Below, piece after piece: positions 1 to 44,783 of a DNA stretch of 44,783 nucleotides. Source of the stretch: Clostridia bacterium (GTDB lineage: Bacteria > Bacillota > Clostridia > Oscillospirales > CAG-272); assembly GCA_017462485.1 (NCBI GenBank), contig JAFTRA010000011.1:1-44783 (forward strand), read 5' to 3'. Positions within the stretch are counted from its first letter, which is position 1, and every line of letters begins with the position of its first letter. The notes under the pieces were generated by a model. It worked only from the letters and a program-made list of their open reading frames with translations. It was not told the origin of the DNA and searched no databases. A program made the position numbers and the translations under genes.

Positions 1-355
1 AAAAAAATTGGCTCGTCTATGAAAAAATCTATTATTTCAAAACTGCATTTGCATCTTGCGGCGAATAAATTTTTGATGAATTTTGTCGTGATGAGCCGCA
101 GTAAAGTAACACTTTACAAGGATTAGTACGACGAAAGACACTAAAATTTATCGTCGTAAGACTTGTTAGTTCGCTTCTCTTACGGCTAGGCAAGAGGGAT
201 AATATTAAGCCGGTCTGACGTATAATTTTTCAGGCTTAGGTGCTTGACGCTCTTGCTTGTTTGCGTTATTTTCTGCCGTACTCCCAGTACAGCCCAATAT
301 TAAATTTTAGCCGTAAGAGAACATCCTACCGGTTAGATTCTCTTACGGCTATGTA
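1..355 (-). other. Structured non-coding stretch downstream of HPr
   Basis: No credible gene lies here. Read on the minus strand it is a chain of inverted repeats: a perfect 14-bp pair (308-321 with 338-351), a GTAC-based hairpin near 275-295, an AAGCC/GGCTT hairpin near 206-238, a CGTAAGA/TCTTACG pair near 155-185, ACGACGA/TCGTCGT (128-134 with 151-157), and GTAAAGT/ACTTTAC (101-107 with 111-117). A last possible pairing (90-97 with 11-18) is followed by a run of seven T at the window edge, like an intrinsic terminator. The 14-mer of the first hairpin recurs as a direct copy at 175-188. It matches no riboswitch, tmRNA, RNase P RNA, SRP RNA or 6S RNA signature I know. It could be a structured RNA, a leader of a gene beyond the left edge, or a repeat element. 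Confidence 0.4.
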
Positions 356-619
356 TCAGCGGGAAAAACCGCTGTTGATGAGTTCGGAAAGACCGTTAAC
401 CGCATCGGTTTCATCACTTCCGTCTGCGATTATGGTAATGGTAGTGCCTTTGGATATGCCGAGAGAAAGCACTCCGAGTAAGCTCTTTGCGTTTACACGG
501 CAATCATCCTTTTCAACCCAGATAGCGCTCTTGTAGGAGTTAGCCTTCTGAATGAAGAGGGATGCGGGACCTGCGTGAAGTCCTACTCCGTTTTCCATAG
601 TTACGTTGCGAGTAATCAT
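356..619 (-). CDS. HPr-family phosphocarrier protein with Gly17
   Basis: This 87-residue protein has the length and fold pattern of HPr, the cytoplasmic PTS protein that carries phosphate from enzyme I to the sugar-specific EIIA domains. His15 is present in the motif GLHAGPA, and Ser46 lies in NAKSLLGVLSLGI, the segment phosphorylated by HPr kinase in Bacillota. The usual active-site Arg17 (GLHARPA) is Gly here. Arg17 is known to be important for phosphotransfer, so activity may be reduced or the protein may be mainly regulatory, as Crh is. The start has an AAGGAG-like ribosome binding site and a good promoter 30-60 nt upstream. No other PTS gene lies in the window. The family is certain; function as a true PTS carrier is less so. 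Confidence 0.9.
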   Translation of the reverse strand: MITRNVTMENGVGLHAGPASLFIQKANSYKSAIWVEKDDCRVNAKSLLGVLSLGISKGTTITIIADGSDETDAVNGLSELINSGFSR

Positions 620-654
620 TGTTATTTATACTCCTTAAATATTTTAGCTATATA

Positions 655-683
655 AGTATAGCAAATAAAAATATAAAAATCAA
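655..683 (-). promoter_or_regulatory. Sigma-A-type promoter of the HPr gene
   Basis: On the minus strand a TTGATT -35 box (678-683) and a TATACT -10 box (655-660) are separated by exactly 17 nt. The predicted transcript starts near 648, giving a leader of about 30 nt with the ribosome binding site. Confidence 0.7.
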
Positions 684-737
684 TACTTTTTCAAAAAAAA
701 TCGAGCTGATAGTGGTTTTATGAGGCAAAAATGTGGG

Positions 738-754
738 AAAACCGCAATTTGCGG
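738..754 (-). terminator. Weak hairpin terminator after the 126-aa gene
   Basis: CCGCA (742-746) pairs with TGCGG (750-754) around a 3-nt loop and is followed on the minus strand by four T. The stem is short, so it may be only a partial terminator between the 126-residue gene and HPr. Confidence 0.35.
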
Positions 755-809
755 ACAAAAACGCGCTTCCGAATTAAATCCGCCGAGTATAAAGGAGAAC
801 TTCTCGTCT

Positions 810-1190
810 TTATACCGATGCCTGCCGTTGTTTTATATCAATAGATACGATTCTTCCCTCGAAGTATCCGGAGTCCGAGGAGACTTTTATCGGTTGATTT
901 TTCGCTATATACTTTGCGCCAAGCAGCAAAAATCCCGCTTCCTCCATCTGACCCTCGCAAAGAAGCGTCAGGCGATTATCATCAAGGGATATTGTGATAC
1001 ATTCATACTTTCCGTCGATAAGAACGCTGCCGTCTGCCGACCCCTTGCTTTTTTCAAGATTTATAGTGACGACAGCTTCGAGCTTTTCCTGCCCGTCGTT
1101 TTGCTTGCCTAGGTGAAAGCCGAGCGCAAAAAGCATAAAAATAAAAGCCAAAAAAAACAGCTTGTCAAAGAAATTTTTTCTCTTAAACAT
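810..1190 (-). CDS. Small membrane-anchored protein, DUF4330-like
   Basis: I do not recognise this 126-residue protein with certainty. A basic N-terminus (MFKRKNFFDK) and one membrane segment (about residues 11-28) are followed by a small, beta-rich domain without cysteines, presumably outside the membrane. Its layout resembles DUF4330-type proteins (a single N-terminal helix plus a small beta domain); this is a guess from architecture. The gene lies 26 nt downstream of a second protein of the same build (1217-1582), and the two are probably co-transcribed. The position after an O-antigen-ligase-like gene hints at a cell-envelope role, but the strong terminator at 1614-1646 separates them. 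Confidence 0.7.
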   Translation of the reverse strand: MFKRKNFFDKLFFLAFIFMLFALGFHLGKQNDGQEKLEAVVTINLEKSKGSADGSVLIDGKYECITISLDDNRLTLLCEGQMEEAGFLLLGAKYIAKNQPIKVSSDSGYFEGRIVSIDIKQRQASV

Positions 1191-1216
1191 ATCCTATTCC
1201 TAAAAAGCAACGTGCT

Positions 1217-1582
1217 TTATTTCTCAAAGAAAGTGTATTTAAACCAAATCTGAGGCGTGCGCAGAGCGTCGGATTTCGGTATAAATGCTGCCTCGAAGGT
1301 TATAACGAATGAAATTTTTCCGCCCGATTCCTCTTTTAATATCTCTTCGATTTTTCCAACCTTTCGCTTGGTAAGAGTGTCGAAAAGCGGCTCGCCGACA
1401 GAAATGGTGTCAGATAGTGAGACGGGTAGCTCCTCGGTTCTGATTTTTATTTTTTCACTTGGCTTTTCTTCGGGAAATAGCAGAAAAGACGCTGCAAAAA
1501 TACTTACCGAAATTACTACCGCCAAAACGGTCATAATTAAAAAATCAAAGAAAACTGCAAATAATTGTTTACTTTTTTGCAT
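1217..1582 (-). CDS. Small membrane-anchored protein, DUF4330-like
   Basis: This 121-residue protein has one N-terminal membrane helix (about residues 10-36) and a beta-rich exterior domain containing the pattern VGEPLFDTLTKRKVGKIEEI. That reads like DUF4330 proteins, where a value is followed by a G-x-I/V turn. No catalytic motif is visible. It is the first gene after the terminator at 1614-1646 and is followed at 26 nt by the 126-residue protein of the same layout, so the two may form a complex or be diverged duplicates. The start is ATG with a GGGAT-like site upstream. Function unknown. Confidence 0.65.
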   Translation of the reverse strand: MQKSKQLFAVFFDFLIMTVLAVVISVSIFAASFLLFPEEKPSEKIKIRTEELPVSLSDTISVGEPLFDTLTKRKVGKIEEILKEESGGKISFVITFEAAFIPKSDALRTPQIWFKYTFFEK

Positions 1583-1613
1583 ATTTTATATCCCAAACTT
1601 ACGCTAAAGTTAT

Positions 1614-1646
1614 AAAAAGTGCCGAGTCAATAAGTGACTCGGCACT
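1614..1646 (-). terminator. Intrinsic terminator after the O-antigen-ligase-like gene
   Basis: A perfect 12-bp inverted repeat (1618-1629 with 1635-1646, loop ATAAG) is followed on the minus strand by five T and an AT-rich tail. It closes the rimM-trmD-ligase unit. Confidence 0.85.
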
Positions 1647-1725
1647 GACCTTGTATTTAATTTGTGCAGAAAAGCTTTTCTTTATTCAGTGGGAATTTTA
1701 CGAGTCTCAAGAATTGAAAAAAGCT

Positions 1726-3582
1726 TTACCTGTTCTCGATAACTATATTTATCGAAGCTGCCGTTTCGTCTTTTTCGGGGGACTCGTATATTTCGGAATC
1801 GTCGTACTCCTTTTTGGAGATGCGGAGCGTTGCGCTTCCTATACCGAAGACTACCCAGAAGAGAAAATACATAGACGAGGAATACCAGATATAGTCGGTC
1901 ATACCAAAAACGAGAAGTGCAAAGAACGCAGCTCCCGAGGTGGTGCAAAGATTGTCAACCGACGAGCTTCTTACGTATTTTGCATACGAGGCTCTGTGAC
2001 GCACTCGTATGAGAAGAAGGAATACGAAGAGTAAAAGCGCGAAAATTCCTACCTCGCAGCCAATCTCAAGGAAGAGATTGTGACTGTGGGGCGCTGTTAC
2101 ACTGTCCTCTGCGTATTTCAAAAATTCCTCCGTGAACGCACCCTCTCCGACACCGACGCCTATGAAAATGTTGCTTGCAAACATTCTCAACGACGAGCGC
2201 CAGATTGAGAATCTTGACGAAACAGAGGTGTCCTCAAGGTTGAATATTGATAAGACTCTTGTGATAATTTCGGGTGGAATTAAAAGAATAACGAGCGGAA
2301 GAAGAACCGCGGGGATGAGAAGAAGCTTCGGGGCTCTTCTGCTTCTTATAATAGCGAATGCCAGAACCGAGAGCGCTACGGCTATCCAAGCGCCGCGCGA
2401 CCAGGTGAGAATAAGAGCCGTAAGGTTTAAAATAACGGCGATAATATATAGGGGAGCGTAGACTCTGTGCGCCCTGTCAAGAGCGAAGGCTAAAGAGAAA
2501 ATCGTCGTAACCGTTAGAAATACCGCATATATATTGGGGTTTCCGAAGGTTGCGTATGCTCTCGACGTTACCATATCGGCAAAGGTAGGGTCAAACCACT
2601 CGGGGTGAGCCGGCGATATAAAGTAAAGAATAATTCCGTATATTGCCGTCGGAACAGAGGAGAAAATGATTACTTTTACCGCATTTTCTGCCAGGCGACG
2701 GTTTACTATTATGTTGCTGACGAGCGTGTAAGCGAGCGCTACGACTATCAGAACTAATGATTTTTCGAAGGAATCTAACCCCTTGTTAAACACACCGCTT
2801 ATAAGAGTGAAGAGCATAAACAAAAGAAGCACGGCATCGTATTGCTCAAAGTGGAAAAGACGCTTGCCGAGTACGACCTTGCCCACGAATGAGAGCGCCG
2901 TAACTACGACGAGAAGCGTAATTATAAGCGTTGAGTGAGGCAAAATCGGTATAACGGGTAAAATCAGAAGCGTTATCATAAGCGCAAACTCGGGGGAGGA
3001 AACCGAAAGAGTCAGAAATACCAGCGAAAAAACAGCGATGATAACAATCGGAAGCGATATAATGAAGCCGAGCGAGGCAAAGAGAACACCGATTATTATC
3101 GGTATTATAGAGCTATACTCCCTCCCCGTGTCAGCTGACACTCTCGTACGTCTTAAGCACAGCACGTCAAAGAAAATAATTGACGTTGGTTTCCATTTTT
3201 GTAATGAGTCCGAGAGGGGAGCGTCGAAAAAGAGAAGGGGGAGCGCTATTACTGTAATGACGGCTCCCGTGATAAGCTCTGCCGTGGGACTCGTCGGAAG
3301 ACTTTTAAAATAGTATTCGGCAAAATTCATAAGAAGCGTCATAAGTCCAAAGGCAAGGAGTATAACGCCGTAGCTCTTTACACTTGCGTGCGCTATCGAA
3401 TGACGGAGCCTTGATATGAATTTTGAAAAAGGAGTGTCAATGATTTTCTTTGAATACTTTGCACCGATTCCGCTTATGATTTTGTCGGAAAAGTGCTTCT
3501 CCGCCTCGGCAATACGGCTTTCCTTAAAGTCTTTATCCGAGCTTTCGTATCCAAAGATAAAATCCAGAAATTTAGAATTCAT
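1726..3582 (-). CDS. O-antigen ligase/polymerase family membrane protein (Wzy_C)
   Basis: This 618-residue polytopic membrane protein has the Wzy/WaaL C-terminal domain signature: YATFGNPNIYAVFL, then TWSRGAWIA and, further on, SRFSIWRSSLRMFASNIF, GVGVGEGAF and HSHNLFLEIGCEVG. These are hallmarks of enzymes that polymerise or ligate lipid-linked polysaccharides at the outer face of the membrane. About 90 mostly hydrophilic N-terminal residues come first, which is longer than usual, and the last 35 residues are acidic. The start codon overlaps the trmD stop by 4 nt (ATGA), so translation is probably coupled to trmD. A Gram-positive host would use such a protein for capsule or wall polysaccharide; the GT4 glycosyltransferase at 4949-6097 would fit the same pathway. 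Confidence 0.88.
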   Translation of the reverse strand: MNSKFLDFIFGYESSDKDFKESRIAEAEKHFSDKIISGIGAKYSKKIIDTPFSKFISRLRHSIAHASVKSYGVILLAFGLMTLLMNFAEYYFKSLPTSPTAELITGAVITVIALPLLFFDAPLSDSLQKWKPTSIIFFDVLCLRRTRVSADTGREYSSIIPIIIGVLFASLGFIISLPIVIIAVFSLVFLTLSVSSPEFALMITLLILPVIPILPHSTLIITLLVVVTALSFVGKVVLGKRLFHFEQYDAVLLLFMLFTLISGVFNKGLDSFEKSLVLIVVALAYTLVSNIIVNRRLAENAVKVIIFSSVPTAIYGIILYFISPAHPEWFDPTFADMVTSRAYATFGNPNIYAVFLTVTTIFSLAFALDRAHRVYAPLYIIAVILNLTALILTWSRGAWIAVALSVLAFAIIRSRRAPKLLLIPAVLLPLVILLIPPEIITRVLSIFNLEDTSVSSRFSIWRSSLRMFASNIFIGVGVGEGAFTEEFLKYAEDSVTAPHSHNLFLEIGCEVGIFALLLFVFLLLIRVRHRASYAKYVRSSSVDNLCTTSGAAFFALLVFGMTDYIWYSSSMYFLFWVVFGIGSATLRISKKEYDDSEIYESPEKDETAASINIVIENR

Positions 3583-4337
3583 CCCTTCGTTTCCGTCACC
3601 TTTCTTTTTCTTGTTTTCTTTTCCTTCGGACGAAGCGCTTCTTCAAACTCGGGGTGGAGCAAAAGAAGGTCCGGGCGTCTTTCCCTGGTTATTTGCACCG
3701 ATTTTTCAAGACGCCATCTATCTATTTTCTTATGGTCGCCTGAAAGAAGAATTTCGGGAACCTCAAGTCCTCTGAAATCCCTCGGCTTTGTGTATTGAGG
3801 GTATTCGAGGATACCCGAGGCAACCGATTCGTTTTCATAGCACTCGCTTGAGGCGAGAACTCCGTCCACCAGCCTTGATACAGCGTCAACTACTATGCAG
3901 GCGGGGATTTCTCCGCCCGTAACAACGTAGTCACCAATAGAAATTTCCTCGTCAATGATATTGTCAAGCACCCTTTGGTCGACGCCTTCGTAGTGACCGC
4001 ATAGGAATACAAGCTCGTCGTATCCCGCAAGCTCCTTTGCGACGTCGTGGTTGAAAATTCTGCCCTTTGGAGACATATAGATAACCCGTCGGTTATCCGT
4101 TTTTACGTTTTTCTTTACCGCCTCAAAGCAATCGAAAATCGGCTGGCAGGTCATAACCATTCCCATACCTCCGCCAAAGGGGGTATCATCCGTTTTTCTG
4201 TGCTTGTCAAGAGAGTAGTCGCGTATATTGTAGGTATCGACGGATATGTAGCCGTCGCGCGCGGCGCGGCCTATAATGCTCTCACCGAGAACGTTCTCAA
4301 TAAGGGCGGGGAAAAGTGTCATAAAATGAAATTTCAT
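3579..4337 (-). CDS. trmD: tRNA (guanine37-N1)-methyltransferase TrmD
   Basis: TrmD methylates G37 next to the anticodon with S-adenosylmethionine and so prevents +1 frameshifting. The 252-residue protein carries the trefoil-knot SPOUT motifs: MTLFP near the start, DTPFGGGMGMV, LCGHYEGVDQRV, IGDYVVTGGEIP and LEYPQYTKPRDFRGLEVPEILLSGDHKKI. By my hand alignment a Glu (in NESVASG) sits where E. coli has catalytic Asp169; such D/E variation may be normal in this group. A short Lys/Arg-rich tail (KEKKTRKRK) ends the protein. The gene overlaps rimM by 4 nt upstream and the O-antigen-ligase-like gene by 4 nt downstream. The usual ribosomal partners rpsP and rplS are not here. Confidence 0.97.
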   Translation of the reverse strand: MKFHFMTLFPALIENVLGESIIGRAARDGYISVDTYNIRDYSLDKHRKTDDTPFGGGMGMVMTCQPIFDCFEAVKKNVKTDNRRVIYMSPKGRIFNHDVAKELAGYDELVFLCGHYEGVDQRVLDNIIDEEISIGDYVVTGGEIPACIVVDAVSRLVDGVLASSECYENESVASGILEYPQYTKPRDFRGLEVPEILLSGDHKKIDRWRLEKSVQITRERRPDLLLLHPEFEEALRPKEKKTRKRKVTETKG

Positions 4338-4852
4338 ATCTCTTCAAAGAAGCCCGGAATAGGCGCTATATATACGCCCTCCTCGACGTTTATCTCCTTG
4401 ATAAATTCTTTGATATCGGGTATAAGCACTTCCTTGCCGCTGTCGGTCTCTATAACGTAAAGGCGGTTTCTTGGAGAGTCAGTTATATCTTTAACTCTGC
4501 CAAGGAGCTTACCCGTGTTAAAATCTATTGCATTAAGTCCTATAATATCCGCAAGGAGAACTGCTCCGCGTCTGAGCGGTATATCCTCTCTTTTAAGGTA
4601 AAGGGTGGTGTTTTTCATTCCCTGCACGACCTCGCGAGAGGTATATCCCGAAAGACCCATAAGAACAAGAGGACCCAAGACCGATGCCGACTCAACTCCC
4701 ACTTCCTTATAGCTGCCGTCCTTTTCAGCAAGGAAAACGCGCTTTTGCGCAGCAAGAATTTTTGGTGAGTCGCACCAGGATTCAACCTTCATAAGTCCCT
4801 TGACGCCGTGAGCGCCAACAATTTTTCCACATTCAAGAAATTCTTTTTTCAT
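4334..4852 (-). CDS. rimM: Ribosome maturation factor RimM
   Basis: RimM binds ribosomal protein uS19 and assists 30S head maturation. The 172-residue protein has the N-terminal RimM beta barrel (FLECGKIVGAHGVKGLMKVESW) and the C-terminal PRC-barrel (GKLLGRVKDITDSPRNRLYVIETDSGKEVLIP). I chose the ATG at 4852 rather than the one at 4858 because the protein then starts MKKEFLECG and because the promoter at 4860-4889 would start transcription at about 4852-4853. No ribosome binding site precedes either ATG, so the message may be leaderless. It overlaps trmD by 4 nt, the classic coupled rimM-trmD pair. Confidence 0.95.
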   Translation of the reverse strand: MKKEFLECGKIVGAHGVKGLMKVESWCDSPKILAAQKRVFLAEKDGSYKEVGVESASVLGPLVLMGLSGYTSREVVQGMKNTTLYLKREDIPLRRGAVLLADIIGLNAIDFNTGKLLGRVKDITDSPRNRLYVIETDSGKEVLIPDIKEFIKEINVEEGVYIAPIPGFFEEI

Positions 4853-4859
4853 ACACATT

Positions 4860-4889
4860 ATTTTATCATAAAAGGTTAGTTATTGTCAA
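4860..4889 (-). promoter_or_regulatory. Promoter of rimM-trmD unit
   Basis: TTGACA (4884-4889) and TAAAAT (4860-4865) are 18 nt apart on the minus strand. The -10 box ends only 8 nt before the rimM ATG at 4852, so the transcript would begin at or next to the start codon. Confidence 0.65.
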
Positions 4890-4890
4890 T

Positions 4891-4942
4891 CTTTTTAATA
4901 AAGTAGGTCTTTTTAACAAAGCGGACCTTTTAAAAAGCAGCG
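4891..4942. repeat. Three imperfect tandem 16-18-nt repeats
   Basis: Units 4891-4908, 4909-4926 and 4927-4942 share the pattern CTTTTTAAxAAAGxxGxx on the plus strand. They fill the gap between the glycosyltransferase gene and the rimM promoter. They could be remnants of slippage or a protein binding array; I see no known consensus. Confidence 0.6.
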
Positions 4943-4948
4943 TTTTTT

Positions 4949-6097
4949 CTAAACACGTTCTCGTGAAAGACGCTTTGGTATTTTTCGGCGTCTATCTTTG
5001 GAATAATTGCCCAATGAGAGGTAAAGACGCTTGTAGTCGTCTGCCATTCGGCATAAAGAAAAGCTATTTTCGTAGCTTTTTCTCGCTTCCGCCGAGAGTC
5101 TGTCTCGCTTGTCTTCGTCAAGAAGAAGCGAAAGGATAGCCTCCTTCAAAGCAAAAACGTTGTCCGAGGTGAATATCAGTCCATTTTCCCCGTGGCAAAT
5201 CATTTCGGTATTTCCCCCAAAGCTCGACGCTACGGTAGGCACTCCGAGAGCCATACACTCGCTCGTGGCAAGGCAAGAGGTCTCGGTTCCGCGCGAGGCG
5301 TTTACGTTGAGGTAAAAGTCCTTTTGATAATTCCACGGCTGTGGGGTATAGCCTAAAAAGGTCACGTGCTTTTCAATCCCAAGGCTTGCCGCCAGTCTTT
5401 GATACTCACTTTTTTTACCGCCCTCACCGATGAAAAGGAAATGCACGTTTTTTACACGTCTTACGATATCCGGTACGGCGCGCAGAATAAGGTCCTGCCC
5501 CTTTACCCACTCAAGTCTTGCGACAGAGCCGATAATCTTCGTTCCCTTGGGCAGCTTCAGCTCCTCGTGAGCCGAAAAGTGAGAGTCTTTCACCCTTTCG
5601 CTTACGTCGGGCGAGCCGTTTTTTATCGTTATTATTCGGGATTTTGGAATTCCTTCTTTTATAAGGTTATTCGTGGCAAAATCGGCGGTTGACACGGTGA
5701 GGTCGGTAGAGAGGCGATAAACGAGTCGTTTTATAAAATTTTTCCGCTCAACCGAGGCGTCAGGTATGGCGCAGTGCCGTGTTGAGAGCGCAAGTCTTAC
5801 TCCCGCAAGCTTTGCGCCAAGTCTTGCCGAGAGGGAAGCGTGGGTATGAACGACGTCGGTCGTGTTAAGCTTAAAGTAATTGTAAAAGGCTTTTACATCG
5901 CGCAGAGAAAAGCTCTTATCACCCGATACGTCAAGCTCTGTTATTTTAACCGATGCCGGAAGCGTACCCGAAAGCTCTGCCCCCTTTGGCACGATTGCCT
6001 CAAAATCAAATCTTTCAGAGAGACTGGTAAGAACAGAGCGGAGAAGTATTCCCGCTCCGCCTATATTTGTGTCGCTTATTACGTGTGTTATCTTCAT
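4949..6097 (-). CDS. GT4-family glycosyltransferase
   Basis: The 382-residue protein has two Rossmann-like halves of a GT-B retaining glycosyltransferase. The N-terminal half starts MKITHVISDTNIGGAG and contains DVVHTHASLSARLGA; the C-terminal half has IGSVARLEWVKGQD, FLFIGEGG and the donor-binding stretch ATSECMALGVPTVASSFGGNTEMI, with the E-x7-E-like pattern of group 1 enzymes. The likely reaction is transfer of a sugar from an NDP-sugar to a lipid-linked or wall glycan at the cytoplasmic face; the exact substrate cannot be read. The start has a clear AAGGAG site. A hairpin (6114-6140) lies just upstream. The nearby O-antigen-ligase-like gene suggests a polysaccharide pathway. Confidence 0.9.
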   Translation of the reverse strand: MKITHVISDTNIGGAGILLRSVLTSLSERFDFEAIVPKGAELSGTLPASVKITELDVSGDKSFSLRDVKAFYNYFKLNTTDVVHTHASLSARLGAKLAGVRLALSTRHCAIPDASVERKNFIKRLVYRLSTDLTVSTADFATNNLIKEGIPKSRIITIKNGSPDVSERVKDSHFSAHEELKLPKGTKIIGSVARLEWVKGQDLILRAVPDIVRRVKNVHFLFIGEGGKKSEYQRLAASLGIEKHVTFLGYTPQPWNYQKDFYLNVNASRGTETSCLATSECMALGVPTVASSFGGNTEMICHGENGLIFTSDNVFALKEAILSLLLDEDKRDRLSAEARKSYENSFSLCRMADDYKRLYLSLGNYSKDRRRKIPKRLSRERV

Positions 6098-6113
6098 TTT
6101 TACTCCTTGCAGA

Positions 6114-6140
6114 GCAAGAGGGGATTTTGAATCCTCTTGC
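6114..6140. other. Stem-loop between tadA and the GT4 gene
   Basis: GCAAGAGG (6114-6121) pairs with CCTCTTGC (6133-6140). On the minus strand it would sit in the glycosyltransferase leader just before the ribosome binding site. T-rich sequence follows only on the plus strand, where no gene needs it. Role unclear. Confidence 0.35.
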
Positions 6141-6221
6141 TTTTAATATGTAAGGGCGTGTCAATTTTCAGAAGATGTTACGCAATAAGTCATTATTCAA
6201 GAGGTTGCTATCTTATAAGAA

Positions 6222-6680
6222 TTATTTTTGTCTCTTTTTCTTGAAATATTCTCCAAGAAGATTCTTGCAGTCATCCGCTCTTATAAAGCGTTTGATTTCC
6301 GGCTTGTGATTCAATGGTAGCTCTGAGAGGTCGAGAAGCGAGCCGAAAGCACCGAAACGCAGGTCGGGAGCGCCATAAACTACGTTCGGTATCCTTGCGT
6401 TTATTATCGCCCCGGCGCACATAGCGCAGGGCTCAAGCGTTACGTATATCGTGCATTCGGGAAGACGCCAGCCACCGAGCGTGCGGCAAGCCTCTTCAAT
6501 CGCAAGTATCTCAGCGTGATGAGTAGCGCACTTTGAATTCTCGCGTGTGTTATGAGCTTTTGCGATAATTTTTCCGTCTCTTACGATAACCGCCCCGATA
6601 GGAACCTCGTCCTCCGCTTCGGCAAGCTTTGCTTCTTCTATCGCAAATGACATAAAATCATCATCGTTTAAAATCGCCAT
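6222..6680 (-). CDS. tadA: tRNA-specific adenosine deaminase TadA
   Basis: TadA converts A34 to inosine in the wobble position of tRNA-Arg(ACG). The 152-residue protein has the zinc deaminase core: HAE at residues 55-57 (zinc ligand His and proton-shuttle Glu) and PCAMC at 84-88 (two zinc cysteines). Flanking sequences (VPIGAVIVRDGKIIAKAHN before, INARIPNVVYGAPDLRFGAFGSLLDL after) match TadA rather than guanine or cytosine deaminases. The gene is last in an rnr-CPBP-tadA series, 41 nt after the protease gene. It has an AAGGAG-type site before the ATG. Confidence 0.95.
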   Translation of the reverse strand: MAILNDDDFMSFAIEEAKLAEAEDEVPIGAVIVRDGKIIAKAHNTRENSKCATHHAEILAIEEACRTLGGWRLPECTIYVTLEPCAMCAGAIINARIPNVVYGAPDLRFGAFGSLLDLSELPLNHKPEIKRFIRADDCKNLLGEYFKKKRQK

Positions 6681-6721
6681 TATGTTCTCCTTAAGTGAAT
6701 AATTGTTTGCATTTTATGCAT

Positions 6722-7546
6722 TTATCCGAAAATCAAAGAGGTAATTGCCAGAAATGCGGATACTCCGATAAACACAAATGCTATCCTATCTATTTTAACC
6801 TTACCGTCTCCAACCAAGTCTTTTATTACACCCGAGTAGCTCTTGCGCAGGGCGAAAATAACGGCAAATGAAATCAAAGCTCCCACAGTCACGGCGGATA
6901 TTATTATGCCGTCTTTTTCCGTATATATTGATATAAGGGAGATAAGATTATTGAGAAAATGCAAGAGGATAGAGGATAAAATGCTTCCTGTCATAATATA
7001 GAGAAACGCAAAAATTATGCCTGCCGCAAGGGCATACGGAATCTGAAAGAGATTTGCGTGCGCGAAGGCAAACATAAGAGAGGAGAGAACCAACGCGCTT
7101 TTTCTTTCTTCTTTGAGAAGCTTTATGGGAACAAATCTGAAAAGAAGCTCTTCGAGGACCGCAGGTACTAAAGCGTGCGAAATTACGGCAGATAAAAAAG
7201 GCATATCGAACGCTACATCGTTCTCGTAGCCGAAGATTCCTAAAACAAGCGAGGTGAGATATGAGAGGAGCAGAATTACCGATATTGCGGGGAATACGAT
7301 GGGCAAGGAGAGGATAGCTCCCCTTTTTGATATCTTAAAGTCGGAAAGCGCTGCTTTCAGAGTGTTTTCCGTCGCCTCGTTTTTATCTTCGGGAGCGCAT
7401 ATAAAGTAAAATCCTATAAGAATGGGGACAAGGAACGCAAGGTAATATATTACATCACCGATAGCGCCGTCAGTTGCGCCCGATACGAGAAGAAGAAAGA
7501 GAAATAAGAGATCAAGAGCGCATATAAGCTTCGTTTTGCTTGTCAT
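6722..7546 (-). CDS. CPBP-family intramembrane glutamic protease
   Basis: This 274-residue protein with about eight membrane helices has the CPBP (Abi/CAAX protease-like) motifs in order: EELLFR at 132-137 (catalytic Glu pair and Arg), FAFAH at 159-163, and HFLNN at 196-200. Relatives cleave or process membrane-bound substrates, and some protect against self-made bacteriocins; the substrate here is unknown. The start codon overlaps the rnr stop by 4 nt (ATGA), so it is coupled to rnr, with tadA 41 nt downstream. No bacteriocin gene was seen near it. Confidence 0.88.
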   Translation of the reverse strand: MTSKTKLICALDLLFLFLLLVSGATDGAIGDVIYYLAFLVPILIGFYFICAPEDKNEATENTLKAALSDFKISKRGAILSLPIVFPAISVILLLSYLTSLVLGIFGYENDVAFDMPFLSAVISHALVPAVLEELLFRFVPIKLLKEERKSALVLSSLMFAFAHANLFQIPYALAAGIIFAFLYIMTGSILSSILLHFLNNLISLISIYTEKDGIIISAVTVGALISFAVIFALRKSYSGVIKDLVGDGKVKIDRIAFVFIGVSAFLAITSLIFG

Positions 7547-9651
7547 AGATTCTCCCCCGTGACCAAGGAAAAGCGGAGCTTTCCTCTCATAATATCAGCC
7601 TCTTCAAGCTTAACCCTTATCATATCGCCTATGCGATAGTAGGTTTTATCGTTTCGGAGGGTGATATTTTTCTCGTCGAACACGAAGCTGCCATCAATAG
7701 TCGAAATCGGAATCAAGCCCTCGCAGGTGTTCTCAAGCGTTGCGAAAAGTCCGAACGAGGTAACCGAGGTTATCATAGCCGTGAATACCTCTCCAACCCT
7801 TTCTCGCATATAAATTACTTTATATAAATTTTCTATTCGTCTTTCGGCAGAAAGCGCTCGAAGCTCGCCCTCGGTTGCCGCTGCTGCCGCACGCTTTGCG
7901 TAGGACTTAAACTTCTCACGGGGCTTACCCTCAAGTATAACCTTGTGTATTATTCTGTGAGTCGCAAGGTCGGAAAGACGGCGTATGGGAGAGGTGAAAT
8001 GGCAGTAATTTTCAATGCCGAGTCCGAAGTGGGAGCGGTGGATTTCCGAGTATGCCGCCTTTGACATAGAGCGCAGGCAAGCGTAGGAAACAGCCTCTCC
8101 TATACCCTTTAGCTTCGCTTTCTCTATAAGAGCCGCAAGAGCCTTTGGCTCGGGGTTCTCGGCAGAGATAGAGCGTGTGTCAAATCCAAGGTTTGCAGCG
8201 TAGCTTAAAAAGTCGGAGAATTTATCGGCGGGCGGCGGCTCGTGAACTCGGTAAACGCAGGGAATACCCTCGTTTAGCATAAGCGTCGCAACCGCCTCGT
8301 TGGCGGTGAGCATAAATTGCTCTATCATTTTTTCGGCATCGCCTCTCTCACGCTTGATTATATCGACGGGTACACCGGACTCGTCAAGCAGAATTTCAGC
8401 CTCGGCTGACTCAAGCTCAACAGCGCCCCTTTTATGAGATTTTTCGAGAAGCTTCTCGTAAAGGCTGTGCATACACGAGAGCGTGTCAAGGCAATCAGCG
8501 TATTTTTCCTTTATATAGCTGTCGGCAGCGCCGTTAAAAATTCGGTTTATTTCGGAGTATATACCCTTAACCCTGCTGACTATAACCGATGGCTCGATTT
8601 TTACGGAGAGTATATTTGCTGACGCATCAAGCTCTATCAGTGCTGAAAGCGTGTATTTTTTCTCTCCGGGATTTAAGGAGCAGGCTCCGTTAGAGAGCGA
8701 GGGAGGAAGCATAGGAACGACCTTGTCTGTAAAATAAACGCTCGTTCCGCGTGCCATAACGAGTCTGTCAAGCGCGGTTTTTTCCTTTATATAATGAGAT
8801 ACGTCGGCAATATGCACGCCAAGAGTATAAGTTCCGTCATCCTTTACTGTGAGCGAGATAGCGTCGTCAAGGTCCTTTGCGCTCTCACTGTCTATCGTGA
8901 AAATGATTTCATCTCTTACGGTGCGCCCCTCGGTGTCGATTTTCTCAAGGCTCGCTTCTTTCGCCTGATTCAATTCATCGTCGGTAAAGTCGGTGTCAAT
9001 TTCGCAGTCGGCAAGTATCGCAAGGTAGTTAGCCTCACGGCTTTCGCTCTTTCCGAAATTGGAGATAACGTCTGCCTCAAGAGTGTATGAGGAATACCCT
9101 GTGCCTCGGATAAGCTTTGCCATAACCTTGTCACCCACACGAGCATCGCCGTCAAAACGCAGAAATATGCGCTTCGATATCTTCGCATCGTCGGGAATAA
9201 GATAGAGGCGGTTTATTCTTCTTTTATGGATTCTTACGACGTCGGACTCAACCGTTCCTATAACCGTCTTTCTTCCTACCTCGAGCACTTCAAGAATTCG
9301 TCCCTCGGTTTTTTCTTCTCCGAATCCTGACAAAAATTTGTGATATCTGATTTTTACCTTGTCTCCGTCAATTGCGTCAAGAGTCTGTGATTCAGGAATA
9401 AAAACATCCCTTGTCTCGCCCTCGACGGAAACGAAGCCGTAGCCCGACGCACTGTCACGGAAAACGCCCTCGGCAAATATATCCTTGCCCTTCTGAGAGC
9501 CCCTGCCGTAAGGCTCGTCGGTGAATTTTATTTTTAACGCCCGTGCTCCAACGTTAGTTTCCTCGACTATTTTCATAAGCTCACGGTGCGAGCGCTCTCT
9601 CGCCTTCGAACGAGAAGAGAATTTTTTAAAGCTTTTATCTGTTCTTTTCAT
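7543..9651 (-). CDS. rnr: Ribonuclease R
   Basis: RNase R is a processive 3-prime-to-5-prime exoribonuclease that degrades structured RNA and works with tmRNA. The protein is 702 residues from the ATG at 9651, chosen because a GGGAAAG site sits right before it; a TTG at 9690 would add 13 residues without a site. A basic N-terminus is followed by cold-shock OB domains (GVFRDSASGYGFVSVEG), the RNB domain with the metal-binding pattern DSESAKDLDDAISL and LGVHIADVSHY, and a C-terminal S1 domain (GEVFTAMITSVTSFGLFATLE). A terminator separates it from secG upstream, although secG-rnr is a common Gram-positive pair. Confidence 0.96.
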   Translation of the reverse strand: MKRTDKSFKKFSSRSKARERSHRELMKIVEETNVGARALKIKFTDEPYGRGSQKGKDIFAEGVFRDSASGYGFVSVEGETRDVFIPESQTLDAIDGDKVKIRYHKFLSGFGEEKTEGRILEVLEVGRKTVIGTVESDVVRIHKRRINRLYLIPDDAKISKRIFLRFDGDARVGDKVMAKLIRGTGYSSYTLEADVISNFGKSESREANYLAILADCEIDTDFTDDELNQAKEASLEKIDTEGRTVRDEIIFTIDSESAKDLDDAISLTVKDDGTYTLGVHIADVSHYIKEKTALDRLVMARGTSVYFTDKVVPMLPPSLSNGACSLNPGEKKYTLSALIELDASANILSVKIEPSVIVSRVKGIYSEINRIFNGAADSYIKEKYADCLDTLSCMHSLYEKLLEKSHKRGAVELESAEAEILLDESGVPVDIIKRERGDAEKMIEQFMLTANEAVATLMLNEGIPCVYRVHEPPPADKFSDFLSYAANLGFDTRSISAENPEPKALAALIEKAKLKGIGEAVSYACLRSMSKAAYSEIHRSHFGLGIENYCHFTSPIRRLSDLATHRIIHKVILEGKPREKFKSYAKRAAAAATEGELRALSAERRIENLYKVIYMRERVGEVFTAMITSVTSFGLFATLENTCEGLIPISTIDGSFVFDEKNITLRNDKTYYRIGDMIRVKLEEADIMRGKLRFSLVTGENL

Positions 9652-9780
9652 TTGCTTTCCCGCCAAAAGAGAAATTTGTATTGATTTCAAGCTTGATTCT
9701 TTTTGGCTTTTCTTAAAAATTTGTTTATAGGTTGCCCGGAATAATACTTTTTAACAGCGGATTTTTCTGTTAGAAAAAGA

Positions 9781-9807
9781 AAAACGGAAGCTAGATACTT
9801 CCGTTTT
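9781..9807 (-). terminator. Intrinsic terminator after secG
   Basis: AAAACGGAAG (9781-9790) and CTTCCGTTTT (9798-9807) form a 10-bp stem with a 7-nt loop. On the minus strand the stem ends in a T-rich run directly after secG, so rnr would need read-through or its own promoter. Confidence 0.75.
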
Positions 9808-9814
9808 TTCTTTA

Positions 9815-10114
9815 TTAGTCTCCGAATATAGAAGAAAACTCCGAAATCTTCGTCCAGTCGTTCTGGGTATAAGCATAATCGGGCTGAATAACGTACACAA
9901 CAAGAACTGCTACCGCGAAAATGATAGACGCGATAAGAGTAATCTTGAAAATCTTCTTGCCGGTCTGAACCGACTTGTCCTTGCCGTAATATGTTTCAGA
10001 GCCGCCGGAGATAGTACCCGAAAGACCCTCGTTAGATTTCTGAAGCGTTACTGCTACAACGATAACTACCGCGCACACGAGAAGTATGCTGAGAAGAATG
10101 TATTCAAGTATCAT
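9815..10114 (-). CDS. secG: Preprotein translocase subunit SecG
   Basis: SecG is the small non-essential part of the SecYEG channel. The 99-residue protein has the expected two membrane helices (about residues 3-24 and 55-77) joined by the typical glycine-rich loop with KSNEGLSGTISGGSETYYGKDKS. The first helix ends in VTLQ, as in most SecG proteins. It is a little longer than the usual 75-80 residues because of a hydrophilic tail. It has its own promoter (10168-10196) and terminator, so it is probably monocistronic. A GGAAGGAA ribosome binding site is present. Confidence 0.93.
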   Translation of the reverse strand: MILEYILLSILLVCAVVIVVAVTLQKSNEGLSGTISGGSETYYGKDKSVQTGKKIFKITLIASIIFAVAVLVVYVIQPDYAYTQNDWTKISEFSSIFGD

Positions 10115-10130
10115 TTTTTGTTCCTTCCAA

Positions 10131-10149
10131 CCGGTCTATTTTCGACCGG
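10131..10149 (-). promoter_or_regulatory. Hairpin in the secG leader
   Basis: CCGGTC (10131-10136) and GACCGG (10144-10149) form a 6-bp GC-rich stem with a 7-nt loop. It lies in the predicted 5-prime leader of secG, immediately upstream of the ribosome binding site. No T-run follows, so it is not a terminator. Confidence 0.45.
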
Positions 10150-10167
10150 ACATTAAAATATATAGTA

Positions 10168-10196
10168 ATTCTACCACATTACGTTTAAAAAAGCAA
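10168..10196 (-). promoter_or_regulatory. Promoter of secG
   Basis: TTGCTT (10191-10196) and TAGAAT (10168-10173) with a 17-nt spacer on the minus strand. The transcript would start near 10161. Confidence 0.55.
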
Positions 10197-10246
10197 GTCC
10201 TTTTTCAAAAAATTGAAAAATATTTTATTTTAAACGTTTTTACCCC

Positions 10247-11692
10247 TTAATTCTTTCTCCAAGTTGACGGAGAGAAGAGAACAAGCATAGGCATTATCTC
10301 AAGTCTTCCGAAGAGCATTAAAAACGAGAGGAAGAGCTTTGAGAAATATGAGAATACGTCAAAGCTTGCGTGTGCCTCGCCGAGCGCGGGTCCGATATTG
10401 TTAAAGCAGGATATGACAGCGGTTGACGTCGTAACTATATCCATTCCGTCGAGCGCAATTACCATAACCGAGATAACTATTATGACGAAGTATATAGAAA
10501 GGTAGCTGAGCGATGATTTTACGGTATCCTCGTCGAGAGGGTTGCCATCAAGACGAATGGTTTTTACGGAATTCGGCTTGAAAATCTTTCGTATATCACG
10601 CTTTATACTCTTAAGGACTATCAGGCATCTCGATATCTTGAATCCGCCCGCGGTTGAGCCGGCGCACGCTCCGAGAAGCATAAGAACGACGATAAGCGTT
10701 TGCGAGAAGCTTGGCCACATATCGAAGCTTGCCGTTGAAAATCCCGCGGTTGACATAATCGAGGTTACCTGGAAGAATGCGTCGCGCACAGCGTCGGAGG
10801 CTGCGGTATATTCGGTGAGATTGTAAAAAATATTCAGCGATATGAGTGTTGTTGAAACGAGAGTTATTATAAGATATGTTTTAAGCTCCTCGTTTTTCTT
10901 CACATCGCGGAATTTACCTATAAGAATAAAGAAATAGAGATTGTAATTCACGCCTGCGAGAAGAAGAAATATCGCTATAATCCATTCGGCAGCGGGATTG
11001 TTGTATCCTGCTATCGAGTCGTTGAGAACAGAAAAACCGCCCGTTCCCATAGTGCCAAAAGCGTTAATGATAGAGTCGTATAGCGGCATGCGTGTCAAAA
11101 GAAGCGCTATAGTTTCGGCGACGGTCAGTACAAGGTAGATAATATAGAGAATCAAGGAGCTGTTTCTGAGTTTTGAAACGAGCTTTCCCTTTTGGGGACC
11201 CGGAACCTCAGCGCGCATAAGGAAAACGTTACCGTCGGAGCCCGGCATAATCGCCAGCATAAAGACGAGTATTCCCATACCGCCTATCCAGTGAGTAAAG
11301 CTGCGCCAGAAAAGCACGCCCTTTGGGATAGCTTCGATTTGCCCTGCGGGAATTATTGAGGCACCCGTCGTGGTAAAGCCCGAAACCGTTTCAAAAAAGG
11401 CGTCTATATAGTTCGGTATCGAGCCGCTTATAACGAACGGCAAAGCCCCGAACAGAGAGAGCAGTATCCAGGAAAGAGCCGTGCATATAAAGCCCTCCTT
11501 TGCGTAAATCCTTTGCCTTTTCGGCTTCAAGAGCAGCGTCGGTAGAGAGAGTGCCAGAAGAATCGCTATCGTTATAAGAAAGGGAGCTATCGGCTCTTTA
11601 TATATGAGAGAAACTATAAGAGGAAAGACGAGAAGAGCTGCTTCGATAAGAAGCACCGTTCCCAAGAACTTTCCAAGCATTTTAAAATTCAT
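10247..11692 (-). CDS. trkH: Potassium uptake channel subunit TrkH
   Basis: TrkH is the ion-conducting membrane subunit of the Trk/Ktr potassium uptake system. The 481-residue protein has the four M1-P-M2 units of the family; the first pore is marked by SGFTTTGASI, the second by NAFGTMGTGGFSVLN, the third by MSTAGFSTASF and the last by CFNNIGPALG. Each holds the conserved selectivity-filter Gly. The ATG overlaps the trkA stop by one base (TGATG), so channel and regulator are made together. A second in-frame Met four codons later could also serve as start. No convincing terminator was found between it and secG. Confidence 0.95.
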   Translation of the reverse strand: MNFKMLGKFLGTVLLIEAALLVFPLIVSLIYKEPIAPFLITIAILLALSLPTLLLKPKRQRIYAKEGFICTALSWILLSLFGALPFVISGSIPNYIDAFFETVSGFTTTGASIIPAGQIEAIPKGVLFWRSFTHWIGGMGILVFMLAIMPGSDGNVFLMRAEVPGPQKGKLVSKLRNSSLILYIIYLVLTVAETIALLLTRMPLYDSIINAFGTMGTGGFSVLNDSIAGYNNPAAEWIIAIFLLLAGVNYNLYFFILIGKFRDVKKNEELKTYLIITLVSTTLISLNIFYNLTEYTAASDAVRDAFFQVTSIMSTAGFSTASFDMWPSFSQTLIVVLMLLGACAGSTAGGFKISRCLIVLKSIKRDIRKIFKPNSVKTIRLDGNPLDEDTVKSSLSYLSIYFVIIVISVMVIALDGMDIVTTSTAVISCFNNIGPALGEAHASFDVFSYFSKLFLSFLMLFGRLEIMPMLVLFSPSTWRKN

Positions 11693-13044
11693 CAGTCTAA
11701 AATATCCTTAATGTTTTTAATTGAGCCTGTTACGAGAACTATTATTCTGTCGCCTACGTTGATAGTATCCGAGCCTGAGGGAATTATTATGCTTCCGTCT
11801 CTTACTATGCAGGCAAGAAGAGAATTCTTTATTCTCTTTATCTCGGCAATCGGAATCCCCGTAAGACCTTCAATGTTTTCCTTGATTATGAACTCGAGAG
11901 CCTCGATTTTTCCGTTCATCATAGTGTGGAGAGACTCTATCTCGGAGTCCTTTGCGTCTGCCATACCGCGTATAAAGCGGAGAATATAGTCAACTGTTGA
12001 GGATTTTGGCGAAACTATGCAGTCAAGACCAACGTCCTTGAAGAAATCAATGTAGGGAAGCGAACGTATCATAGTTATTATTTTCGGTACGCCTATCTTC
12101 TTTGCGTACATTGAAACAATGGCATTTTCCTCGTCAACGTCGGAGAGGGCAAGGAATACGTCTGCGCTCTCAAGTCCCTCTTCGAGAAGAAGCTCCTGGC
12201 TTGTTCCGTCTCCGTGGGTGACGTCGATATTGTACTCTGCGCTTAAATCCTCGCACCTTACAAGATTCTTTTCAATAATGGTGGTATTGCCGAGGTTTTT
12301 ACCAAGCATTTTAGCAAGGTAATAGGTCGTTCTACCACCGCCCGAAATAAGAATATTCTTTATAGGGCGTTTGTTTTTTGATATGAGCTTGAAGAACTTC
12401 TGAAGCTCCTCCTCCGGTGCGGTAACGCAAATCGAGTCGCCCTCGCGGATAACGAAATTACCCGAGGGAATATAGACCTCCTCGCTTCGTCTTACTCCGC
12501 ATACGAGAAATTTGATGTTAAATTTTTCCCTTAAGTCAAAGAGTGAAAGATTGCAAAGAGGTGAGTCGGGCGCAACCTTGATTTCGGCAATTTCGACTCG
12601 GCCATCGCAGAACGTGTCCACCTTCGAGGCGTTCGGGAATTTCAAAATTCTTGCTATTTCCTTTGCCGTCGCATACTCGGGGTTTATGGTAAGAGATAGG
12701 TTCATATCCTCCTTCATAAGATTCATAAAGGTGGTATATTCGGGATTTCTGACTCTTGCTACCGTATGAGCCGTGCCGAGCTTTCTTGCGGCATAGCAGG
12801 AAAGCATATTGACCTCATCCATAGCGGTTACAGCGATAAGCAAATCGGCGCTCTCCGCACCCGCCTCGCGCAAAAGCTCAACGTCGGCAGAGTTGCCGAG
12901 CATAGCGGTTACGTCGCACGTGTTTGATATCTCGGTAAGTGTTACGTGATTGGAGTCTATGACCGTAACGTCATGACCCTCTTTTATAAGCTGATGGCAT
13001 ATGGCGGAACCAACAGTTCCGCTTCCTGTTATGATAATTTTCAT
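11692..13044 (-). CDS. trkA: Trk potassium system NAD-binding regulatory protein TrkA
   Basis: TrkA is the peripheral gating ring of the Trk system. The 450-residue protein contains two RCK_N-RCK_C tandems. The first Rossmann fold begins MKIIITGSGTVGSAICHQLIKEGHDVTVID, and the second begins ILISGGGRTTYYLAKML near residue 230; each is followed by a small RCK_C ligand-binding domain. The start at 13044 is chosen because a GGGGAG site precedes it and the promoter at 13080-13108 would start RNA near 13073, after the alternative upstream ATG at 13077. It is first in the trkA-trkH operon. Confidence 0.95.
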   Translation of the reverse strand: MKIIITGSGTVGSAICHQLIKEGHDVTVIDSNHVTLTEISNTCDVTAMLGNSADVELLREAGAESADLLIAVTAMDEVNMLSCYAARKLGTAHTVARVRNPEYTTFMNLMKEDMNLSLTINPEYATAKEIARILKFPNASKVDTFCDGRVEIAEIKVAPDSPLCNLSLFDLREKFNIKFLVCGVRRSEEVYIPSGNFVIREGDSICVTAPEEELQKFFKLISKNKRPIKNILISGGGRTTYYLAKMLGKNLGNTTIIEKNLVRCEDLSAEYNIDVTHGDGTSQELLLEEGLESADVFLALSDVDEENAIVSMYAKKIGVPKIITMIRSLPYIDFFKDVGLDCIVSPKSSTVDYILRFIRGMADAKDSEIESLHTMMNGKIEALEFIIKENIEGLTGIPIAEIKRIKNSLLACIVRDGSIIIPSGSDTINVGDRIIVLVTGSIKNIKDILD

Positions 13045-13079
13045 TTTTTTCTCCCCGTGGGGTATATTATTTACCATAA

Positions 13080-13108
13080 ATTATAGCACTATGAATCAAA
13101 AAAATCAA
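13080..13108 (-). promoter_or_regulatory. Promoter of trkA-trkH
   Basis: TTGATT (13103-13108) and TATAAT (13080-13085) are 17 nt apart on the minus strand. The predicted start near 13073 excludes the ATG at 13077 as start codon of trkA. Confidence 0.75.
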
Positions 13109-13151
13109 GAGGTCGGTGTTGTTTCCCGGAAAGAGACGTTTTTGTTATAAA

Positions 13152-13181
13152 AATCCCGACGGGAATCGACCCGTCGGGATT
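13152..13181 (-). terminator. Intrinsic terminator after the paralog pair
   Basis: A perfect 12-bp stem (13152-13163 with 13170-13181; arm AATCCCGACGGG) with a 6-nt loop is followed on the minus strand by a T-rich run. It closes the 13204-14498 transcript. Confidence 0.88.
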
Positions 13182-13203
13182 GAATGTGAAAAATATTTAT
13201 GTA

Positions 13204-13860
13204 TTAAGCCTCAGCATCCTCTTTAGCAGTTTCTGTTTCGTATGAACCGTCATTGATGTTCATAATAACTGCGCCAAGCTCGTTAACCATTGTTTCGGAA
13301 ACGTTTCTGTCAACCTTAATCTTGATGCTGTCAGAGCCCTTGGAGTCAACCATGTTGGAAGCACCGAGAGTAAGAAGCTCAACCTCGTTGCGTCTGCCAC
13401 CGATGGTGATAAGAACTGCGCCGCCAAGACTGAAGATGTAAATCAAAACGTTGATAACGGTTGCAACAAGAGCGATAGCTGCGGGAATAAGCATAATAAG
13501 AGCAATACCGCTGAAGTCTGTATCTGCGCCGTAAGAGTTAACGGTATCGGAAGCCTGATTAAGCTTGCTGTTGAGTATAAAGAAAACAACCAAAAAAGCG
13601 ACGGTAAGAAGACCGCAAAGAATTGTCTTTAAGAGCGAACGGCCGTTCTTTGCGAAGGTTGCATCAACGTATTCCGCAGATGAAACGGGGATTTCCTTAC
13701 GGGCTGCAACGTGGTTTGATACAGACTGAAGTACAACTCTTCTGTTTGTAACCGTAAGTGAGTTCTGAGTAACCTCCTTCTTAAAGATACCTTTTGTTAC
13801 AGTGCTATAATCATAATTTTTAACAATTTTTTCATTATTAGCTAATCTAAGCTGTTCCAT
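13204..13860 (-). CDS. Membrane protein with PH-like N-terminus, paralog 2
   Basis: I do not recognise this 218-residue protein. An N-terminal beta-rich region holds SLTVTNRRVVLQS followed by KEIPVSSAEYVDATF, a pattern typical of bacterial PH domains (TNKRI...IPL..I). Two membrane helices follow (about residues 79-96 and 119-150), then a small C-terminal domain with VSETMVNELGAVIMNIN and an acidic end. It aligns with the gene 17 nt upstream: both start MExL, have VKNY at 13-17, LTVTN(R/K)R(I/V)V and two helices, and both end with a Val-Ala/Asn-Glu-(I/L)-Gly motif. A GGAGG site precedes the ATG. Possibly a membrane-associated sensor or scaffold; function unknown. Confidence 0.7.
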   Translation of the reverse strand: MEQLRLANNEKIVKNYDYSTVTKGIFKKEVTQNSLTVTNRRVVLQSVSNHVAARKEIPVSSAEYVDATFAKNGRSLLKTILCGLLTVAFLVVFFILNSKLNQASDTVNSYGADTDFSGIALIMLIPAAIALVATVINVLIYIFSLGGAVLITIGGRRNEVELLTLGASNMVDSKGSDSIKIKVDRNVSETMVNELGAVIMNINDGSYETETAKEDAEA

Positions 13861-13877
13861 AATTAAATCCTCCTCTA

Positions 13878-14498
13878 TTACTTTTTATATTCGATAACGT
13901 ATGAGCCAATCTCAGCAACCATAGCCTCGATTGAACCGGGGATAAGTCCAACGTCCTGAACCTTAGACTTGCACACCTTTTTAAGAAAAGCGAATCTCTT
14001 CTTCTTTTTCTTCTTTTTCTTCTTTTCCTTCTGAGGCTTCAATGATGACGAGCCAAACTGAATGTGCGTCGTTTCAGAATCGCCGAAGGAGTGAATAGCA
14101 AGATTAAATGAATAGCACTTCTTAGCAAAAATAATAGAAAGTGCAACAATCAAGCCTCCTATCAAAAGAGGAATAAGACCGTAAACGGTTTCTGCCGAGA
14201 TAAAAACAATTAAGCCAACCAAAGCAATAATTGCGCCGAGTATGATAAGTGCAACGTTATACACTTTCTTGAAGGAAAAATCGCTGTCAACCGTATCAAC
14301 GGTATTAATGTCGAAATCCCTCTTTGTGTAAACCGAACCGCCACGCTTATCGGTTACTTTCTGTGTGTAAACTATACGCTTGTTAGTTACCGTAAGCTGA
14401 GACTCTGTTCTGGTCTTAACCTTTGGAACTGTGTAATCCTGGATAGGATAGTTTTTTACAAGGTACTCATGTTTACCCATTGGAATTAAATTCTCCAA
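13878..14498 (-). CDS. Membrane protein with PH-like N-terminus and poly-Lys linker, paralog 1
   Basis: This 206-residue protein is the diverged tandem copy of the one at 13204-13860. It begins MENLIPMGKHEYLVKNY, continues with QLTVTNKRIVYTQ in a PH-like beta region, then two membrane helices (about residues 81-103 and 107-125). A striking run of nine lysines preceded by KE lies between the second beta region and a C-terminal stretch ending SIEAMVAEIGSYVIEYKK. The start is TTG at 14498; an AAGGAG site lies 8 nt before it, and the MExL alignment with the paralog supports it over the ATG at 14480. A strong promoter with flanking inverted repeats sits upstream. Function unknown. Confidence 0.7.
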   Translation of the reverse strand: MENLIPMGKHEYLVKNYPIQDYTVPKVKTRTESQLTVTNKRIVYTQKVTDKRGGSVYTKRDFDINTVDTVDSDFSFKKVYNVALIILGAIIALVGLIVFISAETVYGLIPLLIGGLIVALSIIFAKKCYSFNLAIHSFGDSETTHIQFGSSSLKPQKEKKKKKKKKKRFAFLKKVCKSKVQDVGLIPGSIEAMVAEIGSYVIEYKK

Positions 14499-14524
14499 AG
14501 AATCATCTCCTTTTACATATTTTT

Positions 14525-14560
14525 ACTTGTTAACAAAAACAGAATAATTGATTAACAAGT
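14525..14560 (-). repeat. Inverted repeat at the transcript 5-prime end
   Basis: ACTTGTTAA (14525-14533) and TTAACAAGT (14552-14560) form a perfect 9-bp inverted repeat separated by 18 nt. It begins within a few bases of the predicted transcription start (about 14563), so it is either a downstream operator or a 5-prime RNA hairpin. Confidence 0.6.
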
Positions 14561-14569
14561 GTTTACATA

Positions 14570-14598
14570 ATTATAAACTCTTATTAAATAGTTGTCAA
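14570..14598 (-). promoter_or_regulatory. Promoter of the PH-like paralog pair
   Basis: A consensus TTGACA (14593-14598) and TATAAT (14570-14575) with a 17-nt spacer on the minus strand. It is the closest match to the sigma-A consensus in the window. Confidence 0.85.
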
Positions 14599-14620
14599 TA
14601 CCTTTGTCAAAAAAGGTATT
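14597..14620 (-). promoter_or_regulatory. Operator-like inverted repeat over the -35 box
   Basis: AATACCTTT (14597-14605) and AAAGGTATT (14612-14620) form a perfect 9-bp inverted repeat with a 6-nt centre. It touches the -35 hexamer, the place where a repressor or activator would act. Regulator unknown. Confidence 0.5.
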
Positions 14621-14640
14621 AATTAGTTGTCAAAAATCGT

Positions 14641-14676
14641 AAAAAATGAGGCTGCCTCAATTTTAAAAGACAGCCT
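14641..14676 (-). terminator. Terminator after pepT
   Basis: On the minus strand AGGCTGTC (14676-14669) pairs with GGCAGCCT (14656-14649) with one G-T pair, followed by C, A and a T-run (14641-14646). On the plus strand the same repeat has a mismatch, which supports action on the minus strand. Confidence 0.65.
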
Positions 14677-14782
14677 ATTTGATTTATTCGTTTATTTACG
14701 GTAATGTCGAAATTCACAAAATTAGCGCATTTTCTCGGATTTTTAAATCTTATCAGCTCGTTTCTGTAGCGTTTCGAGTAGC

Positions 14783-16003
14783 CTACGACTTTGAATAGAT
14801 TCCGACAATGTTTTTCAGTATTTCCACGACTGTGTCCATTCCCTCGACGGTAATATGCTCGTATGGGCCGTGGAAAGCGTAGCCGCCCGTACCGAGATTA
14901 GGGCAGGGAAGTCCCATAAATGAGAGTCTTGCTCCGTCGGTGCCGCCTCTTATCGGCTCGACCGAGGGCGTAACGCCCGCCATTTTTGCCGCGAGAATTG
15001 CGTTATCAACAAGGTGCATATGCGGAAGAATCATTTCTCTCATATTGCTGTAGCTGTCATTTAAGGTAAGGGTGACCGTCCCATTGCCGTATTTTTCGTT
15101 TATGTGCTTTTCGATATGAATGAGAGTTTGCTTTCTTGCCTCGAAAATTTCTTTTGAGTGGTCTCTCACGATATACGAGAGCGATGCCGATTCTACCGAG
15201 CCTTCCATAGAGGTAAGGTGATAGAAGCCCTCGTATCCTGCGGTCATAGCGGGGATTTCATAGGAGGGAAGAGCGGCATTTATTTCCATAGCTACAAGAG
15301 ATGCGTTCACCATAGTGTCCTTTGCGCTTCCCGGGTGCACGTTGACTCCGTTTATCTTGAAGCTTGCCGAGCAGGCGTTGAAATTTTCGTATTCAAGCGA
15401 GCCCTCACATCCGCCGTCAACTGTGTAGGCAAAGTCAGCTCCGAGCGTCTCTACGTCAAAATGGTCCGCTCCCTCTCCGATTTCTTCGTCGGGGGTAAAG
15501 GCGATAAGCACCTCACCGTGTGAAATATTTCCTGAAAGAAGCTCTTCTGCGAGAGTCATTATTTCGGCAACGCCAGCCTTATCGTCAGCGCCCAGAAGTG
15601 TAGCTCCGTCGGTGGTTATAAGCGTTTTGCCCACGAGGTTTAAAAGGCTCGGGAACTGCTTTGGGTCAAGCGTACGACCGCTATTGCCAAGCCTTACCGC
15701 TCCACCGTTATAGTTTTTGAAAATTTGCGGATTTACTCCCTCGCCTGAAAAGTCGGGGGCGGTGTCCATGTGAGCTATAAACGCAATTTTTTTAGCGCTT
15801 TCAAATCCGGCACTTGCCGGTATCCTTGCGTAAAGATAGCATTTTTCATCGAGCTTAACGTCAGAAGCGCCGAGAACTAGGAGCTCGTCCTTGAGAATAT
15901 TAGCAAGGGTAAATTGCGTCTCGGTGCTCGGGTGCGTTCCGCTCGTATCATCACTCGAGGTGTTTATCTTAATATAGTTCAAAAATCTTTCGTAAGCTTT
16001 CAC
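14783..16003 (-). CDS. pepT: Peptidase T (tripeptide aminopeptidase)
   Basis: PepT is a cytoplasmic zinc aminopeptidase of the M20 family that removes the N-terminal residue from tripeptides. Over about 406 residues the M20 motifs appear in order: AHMDTAPDFSG near residue 78 (zinc His and Asp), LLGADDKAGVAE, TPDEEIGEGADHFD (catalytic Glu), YTVDGG, HPGSAKDTMVNA, RGGTDGARLS and TGGYAFHGPYEH. I prefer the GTG at 16003 because PepT proteins normally begin just before the ERFLxY motif and AAAGGA lies 12 nt upstream; an ATG at 16024 would add seven residues and has no ribosome binding site. It stands alone, divergent from the transporter operon. Confidence 0.93.
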   Translation of the reverse strand: MKAYERFLNYIKINTSSDDTSGTHPSTETQFTLANILKDELLVLGASDVKLDEKCYLYARIPASAGFESAKKIAFIAHMDTAPDFSGEGVNPQIFKNYNGGAVRLGNSGRTLDPKQFPSLLNLVGKTLITTDGATLLGADDKAGVAEIMTLAEELLSGNISHGEVLIAFTPDEEIGEGADHFDVETLGADFAYTVDGGCEGSLEYENFNACSASFKINGVNVHPGSAKDTMVNASLVAMEINAALPSYEIPAMTAGYEGFYHLTSMEGSVESASLSYIVRDHSKEIFEARKQTLIHIEKHINEKYGNGTVTLTLNDSYSNMREMILPHMHLVDNAILAAKMAGVTPSVEPIRGGTDGARLSFMGLPCPNLGTGGYAFHGPYEHITVEGMDTVVEILKNIVGIYSKS

Positions 16004-16231
16004 GTTGAATATTATTCCTTTCATGATTTATATTCGGCACATTTCTTACCTTAATAAATACTATCACACAAACTAACTTCGGTCAAGAGAGATTTTTTGA
16101 AAATTGCTGTGTGTGGAAAAGATGATTTTACAAAATAATACATAAATGTAATATTTATTCAGAATATATGCAAAAAACAGCTCTGTTTTTACGCGATATT
16201 CTAAAAAAATTCACTTTTTTGCAAAAAAGCC

Positions 16232-16260
16232 TTGACAAACAGAAAATCATTTGCTAAAAT
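16232..16260 (+). promoter_or_regulatory. Promoter of the T-box-regulated importer operon
   Basis: TTGACA (16232-16237) and TAAAAT (16255-16260) with a 17-nt spacer. Transcription would begin near 16267, just before the T-box stem I. The remaining part of the 16004-16639 gap between this promoter and pepT is AT-rich and holds nothing else I can name. Confidence 0.85.
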
Positions 16261-16281
16261 GCTTCTATCAAAAACGTTTGA

Positions 16282-16558
16282 GCAGAAAGTAGTAACCGTT
16301 TTTTCGGTTTGCAGAGAGCTGCCGCTTGGTGCGAGGCAGTAATCGGGGTTCGGCGAATTCATTCTGCGAGTTGCGGGCTTAAAGCGGCGCTTTGCGAGTA
16401 GGCCTTGCCGGGTACGACCGTTATATCGTTACGAGTGTAGATTTGCACTTAATGAGGCTCATAGCCGCGAGGCGTGAGTGAAGCAGAGTGGTATCACGGT
16501 GAATTTTATATTTGCTGTCCCTGTATTTTCCTTTTTGTAGGAGAATGCAGGCTTTTTT
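16282..16558 (+). promoter_or_regulatory. T-box riboswitch with apparent UUC (Phe) specifier
   Basis: Stem I closes with GCAGAA (16282-16287) and TTCTGC (16362-16367); AACC (16294-16297) pairs with GGTT (16347-16350). Between them lie a 6-nt 5-prime loop and an 11-nt 3-prime loop, the same sizes I recall for B. subtilis glyQS, which puts the specifier at 16358-16360: TTC, preceded by GAA and followed by A. The distal hairpin CTGCC/GGCAG (16319-16339) carries the GGTGCGA loop, with AGAGAG before it. The antiterminator T-box element AGAGTGGTATCACG is at 16485-16498; its bulge TGGT would pair with an A-C-C-A tRNA end, as in tRNA-Phe. A terminator follows. An uncharged tRNA-Phe would switch the operon on. 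Confidence 0.87.
16520..16558 (+). terminator. T-box-controlled terminator
   Basis: CCTGTATTTTCC (16520-16531) pairs over 12 bp (two G-U) with GGAGAATGCAGG (16540-16551), followed by CTTTTTT. It is the alternative to the antiterminator of the T-box leader. Confidence 0.85.
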
Positions 16559-16639
16559 ATTTGTTAATTTACAGACCGCACATCAGAAATTTTAAGCGGT
16601 ATGCAAGTTATATATAAACTATTTTCGGAGGAAAAGAAA

Positions 16640-17575
16640 ATGAAAAAACTTTTATCACTTGTATTGGCGATTACGCTTTGCTTTGGTGTTTTTGGCGCGC
16701 TTACGTCTTGCTCTGACAAGGCTGATTATACTGTCGGTATATGCCAGCTTATGAAGCACGACTCTCTCGACGCGGCAACCAAGGGCTTTATCGACTCTCT
16801 TACCGCAGAGCTTGAAAAAGCCGGCAAGACCGTTGAGTTTGACACTCAGGTTCCCGGTGACGCAAACCTTTGCTCCACGGTAATAAATACCTTTGTGTCG
16901 AAGAACGTTGATCTTATCATGGCTAACGCTACTCCCGCTTTGGTAGCGGCTGCGAACGCAACCGCTTCAATTCCCGTTCTCGGAACCTCTGTTACCAGCT
17001 ATTCCGATACCTTCAAGAACGGTGTTCCTGATAACGTTTCCGGAACTTCCGACGGAGTATCCTTTGAATCCCAGGCGCAGATGATGATAGACACTCTCGG
17101 TCTTAAGTCAGGCGACAAGGTTGGCGTTATCTACTGCTCCAACGAGTCTAACTCTCTGTTCCAGTTCAATGCCGTAAAGGCTTATTTCGATACCAAAGGT
17201 ATCGTTACTACGGCTTATACCTTCTCGGAGACAACAGAGCTTCAGACGGTAGCCGCAAAGGCAGCTGACGAGTCCAAGGCTATTTACGTTCCCTCGGATA
17301 ACACCGTTTCCGCAAACGAATCGGTAGTTGATACCGTTTGCACCGAAAAGAAGGTTCCCGTATTCACAAGTTACGGTGGAAGCATATGCTACGTAAGCCT
17401 TGCTATTGACTACTATCAGCTTGGTGTAGAAACCGGAAAGATGGCAGCTAAGGTGCTTCTCGGTGAAAAGTCCGTCGCAGACCTCGGTGCTCCCGATTCG
17501 AACGTTCTCACTCCTACCGTTCAGTATAACGAAGAAAAGTGCGCGGCTCTCGGAATCACCGTTCCCACTAACTGA
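16640..17575 (+). CDS. ABC importer substrate-binding lipoprotein (TrpX-like)
   Basis: This 311-residue protein belongs to the ABC_sub_bind family (COG2984 type), extracellular receptors for amino acids such as tryptophan. It has a lipoprotein signal with cysteine at residue 24 (LTSCS). The mature protein opens YTVGICQLMKHDSLDAATKGF and has two periplasmic-binding-like lobes, with VDLIMANATPALVAAANAT and PVLGTSVTSY in the first and KSGDKVGVIYCSNESNS starting the second. The start at 16640 is fixed by GGAGG eight bases before it; the upstream ATG at 16601 lacks a signal peptide. The T-box upstream suggests phenylalanine or another aromatic amino acid as substrate. First gene of a three-gene operon. 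Confidence 0.92.
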   Translation: MKKLLSLVLAITLCFGVFGALTSCSDKADYTVGICQLMKHDSLDAATKGFIDSLTAELEKAGKTVEFDTQVPGDANLCSTVINTFVSKNVDLIMANATPALVAAANATASIPVLGTSVTSYSDTFKNGVPDNVSGTSDGVSFESQAQMMIDTLGLKSGDKVGVIYCSNESNSLFQFNAVKAYFDTKGIVTTAYTFSETTELQTVAAKAADESKAIYVPSDNTVSANESVVDTVCTEKKVPVFTSYGGSICYVSLAIDYYQLGVETGKMAAKVLLGEKSVADLGAPDSNVLTPTVQYNEEKCAALGITVPTN

Positions 17576-17595
17576 TTTTGAGGTATTTTTAAACT

Positions 17596-18522
17596 ATGGG
17601 TTTTCTTAATGCTATCCCCGGCGCCGTGGCGCAGGGGCTTATATGGGGTATAATGGCTATAGGCGTATATATCTCGTACAGAATACTAGATATTGCTGAC
17701 CTTACGGTCGATGGCTCTATATGCACGGGCGCTTGCGTATGCGGCGTACTTATAACGAGCGGTGTTCCTGCGTGGATAAGTATCTTTGTAGCCTTTCTTG
17801 CGGGCGCGGTGACGGGAATTATAGCAGGTCTATTAAATACGGCTTTCGGGATTCCGTCTATTCTTGCGGGTATTCTTACTCAGCTTATTCTTTACTCGGT
17901 GAATCTAAAAATACTCGGCGGAAGGTCTCTTTTGCAGATAGACTCCAGAAAGTACAGTCTTATACTTAATCAGCTGAGTAACGTTAAGTCTATAATTATG
18001 GCGGTAGCTATAATTACTTTACTTATTATAGTTCTCTGGCTCTTCTTCTATACCGAGGTGGGTCTTACCCTTAAATCCACCGGTGATAACCCTCATATGA
18101 GCCGTGCGCAAGGTATAAACGTAAGCTTCAACAAGGTTTTAGGACTTGCTATATCTAACGGTATAGTAGCTCTTTCTGGCGCTCTTCTTGCGCAGTATCA
18201 GGGCTTTGCGGACATAAATATGGGACGAGGCGCAATAGTTATCGGTCTTGCGGCTATATTCATCGGTCTTTCGGTATCTCTTAAGATAAAGCCGAACTTC
18301 GTCGTATCTCTTATCGGCGTAGTTGCGGGTGGCGTTGTGTACTATCTTGTATATACGTTCGTTATATTCCTTGGTCTTGATACCGACCTTCTTAAGATGC
18401 TTTCGGCTATCATAGTTGCGCTCTTCCTTGCTGTTCCTTACGTAAAGGCTAATTATTTTAAAAAATATAAGCACGAGCCTGCAGCAGAAGAGATTACGGA
18501 GGGAGGCGAGGCAAATGCTTAA
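17596..18522 (+). CDS. ABC importer permease (TrpY-like)
   Basis: A 308-residue membrane protein of the BPD_transp_2 (LivH/RbsC-like, COG4120) permease class, with about eight to nine helices. Characteristic stretches are YRILDIADLTVDGSICTGA near the start, NTAFGIPSILAGILTQLILYSVNLKILGGRSLL, and GDNPHMSRAQGINVSFNKVLGLAISNGIVALSGALLAQYQGFADINMGRGAIVIGLA split over the middle, which contains the EAA-like coupling region. It lies 20 nt after the binding protein and overlaps the ATPase gene by 8 nt, so the three are made together. The acidic tail (EEITEGGEANA) is normal for the group. Confidence 0.92.
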   Translation: MGFLNAIPGAVAQGLIWGIMAIGVYISYRILDIADLTVDGSICTGACVCGVLITSGVPAWISIFVAFLAGAVTGIIAGLLNTAFGIPSILAGILTQLILYSVNLKILGGRSLLQIDSRKYSLILNQLSNVKSIIMAVAIITLLIIVLWLFFYTEVGLTLKSTGDNPHMSRAQGINVSFNKVLGLAISNGIVALSGALLAQYQGFADINMGRGAIVIGLAAIFIGLSVSLKIKPNFVVSLIGVVAGGVVYYLVYTFVIFLGLDTDLLKMLSAIIVALFLAVPYVKANYFKKYKHEPAAEEITEGGEANA

Positions 18523-19309
18523 AATAAAGAATCTTCATAAAACCTTCAATCCCGGTACGGTAAATGCTAAAAAAGCGCTTAACGGCTTGAATCTTACTCT
18601 GAATGACGGTGATTTCGTTACGGTTATCGGCGGTAACGGAGCGGGAAAAAGCACTATGCTTAACGCTATTTGCGGAGTATGGCGCCCAGATGCGGGAAGC
18701 ATCGAAATTGACGGTGTTGATATCACAGGTATGCCCGAATATAAGAGAGCTAAATTTTTCGGACGTGTTTTCCAAGACCCTATGAAGGGAACCGCACCGG
18801 ATATGGAGATTGCCGAGAATCTTGCTATCGCTGCAAGAAGAGGCAAAAAAAGAAAGCTGATTTGGGGTATAGCGAAGGGTGAGAGAACAATTTATCGCGA
18901 GAAGCTCCGAGAGCTTGACCTCGGACTAGAGGATAGACTTTCGAGCAAGGTGGGACTTCTTTCTGGCGGTCAGAGACAAGCGGTAACGCTGCTTATGGCA
19001 ACACTGGAGGAGCCGAAGCTTCTGCTTCTTGACGAGCATACGGCTGCCCTCGACCCAAAAACCGCTGCAAAGGTGCTTGAAATAACCGAGAAAATAGTCA
19101 CCGAGAAAAATCTTACCACACTTATGATAACTCATAATATGCGTGACGCCATAAGGTATGGCAATCGACTTATTATGATGCACGAGGGCAGAATTATCGT
19201 TGACGTCTCTGGTGAGGAAAAGAAGAATCTCACGGTCGAGTATCTTCTTGAACTCTTCAGCAAGGCGAGCGGAAGCGAGTTTTCGAGTGATAGAGCAATA
19301 TTGGCTTAA
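18515..19309 (+). CDS. ABC importer ATP-binding protein (TrpZ-like)
   Basis: The 264-residue ATPase (COG1101 type) powers the importer. It shows Walker A GGNGAGKST at 39-47, a Q-loop in FGRVFQDPMKGTAPDM, the ABC signature LSGGQRQ near residue 150, Walker B LLLLDEHTAALD with the catalytic Glu, and the H-loop LMITHNM. The FQDPMKGT Q-loop and DEHTAALD are typical of the ATPases that pair with the TrpX/TrpY type. It overlaps the permease gene by 8 nt, and a strong terminator follows at 19375-19412. Confidence 0.95.
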   Translation: MLKIKNLHKTFNPGTVNAKKALNGLNLTLNDGDFVTVIGGNGAGKSTMLNAICGVWRPDAGSIEIDGVDITGMPEYKRAKFFGRVFQDPMKGTAPDMEIAENLAIAARRGKKRKLIWGIAKGERTIYREKLRELDLGLEDRLSSKVGLLSGGQRQAVTLLMATLEEPKLLLLDEHTAALDPKTAAKVLEITEKIVTEKNLTTLMITHNMRDAIRYGNRLIMMHEGRIIVDVSGEEKKNLTVEYLLELFSKASGSEFSSDRAILA

Positions 19310-19374
19310 CACGTGAGAACGGTGCATTTCGGCATAACCGAGCCCGAAAGTATAACAGCTTAAAATTTTATACA

Positions 19375-19412
19375 GCCGAGGCGTAGCTACCAAAATGCGT
19401 CTCGGCTTTTTT
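19375..19412 (+). terminator. Intrinsic terminator of the importer operon
   Basis: An 11-bp stem (19375-19385 with 19396-19406, two G-U pairs) with a 10-nt loop and a run of six T. It ends the transporter transcript just before the mscL promoter. Confidence 0.88.
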
Positions 19413-19443
19413 AGAAAAGAGAAAAAATGGTTTTCGAATTTCG

Positions 19444-19472
19444 TTGACATTTGTATTGCTTTGTGGTATAAC
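19444..19472 (+). promoter_or_regulatory. Promoter of mscL
   Basis: TTGACA (19444-19449), 17-nt spacer, TATAAC (19467-19472). The start would be near 19479, at the foot of the leader hairpin. Confidence 0.8.
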
Positions 19473-19476
19473 TATG

Positions 19477-19522
19477 TTAGCCGTAAAATTATTACATAAT
19501 GTAATAAATGCCTTTCGGCTAA
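19477..19522 (+). promoter_or_regulatory. 5-prime terminal hairpin in the mscL leader
   Basis: TTAGCCG (19477-19483) pairs with CGGCTAA (19516-19522), and inside it TTATTACA (19489-19496) pairs with TGTAATAA (19500-19507). The predicted RNA begins almost exactly at the base of this stem-loop, a layout known to stabilise messages; it could also be an operator. Confidence 0.55.
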
Positions 19523-19545
19523 AAGAAAAACAAAAGGAGAATTTT

Positions 19546-20190
19546 ATGAAAAAGTTTTTCGAAGAATTTAAAAAATTCATAACGCGCGGCAACGTCGTTG
19601 ATATGGCTGTCGGTGTTATCGTAGGTAGCTCGTTTACCGCTATTGTAAACGGACTCAGTAATTACATATTGAAGCCCATTATCAACTGGCTTCTCGCCCT
19701 TGTATTTGGTAAGGATTCGCTTTCAAGCATTTATACTTTCCTTGTCAGAGTAGAGAAGAGCCAGGACGTGCTTGACGCAGAGGGTAACGTTATCGGAACC
19801 GAGATGGTTCCGGACCTTACGCAGTCTATATACATAGATTGGGGCTCGTTCATTAATGCGGTTATCAACTTCTTTATAGTTGCTTTCGTTCTCTTCACGA
19901 TAGTTAAGATAATGAACAAGATAAGAGAAGAGCATAAGGAATTCAACCAGAAGCTTCTCTCCTATAAGCTCACCAAGGAAGATAAAAAAATACTTAAGTC
20001 CCGCGGTATAAAGAGAACCGACCTCACGGCTATCGAGGCATACGTTGCTGAAAAGAAAGCTGCCAAAGAGGCAGAGGCAAAGAAGAAAGCTGCCGAGGCA
20101 GAGGAAAAGGCTAAGCTTGAAAGAGCGGCTAACCCCACCACCGAGGACCTTCTTAAAGAAATTCTCGCGGAGCTTAAAAGCAGAGCATAA
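19546..20190 (+). CDS. mscL: Large-conductance mechanosensitive channel MscL
   Basis: MscL opens under membrane tension to release solutes on osmotic downshock. The protein starts with the amphipathic N-helix MKKFFEEFKKFITRGNVVDMAVGVIVGSSFTAIVNGL (given here in name only as the family signature, residues 1-37), has TM1 to about residue 45, an extended periplasmic loop and TM2 near 105-125. At 214 residues it is longer than the usual 130-150: the loop is enlarged, and an Ala/Lys/Glu-rich helix of about 60 residues precedes the standard C-terminal TTEDLLKEILAEL bundle. The start at 19546 follows an AAAGGAG site. The gene has its own promoter and a hairpin leader. Confidence 0.95.
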   Translation: MKKFFEEFKKFITRGNVVDMAVGVIVGSSFTAIVNGLSNYILKPIINWLLALVFGKDSLSSIYTFLVRVEKSQDVLDAEGNVIGTEMVPDLTQSIYIDWGSFINAVINFFIVAFVLFTIVKIMNKIREEHKEFNQKLLSYKLTKEDKKILKSRGIKRTDLTAIEAYVAEKKAAKEAEAKKKAAEAEEKAKLERAANPTTEDLLKEILAELKSRA

Positions 20191-20234
20191 TTTAAGGTAA
20201 ATAATTTATAAACACAGGTTTATTGGAGAAAAAT

Positions 20235-21152
20235 ATGAACAACGAACAGTTAATGAAAAATCTCCGCGTTCCAAGCGGAAAGATTGACGTCGTGCTTGAT
20301 ACCGACGCGTATAACGAAATTGACGACCAGTTTGCGATAGCATATCTTCTTCGCGCTCCCGAAAAGCTCTCGGTTAAAGCAATTTATGCGGCTCCATTCA
20401 AGAATAACAAGTCTAAAGGACCTAAGGAAGGAATGGAAAAAAGCTACGATGAAATAATAAAGCTTCTTTCGCTTATGAAAATCGAAAATATGCTGACTCT
20501 TCGCGGCTCGGAGTCATATCTTCCCTCTGAGAGCGAGGCAGTGATTTCAGATGCGGCTCGCGACCTTGCGGAGCGTGTTAAGAATTACACGCCCGAAAAA
20601 CCTCTTTACGTCGTTGCGATAGGCGCTATAACCAACGTTGCTTCGGCAATACTTCTCAACCCCGATGTCGCTAAAAACACCGTAGTGGTATGGCTTGGCG
20701 GTCATGCGCTTCACTATCACGATACAAATGAATTCAATATGAAGCAGGATATTGCGGCGGCAAGAGTCGTATATAAGAGCGGTGTTCCGCTTGTTATTCT
20801 TCCTTGCTGCGGAGTCGTAACCAACTTCACCTTGTCTAAGCCTGAGCTTGAGTATTGGTTTATGGGAAAGAACGAGGTTTCCGACTACCTTGCAAAGAAT
20901 GCGATTGCGGAAGCGGAGGTCTATGCCAGCGGCAAACCCTGGACCAGAGTTATATGGGACGTTACCGCTGTTGCTTGGCTTCTTAACGACAATGACGTAT
21001 TTATGAATGGAAGAATTCTTCCCAAGGCTTATCTTCCAAATTATGATAACAAGTATGAAGAGGAGCCGACGGGCCATCCGATGAATTATATCTACTACAT
21101 CAAGCGCGATGCGTTGATGAACGATATGGTAAGAAGAATAACGAAAGATTAA
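20235..21152 (+). CDS. Nucleoside hydrolase family protein
   Basis: Inosine-uridine nucleoside hydrolases cleave the N-glycosidic bond of nucleosides to base and ribose with a bound calcium. The 305-residue protein has a variant of the metal motif, DTDAYNEIDDQFA near residue 23, instead of the compact DTDPGIDDA; the Asp cluster is kept. Further family features are AIGAITNVASAILLNPD and VWLGGHALHYHDTNEFNMKQDIAAAR (the NEFN segment), and WDVTAVAWLL near the end, where the DVTA motif supplies another metal Asp. The start is the ATG at 20235 after GGAG. Substrate not predictable. A ribokinase gene exists at 29414-30349 and could use the released ribose. Confidence 0.9.
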   Translation: MNNEQLMKNLRVPSGKIDVVLDTDAYNEIDDQFAIAYLLRAPEKLSVKAIYAAPFKNNKSKGPKEGMEKSYDEIIKLLSLMKIENMLTLRGSESYLPSESEAVISDAARDLAERVKNYTPEKPLYVVAIGAITNVASAILLNPDVAKNTVVVWLGGHALHYHDTNEFNMKQDIAAARVVYKSGVPLVILPCCGVVTNFTLSKPELEYWFMGKNEVSDYLAKNAIAEAEVYASGKPWTRVIWDVTAVAWLLNDNDVFMNGRILPKAYLPNYDNKYEEEPTGHPMNYIYYIKRDALMNDMVRRITKD

Positions 21153-21194
21153 AAGCAAAACTCAAAATCACTCTCAGTGATAAAAACAAAAAGA

Positions 21195-21233
21195 ACAAGA
21201 GAAAGGTTTAACCCATTTCTCTTGTCTTTTTTT
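21195..21233. terminator. Terminator between nucleoside hydrolase and azlD
   Basis: ACAAGAGAAA (21195-21204) and TTTCTCTTGT (21216-21225) form a 10-bp stem followed by a seven-T run on the plus strand. The A-rich 5-prime side could let it also stop azlD transcripts on the minus strand. Confidence 0.8.
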
Positions 21234-21253
21234 GATATAATGAAAACATAAGT

Positions 21254-21580
21254 TTACAATTGCAGCAAAAGTAATATAAGTTCAGCTATAAAAACTACGG
21301 TGGCAGTGCCCGCCGCAACCATTATGAGACTGCGTCCTGAATAGGCGAGCGCTACTGCTGCAATAACTGCGACAACGCCCGTTGCCACGTGAGAGGTTGC
21401 AAAGAACATTGCCGGAATAGCCATTACCGTCAGTACCGAATACGGTACGTAATATAACACCGAGCGGATAAATTTATTTCTGATTTTCTTTTTGAAAATC
21501 AGCATTGGAAGGAGTCTCAAAAGATAGGTTATGAGAACCATAACGGCAAGGTAAATAAAGAAGTTGGGGGTTTTAAACAT
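21254..21580 (-). CDS. azlD: AzlD-type branched-chain amino acid export subunit
   Basis: AzlD is the small partner of AzlC in an exporter of branched-chain amino acids and analogues. The 108-residue protein has four predicted helices with the family elements YLLRLLPMLIF, LYYVPYSVLTVMAIPAMFF and a final hydrophobic segment. The start at 21580 is chosen over one 22 codons upstream because a GAGGAGGTGG site lies right before it and the extra residues would be a basic non-family stretch. It overlaps azlC by 8 nt, as in most azlCD operons. Confidence 0.9.
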   Translation of the reverse strand: MFKTPNFFIYLAVMVLITYLLRLLPMLIFKKKIRNKFIRSVLYYVPYSVLTVMAIPAMFFATSHVATGVVAVIAAVALAYSGRSLIMVAAGTATVVFIAELILLLLQL

Positions 21581-22322
21581 TTTCCGCCACCTCCTCTTTT
21601 GATACGTCTTCCTCTTCTTCGTCGGGGATAGGGAATATGAGCGCAAACGTAATGCTCGTTATTAAGGTGCAGATGATGATAACGAAGCCGTCGGGAATCT
21701 TAGAAAGTGCAGGAAGAAATTCGAAAACGCAGGAGAGTATAATGCTGACAATAATACAAAGTGTTATCGGTTTTTCTGCCTTTGCCGCGGGGATAAGTAT
21801 CGCGATAAACATAGCGTACATAGATGTTCCGAGAGCGGTTACAAGAATGTCTGGGAGGATATTACCCGCTATCGCGCCGAATAGTGTTCCGAGAGTCCAG
21901 CCGAGATAGGGATATAAAAGAAGAGCGAGCAGATACTTTCTTCCCAGCGTGCTTCTTTTTCCTATAGCGACGGCAAACATCTCGTCGGTAAGAGTTAAGG
22001 AAAGATAGAGTCTGTCGGCAAGCTTGATTTTCTTGTCAAATCGCTGCGAGAGTGAGATTGACATAAGCGAATACCTTAAATTTATAAGAAGCTGGGTAAG
22101 AGTGAGCTCTAAAATTGAGCCGCCCGACGATATTATCGGTAGGGAAGCAAGCTGACCTGCAGACGTAATGTTAAATGCCGAGATAAAAACCGCTTCGGAA
22201 ATGGTAAATCCGTAAGAGGTTGCCATAAGACCGAAGGCGAATGATATCGCAAAATATCCGAGTCCTATCGGGAGTCCGTCACGAAAGCCCATACGTGCGT
22301 TATTAAGTATTGTGCCGTTCAT
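21573..22322 (-). CDS. azlC: AzlC-family branched-chain amino acid exporter
   Basis: The 249-residue membrane protein has the AzlC signature near its start, GFRDGLPIGLGYFAISFAFGLMA, then SAFNITSAGQLASLPI and NLRYSLMSISLSQRF, followed by LTDEMFAVA. With AzlD it forms the LIV exporter described in Bacillus and Corynebacterium (BrnFE). The ATG at 22322 has GGTG six bases before it; a GTG at 22331 would add three residues. Downstream azlD overlaps by 8 nt. An acidic tail (DEEEEDVSKEE) ends the protein. Confidence 0.92.
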   Translation of the reverse strand: MNGTILNNARMGFRDGLPIGLGYFAISFAFGLMATSYGFTISEAVFISAFNITSAGQLASLPIISSGGSILELTLTQLLINLRYSLMSISLSQRFDKKIKLADRLYLSLTLTDEMFAVAIGKRSTLGRKYLLALLLYPYLGWTLGTLFGAIAGNILPDILVTALGTSMYAMFIAILIPAAKAEKPITLCIIVSIILSCVFEFLPALSKIPDGFVIIICTLITSITFALIFPIPDEEEEDVSKEEVAENV

Positions 22323-22383
22323 TTGTTTCACCGTTGATTTTAAAATATGTCCTGTATTGGAATGTTTTAATAAATCTAATGTT

Positions 22384-22405
22384 AAAAAACCATTAGCTAT
22401 GGCTT
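22384..22405 (-). terminator. Weak terminator after the ABC exporter
   Basis: On the minus strand a short stem (arms 22399-22404 and 22388-22393, loop AGCTA) runs into six T. The stem is only about six pairs, so partial read-through into azlC is likely. Confidence 0.4.
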
Positions 22406-22425
22406 GAAAGCGCTAAAGTCGTGAA

Positions 22426-24159
22426 TCAGTTTGCTTCGGCTAGCGAAGCGCTTCTCGTACTCATAGTGTAGAGCCTGAAATATTCTCCGCCAAGCGTCAT
22501 AAGCGAGTCGTGAGTACCCTCTTCGACGATTCCGTTTTTGTCGAGAACTACAATTCTGTCAGCGTTTTTCACCGTCGAAAGTCTATGCGCCACGACTATA
22601 ACGGTTCTGCCTGCCGAGAGCTCCTCAAGGGATTTCTGAATCTGCATTTCCGTGATATTGTCGAGTGCGCTCGTTGCCTCATCAAGAATGAGTAGAGATG
22701 GATTTTTGAGGAATACTCTTGCAATAGCGACTCTCTGCCTTTGACCGCCAGAAAGCTTGAGTCCGCGCTCACCCACCTCGGTGTCATAGCCACGGTCAAG
22801 AGTTGATATAAAGTCGTGGATATTGGCACGCTTTGCCGCGTCTATAATCTCCTCATCGGTCGCATTTCCTCGCCCGTAAGCAATATTATCTCTGATAGTG
22901 CCATCAAAGAGAAATACGTTTTGCGAAACTACACCGATGCTTTTACGGAGAGACTCAAGAGTGTAATCTCTTATATCGGTTCCGTCAAGAGTGATTTTTC
23001 CACAGCTTACGTCATAAAGTCTGGGAATAAGATTGCAAAGGGTAGTTTTTCCGCCGCCCGAGGGACCTACGATAGCGAGTGTCTCGCCTCGTGGGATGTT
23101 CAGGCTTAAGTTGTTAATAACGAGATTTTCGCTGTCACTCGTATAAGAGAAGGAAACGTTTTTGAATTCTACGTCTCCGGGGTCGGTAAGAGTGAGCGTA
23201 CCATTGTCACATTCCTCTTCCATACCCATTATTTCGGCAAATCTCGTAAAGCCCGTCATACCCTCTTGGAACTGCTCGAACAGCCAAGCAATTTTTTGTA
23301 TCGGCGTCAAGAACATTCCTATATAAAGTATAAAAGCTGCAAATTCGCCCGCGTCTATTCTGCCGTAGAAGAAGAAAAGACCGCCCGCGAGAACTATAAC
23401 GAGGTAGAGTAGGTCGGATATGAAAGCCATTACGGTCTCATATTTTGCCATCGAGCGCATAGCTTTGCCACGCAGCTTTGCGAGAAGTCCGTTGACCTCG
23501 CCGAATTTTTCTATTTCATAATGCTCTCTTGCGTAGCACTTTGTTTCTCTTATTCCCGAAATGGAATTTTCGAGGCTTGAATTTATGACCGCTGTCTGAC
23601 GGCGGTAGCTCTTCATAGAGCTTCTCATTTCTCTTCTCGAAAGGGTAGTAAATACTATTATAAATGGAACTATAACGAGAACTATAAGAGTGAGATAAAG
23701 GTCTATCGTTATAAGAATAGTGAACGTTCCCGCAAACATAAGTATTGCAAGTATAAGATTTTCGGGACCGTGGTGGGCAAGCTCGGATACTTCAAAGAGG
23801 TCGTTGACAAGGCGTGTGAGCAAATCGCCAGTTTTGTTGTTGTCAAAAAACGTGGTTGAAAGCGACTGATACTTTTTGAAAAGGTCGCCGCGCATATCAC
23901 GTTGCATCTTGATACCCATAAGGTGTCCGTGGTAGCTTACTATGTAGGTAGAGGCGGATTTCAAAAGGTATATTCCGAGAAGAACGGCAGAGAAGATAAG
24001 CAGCATTTTCGGCGTATCCTCGAAAACGTACTTGTTGATAATATCCTTTACCACAGAGGGATATACCAGATTGCACCCCGCAATTATTATAGCCGCCGCC
24101 ATATCAATGAAAAACAGCAGCTTATAGGGCTTGTAATAGCTTATAAATCTTTTTATCAT
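22426..24159 (-). CDS. ABC transporter, fused membrane and ATPase domains (exporter type)
   Basis: A 577-residue half-transporter of the MsbA/BmrA class: six helices in the first 310 residues, then an ATPase with Walker A GPSGGGKTTL near residue 367, Q-loop VSQNVFLFDGTIRDNI, signature LSGGQRQR, Walker B LLILDEATSALD and H-loop VVAHRLSTV. A single gene suggests a homodimer. Substrates of this class are lipids, drugs or peptides and cannot be told from sequence. The start overlaps the recX stop by 4 nt (ATGA), so its synthesis is coupled to recX and recA, an unusual partner for a DNA repair pair. Confidence 0.93.
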   Translation of the reverse strand: MIKRFISYYKPYKLLFFIDMAAAIIIAGCNLVYPSVVKDIINKYVFEDTPKMLLIFSAVLLGIYLLKSASTYIVSYHGHLMGIKMQRDMRGDLFKKYQSLSTTFFDNNKTGDLLTRLVNDLFEVSELAHHGPENLILAILMFAGTFTILITIDLYLTLIVLVIVPFIIVFTTLSRREMRSSMKSYRRQTAVINSSLENSISGIRETKCYAREHYEIEKFGEVNGLLAKLRGKAMRSMAKYETVMAFISDLLYLVIVLAGGLFFFYGRIDAGEFAAFILYIGMFLTPIQKIAWLFEQFQEGMTGFTRFAEIMGMEEECDNGTLTLTDPGDVEFKNVSFSYTSDSENLVINNLSLNIPRGETLAIVGPSGGGKTTLCNLIPRLYDVSCGKITLDGTDIRDYTLESLRKSIGVVSQNVFLFDGTIRDNIAYGRGNATDEEIIDAAKRANIHDFISTLDRGYDTEVGERGLKLSGGQRQRVAIARVFLKNPSLLILDEATSALDNITEMQIQKSLEELSAGRTVIVVAHRLSTVKNADRIVVLDKNGIVEEGTHDSLMTLGGEYFRLYTMSTRSASLAEAN

Positions 24160-24746
24160 TTTGAGTACCCATACTTGTAGAGAAGCTTCCTTTTTTCTTG
24201 GTAATCGGCATTTTCGGGGAGCTTCGTTCTGATAAGCGCTTCCTTTGATTTTTTGAAATCTATTTTTCCGTCGTCCTCAAGAGATGTTATAGCTTTGATT
24301 ATTTGCTCTGTTGAATAAGAGCGAGCAATGAGCTTTGCCATTATTTTTCTCGGGCCGAAGAGAGACGTCGCATAGCTCAAAACTAATCTTTCGAGCTGAC
24401 GCTCTTCGTTTATGTAGCCGAGTCTTACGCACTCTTTTACAGCAGCCTCTGCGGAAAATTTCGAAAAGCTTGCCATAATAAGCTTTTGCTTAAGCTGTCT
24501 TTCGCTGTTATCTGTGTAAGAGAGAAGCCTTAGAGCCTTTGCCAGCGCACGTCTTTCCTCGTCCTCACGCGCGATAGCGTCAAGCGAGCTCGCATCTATT
24601 TCCTCGCCCGAAAGGGGACAGCCGATTTCTCGGTATGTCCCCTCACTGACCGTGTATTTTTTGTGCTCCTCGCCGACCAGCAGGTCGATAACTACGAGGG
24701 GCGTCTTTTTTTCTTTAGTTCTGACAGATAAAACCTTGTTTCCCAC
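24156..24746 (-). CDS. recX: RecA regulator RecX
   Basis: RecX binds RecA filaments and limits their growth. The 196-residue protein has the three-helix repeats of the family: ALRLLSYTDNSERQLKQKLIMASF, then VKECVRLGYINEERQLERLVLSYA and KIMAKLIARSYSTEQIIKAI. The N-terminal 60 residues (an OB-like strand region) are as in Gram-positive RecX. The start is GTG at 24746, nine bases after the recA stop, with GAGG inside the end of recA as possible ribosome binding site. The order recA-recX is widespread; here an ABC exporter follows with a 4-nt overlap. Confidence 0.9.
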   Translation of the reverse strand: MGNKVLSVRTKEKKTPLVVIDLLVGEEHKKYTVSEGTYREIGCPLSGEEIDASSLDAIAREDEERRALAKALRLLSYTDNSERQLKQKLIMASFSKFSAEAAVKECVRLGYINEERQLERLVLSYATSLFGPRKIMAKLIARSYSTEQIIKAITSLEDDGKIDFKKSKEALIRTKLPENADYQEKRKLLYKYGYSK

Positions 24747-24755
24747 GCTTAAGAT

Positions 24756-25856
24756 TTAAACCTCATCGCCGAAATCTTCAAGCTCAAATTCGTCGTCTTC
24801 CTCGCCGTCAAGCGCACCGTCCTCATCGAAGAGCTCGGATTTAGCCTTTTCACGAACGAGAGCCTCGAGCTTATCCATAAGCTCCTGGTTGCCCTCAATA
24901 AGCTTTCTTACGTTGTCCTTACCCTGACCGAGTCTGTCTCCGTCGTAGTAGAACCAAGCGCCGCTCTTTTCAACGATTCCGAGCTGTATAGCCATATCTA
25001 TTATCTCGGAGGACTTGGAAATACCCGAGCCGTAGAGAATATCGAACTCCGCAACCTTGAAGGGAGGAGCAACCTTATTTTTAACGACCTTGCACTTTGT
25101 GTGCGAGCCAACGACCTCGCTGCCGTTTTTAAGCGATTCGGAGCGTCTTACGTCGATACGTACCGATGCGTAGAATTTGAGAGCTCTACCGCCGGGGGTA
25201 ACCTCGGGGTTTCCGTACATAACGCCAACCTTTTCACGAAGCTGGTTGGTAAAGATAACTATGGTATTCGACTTTGCGATAGTACCCATAAGCTTTCTCA
25301 TAGCTTGTGACATAAGTCTTGCCTGAACGCCTACGTGAGAGGCGCCCATATCACCCTCTATTTCCTGACGGGGAACGAGAGCCGCAACCGAGTCTATTAC
25401 GATAATATCAATAGCTCCCGAATTTGCGAGAGTTTCAGCGATTCCAAGCGCCTGCTCTCCGCAGTCGGGCTGCGAAACGAGAAGCTCGTTTATATCAACA
25501 CCAAGCTTCTTTGCGTATATGGGATCGAGAGCGTGCTCTGCGTCGATAAAAGCAGCGGTACCACCCTGCTTCTGAACCTCTGCTATAACGTGAAGAGCTA
25601 TCGTAGTTTTACCTGAAGATTCAGGGCCAAAGATTTCGGTGATTCTTCCGCGGGGAATTCCTCCTACTCCAAGCGCAAAGTCGAGCGCAAGAGAGCCTGT
25701 GGATACTGCGGAAACGTTGAGAGATGAGTTTTCGCCAAGGCGCATAATAGAGCCCCTGCCGCATTCGCGCTCAATTCTCGCCATTACGGTTTCAAGAGCC
25801 GCCTTTTTGTCATTAGCTACCGATTTATTCTGTGCCGCTGTTTTCTTTGTTGCCAT
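24756..25856 (-). CDS. recA: Recombinase RecA
   Basis: RecA forms filaments on single-stranded DNA, drives strand exchange and triggers LexA self-cleavage. The 366-residue protein has Walker A GPESSGKT at 77-84, the catalytic Glu in [10 protein letters not shown], Walker [13 protein letters not shown], loop L1 [12 protein letters not shown], loop L2 [27 protein letters not shown] (residue range about 205-230) and a very acidic tail typical of RecA. The start at 25856 (MATKK) has AAGGAA nine bases before it; an in-frame ATG at 25940 would add an unrelated leader. No canonical SOS box is seen, but an inverted repeat overlaps the promoter. Confidence 0.97.
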
Positions 25857-25931
25857 TTTGTTTTTCCTTCCGTTATTAGATATAGGGAATTTTGCCACTG
25901 TGTGACGCTTCCCGAACGTTTTTACACCCAT

Positions 25932-25967
25932 ATTATACAATAGGCGGTGTCCGATAAATTGGACACC
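25932..25967 (-). promoter_or_regulatory. recA promoter -10 box with operator-like inverted repeat
   Basis: TATAAT (25932-25937, minus strand) is a good -10 box, but no TTGACA-like -35 box stands at the right distance. Instead GGTGTCC (25946-25952) and GGACACC (25961-25967) make a perfect 7-bp inverted repeat with an 8-nt centre covering the -35 region. This suggests a regulator-dependent promoter. Confidence 0.5.
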
Positions 25968-26047
25968 TTGCTAAAATGAAAAAGCTCTTTTTGCACCCAT
26001 AAAAATCGCAGGGCATATTCCTCTTTAAAAATGCGGAAAACAGTTGA

Positions 26048-26091
26048 CGTACCTCGGATAAATAGCAGGTACGCAGGTTACATATAACTGC
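26048..26091. other. Two adjacent hairpins between the kinase gene and recA
   Basis: CGTACCT (26048-26054) pairs with AGGTACG (26067-26073), and GCAG-TTA (26073-26080) pairs with TAACTGC (26085-26091) with one bulged G. No T-run follows either. They are the only structure in the 25968-26122 part of the gap. Confidence 0.4.
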
Positions 26092-26122
26092 AGCATAGCG
26101 ATATTACTTTATGCGCGATGGA

Positions 26123-27400
26123 TTAGAAGAGTCTGCACGCTCCTACGGGGCGAATCTTGAGATTCATAGTTGCGCCCTCTCCAAATACCGAGTCCATAAG
26201 GGCAGTGAAGCCGCTGATATATTCATTCTTAATAAATACCTGAATAGTTCCCGCGAATCCGCCGCCGTGCACTCTGTACGCGCAGTCCTTGCCCGCAAGA
26301 TATCCCTCGGTAAGAGCGAGGGCAAGTGAGAGTCCCTGCTCCTTTACGTTAATGGTCGTGAAAACATTCTGCAGATATTTAAACGATGACGATCCTGACT
26401 CAAGAACACCGTCAAGAAATGCCTTAACGTCGGAATTCTTAAGAGCATCTCTGATTTTAGTAACTCTGTTGTTTTCTCTTACGAAGTGAAGAGCACGGAG
26501 AACAGCTCTGTCACCAAGCTTCTCGCGAAGCTGAGGAATTTTCGAGATGACGTCCGCCTCGGTAAGACCACGGAGAACGTCTCGCCCGAACTCTGTTGCA
26601 ACAGCCTTCATCTCGGATGGAACAGACGCATAGTCGTCGTTGAGGTCAGCGTGGTTGCCACCCGTGTTAACTATCGCAAGCGAATAGCCCGCATCTGTAA
26701 GAGAGAAGGAAATAGGGTCAACTATTGGGTCGCTTGGTGACTCAAAGTCTATATAAACAAAGCCGCCGACAGCGCAAGCCATCTGGTCCATAAGACCGCA
26801 TGGCTTACCGAAATAAACGTTCTCGGCAAACTGCGAAAGCTTTGCTATCGTGACGTTCGAAACCTTGCCGTCGTTGTAGAGGTAATTGAAGATGTTGCCT
26901 ATCATAACCTCAAATGCTGCTGAGGAGGAAATTCCGCTTCCCTTAAGCACCTCGGTGGTAGCGTAAGCGTCGTAGCCGCCGATAGAGTAAGATTCGTTTA
27001 CGAAGCCCTTTGCAAGTCCGGCTATGAGAGAGTCGGAGGTGTAATTTTCAAAATTCGCAGGCTCGTCTATTGCCGAGAGGTCAATTTCGGTCTTGGGATA
27101 TCCCTCTGACTTGAAGCGGATAACACCGTCGGTGTTTTTTGCCGCAACGGCAATAATATCTCTGTCAATAGCTCCCGCAAGAACGCAGCCTCTGTTATGG
27201 TCGGTGTGGTTACCCGAAATCTCGCTTCTGCCGGGAACCGAGAAAATTCCAACCTCGTCGCTTTCGTCACCGTAAAGCTCTATGTAAGAGTCAAGAGCCG
27301 CGAGAAATCTTTTCTTCTGCGCCTCGGTGTCAGTATACAAATTCGAATACTTCTCAAGGGCGCCCTCGAGTATAACTTTTTTAAGTTCTGATGCTTTCAT
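26123..27400 (-). CDS. Galactokinase-like GHMP sugar kinase
   Basis: This 425-residue protein is a GHMP kinase with galactokinase architecture. It carries GRSEISGNHTDHNRG at 57-71, the ATP loop GSGISSSAA at 154-162, GLMDQ at 202-206 with the catalytic Asp, and the C-terminal RVHGGGFAGT motif. In true GalK the first motif is GRxNLIGEHTDY: the Glu that contacts galactose is Asn64 here, while Arg58, His65 and Asp67 are kept. The GNHTDH form occurs in a separate clostridial branch of the family as far as I recall, so the substrate may be another sugar. It lies 64 nt after miaA. No galT or galE is near. Confidence 0.88.
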   Translation of the reverse strand: MKASELKKVILEGALEKYSNLYTDTEAQKKRFLAALDSYIELYGDESDEVGIFSVPGRSEISGNHTDHNRGCVLAGAIDRDIIAVAAKNTDGVIRFKSEGYPKTEIDLSAIDEPANFENYTSDSLIAGLAKGFVNESYSIGGYDAYATTEVLKGSGISSSAAFEVMIGNIFNYLYNDGKVSNVTIAKLSQFAENVYFGKPCGLMDQMACAVGGFVYIDFESPSDPIVDPISFSLTDAGYSLAIVNTGGNHADLNDDYASVPSEMKAVATEFGRDVLRGLTEADVISKIPQLREKLGDRAVLRALHFVRENNRVTKIRDALKNSDVKAFLDGVLESGSSSFKYLQNVFTTINVKEQGLSLALALTEGYLAGKDCAYRVHGGGFAGTIQVFIKNEYISGFTALMDSVFGEGATMNLKIRPVGACRLF

Positions 27401-27464
27401 TGATTTATGCTATCCTTTTTGAAAAATATTGTTTACATTTTCGCTTATATCAAGCGTATTCATC

Positions 27465-28421
27465 TCAATTAAGTGACTCTTTGAAAATCCTTTCGCACTC
27501 TTTTATAAGAGCGTCTTTTTGTTTCATAGAGCCTGACTCGTCGTCGGCAAAAACAGGTCGAGCAGATTCCATATGGCGAAACCAGGTGAGCTGGCGTTTC
27601 GCATAATTTCGGGTTGCCTGCTTGAGATTTTCGATAGCCGAGGAAAGATTCTCACCGCGAGTGATAACGCCTATCATTTCTTTATATCCTATGGCTTGTG
27701 CCGCCGTAGTTTTTTCATCGAGGTGACCTTCAAGAAGAAGCGCTTTTACCTCGTCTAAGAGACCTTCCTTTATCATATCGTCAACTCTTACGTCCACTCT
27801 TTTGTAAAGGTTTTCTCTTTCGTGAAAATCTATCGTTACGTGGGTTATTTTTAGGTTTTCGTTTTGTCTTTTAGTCAGAGCGTCAAAATAGCTCTTCGTC
27901 TTGCCTGTTGCATCGTATATCTCAAGCGCACGTATAACACGCCTGGTATTATTATAATGCAAGCATTCAGCGGAAATTGGGTCAATTTGTCGAAGCCTTT
28001 CAAAAAGCTTCTGCTTTTCCTCATCGTTTGTGAGAGTCTCTTCTATTCCTTTTCTGTATTCCGGGTCTGACCTTGGCGGCTCCTCGCATTCGGGGCGCAA
28101 AACCGTCGAAAGATAAAGACCTGTACCGCCGACGAAAAAGGGAATTTTGCCTCGTGATACGATATCCTCAGCTATTTTCAGAGCCATGTTCTTATACTCT
28201 CCGGCGCTGAATGACTCGCTTGGCAGAAGAAAGTCTATCATATGATGTGGAACTGCCGCTCTTTCAGCTGGGGTTACTTTAGCCGTTCCAATGTCCATAC
28301 CCTTGTAAATCTGCATAGAATCAAGCGAAATTATTTCGCAGCCGAGCAATTTGGCAATCTCAATCGAGACGGCGGTTTTGCCCGAAGCCGTAGGACCGGT
28401 AAGTGCGAATGCGTGAATCAT
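27465..28421 (-). CDS. miaA: tRNA dimethylallyltransferase MiaA
   Basis: MiaA adds an isopentenyl group to A37 of tRNAs reading UNN codons. The 318-residue protein starts MIHAFALTGPTASGKTAVS with the P-loop, followed by ISLDSMQIYKGMDIGTAK (catalytic Asp), the hallmark HHMIDFLLPSESFSAGEY, GGTGLYLSTVL, NTRRVIRALEIY, and AAQAIGYKEM with the tRNA-binding region; RNYAKRQLTWFR follows near the end. All motifs of an active enzyme are present. It sits 21 nt after the alpha/beta hydrolase. A ribosome binding site (AAGGAG) precedes the ATG. Confidence 0.97.
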   Translation of the reverse strand: MIHAFALTGPTASGKTAVSIEIAKLLGCEIISLDSMQIYKGMDIGTAKVTPAERAAVPHHMIDFLLPSESFSAGEYKNMALKIAEDIVSRGKIPFFVGGTGLYLSTVLRPECEEPPRSDPEYRKGIEETLTNDEEKQKLFERLRQIDPISAECLHYNNTRRVIRALEIYDATGKTKSYFDALTKRQNENLKITHVTIDFHERENLYKRVDVRVDDMIKEGLLDEVKALLLEGHLDEKTTAAQAIGYKEMIGVITRGENLSSAIENLKQATRNYAKRQLTWFRHMESARPVFADDESGSMKQKDALIKECERIFKESLN

Positions 28422-28442
28422 TTAAAACTCCTTGAAAACTTG

Positions 28443-29378
28443 TCAGCTCCTTGCATCAAGCCAGCTCTTTACGTCGGCAAAAACTTCGTCACGGCAGGTC
28501 TCGTTAAATAACTCGTGGCGCGCGCCCTCGTACATTTTTAGTGAAAGCTCGCCAACTCCCTCCATAAGAAGATGCTTATATACGTACTCGGGTCCCTTTC
28601 CGTAATTACCTACGGGGTCCATATCTCCGCTCATAACGAGAGTCGGAAGACTCTTTGGATAAGAGTCAAACCATTTTTTAGAATTGGATTTTCCTACTAT
28701 TGTAAAGAGGTCGTAGTAAGCCGCAAGGGTGAAGATAAAGGTGGTATATTTATTTCTGTCGTCCCCCGAAACTCGAGCAACGTCGCGCGTAAGCCAGGCA
28801 ACGCTGCCCTCTTCCTTCGGGAATTTTGAATTGTAACCCATAAAGGCCATATTGGCGACGAGCTTTGAACGGTATCTCTTACCGCGGAAGAGCATAATAA
28901 GCTTAACGAGAGCTTTTCCGAGAGGGAGAACGGGTCCCATGGGACCGCCCGTTCCGTGTATTATATGCCCCGATATAGTGTGAGGATATTTTTCCACGTA
29001 GAGTCTCGAGAGGAACGAGCCCATACTATGTCCCATAATAACAGGCTTTATTCCGAGGAAGCGTTCGCGAAGTATTCTGTTCATAGCGTGAAGGTCACGA
29101 AGAACGAGATCATATCCGTCCTTTTCGGCAAAGAAGCCGAAATCCTCATCGCACGCCGCGCTTTCTCCGTGGCCTAAATGGTCGTTGCCTGCAAAAACGT
29201 ATCCCTCACCGGTAAGATAGTCGGCAAGAGCCTCGTATCTTCCCGTGTGGTCTGTCATTCCGTGCGCAAGCTGAACGATGCCTCTTATATCCTTGACCTT
29301 AGGTATGTATATCTTGGCGTGAATGGTGTTCTTACCGTCACTTGATTTAAAGGTTATATTCGAAAGTGTGTAATTCAT
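28443..29378 (-). CDS. Alpha/beta hydrolase, monoacylglycerol-lipase-like
   Basis: The 311-residue protein is a serine hydrolase of the Hydrolase_4 (lysophospholipase/monoacylglycerol lipase) group. It shows the oxyanion element VQLAHGMTDHTGRYE, then GNDHLGHGES, the nucleophile elbow GHSMGSF with Ser, the Asp region VMSGDMDPVGN, and the His in GARHELFNE. It has no signal peptide, so it is cytoplasmic, and it would hydrolyse monoacylglycerols or lysophospholipids, though the substrate is not certain. It lies between rbsK (35 nt) and miaA (21 nt) in a same-strand run. Confidence 0.9.
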   Translation of the reverse strand: MNYTLSNITFKSSDGKNTIHAKIYIPKVKDIRGIVQLAHGMTDHTGRYEALADYLTGEGYVFAGNDHLGHGESAACDEDFGFFAEKDGYDLVLRDLHAMNRILRERFLGIKPVIMGHSMGSFLSRLYVEKYPHTISGHIIHGTGGPMGPVLPLGKALVKLIMLFRGKRYRSKLVANMAFMGYNSKFPKEEGSVAWLTRDVARVSGDDRNKYTTFIFTLAAYYDLFTIVGKSNSKKWFDSYPKSLPTLVMSGDMDPVGNYGKGPEYVYKHLLMEGVGELSLKMYEGARHELFNETCRDEVFADVKSWLDARS

Positions 29379-29413
29379 AGATGCCCCCGAGATAATTGAA
29401 TGGAAACCGAATT

Positions 29414-30349
29414 TTACTGCTTTCTCGCTCTCTTGTTTAAGAAGTCAAGCACTTCTTCTGCCGTGGGAACGGATGCTCCCGCGCCCTTTCTCGAAACCGC
29501 GATAGCCGCAGCAGCCGAGCCGTAGGTCATAGCGCTTCTGATATCACCCGAACGAAGATATTCGAGCGTCATAGCGGCAGTGAAGGTATCGCCTGCGGCA
29601 GTAGTGTCAACCACGTCGTCAGGGCGGAATGAGGGAATAAGGTCGAAGTGCTTTCCGTCATAGAAGAACGAGCCTCTGGCGCCAAGCTTCAATACTATGT
29701 ATTTCGCCTTTACCTTGTTGTAAAGAGTGTAAGCCGCTTGCAGACAGCTGTCCGTACCCTTGGGCATTATTCCCGTATATTCAAACGTCTCCGTTTCGTT
29801 GGGGGAGAAGATTTCTACAGGAGGAAGAGTTTCTAAGGGATAATCCTTTGATGCCGGAGCAGCATCAACGAATATCGGAACGCCCTTTGCGCTCGCAACC
29901 TTTGCCGCTGCCAGCGCCATATTAAACGGTATCTCGAAGCCAATGTAGAGAGCGTCGGGATTCGACTTGAAGGCTTCTATTATGTTGTCGTTATTAAGAG
30001 TTCTGTTCGCGCCGGGGTAAACCACTATTCTGTTATTTCCGTCGGCTTCCTTCATAACTACGGCAAGCCCTGTGGGAGCTTCGGGGTCAACCTTGATGAA
30101 CGAGGTGTTTATGCCCGTTTCCTTATAGTAGTTAAAGAGCTTCTGACCGTGAACGTCACGTCCGAGCTTCGTGCAGAATACGCACTCTCCTCCAAGCTTC
30201 GCAAACGCAACTGCGGAGTTAGCGCCCTTACCGCCGGGGGTATATGCTATGCCTCCGTCGTCAAGCAGGGTTTCGCCCGCCTCGGGAACTTTAAATAAAT
30301 TCATCGAAAGGTCCATATTTGCGCTTCCGATAAGAAGGATTTTTTTCAT
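29414..30349 (-). CDS. rbsK: Ribokinase
   Basis: The 311-residue protein is a PfkB-family sugar kinase closest to ribokinase (ribose + ATP to ribose-5-phosphate). The N-terminal signature GGKGANSAVAFAKLGG and the C-terminal DTTAAGDTFTAAM (catalytic Asp and anion hole) are both intact; SANMDLSMNLFKVPEAGETL is the typical ribokinase opening. A ribose transporter is not adjacent, so ribose could come from nucleosides, for instance via the nucleoside hydrolase at 20235-21152. It lies 57 nt after the YhaN-like gene. Confidence 0.92.
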   Translation of the reverse strand: MKKILLIGSANMDLSMNLFKVPEAGETLLDDGGIAYTPGGKGANSAVAFAKLGGECVFCTKLGRDVHGQKLFNYYKETGINTSFIKVDPEAPTGLAVVMKEADGNNRIVVYPGANRTLNNDNIIEAFKSNPDALYIGFEIPFNMALAAAKVASAKGVPIFVDAAPASKDYPLETLPPVEIFSPNETETFEYTGIMPKGTDSCLQAAYTLYNKVKAKYIVLKLGARGSFFYDGKHFDLIPSFRPDDVVDTTAAGDTFTAAMTLEYLRSGDIRSAMTYGSAAAAIAVSRKGAGASVPTAEEVLDFLNKRARKQ

Positions 30350-30406
30350 ACCTGTGCCACTCCTTTCATTTTCGTGAGTAAAATTCTAAAACTGTCAAAG
30401 AATTTT

Positions 30407-32719
30407 TTATTCTCCGGTTATAGACAGCTTAAAGATAGCCGTTCTCGGCTGAAGCTCGGACGCAATTCCGGCTTCTCTCTGCCGGCAGGTGAATACGTAG
30501 CTCTGATATCCGTCGTCGGAAAGCTTCTTTATAGCTCTCATCATAGACGCAGCTCTTGCGTTATCCTGATTTGCAAACGTCTCATCGAAGCAAATTGGGG
30601 GCTTTTCTGTGTAAAGCATATCAATAAGAGCCATACGCACGGCAATATACGTGAGGTCGCGTGTTCCGCCCGAGAGATAGTCAACCGATTTTTCTTTGCC
30701 GTCACCTGTCGTAAAGGTAACTTTAAGCTCGTCGTTTATATCAAGCTCGGAGTACTTGCGGTCGGTCATAATCTTAAGAAGCTCGGTAGAGAATTCCCCG
30801 AGTCTCGGTGAAATTTCACGGCGCAGATTGTCGGACGCCGAGTTTATAGCCTTGAGAGCTACGAAGTAAGCCTTGTGCTTCGCTCCAAGCTCGTTTATCT
30901 TCGTGTCAAGCGCCTGTATCTTGGAATAAAGCTCACCGGGGTCGCGAGCTCTCATCTTAAGGTCGGCAAGCTCGCTTTCCACGTTAAAGGAAAGTCTTTC
31001 CTGCTCGGCTATAACGGCGTTTGCCTCTTCGATGCTCGTAAGAATTTCGTCGTGGTCTATTTCGGAAATAACCTTTCTCTTAAGAGGGGATACCTTTCCT
31101 CTTATTTCAATCTCGCTCTTATCGGAGAGAGTGCGGCGGATTTCCTTAACGGCTATCTCAACTCTCGTCTTATCCTCAAGAAGCGCTCCTCTTTGATGAA
31201 GGAACTTGCGTACTCTCTCTTCGAGAGCCTTAAGCGAAGCTCCGTCTGTCATAGCCGGCTCCTCGCTCCAGCGTGAAGCGACTCTTGAAAGCTCGTTCTT
31301 TGCCGCCTCGTACTCAACCTTTGCGCCCTCAAGCGCAACCCTTGCGTTTTCGGTGCTGCTTACGAGCGCATCTCTCTTGCTTCTCGCAGACGCAATAACC
31401 GAAATTTTTTCGCGAAGCTCATCGGTGCTCTCTGTTCCGAACTTAGAGGAAAGCTCGCCAAGTCCTTTTGCCGCGCCAATACAGAAGTAGGTAAGCACTC
31501 CCGCGCCGCCAAGGGCGAGGACACCGAGAATTCCGAGAAATACCTTTGCCACGGGCGCCATAGAAGCTGCGGCTATTATAGCCACGAGCGCCGCAATAGC
31601 TACGAGCAAGGCTCCGATACCGCCGAAGAGGCACTTTATCTTATTCATAGAGTAGCCGTTTATGGCTTCTCTTATCTTTTCTTCACCGCCAAGAGAGTCG
31701 GAAAGCTCTATAGCGCTCTCGATTTCTCGTGTTATACCGATAGCGCTTCTTTCCTTTGCGTAGGTACGCTGCGCATCCTCAACGCGCCTGTAGGAATCGT
31801 CAACGCTACGCTTCGCAAGCGCTATGTCGGTTATATAATCATTCGTGGGAACGAAGCCGTTTACGGTATTTGCTTCAAGAAATTCATTGTAAGCCTCGGT
31901 CTTTCTGTCAAGCTCCTCTTCATATTTGTGAAGCTCGTCGAACGACTGAATTATCTTGACGTTGCAGTAGCAGGCGTCAAGCTCACCAAGACCCTTGCAT
32001 CTGTCCTCGGCTTCCTTCTTACGCATACGAATCTCGTGAAGCTCGGCTTCCTTTGCGAGAATACGCTTGTTATCCTCATCGGTCGCGCGGAGCTTTTCTG
32101 TAAGCTCGTCTTGCTTCTTGATGAGGTCCATAATAGCGCCGCCCGTGTTGCCTTGGTGGAGAAGAGTTTCCATCTTCTCGGCAATTCTGTTTGCCGCTCT
32201 TTGCGTGTTTATTCTCTCGCTTCCGGAGAAGAGAATATTCTCAATCGACTGCTTTACAGAGCCCTCGGATATAGAAGTGTCTCCAACCTGACCTATGAAC
32301 GCAGTGTTCTCGAAAAGCTCGCGGTCAACACCGAAGAAAACCTCGCCCGCGGGAAGCTTACCGAATGCGGGAGTTCCGCTTTCGAGGTCTATTATAGAGG
32401 AGTCCTCCTTGTACGACGTTCTGTCACTGTTGTCAACCTGAACGGTAGAGCGCGTTATAAGATATTTCTTTCCGCCGACACAAACCGTCATCGAGCCCTC
32501 GGCAACGCCGGTATTCCAGTTGATACGCTTTTTACGTTCGCCAACCGTGTCCTTCGACTCGGTGGTTTCAAAGCCGTAGAGCATATATTTTATGAATGCC
32601 GCTATCGTGCTTTTTCCCGCTTCGTTCTGACCCTCAATAACGTTTATTTTATCCGAAAACTCAAGAGTCATATCGGTGAGCTGACCGAAGCTCTTTATCT
32701 CAATTCTTTCAATAATCAT
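30407..32719 (-). CDS. YhaN-like membrane-anchored SMC/Rad50-type ATPase
   Basis: This 770-residue protein has a Rad50/SbcC-like split ATPase. The N-terminal part (RIEIKSFGQLTDMTLEF) leads to Walker A GQNEAGKST at 30-38; the C-terminal part has the signature YLSGGTRDLTY and the Walker B-like PPICFDETFANQD. Between them are two coiled-coil arms interrupted by two hydrophobic helices at about 357-420, which anchor the protein in the membrane as in B. subtilis YhaN. No zinc hook CxxC is present. YhaN normally pairs with the SbcD-like nuclease YhaO; none is encoded here. The DUF6062-like gene ends 15 nt upstream. Confidence 0.87.
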   Translation of the reverse strand: MIIERIEIKSFGQLTDMTLEFSDKINVIEGQNEAGKSTIAAFIKYMLYGFETTESKDTVGERKKRINWNTGVAEGSMTVCVGGKKYLITRSTVQVDNSDRTSYKEDSSIIDLESGTPAFGKLPAGEVFFGVDRELFENTAFIGQVGDTSISEGSVKQSIENILFSGSERINTQRAANRIAEKMETLLHQGNTGGAIMDLIKKQDELTEKLRATDEDNKRILAKEAELHEIRMRKKEAEDRCKGLGELDACYCNVKIIQSFDELHKYEEELDRKTEAYNEFLEANTVNGFVPTNDYITDIALAKRSVDDSYRRVEDAQRTYAKERSAIGITREIESAIELSDSLGGEEKIREAINGYSMNKIKCLFGGIGALLVAIAALVAIIAAASMAPVAKVFLGILGVLALGGAGVLTYFCIGAAKGLGELSSKFGTESTDELREKISVIASARSKRDALVSSTENARVALEGAKVEYEAAKNELSRVASRWSEEPAMTDGASLKALEERVRKFLHQRGALLEDKTRVEIAVKEIRRTLSDKSEIEIRGKVSPLKRKVISEIDHDEILTSIEEANAVIAEQERLSFNVESELADLKMRARDPGELYSKIQALDTKINELGAKHKAYFVALKAINSASDNLRREISPRLGEFSTELLKIMTDRKYSELDINDELKVTFTTGDGKEKSVDYLSGGTRDLTYIAVRMALIDMLYTEKPPICFDETFANQDNARAASMMRAIKKLSDDGYQSYVFTCRQREAGIASELQPRTAIFKLSITGE

Positions 32720-32734
32720 AAATTTTCGTCCTTT

Positions 32735-33439
32735 CTATTCCTCGTCCTCTTCCGAGCCTGTCAAAAACTTGATGGCGCGGGGAACGGAATCCTTGGAGTT
32801 ATACCAGGGCTCTTCGTCGTATCGGTAATCGAATTTTTTGCAAAACCAACTGACGTCACCCTTAAGGGTGTCAATATATTTTTCCATAAGGCCTTCTGCT
32901 TCGTCGAAGAATTCTTTGAACAGCCTTTTGTTCATCTTCTTCGACGCGTAGGTGACAAGCTTCGTATAGTGCGGCAGGCAAAAATAAGGCTGCGCCTTGA
33001 ATTTGCTTCTGAAATCGTCCTCGTTTTCGTAAAGATAAACCGCTGTTGATATCATAGCGTCGAGGTTTTTATTTATGCGCGAGCATACGTAGCAGTCATC
33101 GCAGAGCTTTCCGAGCATCTCCATACTAGGAGCCGACGGGTCCTTCAAGAGAGCGCGCTTGGTTATCTTTTTTTTGACTTCGTCGAGATGGCTCTCGAGT
33201 ATCAAGCCCATACCGAGCATACGCTTTCTTACGAGCATCATACCGAAGTGCTTATTGCAAAAGCCGAGCTCGTTGGTTTTCATTCTTATGTCGGGCTCCA
33301 TCATTGAAGCTCCGAGTATTATGTCAAGCTCGTCTCTTTGCAGCCTTCTGTAAAGCTTGCAAAACGGGCAGCCGTTTGATGAGTCGTCACGGCAAGCGTC
33401 AAATTCTTCATTGACGGGAATTGTAAAAATTTGCTCCAA
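32735..33439 (-). CDS. DUF6062-like cysteine-rich protein
   Basis: The 234-residue protein resembles DUF6062 proteins of unknown role. Cysteine/histidine pairs are placed regularly: NGCPFCKLY near residue 22, LGFCNKHFGMM near 58, CDDCYVC near 112 and FCLPHYTKL near 152. The CxxC and C-x2-H layout suggests metal or cluster binding. The start is TTG at 33439, with GAGGAG seven bases before it and no nearby ATG. It opens a run of minus-strand genes and lies 15 nt ahead of the YhaN-like ATPase. Function unknown. Confidence 0.75.
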   Translation of the reverse strand: MEQIFTIPVNEEFDACRDDSSNGCPFCKLYRRLQRDELDIILGASMMEPDIRMKTNELGFCNKHFGMMLVRKRMLGMGLILESHLDEVKKKITKRALLKDPSAPSMEMLGKLCDDCYVCSRINKNLDAMISTAVYLYENEDDFRSKFKAQPYFCLPHYTKLVTYASKKMNKRLFKEFFDEAEGLMEKYIDTLKGDVSWFCKKFDYRYDEEPWYNSKDSVPRAIKFLTGSEEDEE

Positions 33440-33503
33440 GGCTCGTCTCCTCTCGTTATTTTGATGCTTTCCCCGAAAAAGTCGGTCTGATATTTTATTG
33501 GGG

Positions 33504-33532
33504 TTGAAAATTCAGCAAAAATATGCTAAAAT
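33504..33532 (+). promoter_or_regulatory. Promoter of the OGG-type glycosylase gene
   Basis: TTGAAA (33504-33509), 17-nt spacer, TAAAAT (33527-33532). The start would be near 33539. Confidence 0.7.
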
Positions 33533-33542
33533 AATTATAAAA

Positions 33543-33565
33543 TATAATATTACAACAATATTATA
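33543..33565 (+). promoter_or_regulatory. Perfect palindrome downstream of the glycosylase promoter
   Basis: TATAATATT (33543-33551) and AATATTATA (33557-33565) form a 9-bp inverted repeat with a 5-nt centre, a few bases after the predicted start. It could be an operator for a repressor or an AT-rich RNA hairpin. AT-richness makes chance more likely than usual. Confidence 0.45.
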
Positions 33566-33602
33566 CACTATGGTTACGCCATTTTCAAGGGGGCAGGGAA
33601 AA

Positions 33603-34613
33603 ATGTTTGTCAAAAAAATCAGCGAAATTTGCGGAAGATGCGCCATAATTGCGTCGGGACTTGACGGTTATTCACTCTCCGACACTCTTGAATGCGGTCA
33701 GGCGTTTCGCTTCGTAAAGCTTTCACCCGCCGACGATGGAAGCGAAAATTCGGTCGGTAAGCTTTACCCGGGCTACGTCGAATATATGACGGTCGTTCGC
33801 GATAGGCTTATTTTCATTGGTCAGAGAGACAGAAGCGAGCTTATTTTTTACGGAATAAGCGAGAGGGATTTTGACGAGGTATGCGTTCCTTATTTTGCTC
33901 TTGACCTCGATTACCGAGAGATAAAGCAGGATATTCTCAAAAATACCGATTCGGATTTCTTAAAAAAAGCGGCAGAGTGCGCCTCGGGCATAAGAATTCT
34001 CCGTCAGGACCCTTGGGAAACCCTATTTTCATTCATAATATCGCAAAACAACAATATTCCGAGAATAAAAGGAATAATCAGAAATATCTGCGCAGCCTAC
34101 GGTGAAAATCTGGCTGAGCGCAGGGGACTTTCCAAATGCCCGAAAGAATGTCTTGAATGTTGTAAAAACGGTGCAAAACTTGACACGGGTGCCTGCAAAT
34201 CCTGCGGAATTTGCTACACGTTTCCAACAGATATAGCGGTTGTTAGCGAGCCGGAACGCTTGCTTGATTCTCACCCCGGATTCAGGTATAAATATCTTAC
34301 CGATGCGGCGCAAAAGGTATCGAGCGGAGAAATTGATTTCGAAAAAATCAAAAATGCAAGCTCCTATGAAGCTACTGTTGAGGAGCTTATGAAAATCAAG
34401 GGGGTGGGTGAAAAGGTCGCTTCTTGTACAGCTTTGTTTGCATTTTCAAACCTTGACGCCTTTCCGGTTGACGTTTGGATGCGTCGCGCCATAGACGAAT
34501 ATTTTGGCGGTGAGCTTGACCCGAAGACGCTCGGCAGATATGCAGGAGTAGCTCAGCAGTATATATTCCACTACATAAGAATAATCAATTCCAAGCAAGA
34601 GGGAACAATATAA
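33603..34613 (+). CDS. OGG-type 8-oxoguanine DNA glycosylase with Cys-rich insert
   Basis: The 336-residue protein belongs to the OGG1-like HhH-GPD glycosylase/lyases that remove 8-oxoguanine. It has the OGG N-domain (DTLECGQAFRF), SFIISQNNNIPRIKGII near 143-159, and the helix-hairpin-helix KGVGEKVASCTALFAF with catalytic Lys271, followed by DAFPVDVWMRRA with Asp290. Between residues 163 and 204 is an insert with eight cysteines (C163, C179, C183, C186, C187, C198, C201, C204) just before the YTFPT motif. The start at 33603 follows AGGGA; an upstream ATG at 33498 lies before the promoter. It may bind zinc or a cluster. Confidence 0.92.
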   Translation: MFVKKISEICGRCAIIASGLDGYSLSDTLECGQAFRFVKLSPADDGSENSVGKLYPGYVEYMTVVRDRLIFIGQRDRSELIFYGISERDFDEVCVPYFALDLDYREIKQDILKNTDSDFLKKAAECASGIRILRQDPWETLFSFIISQNNNIPRIKGIIRNICAAYGENLAERRGLSKCPKECLECCKNGAKLDTGACKSCGICYTFPTDIAVVSEPERLLDSHPGFRYKYLTDAAQKVSSGEIDFEKIKNASSYEATVEELMKIKGVGEKVASCTALFAFSNLDAFPVDVWMRRAIDEYFGGELDPKTLGRYAGVAQQYIFHYIRIINSKQEGTI

Positions 34614-34672
34614 AATCGACCTGGAGCCTGAATTTTCAGCGCTTATCACTCTTGTAAAGGTAAGGGGTGTTT

Positions 34673-35761
34673 ATGAAAACGTTTGCGAGGAGCGTTTTAA
34701 CGCTCACGGTGGCTTTTATTGCTTTTATGCTTATATCGTGCGGAAAAGAGCAGGAAAGTCTTGATGATTACACTACGGACGTAGCCGACTATAACAAGGA
34801 AAACTATATAGTACCCGCCTCGTATTTTCTTGATGAGATTCCCGAATACGCAAGTGTTACCTCCTTCTCCTTTTTCCGAGAGGAGCAGACGCTTAACAGA
34901 GATTATTATCTCGAATTAAGCTTTGACACCGTAGAGGATATGGAGCGATATTACGGGAAGCTTATGGAAAGGTGCGAGTGGGCGGTTAAGAACAAAACAC
35001 TGCCCGAGGGCTTTGACAAGTGGTTTATAATGCGTGAAAATCCATACGACTCGTCTTATACGGATATGTTTTCACTGAACTCGCTCGATATTAAAACCTA
35101 CAACAGAGATTACCTCGGTTACCGTTACGAAAGAATAGGAACTACCGATGCATTCAGCGCGAATTATGCGGTTATAAGCTATTCGTACGAGGATTTAACG
35201 GTAATTCAGAATTTTTGCTGTTATCAGTCCTTTCGGGGAATTGACGAGTATAATCCGCTGTATCTTAAAAGATTTGGTGCCGATGCCTTTTCAGATAAGC
35301 CCTACGGAATATTATACGACGCGGCGGGGAATTATGAGTCGTTCGGTTTTAAGGTCGTCGATATGACACCGAAAATGACAGAGTTTATGGAAAGCTCAGC
35401 CGCCGACGTTGAAGCATATAAAAACAAATACGGTCTTATCCCGGCAATGTTTTACTTCTATAATAATGTGAATGATAGGGGAATATGGGATATCAAGCTC
35501 AAAGAGGAATGGCAGTTTGATGAGAATACGGTTTATACGTTCAGAGGCAGACGAATGAGGTACGACGACCACGGAAACATCTGCTTTGCCTACATAGGCG
35601 GTGTCGTTTTCTCGAAAGAGGCGCTTTGTATGGGAGCGGGAATTAACCAAACCACGAAATTCGATTACACCTTTGGCGATATGAAAACCTGGTATGACGA
35701 TCCGAGAGATACGGTTATGATAAGATACGGTCACGATCTTTATACGGGGTTGTGCCCTTAA
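34673..35761 (+). CDS. Uncharacterised lipoprotein
   Basis: I do not recognise this 362-residue protein. It begins with a lipoprotein signal: basic start, hydrophobic stretch and LISC at residues 20-23, so it is probably tethered to the outer membrane face. The mature part is rich in Tyr, Asp and aromatic residues (FSFFREEQTLNRDYYLELSFD, DLTVIQNFCCYQSFRG) with no known catalytic motif, and probably folds into beta-rich domains. The ATG at 34673 has AAGGGG before it; a GTG at 34667 would add two residues. It follows the glycosylase by 59 nt and ends at a terminator shared with the opposite strand. Confidence 0.7.
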   Translation: MKTFARSVLTLTVAFIAFMLISCGKEQESLDDYTTDVADYNKENYIVPASYFLDEIPEYASVTSFSFFREEQTLNRDYYLELSFDTVEDMERYYGKLMERCEWAVKNKTLPEGFDKWFIMRENPYDSSYTDMFSLNSLDIKTYNRDYLGYRYERIGTTDAFSANYAVISYSYEDLTVIQNFCCYQSFRGIDEYNPLYLKRFGADAFSDKPYGILYDAAGNYESFGFKVVDMTPKMTEFMESSAADVEAYKNKYGLIPAMFYFYNNVNDRGIWDIKLKEEWQFDENTVYTFRGRRMRYDDHGNICFAYIGGVVFSKEALCMGAGINQTTKFDYTFGDMKTWYDDPRDTVMIRYGHDLYTGLCP

Positions 35762-35818
35762 TAGATAACGCGCAGCGATATAAATTTCTTGCGAGATTTT
35801 GGCATACCGCAAAAAAGA

Positions 35819-35859
35819 GAGAACATTTCGGATATAAACCGATTTGTTCTCCCTTTTTT
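35819..35859. terminator. Bidirectional terminator between convergent genes
   Basis: GAGAACA (35819-35825) pairs with TGTTCTC (35845-35851), with an inner TCGG/CCGA stem. Six A precede the stem and six T follow, so it can work on both strands for the lipoprotein gene and the facing membrane protein gene. Confidence 0.8.
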
Positions 35860-35887
35860 GTTATTAGTGTTTTAAATTTTTTTAATA

Positions 35888-36637
35888 TTATTTTGTTATC
35901 TTTTCTTTTTTATCTTCCAAATTATTCGCTGTTATTTCCTCTTCGGTTAAAGCTTTCGGCTTAGATTTAAAGAAGCTTTTGAATTTTTCAATACGTTCTT
36001 TTTTCTCGGCTTCCTTTTTAGCTTTCTTATCAGCCTTTGCTTGAAGCTTCTTGCTCTCAAGCTCTTTTCTGTAGTCGCTTGCGAGAGACTCGAGGTATAT
36101 CTCTGTTTTGGTAGGCACGCCCTTTTCCTCGGCTTCCTTGCGCAAAAGCTTATTATAGACGTTTGCAATCGGCTGAATATCTGCCTTTATAGCTGTGAAC
36201 ATGAGGTCAAAGTATTTTTCAAATACGAATTTGACAAGCTCGAACAGTACCCCGAGAGTCCAACCCATAACGGTGAGAGCCGCAAGAATTATGGAAAGCG
36301 TGCTGACGTGAGATGCCGCTATGTGAATTCCGTAAAGCGTAAGCGCTAGGGTAAAGGCACGTATGGCAAGCCTCGAAATATTGTATATATGCTTCGTTTT
36401 TCTTATGCCTACACGGGAGAGTAGCTCCGGTCGCTTATGTATGACTACGGAAAACGCAAGGTATGCCGAGGAGATAAGCGCAAGAACTATATTAGCCCAT
36501 AAATTTCCCGCTGATACTATTAAGGCATAGACGAGGTAGCATATATAGAATCCTTGAATCACTATGCCGTATATAAATGTGAATTTTTTTAAATCGTCAA
36601 GTATTTTAAGCCCGGCGGCTCTCGAATAGATAAGCAT
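35888..36637 (-). CDS. Membrane protein with charged cytoplasmic tail
   Basis: No family is recognised for this 249-residue protein. It has four hydrophobic helices in the first 150 residues, then a long charged region from about residue 170 (KKLQAKADKKAKKEAEKKER in part), probably helical and cytoplasmic. No catalytic motif is visible. The start at 36637 follows AAGGAA and fits the promoter at 36673-36702, whose RNA would begin near 36666; longer readings from 36742 would start before it. It is monocistronic and faces the lipoprotein gene across a shared terminator. Confidence 0.7.
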   Translation of the reverse strand: MLIYSRAAGLKILDDLKKFTFIYGIVIQGFYICYLVYALIVSAGNLWANIVLALISSAYLAFSVVIHKRPELLSRVGIRKTKHIYNISRLAIRAFTLALTLYGIHIAASHVSTLSIILAALTVMGWTLGVLFELVKFVFEKYFDLMFTAIKADIQPIANVYNKLLRKEAEEKGVPTKTEIYLESLASDYRKELESKKLQAKADKKAKKEAEKKERIEKFKSFFKSKPKALTEEEITANNLEDKKEKITK

Positions 36638-36672
36638 AAATACGCTTTCCTTTCTGTTTTTTGTCCTTGAAT

Positions 36673-36702
36673 ATTTTATCATACAAGGCGATAGCTTGTC
36701 AA
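36673..36702 (-). promoter_or_regulatory. Promoter of the membrane protein gene
   Basis: TTGACA (36697-36702) and TAAAAT (36673-36678) with an 18-nt spacer on the minus strand. Confidence 0.7.
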
Positions 36703-36837
36703 GAGCAGCAACGAACAGTTGCAAAAAAGGTGAGCAACGCAAGGGAATTTGAAAAAGAAATTTGCAGTTAAAATGCTATTAAAAACAAAAAATAGCCTTA
36801 AATGTAAACTATTGTTATAAAATCAGTCTTAAATATA

Positions 36838-36875
36838 AAAATACGGACTAGGGCGAAAGCCAAAGTCCGTATTTT
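36838..36875 (-). terminator. Terminator of the rimP-nusA-infB operon
   Basis: AAATACGGACT (36839-36849) pairs over 11 bp with AGTCCGTATTT (36864-36874); the loop GGGCGAAAGCC-type region folds further. T-rich sequence follows on the minus strand. It lies 20 nt after infB, so no rbfA or truB is in this transcript. Confidence 0.8.
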
Positions 36876-36894
36876 TCTTGGTAGGTAAAAAAAA

Positions 36895-39780
36895 TTACTT
36901 TTTAACCTCTTCCATAATGAAGGCCTCGTACATATCGCCTTCCTTGATGTCGTTAAACTTGTTGAGTCCTACGCCGCACTCGTAACCCTCGGCAACGTCA
37001 CGAACGTCGTCCTTGAATCTCTTAAGAGATTGGATTTCGTCCTCTGCGATAACGATACCGTCACGAACGATACGGATTTTTGCGGAACGGGAAATTTTAC
37101 CGTCCTTAACGTAGCAGCCCGCAATAGTACCAACGTTGGGAACGCGGATAGTCTGGCGAACCTCGGCATGACCGAGAATAACCTCCTTGAACGTGGGGTC
37201 AAGCATACCCTTAAGAGCAGCCTCTACCTCGTCAATGATTTCGTAAATAATTCTGTGAGTACGAATATCAACGCCGTTGCGCTCTGCGGAATCGAGAGCA
37301 TTCTTGTCAGGACGAACGCTGAAGCCTACGATGATAGCGTTAGATGCCGTCGCAAGCATAACGTCGGATTCGGTGATACCGCCTACCGCACTGTGAATAA
37401 CGTTCACCTTAACCTCTTCGTTCGAGAGTTTAACGAGGGAAGCTTTAACTGCCTCTGCCGATCCTGCAACGTCTGCCTTAACGATAATGTTAAGAGTCTT
37501 TGTGCCCTCAGCCATCTGATTGAAGATGTCGTCGAGGCTTACTCTTGCGTTAGCGTTCAGAATTTCCTGTCTTTGCTTTTCACGGCGCTCCTCGGCAAGA
37601 GCCTTTGCCATTCTTTCGTCCTCAACGGCGTTAAGCTCGTCACCTGCCTGAGGAACGTCGTCAAGACCTACTATCTCAACGGGAACTGCGGGGCCGGCTT
37701 CCTTAACGTTTTTGCCCTTGTCGTCAACCATAGCGCGAACTCGACCAACCGCATTACCTACGATAACGTAGTCACCCTGGTGGAGAGTACCGTTTTGAAC
37801 GAGCACGGTAGCAACAGGACCTCTTCCTTTGTCAAGCTTCGATTCTATAACAAGACCGCGAGCTCTCTTCTTGGGGTTAGCCTTGAGCTCCTTAACCTCA
37901 GCAACGAGAAGCACGCTTTCAAGAAGCGAGTCGATACCCATACCGGTGTGCGCCGAAACGGGAACGCAGATAACGTCTCCTCCCCATTCCTCAGGAACGA
38001 GCTCGTATTGAGTGAGCTGATTCAGCACGTTGTCGGGATTAGCTTGGGGTTTATCCATTTTGTTGATAGCAACTATGATATCAATGCCGGCTGCTTTTGC
38101 GTGGCTGATAGCCTCAACGGTCTGGGGCATTACGCCGTCGTCAGCGGCAACTACGAGGATAGCGATATCCGTTGATTTTGCTCCGCGCATACGCATAGCG
38201 GTGAACGCTTCGTGACCGGGAGTGTCAAGGAAGGTGATATCCTTGCCCTGAGCCTTAACTCTGTAAGCGCCGATTGCCTGGGTGATACCGCCTGCTTCGC
38301 CTCTTGTAACGCTAGTGTGTCTGATTGCGTCAAGTATAGAGGTCTTACCGTGGTCAACGTGACCCATAACGCAAACAACGGGAGCTCTCTCGATGAGGTC
38401 CTCAGCGTTATCCTCCGCCTCGGTGAAGAGCTTTTCTTCCTTGGTAACGATAATTTCCTTCGTAACCTTTGCGCCGAATTCATCCGCAATTATCTCTGCG
38501 GTTGCGTAGTCGATGGTATCGTTAACCATCTTCATCTCGCCCATGAACATAAGCTTTTTGATAACGTCAGCCGAGGTTTTCTTAAGTCTTATAGCAAGCT
38601 CACCGACAGTAATCTCATCGGGAACTGTGATTTCAAGCTGCTTCTTTCTTGCCTTTTCAGCCTCAAGTCTCTTAATCTTTTCCTGAGCTGCTCTTTCCTT
38701 ATCCTTAGCGCTCTTTGCGTTCTGACCCTTGTTATCCTGCTTCTTGAGCTTCTGCTTCTGAGCCTTTGTATCGGTGCCGTTTGCAATAGCGTAGAACTGG
38801 TCATTGTAACGGTCATCGTACTTCGAAAGGTTTACGTCGGAAATACGGGTATCAACGACTCTCGTCTTCGAAACCGACTCGGTATGATAATCAGACGAAA
38901 TATTTACGCCGCCCTTAACCTCTTTAGAGGAGCCGGGAGTAATCGTTTTGAACTGCTGCTTCTGCGCCTTTGCCTTCTGCTCCTTTTTCTCCGGAGCGGG
39001 AGAGGGAGCTGCCGTAGCGGTCTGCTTTGCGCGAAGCTCTGCCTGCTTCTGCTTTTCAAGTGCCGCAAGCTGCGCGGGACGCGCTGTGTTCTGACTTGCC
39101 GACGGAGATGACTTTACCTCTGCGGGCTTTGTCTGCAAGGGAGCGTTCTGCTGCTGTGGGCGCTTAACGTCACCCTGGGGTCCACGCTTGAAGCCCTCTG
39201 CCTGACGGTTCATATTCTCGCGCTTCTTTGCAAACGGGTCAAAGCTCGAGGAGTTGTTAAAGCCTCTGTTTCTGTCGTTTGCGAAGGGCTTGTTATTATT
39301 TCCCGTTCTCTGCGTCGCACCGTTTTTCTGTGTCTGGTCAAAGGGACGTTTTTGCTGCTCTGCCTGAGGACGTCTTTCCTTAAGCTCGGGCTTTGCGGAA
39401 GGCTTTACGGGAGTCTCGGTTTTCGGCTTTTCGGTCTCGGGAGCCTTATGTACCTGCTCGCGAGTCGCTGCGGGCTTCACCTCAGGTTTTTCTTCCGCCT
39501 TTGGAGTTGCCTTCGGAGCTTCTGCCTTAACCTCCGCCTTTTGTTCCTTTTTAATACTTATCTTGCTTTCACCGGAAAGATAAGAGTCGAGATTTTTTAT
39601 CTGATGAGAGAGCGTAAGCTTTTCTATAAAGAGCTCAAACTCAACCGCATCAACGGTTGCGCCGCTCTTTTTCTCAATTCCGATGTCTTTCGAGAAAGTA
39701 TCTGTAATATCTTTAGTTTTGAGATTAAAATCCTTTGATATCTGAGAAATCTTAATAGATCCTTGAGCCATATAAATCAC
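36895..39780 (-). CDS. infB: Translation initiation factor IF-2
   Basis: IF-2 is the GTPase that brings fMet-tRNA to the 30S subunit. The 961-residue protein has a short IF2_N helix region at the start ([15 protein letters not shown]), a low-complexity linker of about 300 residues rich in Lys, Gln, Ala and Pro, a second IF2_N, then the G domain with GHVDHGKT (about residue 471), DTPGHEAF and NKMD, followed by domains II to IV. The GTG at 39780 has AAAGGA six bases before it and is my choice; the ATG at 39771 (MAQGS) is an equally plausible protein start. It lies 109 nt after ylxQ and ends the operon. Confidence 0.96.
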
Positions 39781-39889
39781 CGATTTCCTTTCATAGTTTA
39801 TTGTCTTTGGATAATTCTCCGAAAATAGTAGGGTCCGAATAGGATTTTATGAAACTATTTGAGGAGATTTCTTAAAATCCAAAGGATCG

Positions 39890-40216
39890 TCACCGAACGA
39901 TCAGCTTTTCAATCTCCCTTGCAAATCCGTCGTCTGTGATGCCTATGACGGCGGGGGAGTAGGTTTTGCCAAGCAAATTTCCGATTTCGTCGGTGCTCAT
40001 ATTTATCTGTACCGATTTAATTTTGTAAAACTCGCACTTAGTGGTAATTTTCTTTTTCGTTCCATCCGATGCCGATTCCGAAACCAAAACGAGCTTTGGC
40101 GCTTTTGCGCCTTGTGGCATAGCCTTACATACCATTTCGGTTCCTATGATGAGCCTTCCGGCTCTCATGGCGAATCCAAGCATACCGAGGAGTCTTTGGC
40201 TTTTTTCTACCGTCAT
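39890..40216 (-). CDS. ylxQ: L7Ae-family ribosomal-like protein YlxQ
   Basis: The 108-residue protein is of the L7Ae/L30e/S12e family, whose members bind kink-turn RNA. It contains LLGMLGFAMRAGRLIIGTEMVCKAMPQGAKAPKLVLVSESASDGTKKKI (residues 9-57) and the C-terminal part TDEIGNLLGKTYSPAVIGITDDGFAREI, as in YlxQ of the nusA operon. The first codon overlaps the rnpM stop by 4 nt. The likely target is RNA in the ribosome or RNase P; no enzymatic role is expected. Confidence 0.92.
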   Translation of the reverse strand: MTVEKSQRLLGMLGFAMRAGRLIIGTEMVCKAMPQGAKAPKLVLVSESASDGTKKKITTKCEFYKIKSVQINMSTDEIGNLLGKTYSPAVIGITDDGFAREIEKLIVR

Positions 40217-40482
40217 AAAAGCTCCTCTTCGAGTCTCTCGTATATCTCGCTCGGGATTGAGCAGGAAAGAGAGCTTTCAAGTCGGCTGACCTTACGGGCT
40301 TTTTTGAGGCAGGCGGGATTTTTGCATAAATAAGCGCCTCTGCCCGAAAGCTTTCCCGTTTTATCAAGCACGATATTACCGTCCGGAGTTCGAAGAATTC
40401 TTACAAGCGCAGATTTTGGGGAGCGCTCGCCACACCCGGTACATCTTCTGGTGGGCTGCTTTTTTACCGCGATTTCTGCCAT
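40213..40482 (-). CDS. rnpM: RNase P modulator RnpM (YlxR)
   Basis: YlxR/RnpM (DUF448) binds RNase P RNA and alters its activity in Gram-positive bacteria. The 89-residue protein has the family core RRCTGCGERSPKSALVRI near residues 12-30 and TGKLSGRGAYLCKNPACLKKA near 42-62, both with conserved Cys. It begins one base after the nusA stop and overlaps ylxQ by 4 nt, so expression is tied to both. Confidence 0.94.
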   Translation of the reverse strand: MAEIAVKKQPTRRCTGCGERSPKSALVRILRTPDGNIVLDKTGKLSGRGAYLCKNPACLKKARKVSRLESSLSCSIPSEIYERLEEELL

Positions 40483-40483
40483 A

Positions 40484-41515
40484 TTATGCCTTAATGTCTA
40501 TCTTGCAGCCGGTAAGTCTTGCAACGAGCTTTGCGTTCTGACCTTCCTTACCGATAGCGAGAGAGAGCTGGTCGGGCGAAACGGTGATTCTGCAGGAGCG
40601 CTCGTCTTCCATCTCAACCGAAAGAACCTTTGCAGGAGAGAGAGCCTCTGCAACGTACTCTGCGATATCATCGCTATATTTAATTATATCAACCTTTTCC
40701 TGTCCGAGTTCTTCGAGGATTGCGGAAATTCTCATTCCGTTTTTACCTATGCAAGAGCCTACCGCGTCTACGTTTTCATCTCTTGAATAAACAGCAACCT
40801 TGGAACGACTGCCCGCTTCTCTCGAAACGCCCTTAATAACTATCGTTCCGTCCTGAATTTCAGGAATTTCAAGCTCGAAAAGACGCTTAACGAAGTTGGG
40901 GTGAACTCTCGAGAGTGTTACGATAGGACCTCTCATCTCTCCGCTCTTAACCTCGGATATAAATACCTTGATTCTGTCACCAACGTCGTGAGTTTCACCG
41001 GGAATCTGCTCGCTCTTAAGAAGAGTAGCGTAGCCTGTACCCGTATCAAGAATAAGGTTACCGTTTGTGGTATCAACCTTATCAACGATTGCGGTGATAA
41101 TTTCTTCCTTCTTATCCTCGTATTCACGAGTCTGTCTTTCACGTTCTGCGTCACGGATAGCCTGAATTATCATCTGCTTTCCTGCCTGAGCGGAGAGGCG
41201 GCGGAAGTTCTTGGTCTTAAGCTCGGTTTCAACAACACCGCCAAGCTTATTGCGGCGGCTGAGAGCTTTTGCTTCGCTTAAGGAAATCTGATTGTAACGG
41301 TCGAATGCTTCTCCGTCGGGAACGACCGTACGCTGCTGGAATACTCTGAAGTCGCACTTGACGGGGTCGAGCTGAACTCTGATTATTGTAGAGAGACCGA
41401 CTTCCTTCTGGCAAGCCTTTGCAAGCGCTGCTTCAATTTTTGCTATCATGTAGTCCTTGGGAATGCCCTTTTCTTTCTCAAGAAGCTCAAGGGCGTTGAA
41501 GAAATCTGCGTTCAT
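40484..41515 (-). CDS. nusA: Transcription factor NusA
   Basis: NusA stimulates pausing, intrinsic termination and antitermination by RNA polymerase. The 343-residue protein has the short Gram-positive form: N-terminal polymerase-binding domain (LLEKEKGIPKDYMIAKIEAALAKA), an S1 domain near 135-200, and two KH domains with REAGSRSKVAVYSRDENVDAVGSCIGKNGMRI (KH1) and SLAIGKEGQNAKLVARLTG at the end (KH2); the acidic repeats of E. coli NusA are absent. It lies 70 nt after rimP. NusA is known to control its own operon in Bacillus, which may relate to the leader hairpin at 42120-42145. Confidence 0.96.
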   Translation of the reverse strand: MNADFFNALELLEKEKGIPKDYMIAKIEAALAKACQKEVGLSTIIRVQLDPVKCDFRVFQQRTVVPDGEAFDRYNQISLSEAKALSRRNKLGGVVETELKTKNFRRLSAQAGKQMIIQAIRDAERERQTREYEDKKEEIITAIVDKVDTTNGNLILDTGTGYATLLKSEQIPGETHDVGDRIKVFISEVKSGEMRGPIVTLSRVHPNFVKRLFELEIPEIQDGTIVIKGVSREAGSRSKVAVYSRDENVDAVGSCIGKNGMRISAILEELGQEKVDIIKYSDDIAEYVAEALSPAKVLSVEMEDERSCRITVSPDQLSLAIGKEGQNAKLVARLTGCKIDIKA

Positions 41516-41585
41516 TTTCTGGTTTACCTCGTATCCGGGACTATTGAATAATTATCCCTTACGATTCCTTTCTTTATACAAATTT

Positions 41586-42047
41586 TTAATTATCAAAGTA
41601 AATTGTTTTTATTTTCGAGACCTCGGCTCTCGTGAAGGAGTAGGTAGCGCCTTCGGACTCTATCGTTAAAACTTCGTCTTCATACGAACAGAGAATTCCC
41701 ACAGCGGACTTAACTCCGTCTTTGGGAGCAAAGAGCTTTACCTCAACCCGCTCGCCAATCGAGAGGAAAATATGCTCGTCGGTGCGAAGCTCACGCTCAA
41801 CTCCGGGAGAGGATACCTCAAGATAGTAGAAATCTTCGATTGGGTCAATCTCGTCGAGAATTGGGTCTATCGCGCGGTGGACCTTTTCGCAGTCGGAAAT
41901 CTCGATACCGTCATCACTGTCGATAGTAATTTCAAGATGATAGTCGGCACCGATTTTTGTATAGGTTATATCCCATATGCGATATCCAAGCTCGGTAACG
42001 GTTGCCTCAATGCCTTCCTTAACCGTTTCTCTTATGCTTTTTTTCAT
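41586..42047 (-). CDS. rimP: Ribosome maturation factor RimP
   Basis: RimP assists 30S assembly by binding early in S12/S19 addition. The 153-residue protein has the N-terminal alpha/beta domain with ELGYRIWDITYTKIGADYHLEITID, DCEKVHRAIDPILDE and EVSSPGVEREL, and an Sm-like C-domain with GERVEVKLF. First gene of the rimP-nusA-rnpM-ylxQ-infB operon. A GGAGG site precedes the ATG. Confidence 0.94.
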   Translation of the reverse strand: MKKSIRETVKEGIEATVTELGYRIWDITYTKIGADYHLEITIDSDDGIEISDCEKVHRAIDPILDEIDPIEDFYYLEVSSPGVERELRTDEHIFLSIGERVEVKLFAPKDGVKSAVGILCSYEDEVLTIESEGATYSFTRAEVSKIKTIYFDN

Positions 42048-42119
42048 TTTTCCTCCGTTGCTTGCAGTATTGAGAGGCTGCGTCTAACGCTAAAAAACGA
42101 GCTTCTCTTTACAACAAAC

Positions 42120-42145
42120 GAAGAGTGACTCGCAAGCCACTCTTC
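42120..42145 (-). promoter_or_regulatory. Leader hairpin of the rimP-nusA operon
   Basis: GAAGAGTG (42120-42127) and CACTCTTC (42138-42145) form a stem that extends to about 11 bp with a 4-nt loop on the minus strand, followed by GTTTGTTG. The short, interrupted U-run is what a NusA-dependent terminator can look like. It lies in the leader between the promoter and rimP. Confidence 0.5.
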
Positions 42146-42169
42146 TTTCTTAATCTTATTTACATATAT

Positions 42170-42197
42170 ATTATATCATATATTTTGAAAAAATCAA
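42170..42197 (-). promoter_or_regulatory. Promoter of the rimP-nusA-infB operon
   Basis: TTGATT (42192-42197) and TATAAT (42170-42175) with a 16-nt spacer on the minus strand. The transcript starts near 42163, giving a leader of about 115 nt. Confidence 0.7.
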
Positions 42198-42310
42198 TAG
42201 TTTTAGGGCAAAAAACAGAAAAAGAAGCAAAAATATCCAATTATTCTTCCTTAATAATAAATAATAGGAGAATATTCGGCTTCTTTTATGAGAATTACGG
42301 CCGTGAGGGT

Positions 42311-42356
42311 AAAAAATCCCCATGGGAGCCACAGCGCAAAGGCAACCCACGGGGAT
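42311..42356 (-). terminator. Intrinsic terminator of the right-edge two-gene unit
   Basis: ATCCCCATGGG (42316-42326) pairs with CCCACGGGGAT (42346-42356); on the minus strand the single odd position is a G-T pair, and six T follow. The 42357-42487 stretch between the 76-residue gene and this terminator holds two more short hairpins but no gene I can support. Confidence 0.85.
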
Positions 42357-42487
42357 AAAATAAGTTATTTAATGCGTAGCCATCGACACTTTTATATCGG
42401 CGCTCGCTGTTTTTTGAAGAGCGGGGAAGACCTCTCTTCACAGTGCTGTAACGGCAAGACTGAGTTTTGCCTTTCCGTTATAGCGAT

Positions 42488-42718
42488 TTAAGGCTTAAGC
42501 TTATCGGGATTTTTTGCATCCTTGAGAAGCGGAGTAAGCCTTTTCTTTTTTCTCTTGAAGCGGCGAAGCTTGCTGATTTTAACAAACTCCTTTATAGCAT
42601 CTTCGAGATCCTCTTCAACGTCGGAACGCTGAAATTCAAGTGCTATTATTTCCTTATCACGTTCGGTGAAGGCGATATCAAAAACGCTTCCGGGAACCTT
42701 TTTATTCTTTTTAAACAT
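42488..42718 (-). CDS. Small basic protein of unknown function
   Basis: A 76-residue protein, very rich in Lys, Arg, Asp and Glu, without cysteine or membrane segment. It starts MFKKNKKVPGSVFDIAFTERDKEIIALEFQ; the N-terminal half looks like short strands, the C-terminal half like a charged helix (EEDLEDAIKEFVKISKLRRFKRKKKRL in part). It begins 13 nt after the large repeat protein gene, has an AGGAGG site, and shares its terminator, so the two are probably one operon. The tight linkage suggests it acts with that protein. No family recognised. Confidence 0.65.
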   Translation of the reverse strand: MFKKNKKVPGSVFDIAFTERDKEIIALEFQRSDVEEDLEDAIKEFVKISKLRRFKRKKKRLTPLLKDAKNPDKLKP

Positions 42719-42731
42719 TTTTAATACCTCC

Positions 42732-44783
42732 TTATCTCAAGCTGAAGTTTTCGGGAATATACGGCTTGATTAAATCGACTCCGTATTTGAGCACCTTTTT
42801 GGCAAGGTTTATAATACCGTCTTTATTGGAGAGAGCGAATGATACTCCGAATACGCAAAGCGCGAGAATTGCCACGATAAGAAGCAACCAAAGGAACTGA
42901 ATCTTGGGATTCGGAGTTCTCTTCGAGCGGCGGCTTGCCTTGGTCATGAGTATATCAAGGTCTCTTTCCGCATACTTCAAACGCTTCTTCGTATTCTTTA
43001 TCTGCTTCTTGATAGCTCTCTTCGCACGTTTGTTACCGGGGTGCTCGTGACGCTTGCGGTACTTGCATTCGGCAAGATATGCGCGAAGCTCTATCTTTCT
43101 GTTCATAACCTCGTAGATTCTATCCTTTTGCGCAAGAGGTACTCTGAACGAAGCAGCTTCTTTATAGAGGAATCTCTGCTTTCTGTATTCGCGTCTTGAC
43201 GCCTTGCGCTTGATCTTGTCAATACGGTCTCTTTGCGTCTTACGCTTCTTTTCGGGATTAGCGTTCTCGTCGGCATAGAGGGTAAGAAGTCGCATATTGA
43301 CTTCGTCACGCTCAATGAGAAGACTTAAGATCCGGTTCTTGAGAACCTCAAGTCGATCACGCTTAACATCGGATCTTACCTTGATATTTTCAACGTTCAG
43401 GTTTGCAAGAGCGAAGTACCTTTCGTTGTTCTTCTTTGTGAACCTTATAAATCTTCTCGTGTGCTTCTTCATCTTGCGAAGCTTTTTAGATTCGGCTATA
43501 TGCTTCTTCTCGCTCTTGAGCGTTTCTTCGCCAAAGGTATAACGAGCACGTTTTAAATCCTGAATGTATCTCTGCTTTCTGTACTCAATTCGGCTCTTTA
43601 CGGTGTCGAGGTCTGTTTGCATATGATACTTGGAAATGATTATTTCATCACTGTCAAGCATCGTTGCGTTCTTGATAGCCTCTTCGCGTTCAAGAGCTTC
43701 TATGCTGCGACGCTTTTCGTCCTTAATGAACTTTTCGAGGTCCTTCTTCTTAAGACGTCTCGAAACCTTTTCACTCGGGGTGAATTCAGCGTCAATCTCG
43801 GGAATCGTGATGCTGCGGCCGAGTCGTATCTCTTCCTCAAGATTTTTAGGTACTATGGGCGTTGCCTCGCCTGTAACTCTCGTCCAGAACTCAAGATCTG
43901 CTCTGTATTCGTCGGTAGCGTGAAGAACCTTCTTCTTATAGAGCTTGATATATTTCTTGTCTCTTACGGCGAGAGCGGCGCTATAAACGTCGGCATATCT
44001 TTCAAGAAGCTCTCTCGAGAAGCCAATGCTTTCGCGCAGTCTCGGCATAGCGTAGGATTTTACAGAGGTCTTGTCGTATCCCGCGCGAGTACGCTTGATA
44101 TCCTTAATAATGCTCTTTTCGTCATGCTTCTCGTCTTTCATATAGCGACGGAAATCACGTCTTGCAAGAGCCTGCATATCTTCGCTTTCGCGGTGCTTTG
44201 TAGCTTCACGAAGAAGCTCTTCGCGGATGAGTCTTGCCTCTGTCGAATTTTCGGGAGCAATAGGATATTCGCTTTGATGCTTCTTGTTATAGAGGCTTAT
44301 AGCAGCGTTATCCTCGTAGTCTCGAATCATAGAACGCTTTGTATCCTTATCAGCGTCCTTTTCTGCCTGCTTTTCCATAGCAGAACGGTAAAGCTTCGCA
44401 AATTTATCGTCACGGTGACGTGTAGCGATTTCGAGCATTTCAAGACGCTGAAGCTTCTTGTTAGTCGATTTTGCGAATATTTCAACGATTCCGTCGGAAG
44501 CGGCGGCAGCAGTTTTATATGCCTTCTTTCTTTCGGCCTTAAGAGATGCGTTGTCATAAAGAGTTGCTGCACTAGTCTGTTCGAGCTGCTTTGCGGCAAG
44601 AAGCATTTCTGCTTTTCCGAGTATATCAGCTCTCTTAGCTATATGGGCATCGTAAGACTTAACCGCAGCTTCACGGTTTGCGGCTTTCGCATCGTTAAGC
44701 ATTTCTGCTTTTGATTTTGCTAAATCATAGGAAGCAACTTTTGCCTCTTCCTTAAGCTGCTTGGAAATGCTTTCACCTTCAGC
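42732..44783 (-). CDS. Basic, tail-anchored helical repeat protein (5-prime end outside window)
   Basis: The reading frame stays open to the window edge, so the N-terminus is missing; at least 684 residues are present. It is extremely rich in Lys, Arg, Glu and Asp and almost wholly helical, with one hydrophobic segment near the C-terminus (IQFLWLLLIVAILALCVFGV) and a short amphipathic end, the build of a tail-anchored protein facing the cytoplasm. Numbering from the Met at 44702, similar motifs recur: RDDKFAKLY (97) and RDKKYIKLY (247); PIAPEN (147) and PIVPKN (282); RRDFRRYMKDEK (181) and KKDLEKFIKDEK (319); EYRKQRYI (373) and EYRKQRFL (505). This points to four units of about 130-150 residues. 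I know no such family. Confidence 0.7.
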   Translation of the reverse strand, partial: AEGESISKQLKEEAKVASYDLAKSKAEMLNDAKAANREAAVKSYDAHIAKRADILGKAEMLLAAKQLEQTSAATLYDNASLKAERKKAYKTAAAASDGIVEIFAKSTNKKLQRLEMLEIATRHRDDKFAKLYRSAMEKQAEKDADKDTKRSMIRDYEDNAAISLYNKKHQSEYPIAPENSTEARLIREELLREATKHRESEDMQALARRDFRRYMKDEKHDEKSIIKDIKRTRAGYDKTSVKSYAMPRLRESIGFSRELLERYADVYSAALAVRDKKYIKLYKKKVLHATDEYRADLEFWTRVTGEATPIVPKNLEEEIRLGRSITIPEIDAEFTPSEKVSRRLKKKDLEKFIKDEKRRSIEALEREEAIKNATMLDSDEIIISKYHMQTDLDTVKSRIEYRKQRYIQDLKRARYTFGEETLKSEKKHIAESKKLRKMKKHTRRFIRFTKKNNERYFALANLNVENIKVRSDVKRDRLEVLKNRILSLLIERDEVNMRLLTLYADENANPEKKRKTQRDRIDKIKRKASRREYRKQRFLYKEAASFRVPLAQKDRIYEVMNRKIELRAYLAECKYRKRHEHPGNKRAKRAIKKQIKNTKKRLKYAERDLDILMTKASRRSKRTPNPKIQFLWLLLIVAILALCVFGVSFALSNKDGIINLAKKVLKYGVDLIKPYIPENFSLR

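Follow-up and report, generated by a model that had tools for sequence, protein, structure and literature searches.

The window analysed here, a stretch of 44,783 nucleotides, is contig 33 of a genome of 2.23 Mb in 49 contigs, and it carries a three-gene ABC importer operon behind a regulatory leader (Table 1). The substrate-binding protein, the permease and the ATPase all score above the curated cut-offs of PF04392, PF02653 and PF00005 (for PF04392, 129.2 against 25.9 bits), and 18 of 19 relatives have this same gene order, which in the remaining one is interrupted by a contig end. Apart from the binding protein, no PF04392 protein was found in the genome.

Table 1. Features of the leader and of the importer operon, in positions of the window
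Feature	Position	Strand	Basis
Sigma-70-type promoter, TTGACA-17 bp-TAAAAT	16232..16260	+	sequence pattern
T-box leader, RF00230	16268..16525	+	83.1 bits, E 1.5e-18
Helix below the specifier loop, 5' strand GCAGAA	16282..16287	+	pairs with 16362-16367, covariation
Specifier loop, 5' strand AGUAGUAA, includes the AGUA of the Rfam model	16288..16295	+	RF00230 alignment, sequence
Stem I, distal part with AGAGA side and terminal GGUG loop	16313..16336	+	RF00230 alignment, covariation
GAA preceding the specifier	16355..16357	+	RF00230 alignment, sequence
Specifier UUC (phenylalanine), followed by A16361	16358..16360	+	invariant in 29 readable orthologous leaders, 32 rows
Helix below the specifier loop, 3' strand UUCUGC	16362..16367	+	covariation
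CCGUUA of stem IIA/B	16418..16423	+	RF00230 alignment
Antiterminator with T-box sequence; acceptor-binding UGGU at 16489-16492	16485..16523	+	alignment, folding, sequence
Intrinsic terminator, hairpin 16520-16551 and U-run	16520..16558	+	folding
Ribosome-binding site GGAGGAAAAG	16627..16636	+	sequence
Substrate-binding protein, ABC_sub_bind (TrpX/CD0873/VC1101-like), predicted phenylalanine binder	16640..17575	+	PF04392, 129.2 bits
ABC permease	17596..18522	+	PF02653, 108.6 bits
ABC ATPase	18515..19309	+	PF00005, 97.3 bits

When positions 16150-16700 were scanned with cmscan, the leader aligned with the T-box model of Rfam (RF00230, class I transcriptional T-box) over its full length, model positions 1-219 of 219, from stem I to the antiterminator. 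The score of 83.1 bits is about 10 bits short of the gathering score of 93, which is a threshold for listing and detection and not a part of the structure, and for this reason the window as a whole yields no listing in a default Rfam scan. The leader also differs from the model in that its specifier directly follows GAA. The importer operons of 17 of the 19 relatives are likewise preceded by a T-box, and 12 of these 17 score above 93. A chance origin was rejected on the E-value and the 29 readable orthologs, and it is close to certain that 16268-16525 is a T-box. The small minus-strand Rfam matches RalA and NPPA-AS1_3 were far below their gathering scores and were taken as chance. The first-pass annotation, made from the letters of the sequence, had described a T-box with promoter, stem I and competing terminator directly before a three-gene importer, and had proposed running the leader through the Rfam model; the full-length RF00230 match, the TTGACA/TAAAAT promoter and a terminator with a z-score of -6.3 bear this description out.

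The terminator and U-run together have a folding energy of -18.9 kcal/mol (z -6.28), which none of 200 shuffles equalled. It has positions 16520-16523 in common with the antiterminator, so that the two structures are mutually exclusive, and the antiterminator has a UGGN bulge, read as UGGU in all 29 orthologous leaders. The support for stem I is comparative and not energetic, judging from folds and alignments of the sequences. Folded in full, the leader has a stable minimum free energy structure (z -3.2), but this differs from the T-box fold and does not show stem I, and neither stem I (z -0.2) nor the antiterminator (z -0.8) is unusually stable when folded alone. Across the 29 orthologous leaders, the helix flanking the specifier changes on both sides in four of its six pairs, with 97.1% of cells paired, and the distal stem I helix covaries in three of five pairs; in both scored helices together 98.4% of cells pair, against 22-51% with the partners slid. 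The specifier loop, the AG-rich bulge and the distal loop of stem I were found through the cmscan alignment and these two covarying helices, and beyond the Rfam alignment we take the names AG bulge and distal loop to apply to this leader. The internal loop sizes of 6 and 11 nt that had been annotated do not hold: given the GCAGAA/UUCUGC helix, both strands measure about 8 nt by eye (AGUAGUAA and CGAAUUCA).

The 3' strand of the specifier loop reads GAA-UUC-A (16355-16361) and is closed by GCAGAA/UUCUGC (16282-16287/16362-16367). One base usually separates GAA from the triplet in RF00230 (GAA-N-NNN), and on the window leader alone this usual register would give UCA, a serine codon. The importer clade to which the window belongs has 32 rows (the window, L008-L025 and L119-L131; SH-aLRT 100), and UUC was read in all 29 of its readable leaders, in columns that are invariant in their alignment; this count rests on automatic labels, none of them made by hand. 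Unreadable were L021 and L123, which are identical and lack stem I, and L125, at a contig end, while L131 became readable only once its gene start, initially set too far upstream, had been corrected by a rule devised after this leader failed. The register is GAA-UUC in 21 of the 29 and the usual one, GAA-G-UUC-A, in the other 8, so that the homologous columns name UUC whatever register is chosen for the window. The A-U pair adjoining the loop is invariant in the clade and hence uninformative on the register, which only the orthologs decide. UUC is followed by A in 16 leaders and by C in 13. By this comparison the specifier reads as UUC, at 16358-16360. In L021 and L123 the antiterminator and terminator upstream of the binding-protein gene are kept and stem I with the specifier is gone, the appearance being that of a decaying T-box.

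On control genes the specifier caller had good precision and poor recall, and at a threshold of 11 it reads three of the six leaders of the window's own genome (L002, L003 and L006). Five tyrS leaders were read, all as UAC (two as GAA-UAC, three with one extra base); an antiterminator is present at 9 of 30 tyrS loci of the family, and the caller missed 4 of those 9. From 25 pheS loci (the own genome and 24 relatives) four leaders were read, all as UUC (the own genome, L080, L083 and L084), and at L058, L063 and L073 Rfam finds a T-box that the caller left unread. None of the family-sample pheS leaders was read rightly, the calls at L272 and L289 being false. Ten of 17 family pheS alignments were read by eye, and in each of them UUC stands where the loop strand ends, with A, C or G as the next base; a C in that place is thus nothing unusual for a Phe box of this family. 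An antiterminator is present at 28 of the 30 best-scoring family-sample pheS loci, with another type of stem I as far as seen; the view that T-boxes seldom precede pheST in this family was withdrawn on this count.

Six T-boxes were found in the genome. One of them (L002; G000:C8:11423-11721, minus strand) precedes pheS (TIGR00468) and, by eye, a pheT-like gene. It has the same GAAUUCA as the window leader and is 81.7% identical to it over 252 aligned bases; for 17 leaders from other species the identity to the window leader is at most 76.2%. Pairwise identities were used here, the leader tree having resolved almost nothing. Since L002 is closer than the leaders of other species, while the pheS T-boxes of the family are, as far as seen, of the other stem I type, it looks as if this leader was copied within the genome, in either direction. 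The remaining boxes, read by eye, each fit their gene: GAAG-ACC-A before thrS, GAAU-AUC-A before ileS, GAAC-GUA-G before valS and AAA-UGG-A before a trpB-like gene. The last (L001; G000:C6:1596-1830, minus strand) has a UGGC bulge and is the sole UGG box among the six.

A phenylalanine-specific T-box calls for UUC or UUU in the specifier place and a matching genomic tRNA, and the genome holds two copies of tRNA-Phe(GAA), both with discriminator A (A73). ARAGORN was run on 30 of the 41 tRNA places of the genome; tRNA-Trp has G73, as has the one tRNA-Ser examined, and the one tRNA-Thr examined has U73. The bulges follow these bases, with UGGU of the window fitting A of tRNA-Phe, UGGC of the trpB-like leader fitting G73 and UGGA of the thrS leader fitting U73. 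The match of UGGU to A73 is support and not proof, because TBDB permits G:U at this place, and in 46% of Trp T-boxes it is a U that faces G73 (PMC7778990); the annotated fit of the bulge to discriminator A thus stands for tRNA-Phe(GAA), but is not exclusive to it. The phenylalanine specifier followed by A, as first annotated, was upheld by the covariance-model alignment, a check set beforehand, and by the comparison of homologous operons, and it agrees with the sister leader before pheS, with the discriminator and with the contrast to UGG and UAC leaders.

The solved relatives of the binding protein at E-values up to 0.001 are CD0873 (6hni, 8e-34), VC_1101 (3lkv, 3e-27) and SP1069 (3lft, 3e-26), which bind tyrosine, phenylalanine and tryptophan, respectively, and two positions are described as setting the preference: Glu-263 (Tyr) versus Ala, and Gln-284 (Trp) versus Tyr (PMC6816091, where CD0873 was assayed by differential scanning fluorimetry). 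At the Gln-284 position of SP1069 the window protein has Tyr, as in the phenylalanine binder, and thus not the pocket residue of TrpX. At the other position, occupied by Glu-263, Ala-246 and Ala-268 in CD0873, VC_1101 and SP1069, it aligns a Tyr (TSYGG) in a loop three residues shorter and so lacks the Glu of the tyrosine binder; this column is the less certain of the two as it adjoins an alignment gap. All 32 rows of the window clade share the Tyr in the shortened loop, as does the sister L132, and the xDN loop and other conserved family motifs are kept in the window protein. At the L132 locus no antiterminator was found, and a terminator-like hairpin remains.

The comparison was extended to 170 importer loci. 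Automatic calls with a canonical antiterminator gave UUC at 35, UGG at 25, UAC at 10, a register-ambiguous triplet at 4, another triplet at 3 and none at 93. Inspection by eye relabelled L144 and L220 as UAC, L197 as UUC and L100 as UGG; it also read 12 of 16 uncalled loci with an antiterminator (7 UGG, 5 UAC), leaving L021, L123, L125 and L185 unread, and the four ambiguous loci were assigned to the triplet that a purine follows (2 UUC, 2 UAC). The final labels are UUC at 37 loci, UGG at 33 (25 automatic, 8 by eye) and UAC at 19, and no antiterminator was seen within 650 bases at 77 of the 170. Two leaders of the set have additional elements: L022 has two antiterminator-terminator modules in tandem, about 110 and 223 bases before the start of the binding-protein gene, one of them with no stem I of its own in view, and in one relative (L019:3260-3430) a Clostridiales-1 RNA (105.6 bits) lies between the T-box and the importer gene. 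The window clade occurs in 14 of 295 family-sample genomes and in 18 records from elsewhere, mostly ruminant and deer gut MAGs, with at least one gene (L021/L123) in both.

In a quick tree of the importers (L213 left out of the trees for a misplaced gene start; 47 of 160 inner branches open) at least seven changes among UUC, UAC and UGG are needed, compared with 36-45 in 50 label shuffles. All that the shuffles show is that the labels go with relatedness, and the whole window clade is a single event in this count. The residues at the two pocket positions, the Glu-263 position first, were tabulated for 86 distinct aligned rows, some genes being present under two locus ids. Tyr/Tyr goes with UUC (29 rows); Ala/Tyr (13), Ala/Gln (1) and Ser/Asp (1) go with UGG, as does Glu/Tyr with NF or NL before TDN (18); Glu/Tyr with a VP, IP or EP motif goes with UAC (16) or UUC (7), and Asp/Tyr with UUC (1). 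The proteins with N[FL]TDN instead of [VI]PTDN (L028, L034-L036, L040, L042-L051, L180, L189 and, by eye, L031) thus have UGG in 18 readable leaders and a Glu/Tyr pocket, not the Ala/Gln of SP1069, and they may bind tryptophan in another way.

It is unlikely, though it deserves consideration, that the sensor is one for tRNA-Phe and the importer a general aromatic one (Phe/Tyr), the sensor reporting the amino acid that is depleted first; the first-pass annotation had named a wider import of aromatic amino acids under Phe sensing as its alternative. Outside the window clade eight binding proteins behind UUC boxes have Glu (7) or Asp (1), and 16 behind UAC boxes share the Glu (distinct rows, some labels by eye), so that the link between sensor and pocket is not a strict one. 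The tree neighbours L199 (UAC) and L219 (UUC) have binding proteins that are 83.5% identical and appear to record a recent switch of T-box specificity, and such sister groups suggest that the sensor can switch without a large change in the pocket. However, the window clade is uniform, with UUC in 29 of 29 readable leaders, and has another pocket residue in a loop three residues shorter. Moreover, genome G209 encodes two importers, L052 with a UAC leader and Glu in the pocket and L131 with UUC and of the window type, and between them the labour seems to be divided. Importers that differ in specifier also occur together in other genomes, UGG with UUC in G109, G030, G178, G088 and G261 and UGG with UAC in G064 (labels by eye for L197 in G088, L222 in G261 and L193 in G064).

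That the operon is simply a tryptophan importer of the usual TrpXYZ kind, its box having drifted or been misread, is very improbable. The sole NCBIfam match of the binding protein is indeed TrpX (NF041285, E 8.4e-49), and UGG T-boxes before trpX have been shown experimentally in Streptococcus suis, where switching is supported by reporter assays and mutants (PMC9382623). But the score is 166.4 bits against an equivalog cut-off of 390, a strict cut-off as only 2 of 299 phylum-sample genomes pass it. The pocket has Tyr where SP1069 has Gln-284, which taken alone is weak evidence against TrpX because 31 of the 33 UGG-box proteins share this Tyr. All 33 UGG boxes that were read stand on other clades, and every one of the 29 readable orthologs has UUC. 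On these grounds the TrpX identity was rejected.

Least probable of all is that tRNA-Ser is sensed through UCA, a reading that was rejected: opening the A-U pair adjoining the loop does give a 3' loop strand of the usual length, GAAUUCAU, in which GAA-N-NNN names UCA, and the usual register yields serine codons throughout the 21 short-register orthologs (UCA in 8, UCC in 13), but it gives UUC in the other 8 of 29, the base after UCA or UCC would be U and no purine, the twin leader precedes pheS, and G73 of the one tRNA-Ser examined would make a wobble pair with UGGU.

Computation shows the T-box with its specifier, the matching tRNA, the terminator and the operon, and also that the pairing is conserved; for the T-box family in general, a switch driven by uncharged tRNA is established. 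It is probable that uncharged tRNA-Phe opens a phenylalanine-preferring ABC importer through this UUC T-box. The specifier (16358-16360) would pair with the anticodon GAA of tRNA-Phe and the bulge UGGU (16489-16492) with the tRNA 3' end ACCA; uncharged tRNA-Phe would stabilise the antiterminator, the terminator at 16520-16558 would not form, and the operon for the binding protein, permease and ATPase would be transcribed. With charged tRNA-Phe the terminator would form. Sensor, pocket and family suggest that the importer most likely takes phenylalanine by preference, and phenylalanine is favoured over tryptophan because related gut bacteria keep the UUC arrangement together with the changed pocket. 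The first-pass proposal that the operon imports phenylalanine thus finds indirect support, in a protein that falls below the TrpX cut-off and in a predicted pocket with neither the Gln linked to tryptophan nor the Glu linked to tyrosine. A prephenate dehydratase domain is present in the genome, which may therefore make phenylalanine, and import need not be its sole supply.

A wider history can be proposed, on which we are evenly divided. The same importer chassis would have been repeatedly re-addressed among Trp, Tyr and Phe by change of the specifier, the window clade would have fixed both sensor and pocket for phenylalanine, and in the genome of the window the importer leader would have been copied before pheST to give a two-operon phenylalanine regulon. 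With the same even balance of confidence, the Glu of the tyrosine pocket would in this history have been replaced by Tyr in the shortened loop, with UUC in every readable leader of the clade.

One of the closest known systems is trpXYZ of S. suis, which also has a T-box and terminator before a transporter operon and a binding protein of the same family (PMC9382623). It differs in having UGG and a UGGC bulge where the window has UUC and UGGU, and the window binding protein scores under the TrpX cut-off and lacks the Gln found in the tryptophan pocket of SP1069. In the Bacillus cereus group a Phe T-box also stands before an amino-acid importer, but this is an NSS secondary transporter, of another family than the ABC importer of the window; in the transporter table of that survey the Phe T-box is found only on the NSS transporter, and those for Trp on ABC and NSS transporters (PMC2494555). 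A Phe T-box on an importer of the present family was not found in the literature search, whose scope left aside subscription papers and TBDB entries, and in the portion of PMC3766115 consulted no mention was found of importers behind Phe T-boxes. For trpXYZ, UGG T-boxes are already in print, and the UUC case on this importer family was not found in the literature searched.

Going by a protein search alone, one would name this importer after tryptophan (NF041285) or call it 'sugar-family' (the name of 6hni). The reading of the T-box supplies a testable ligand, phenylalanine, for the window clade. Moreover, the specifier changes, at least seven and including L199/L219, make a natural series in which it can be asked whether the regulator changes before or after the specificity of the transporter.
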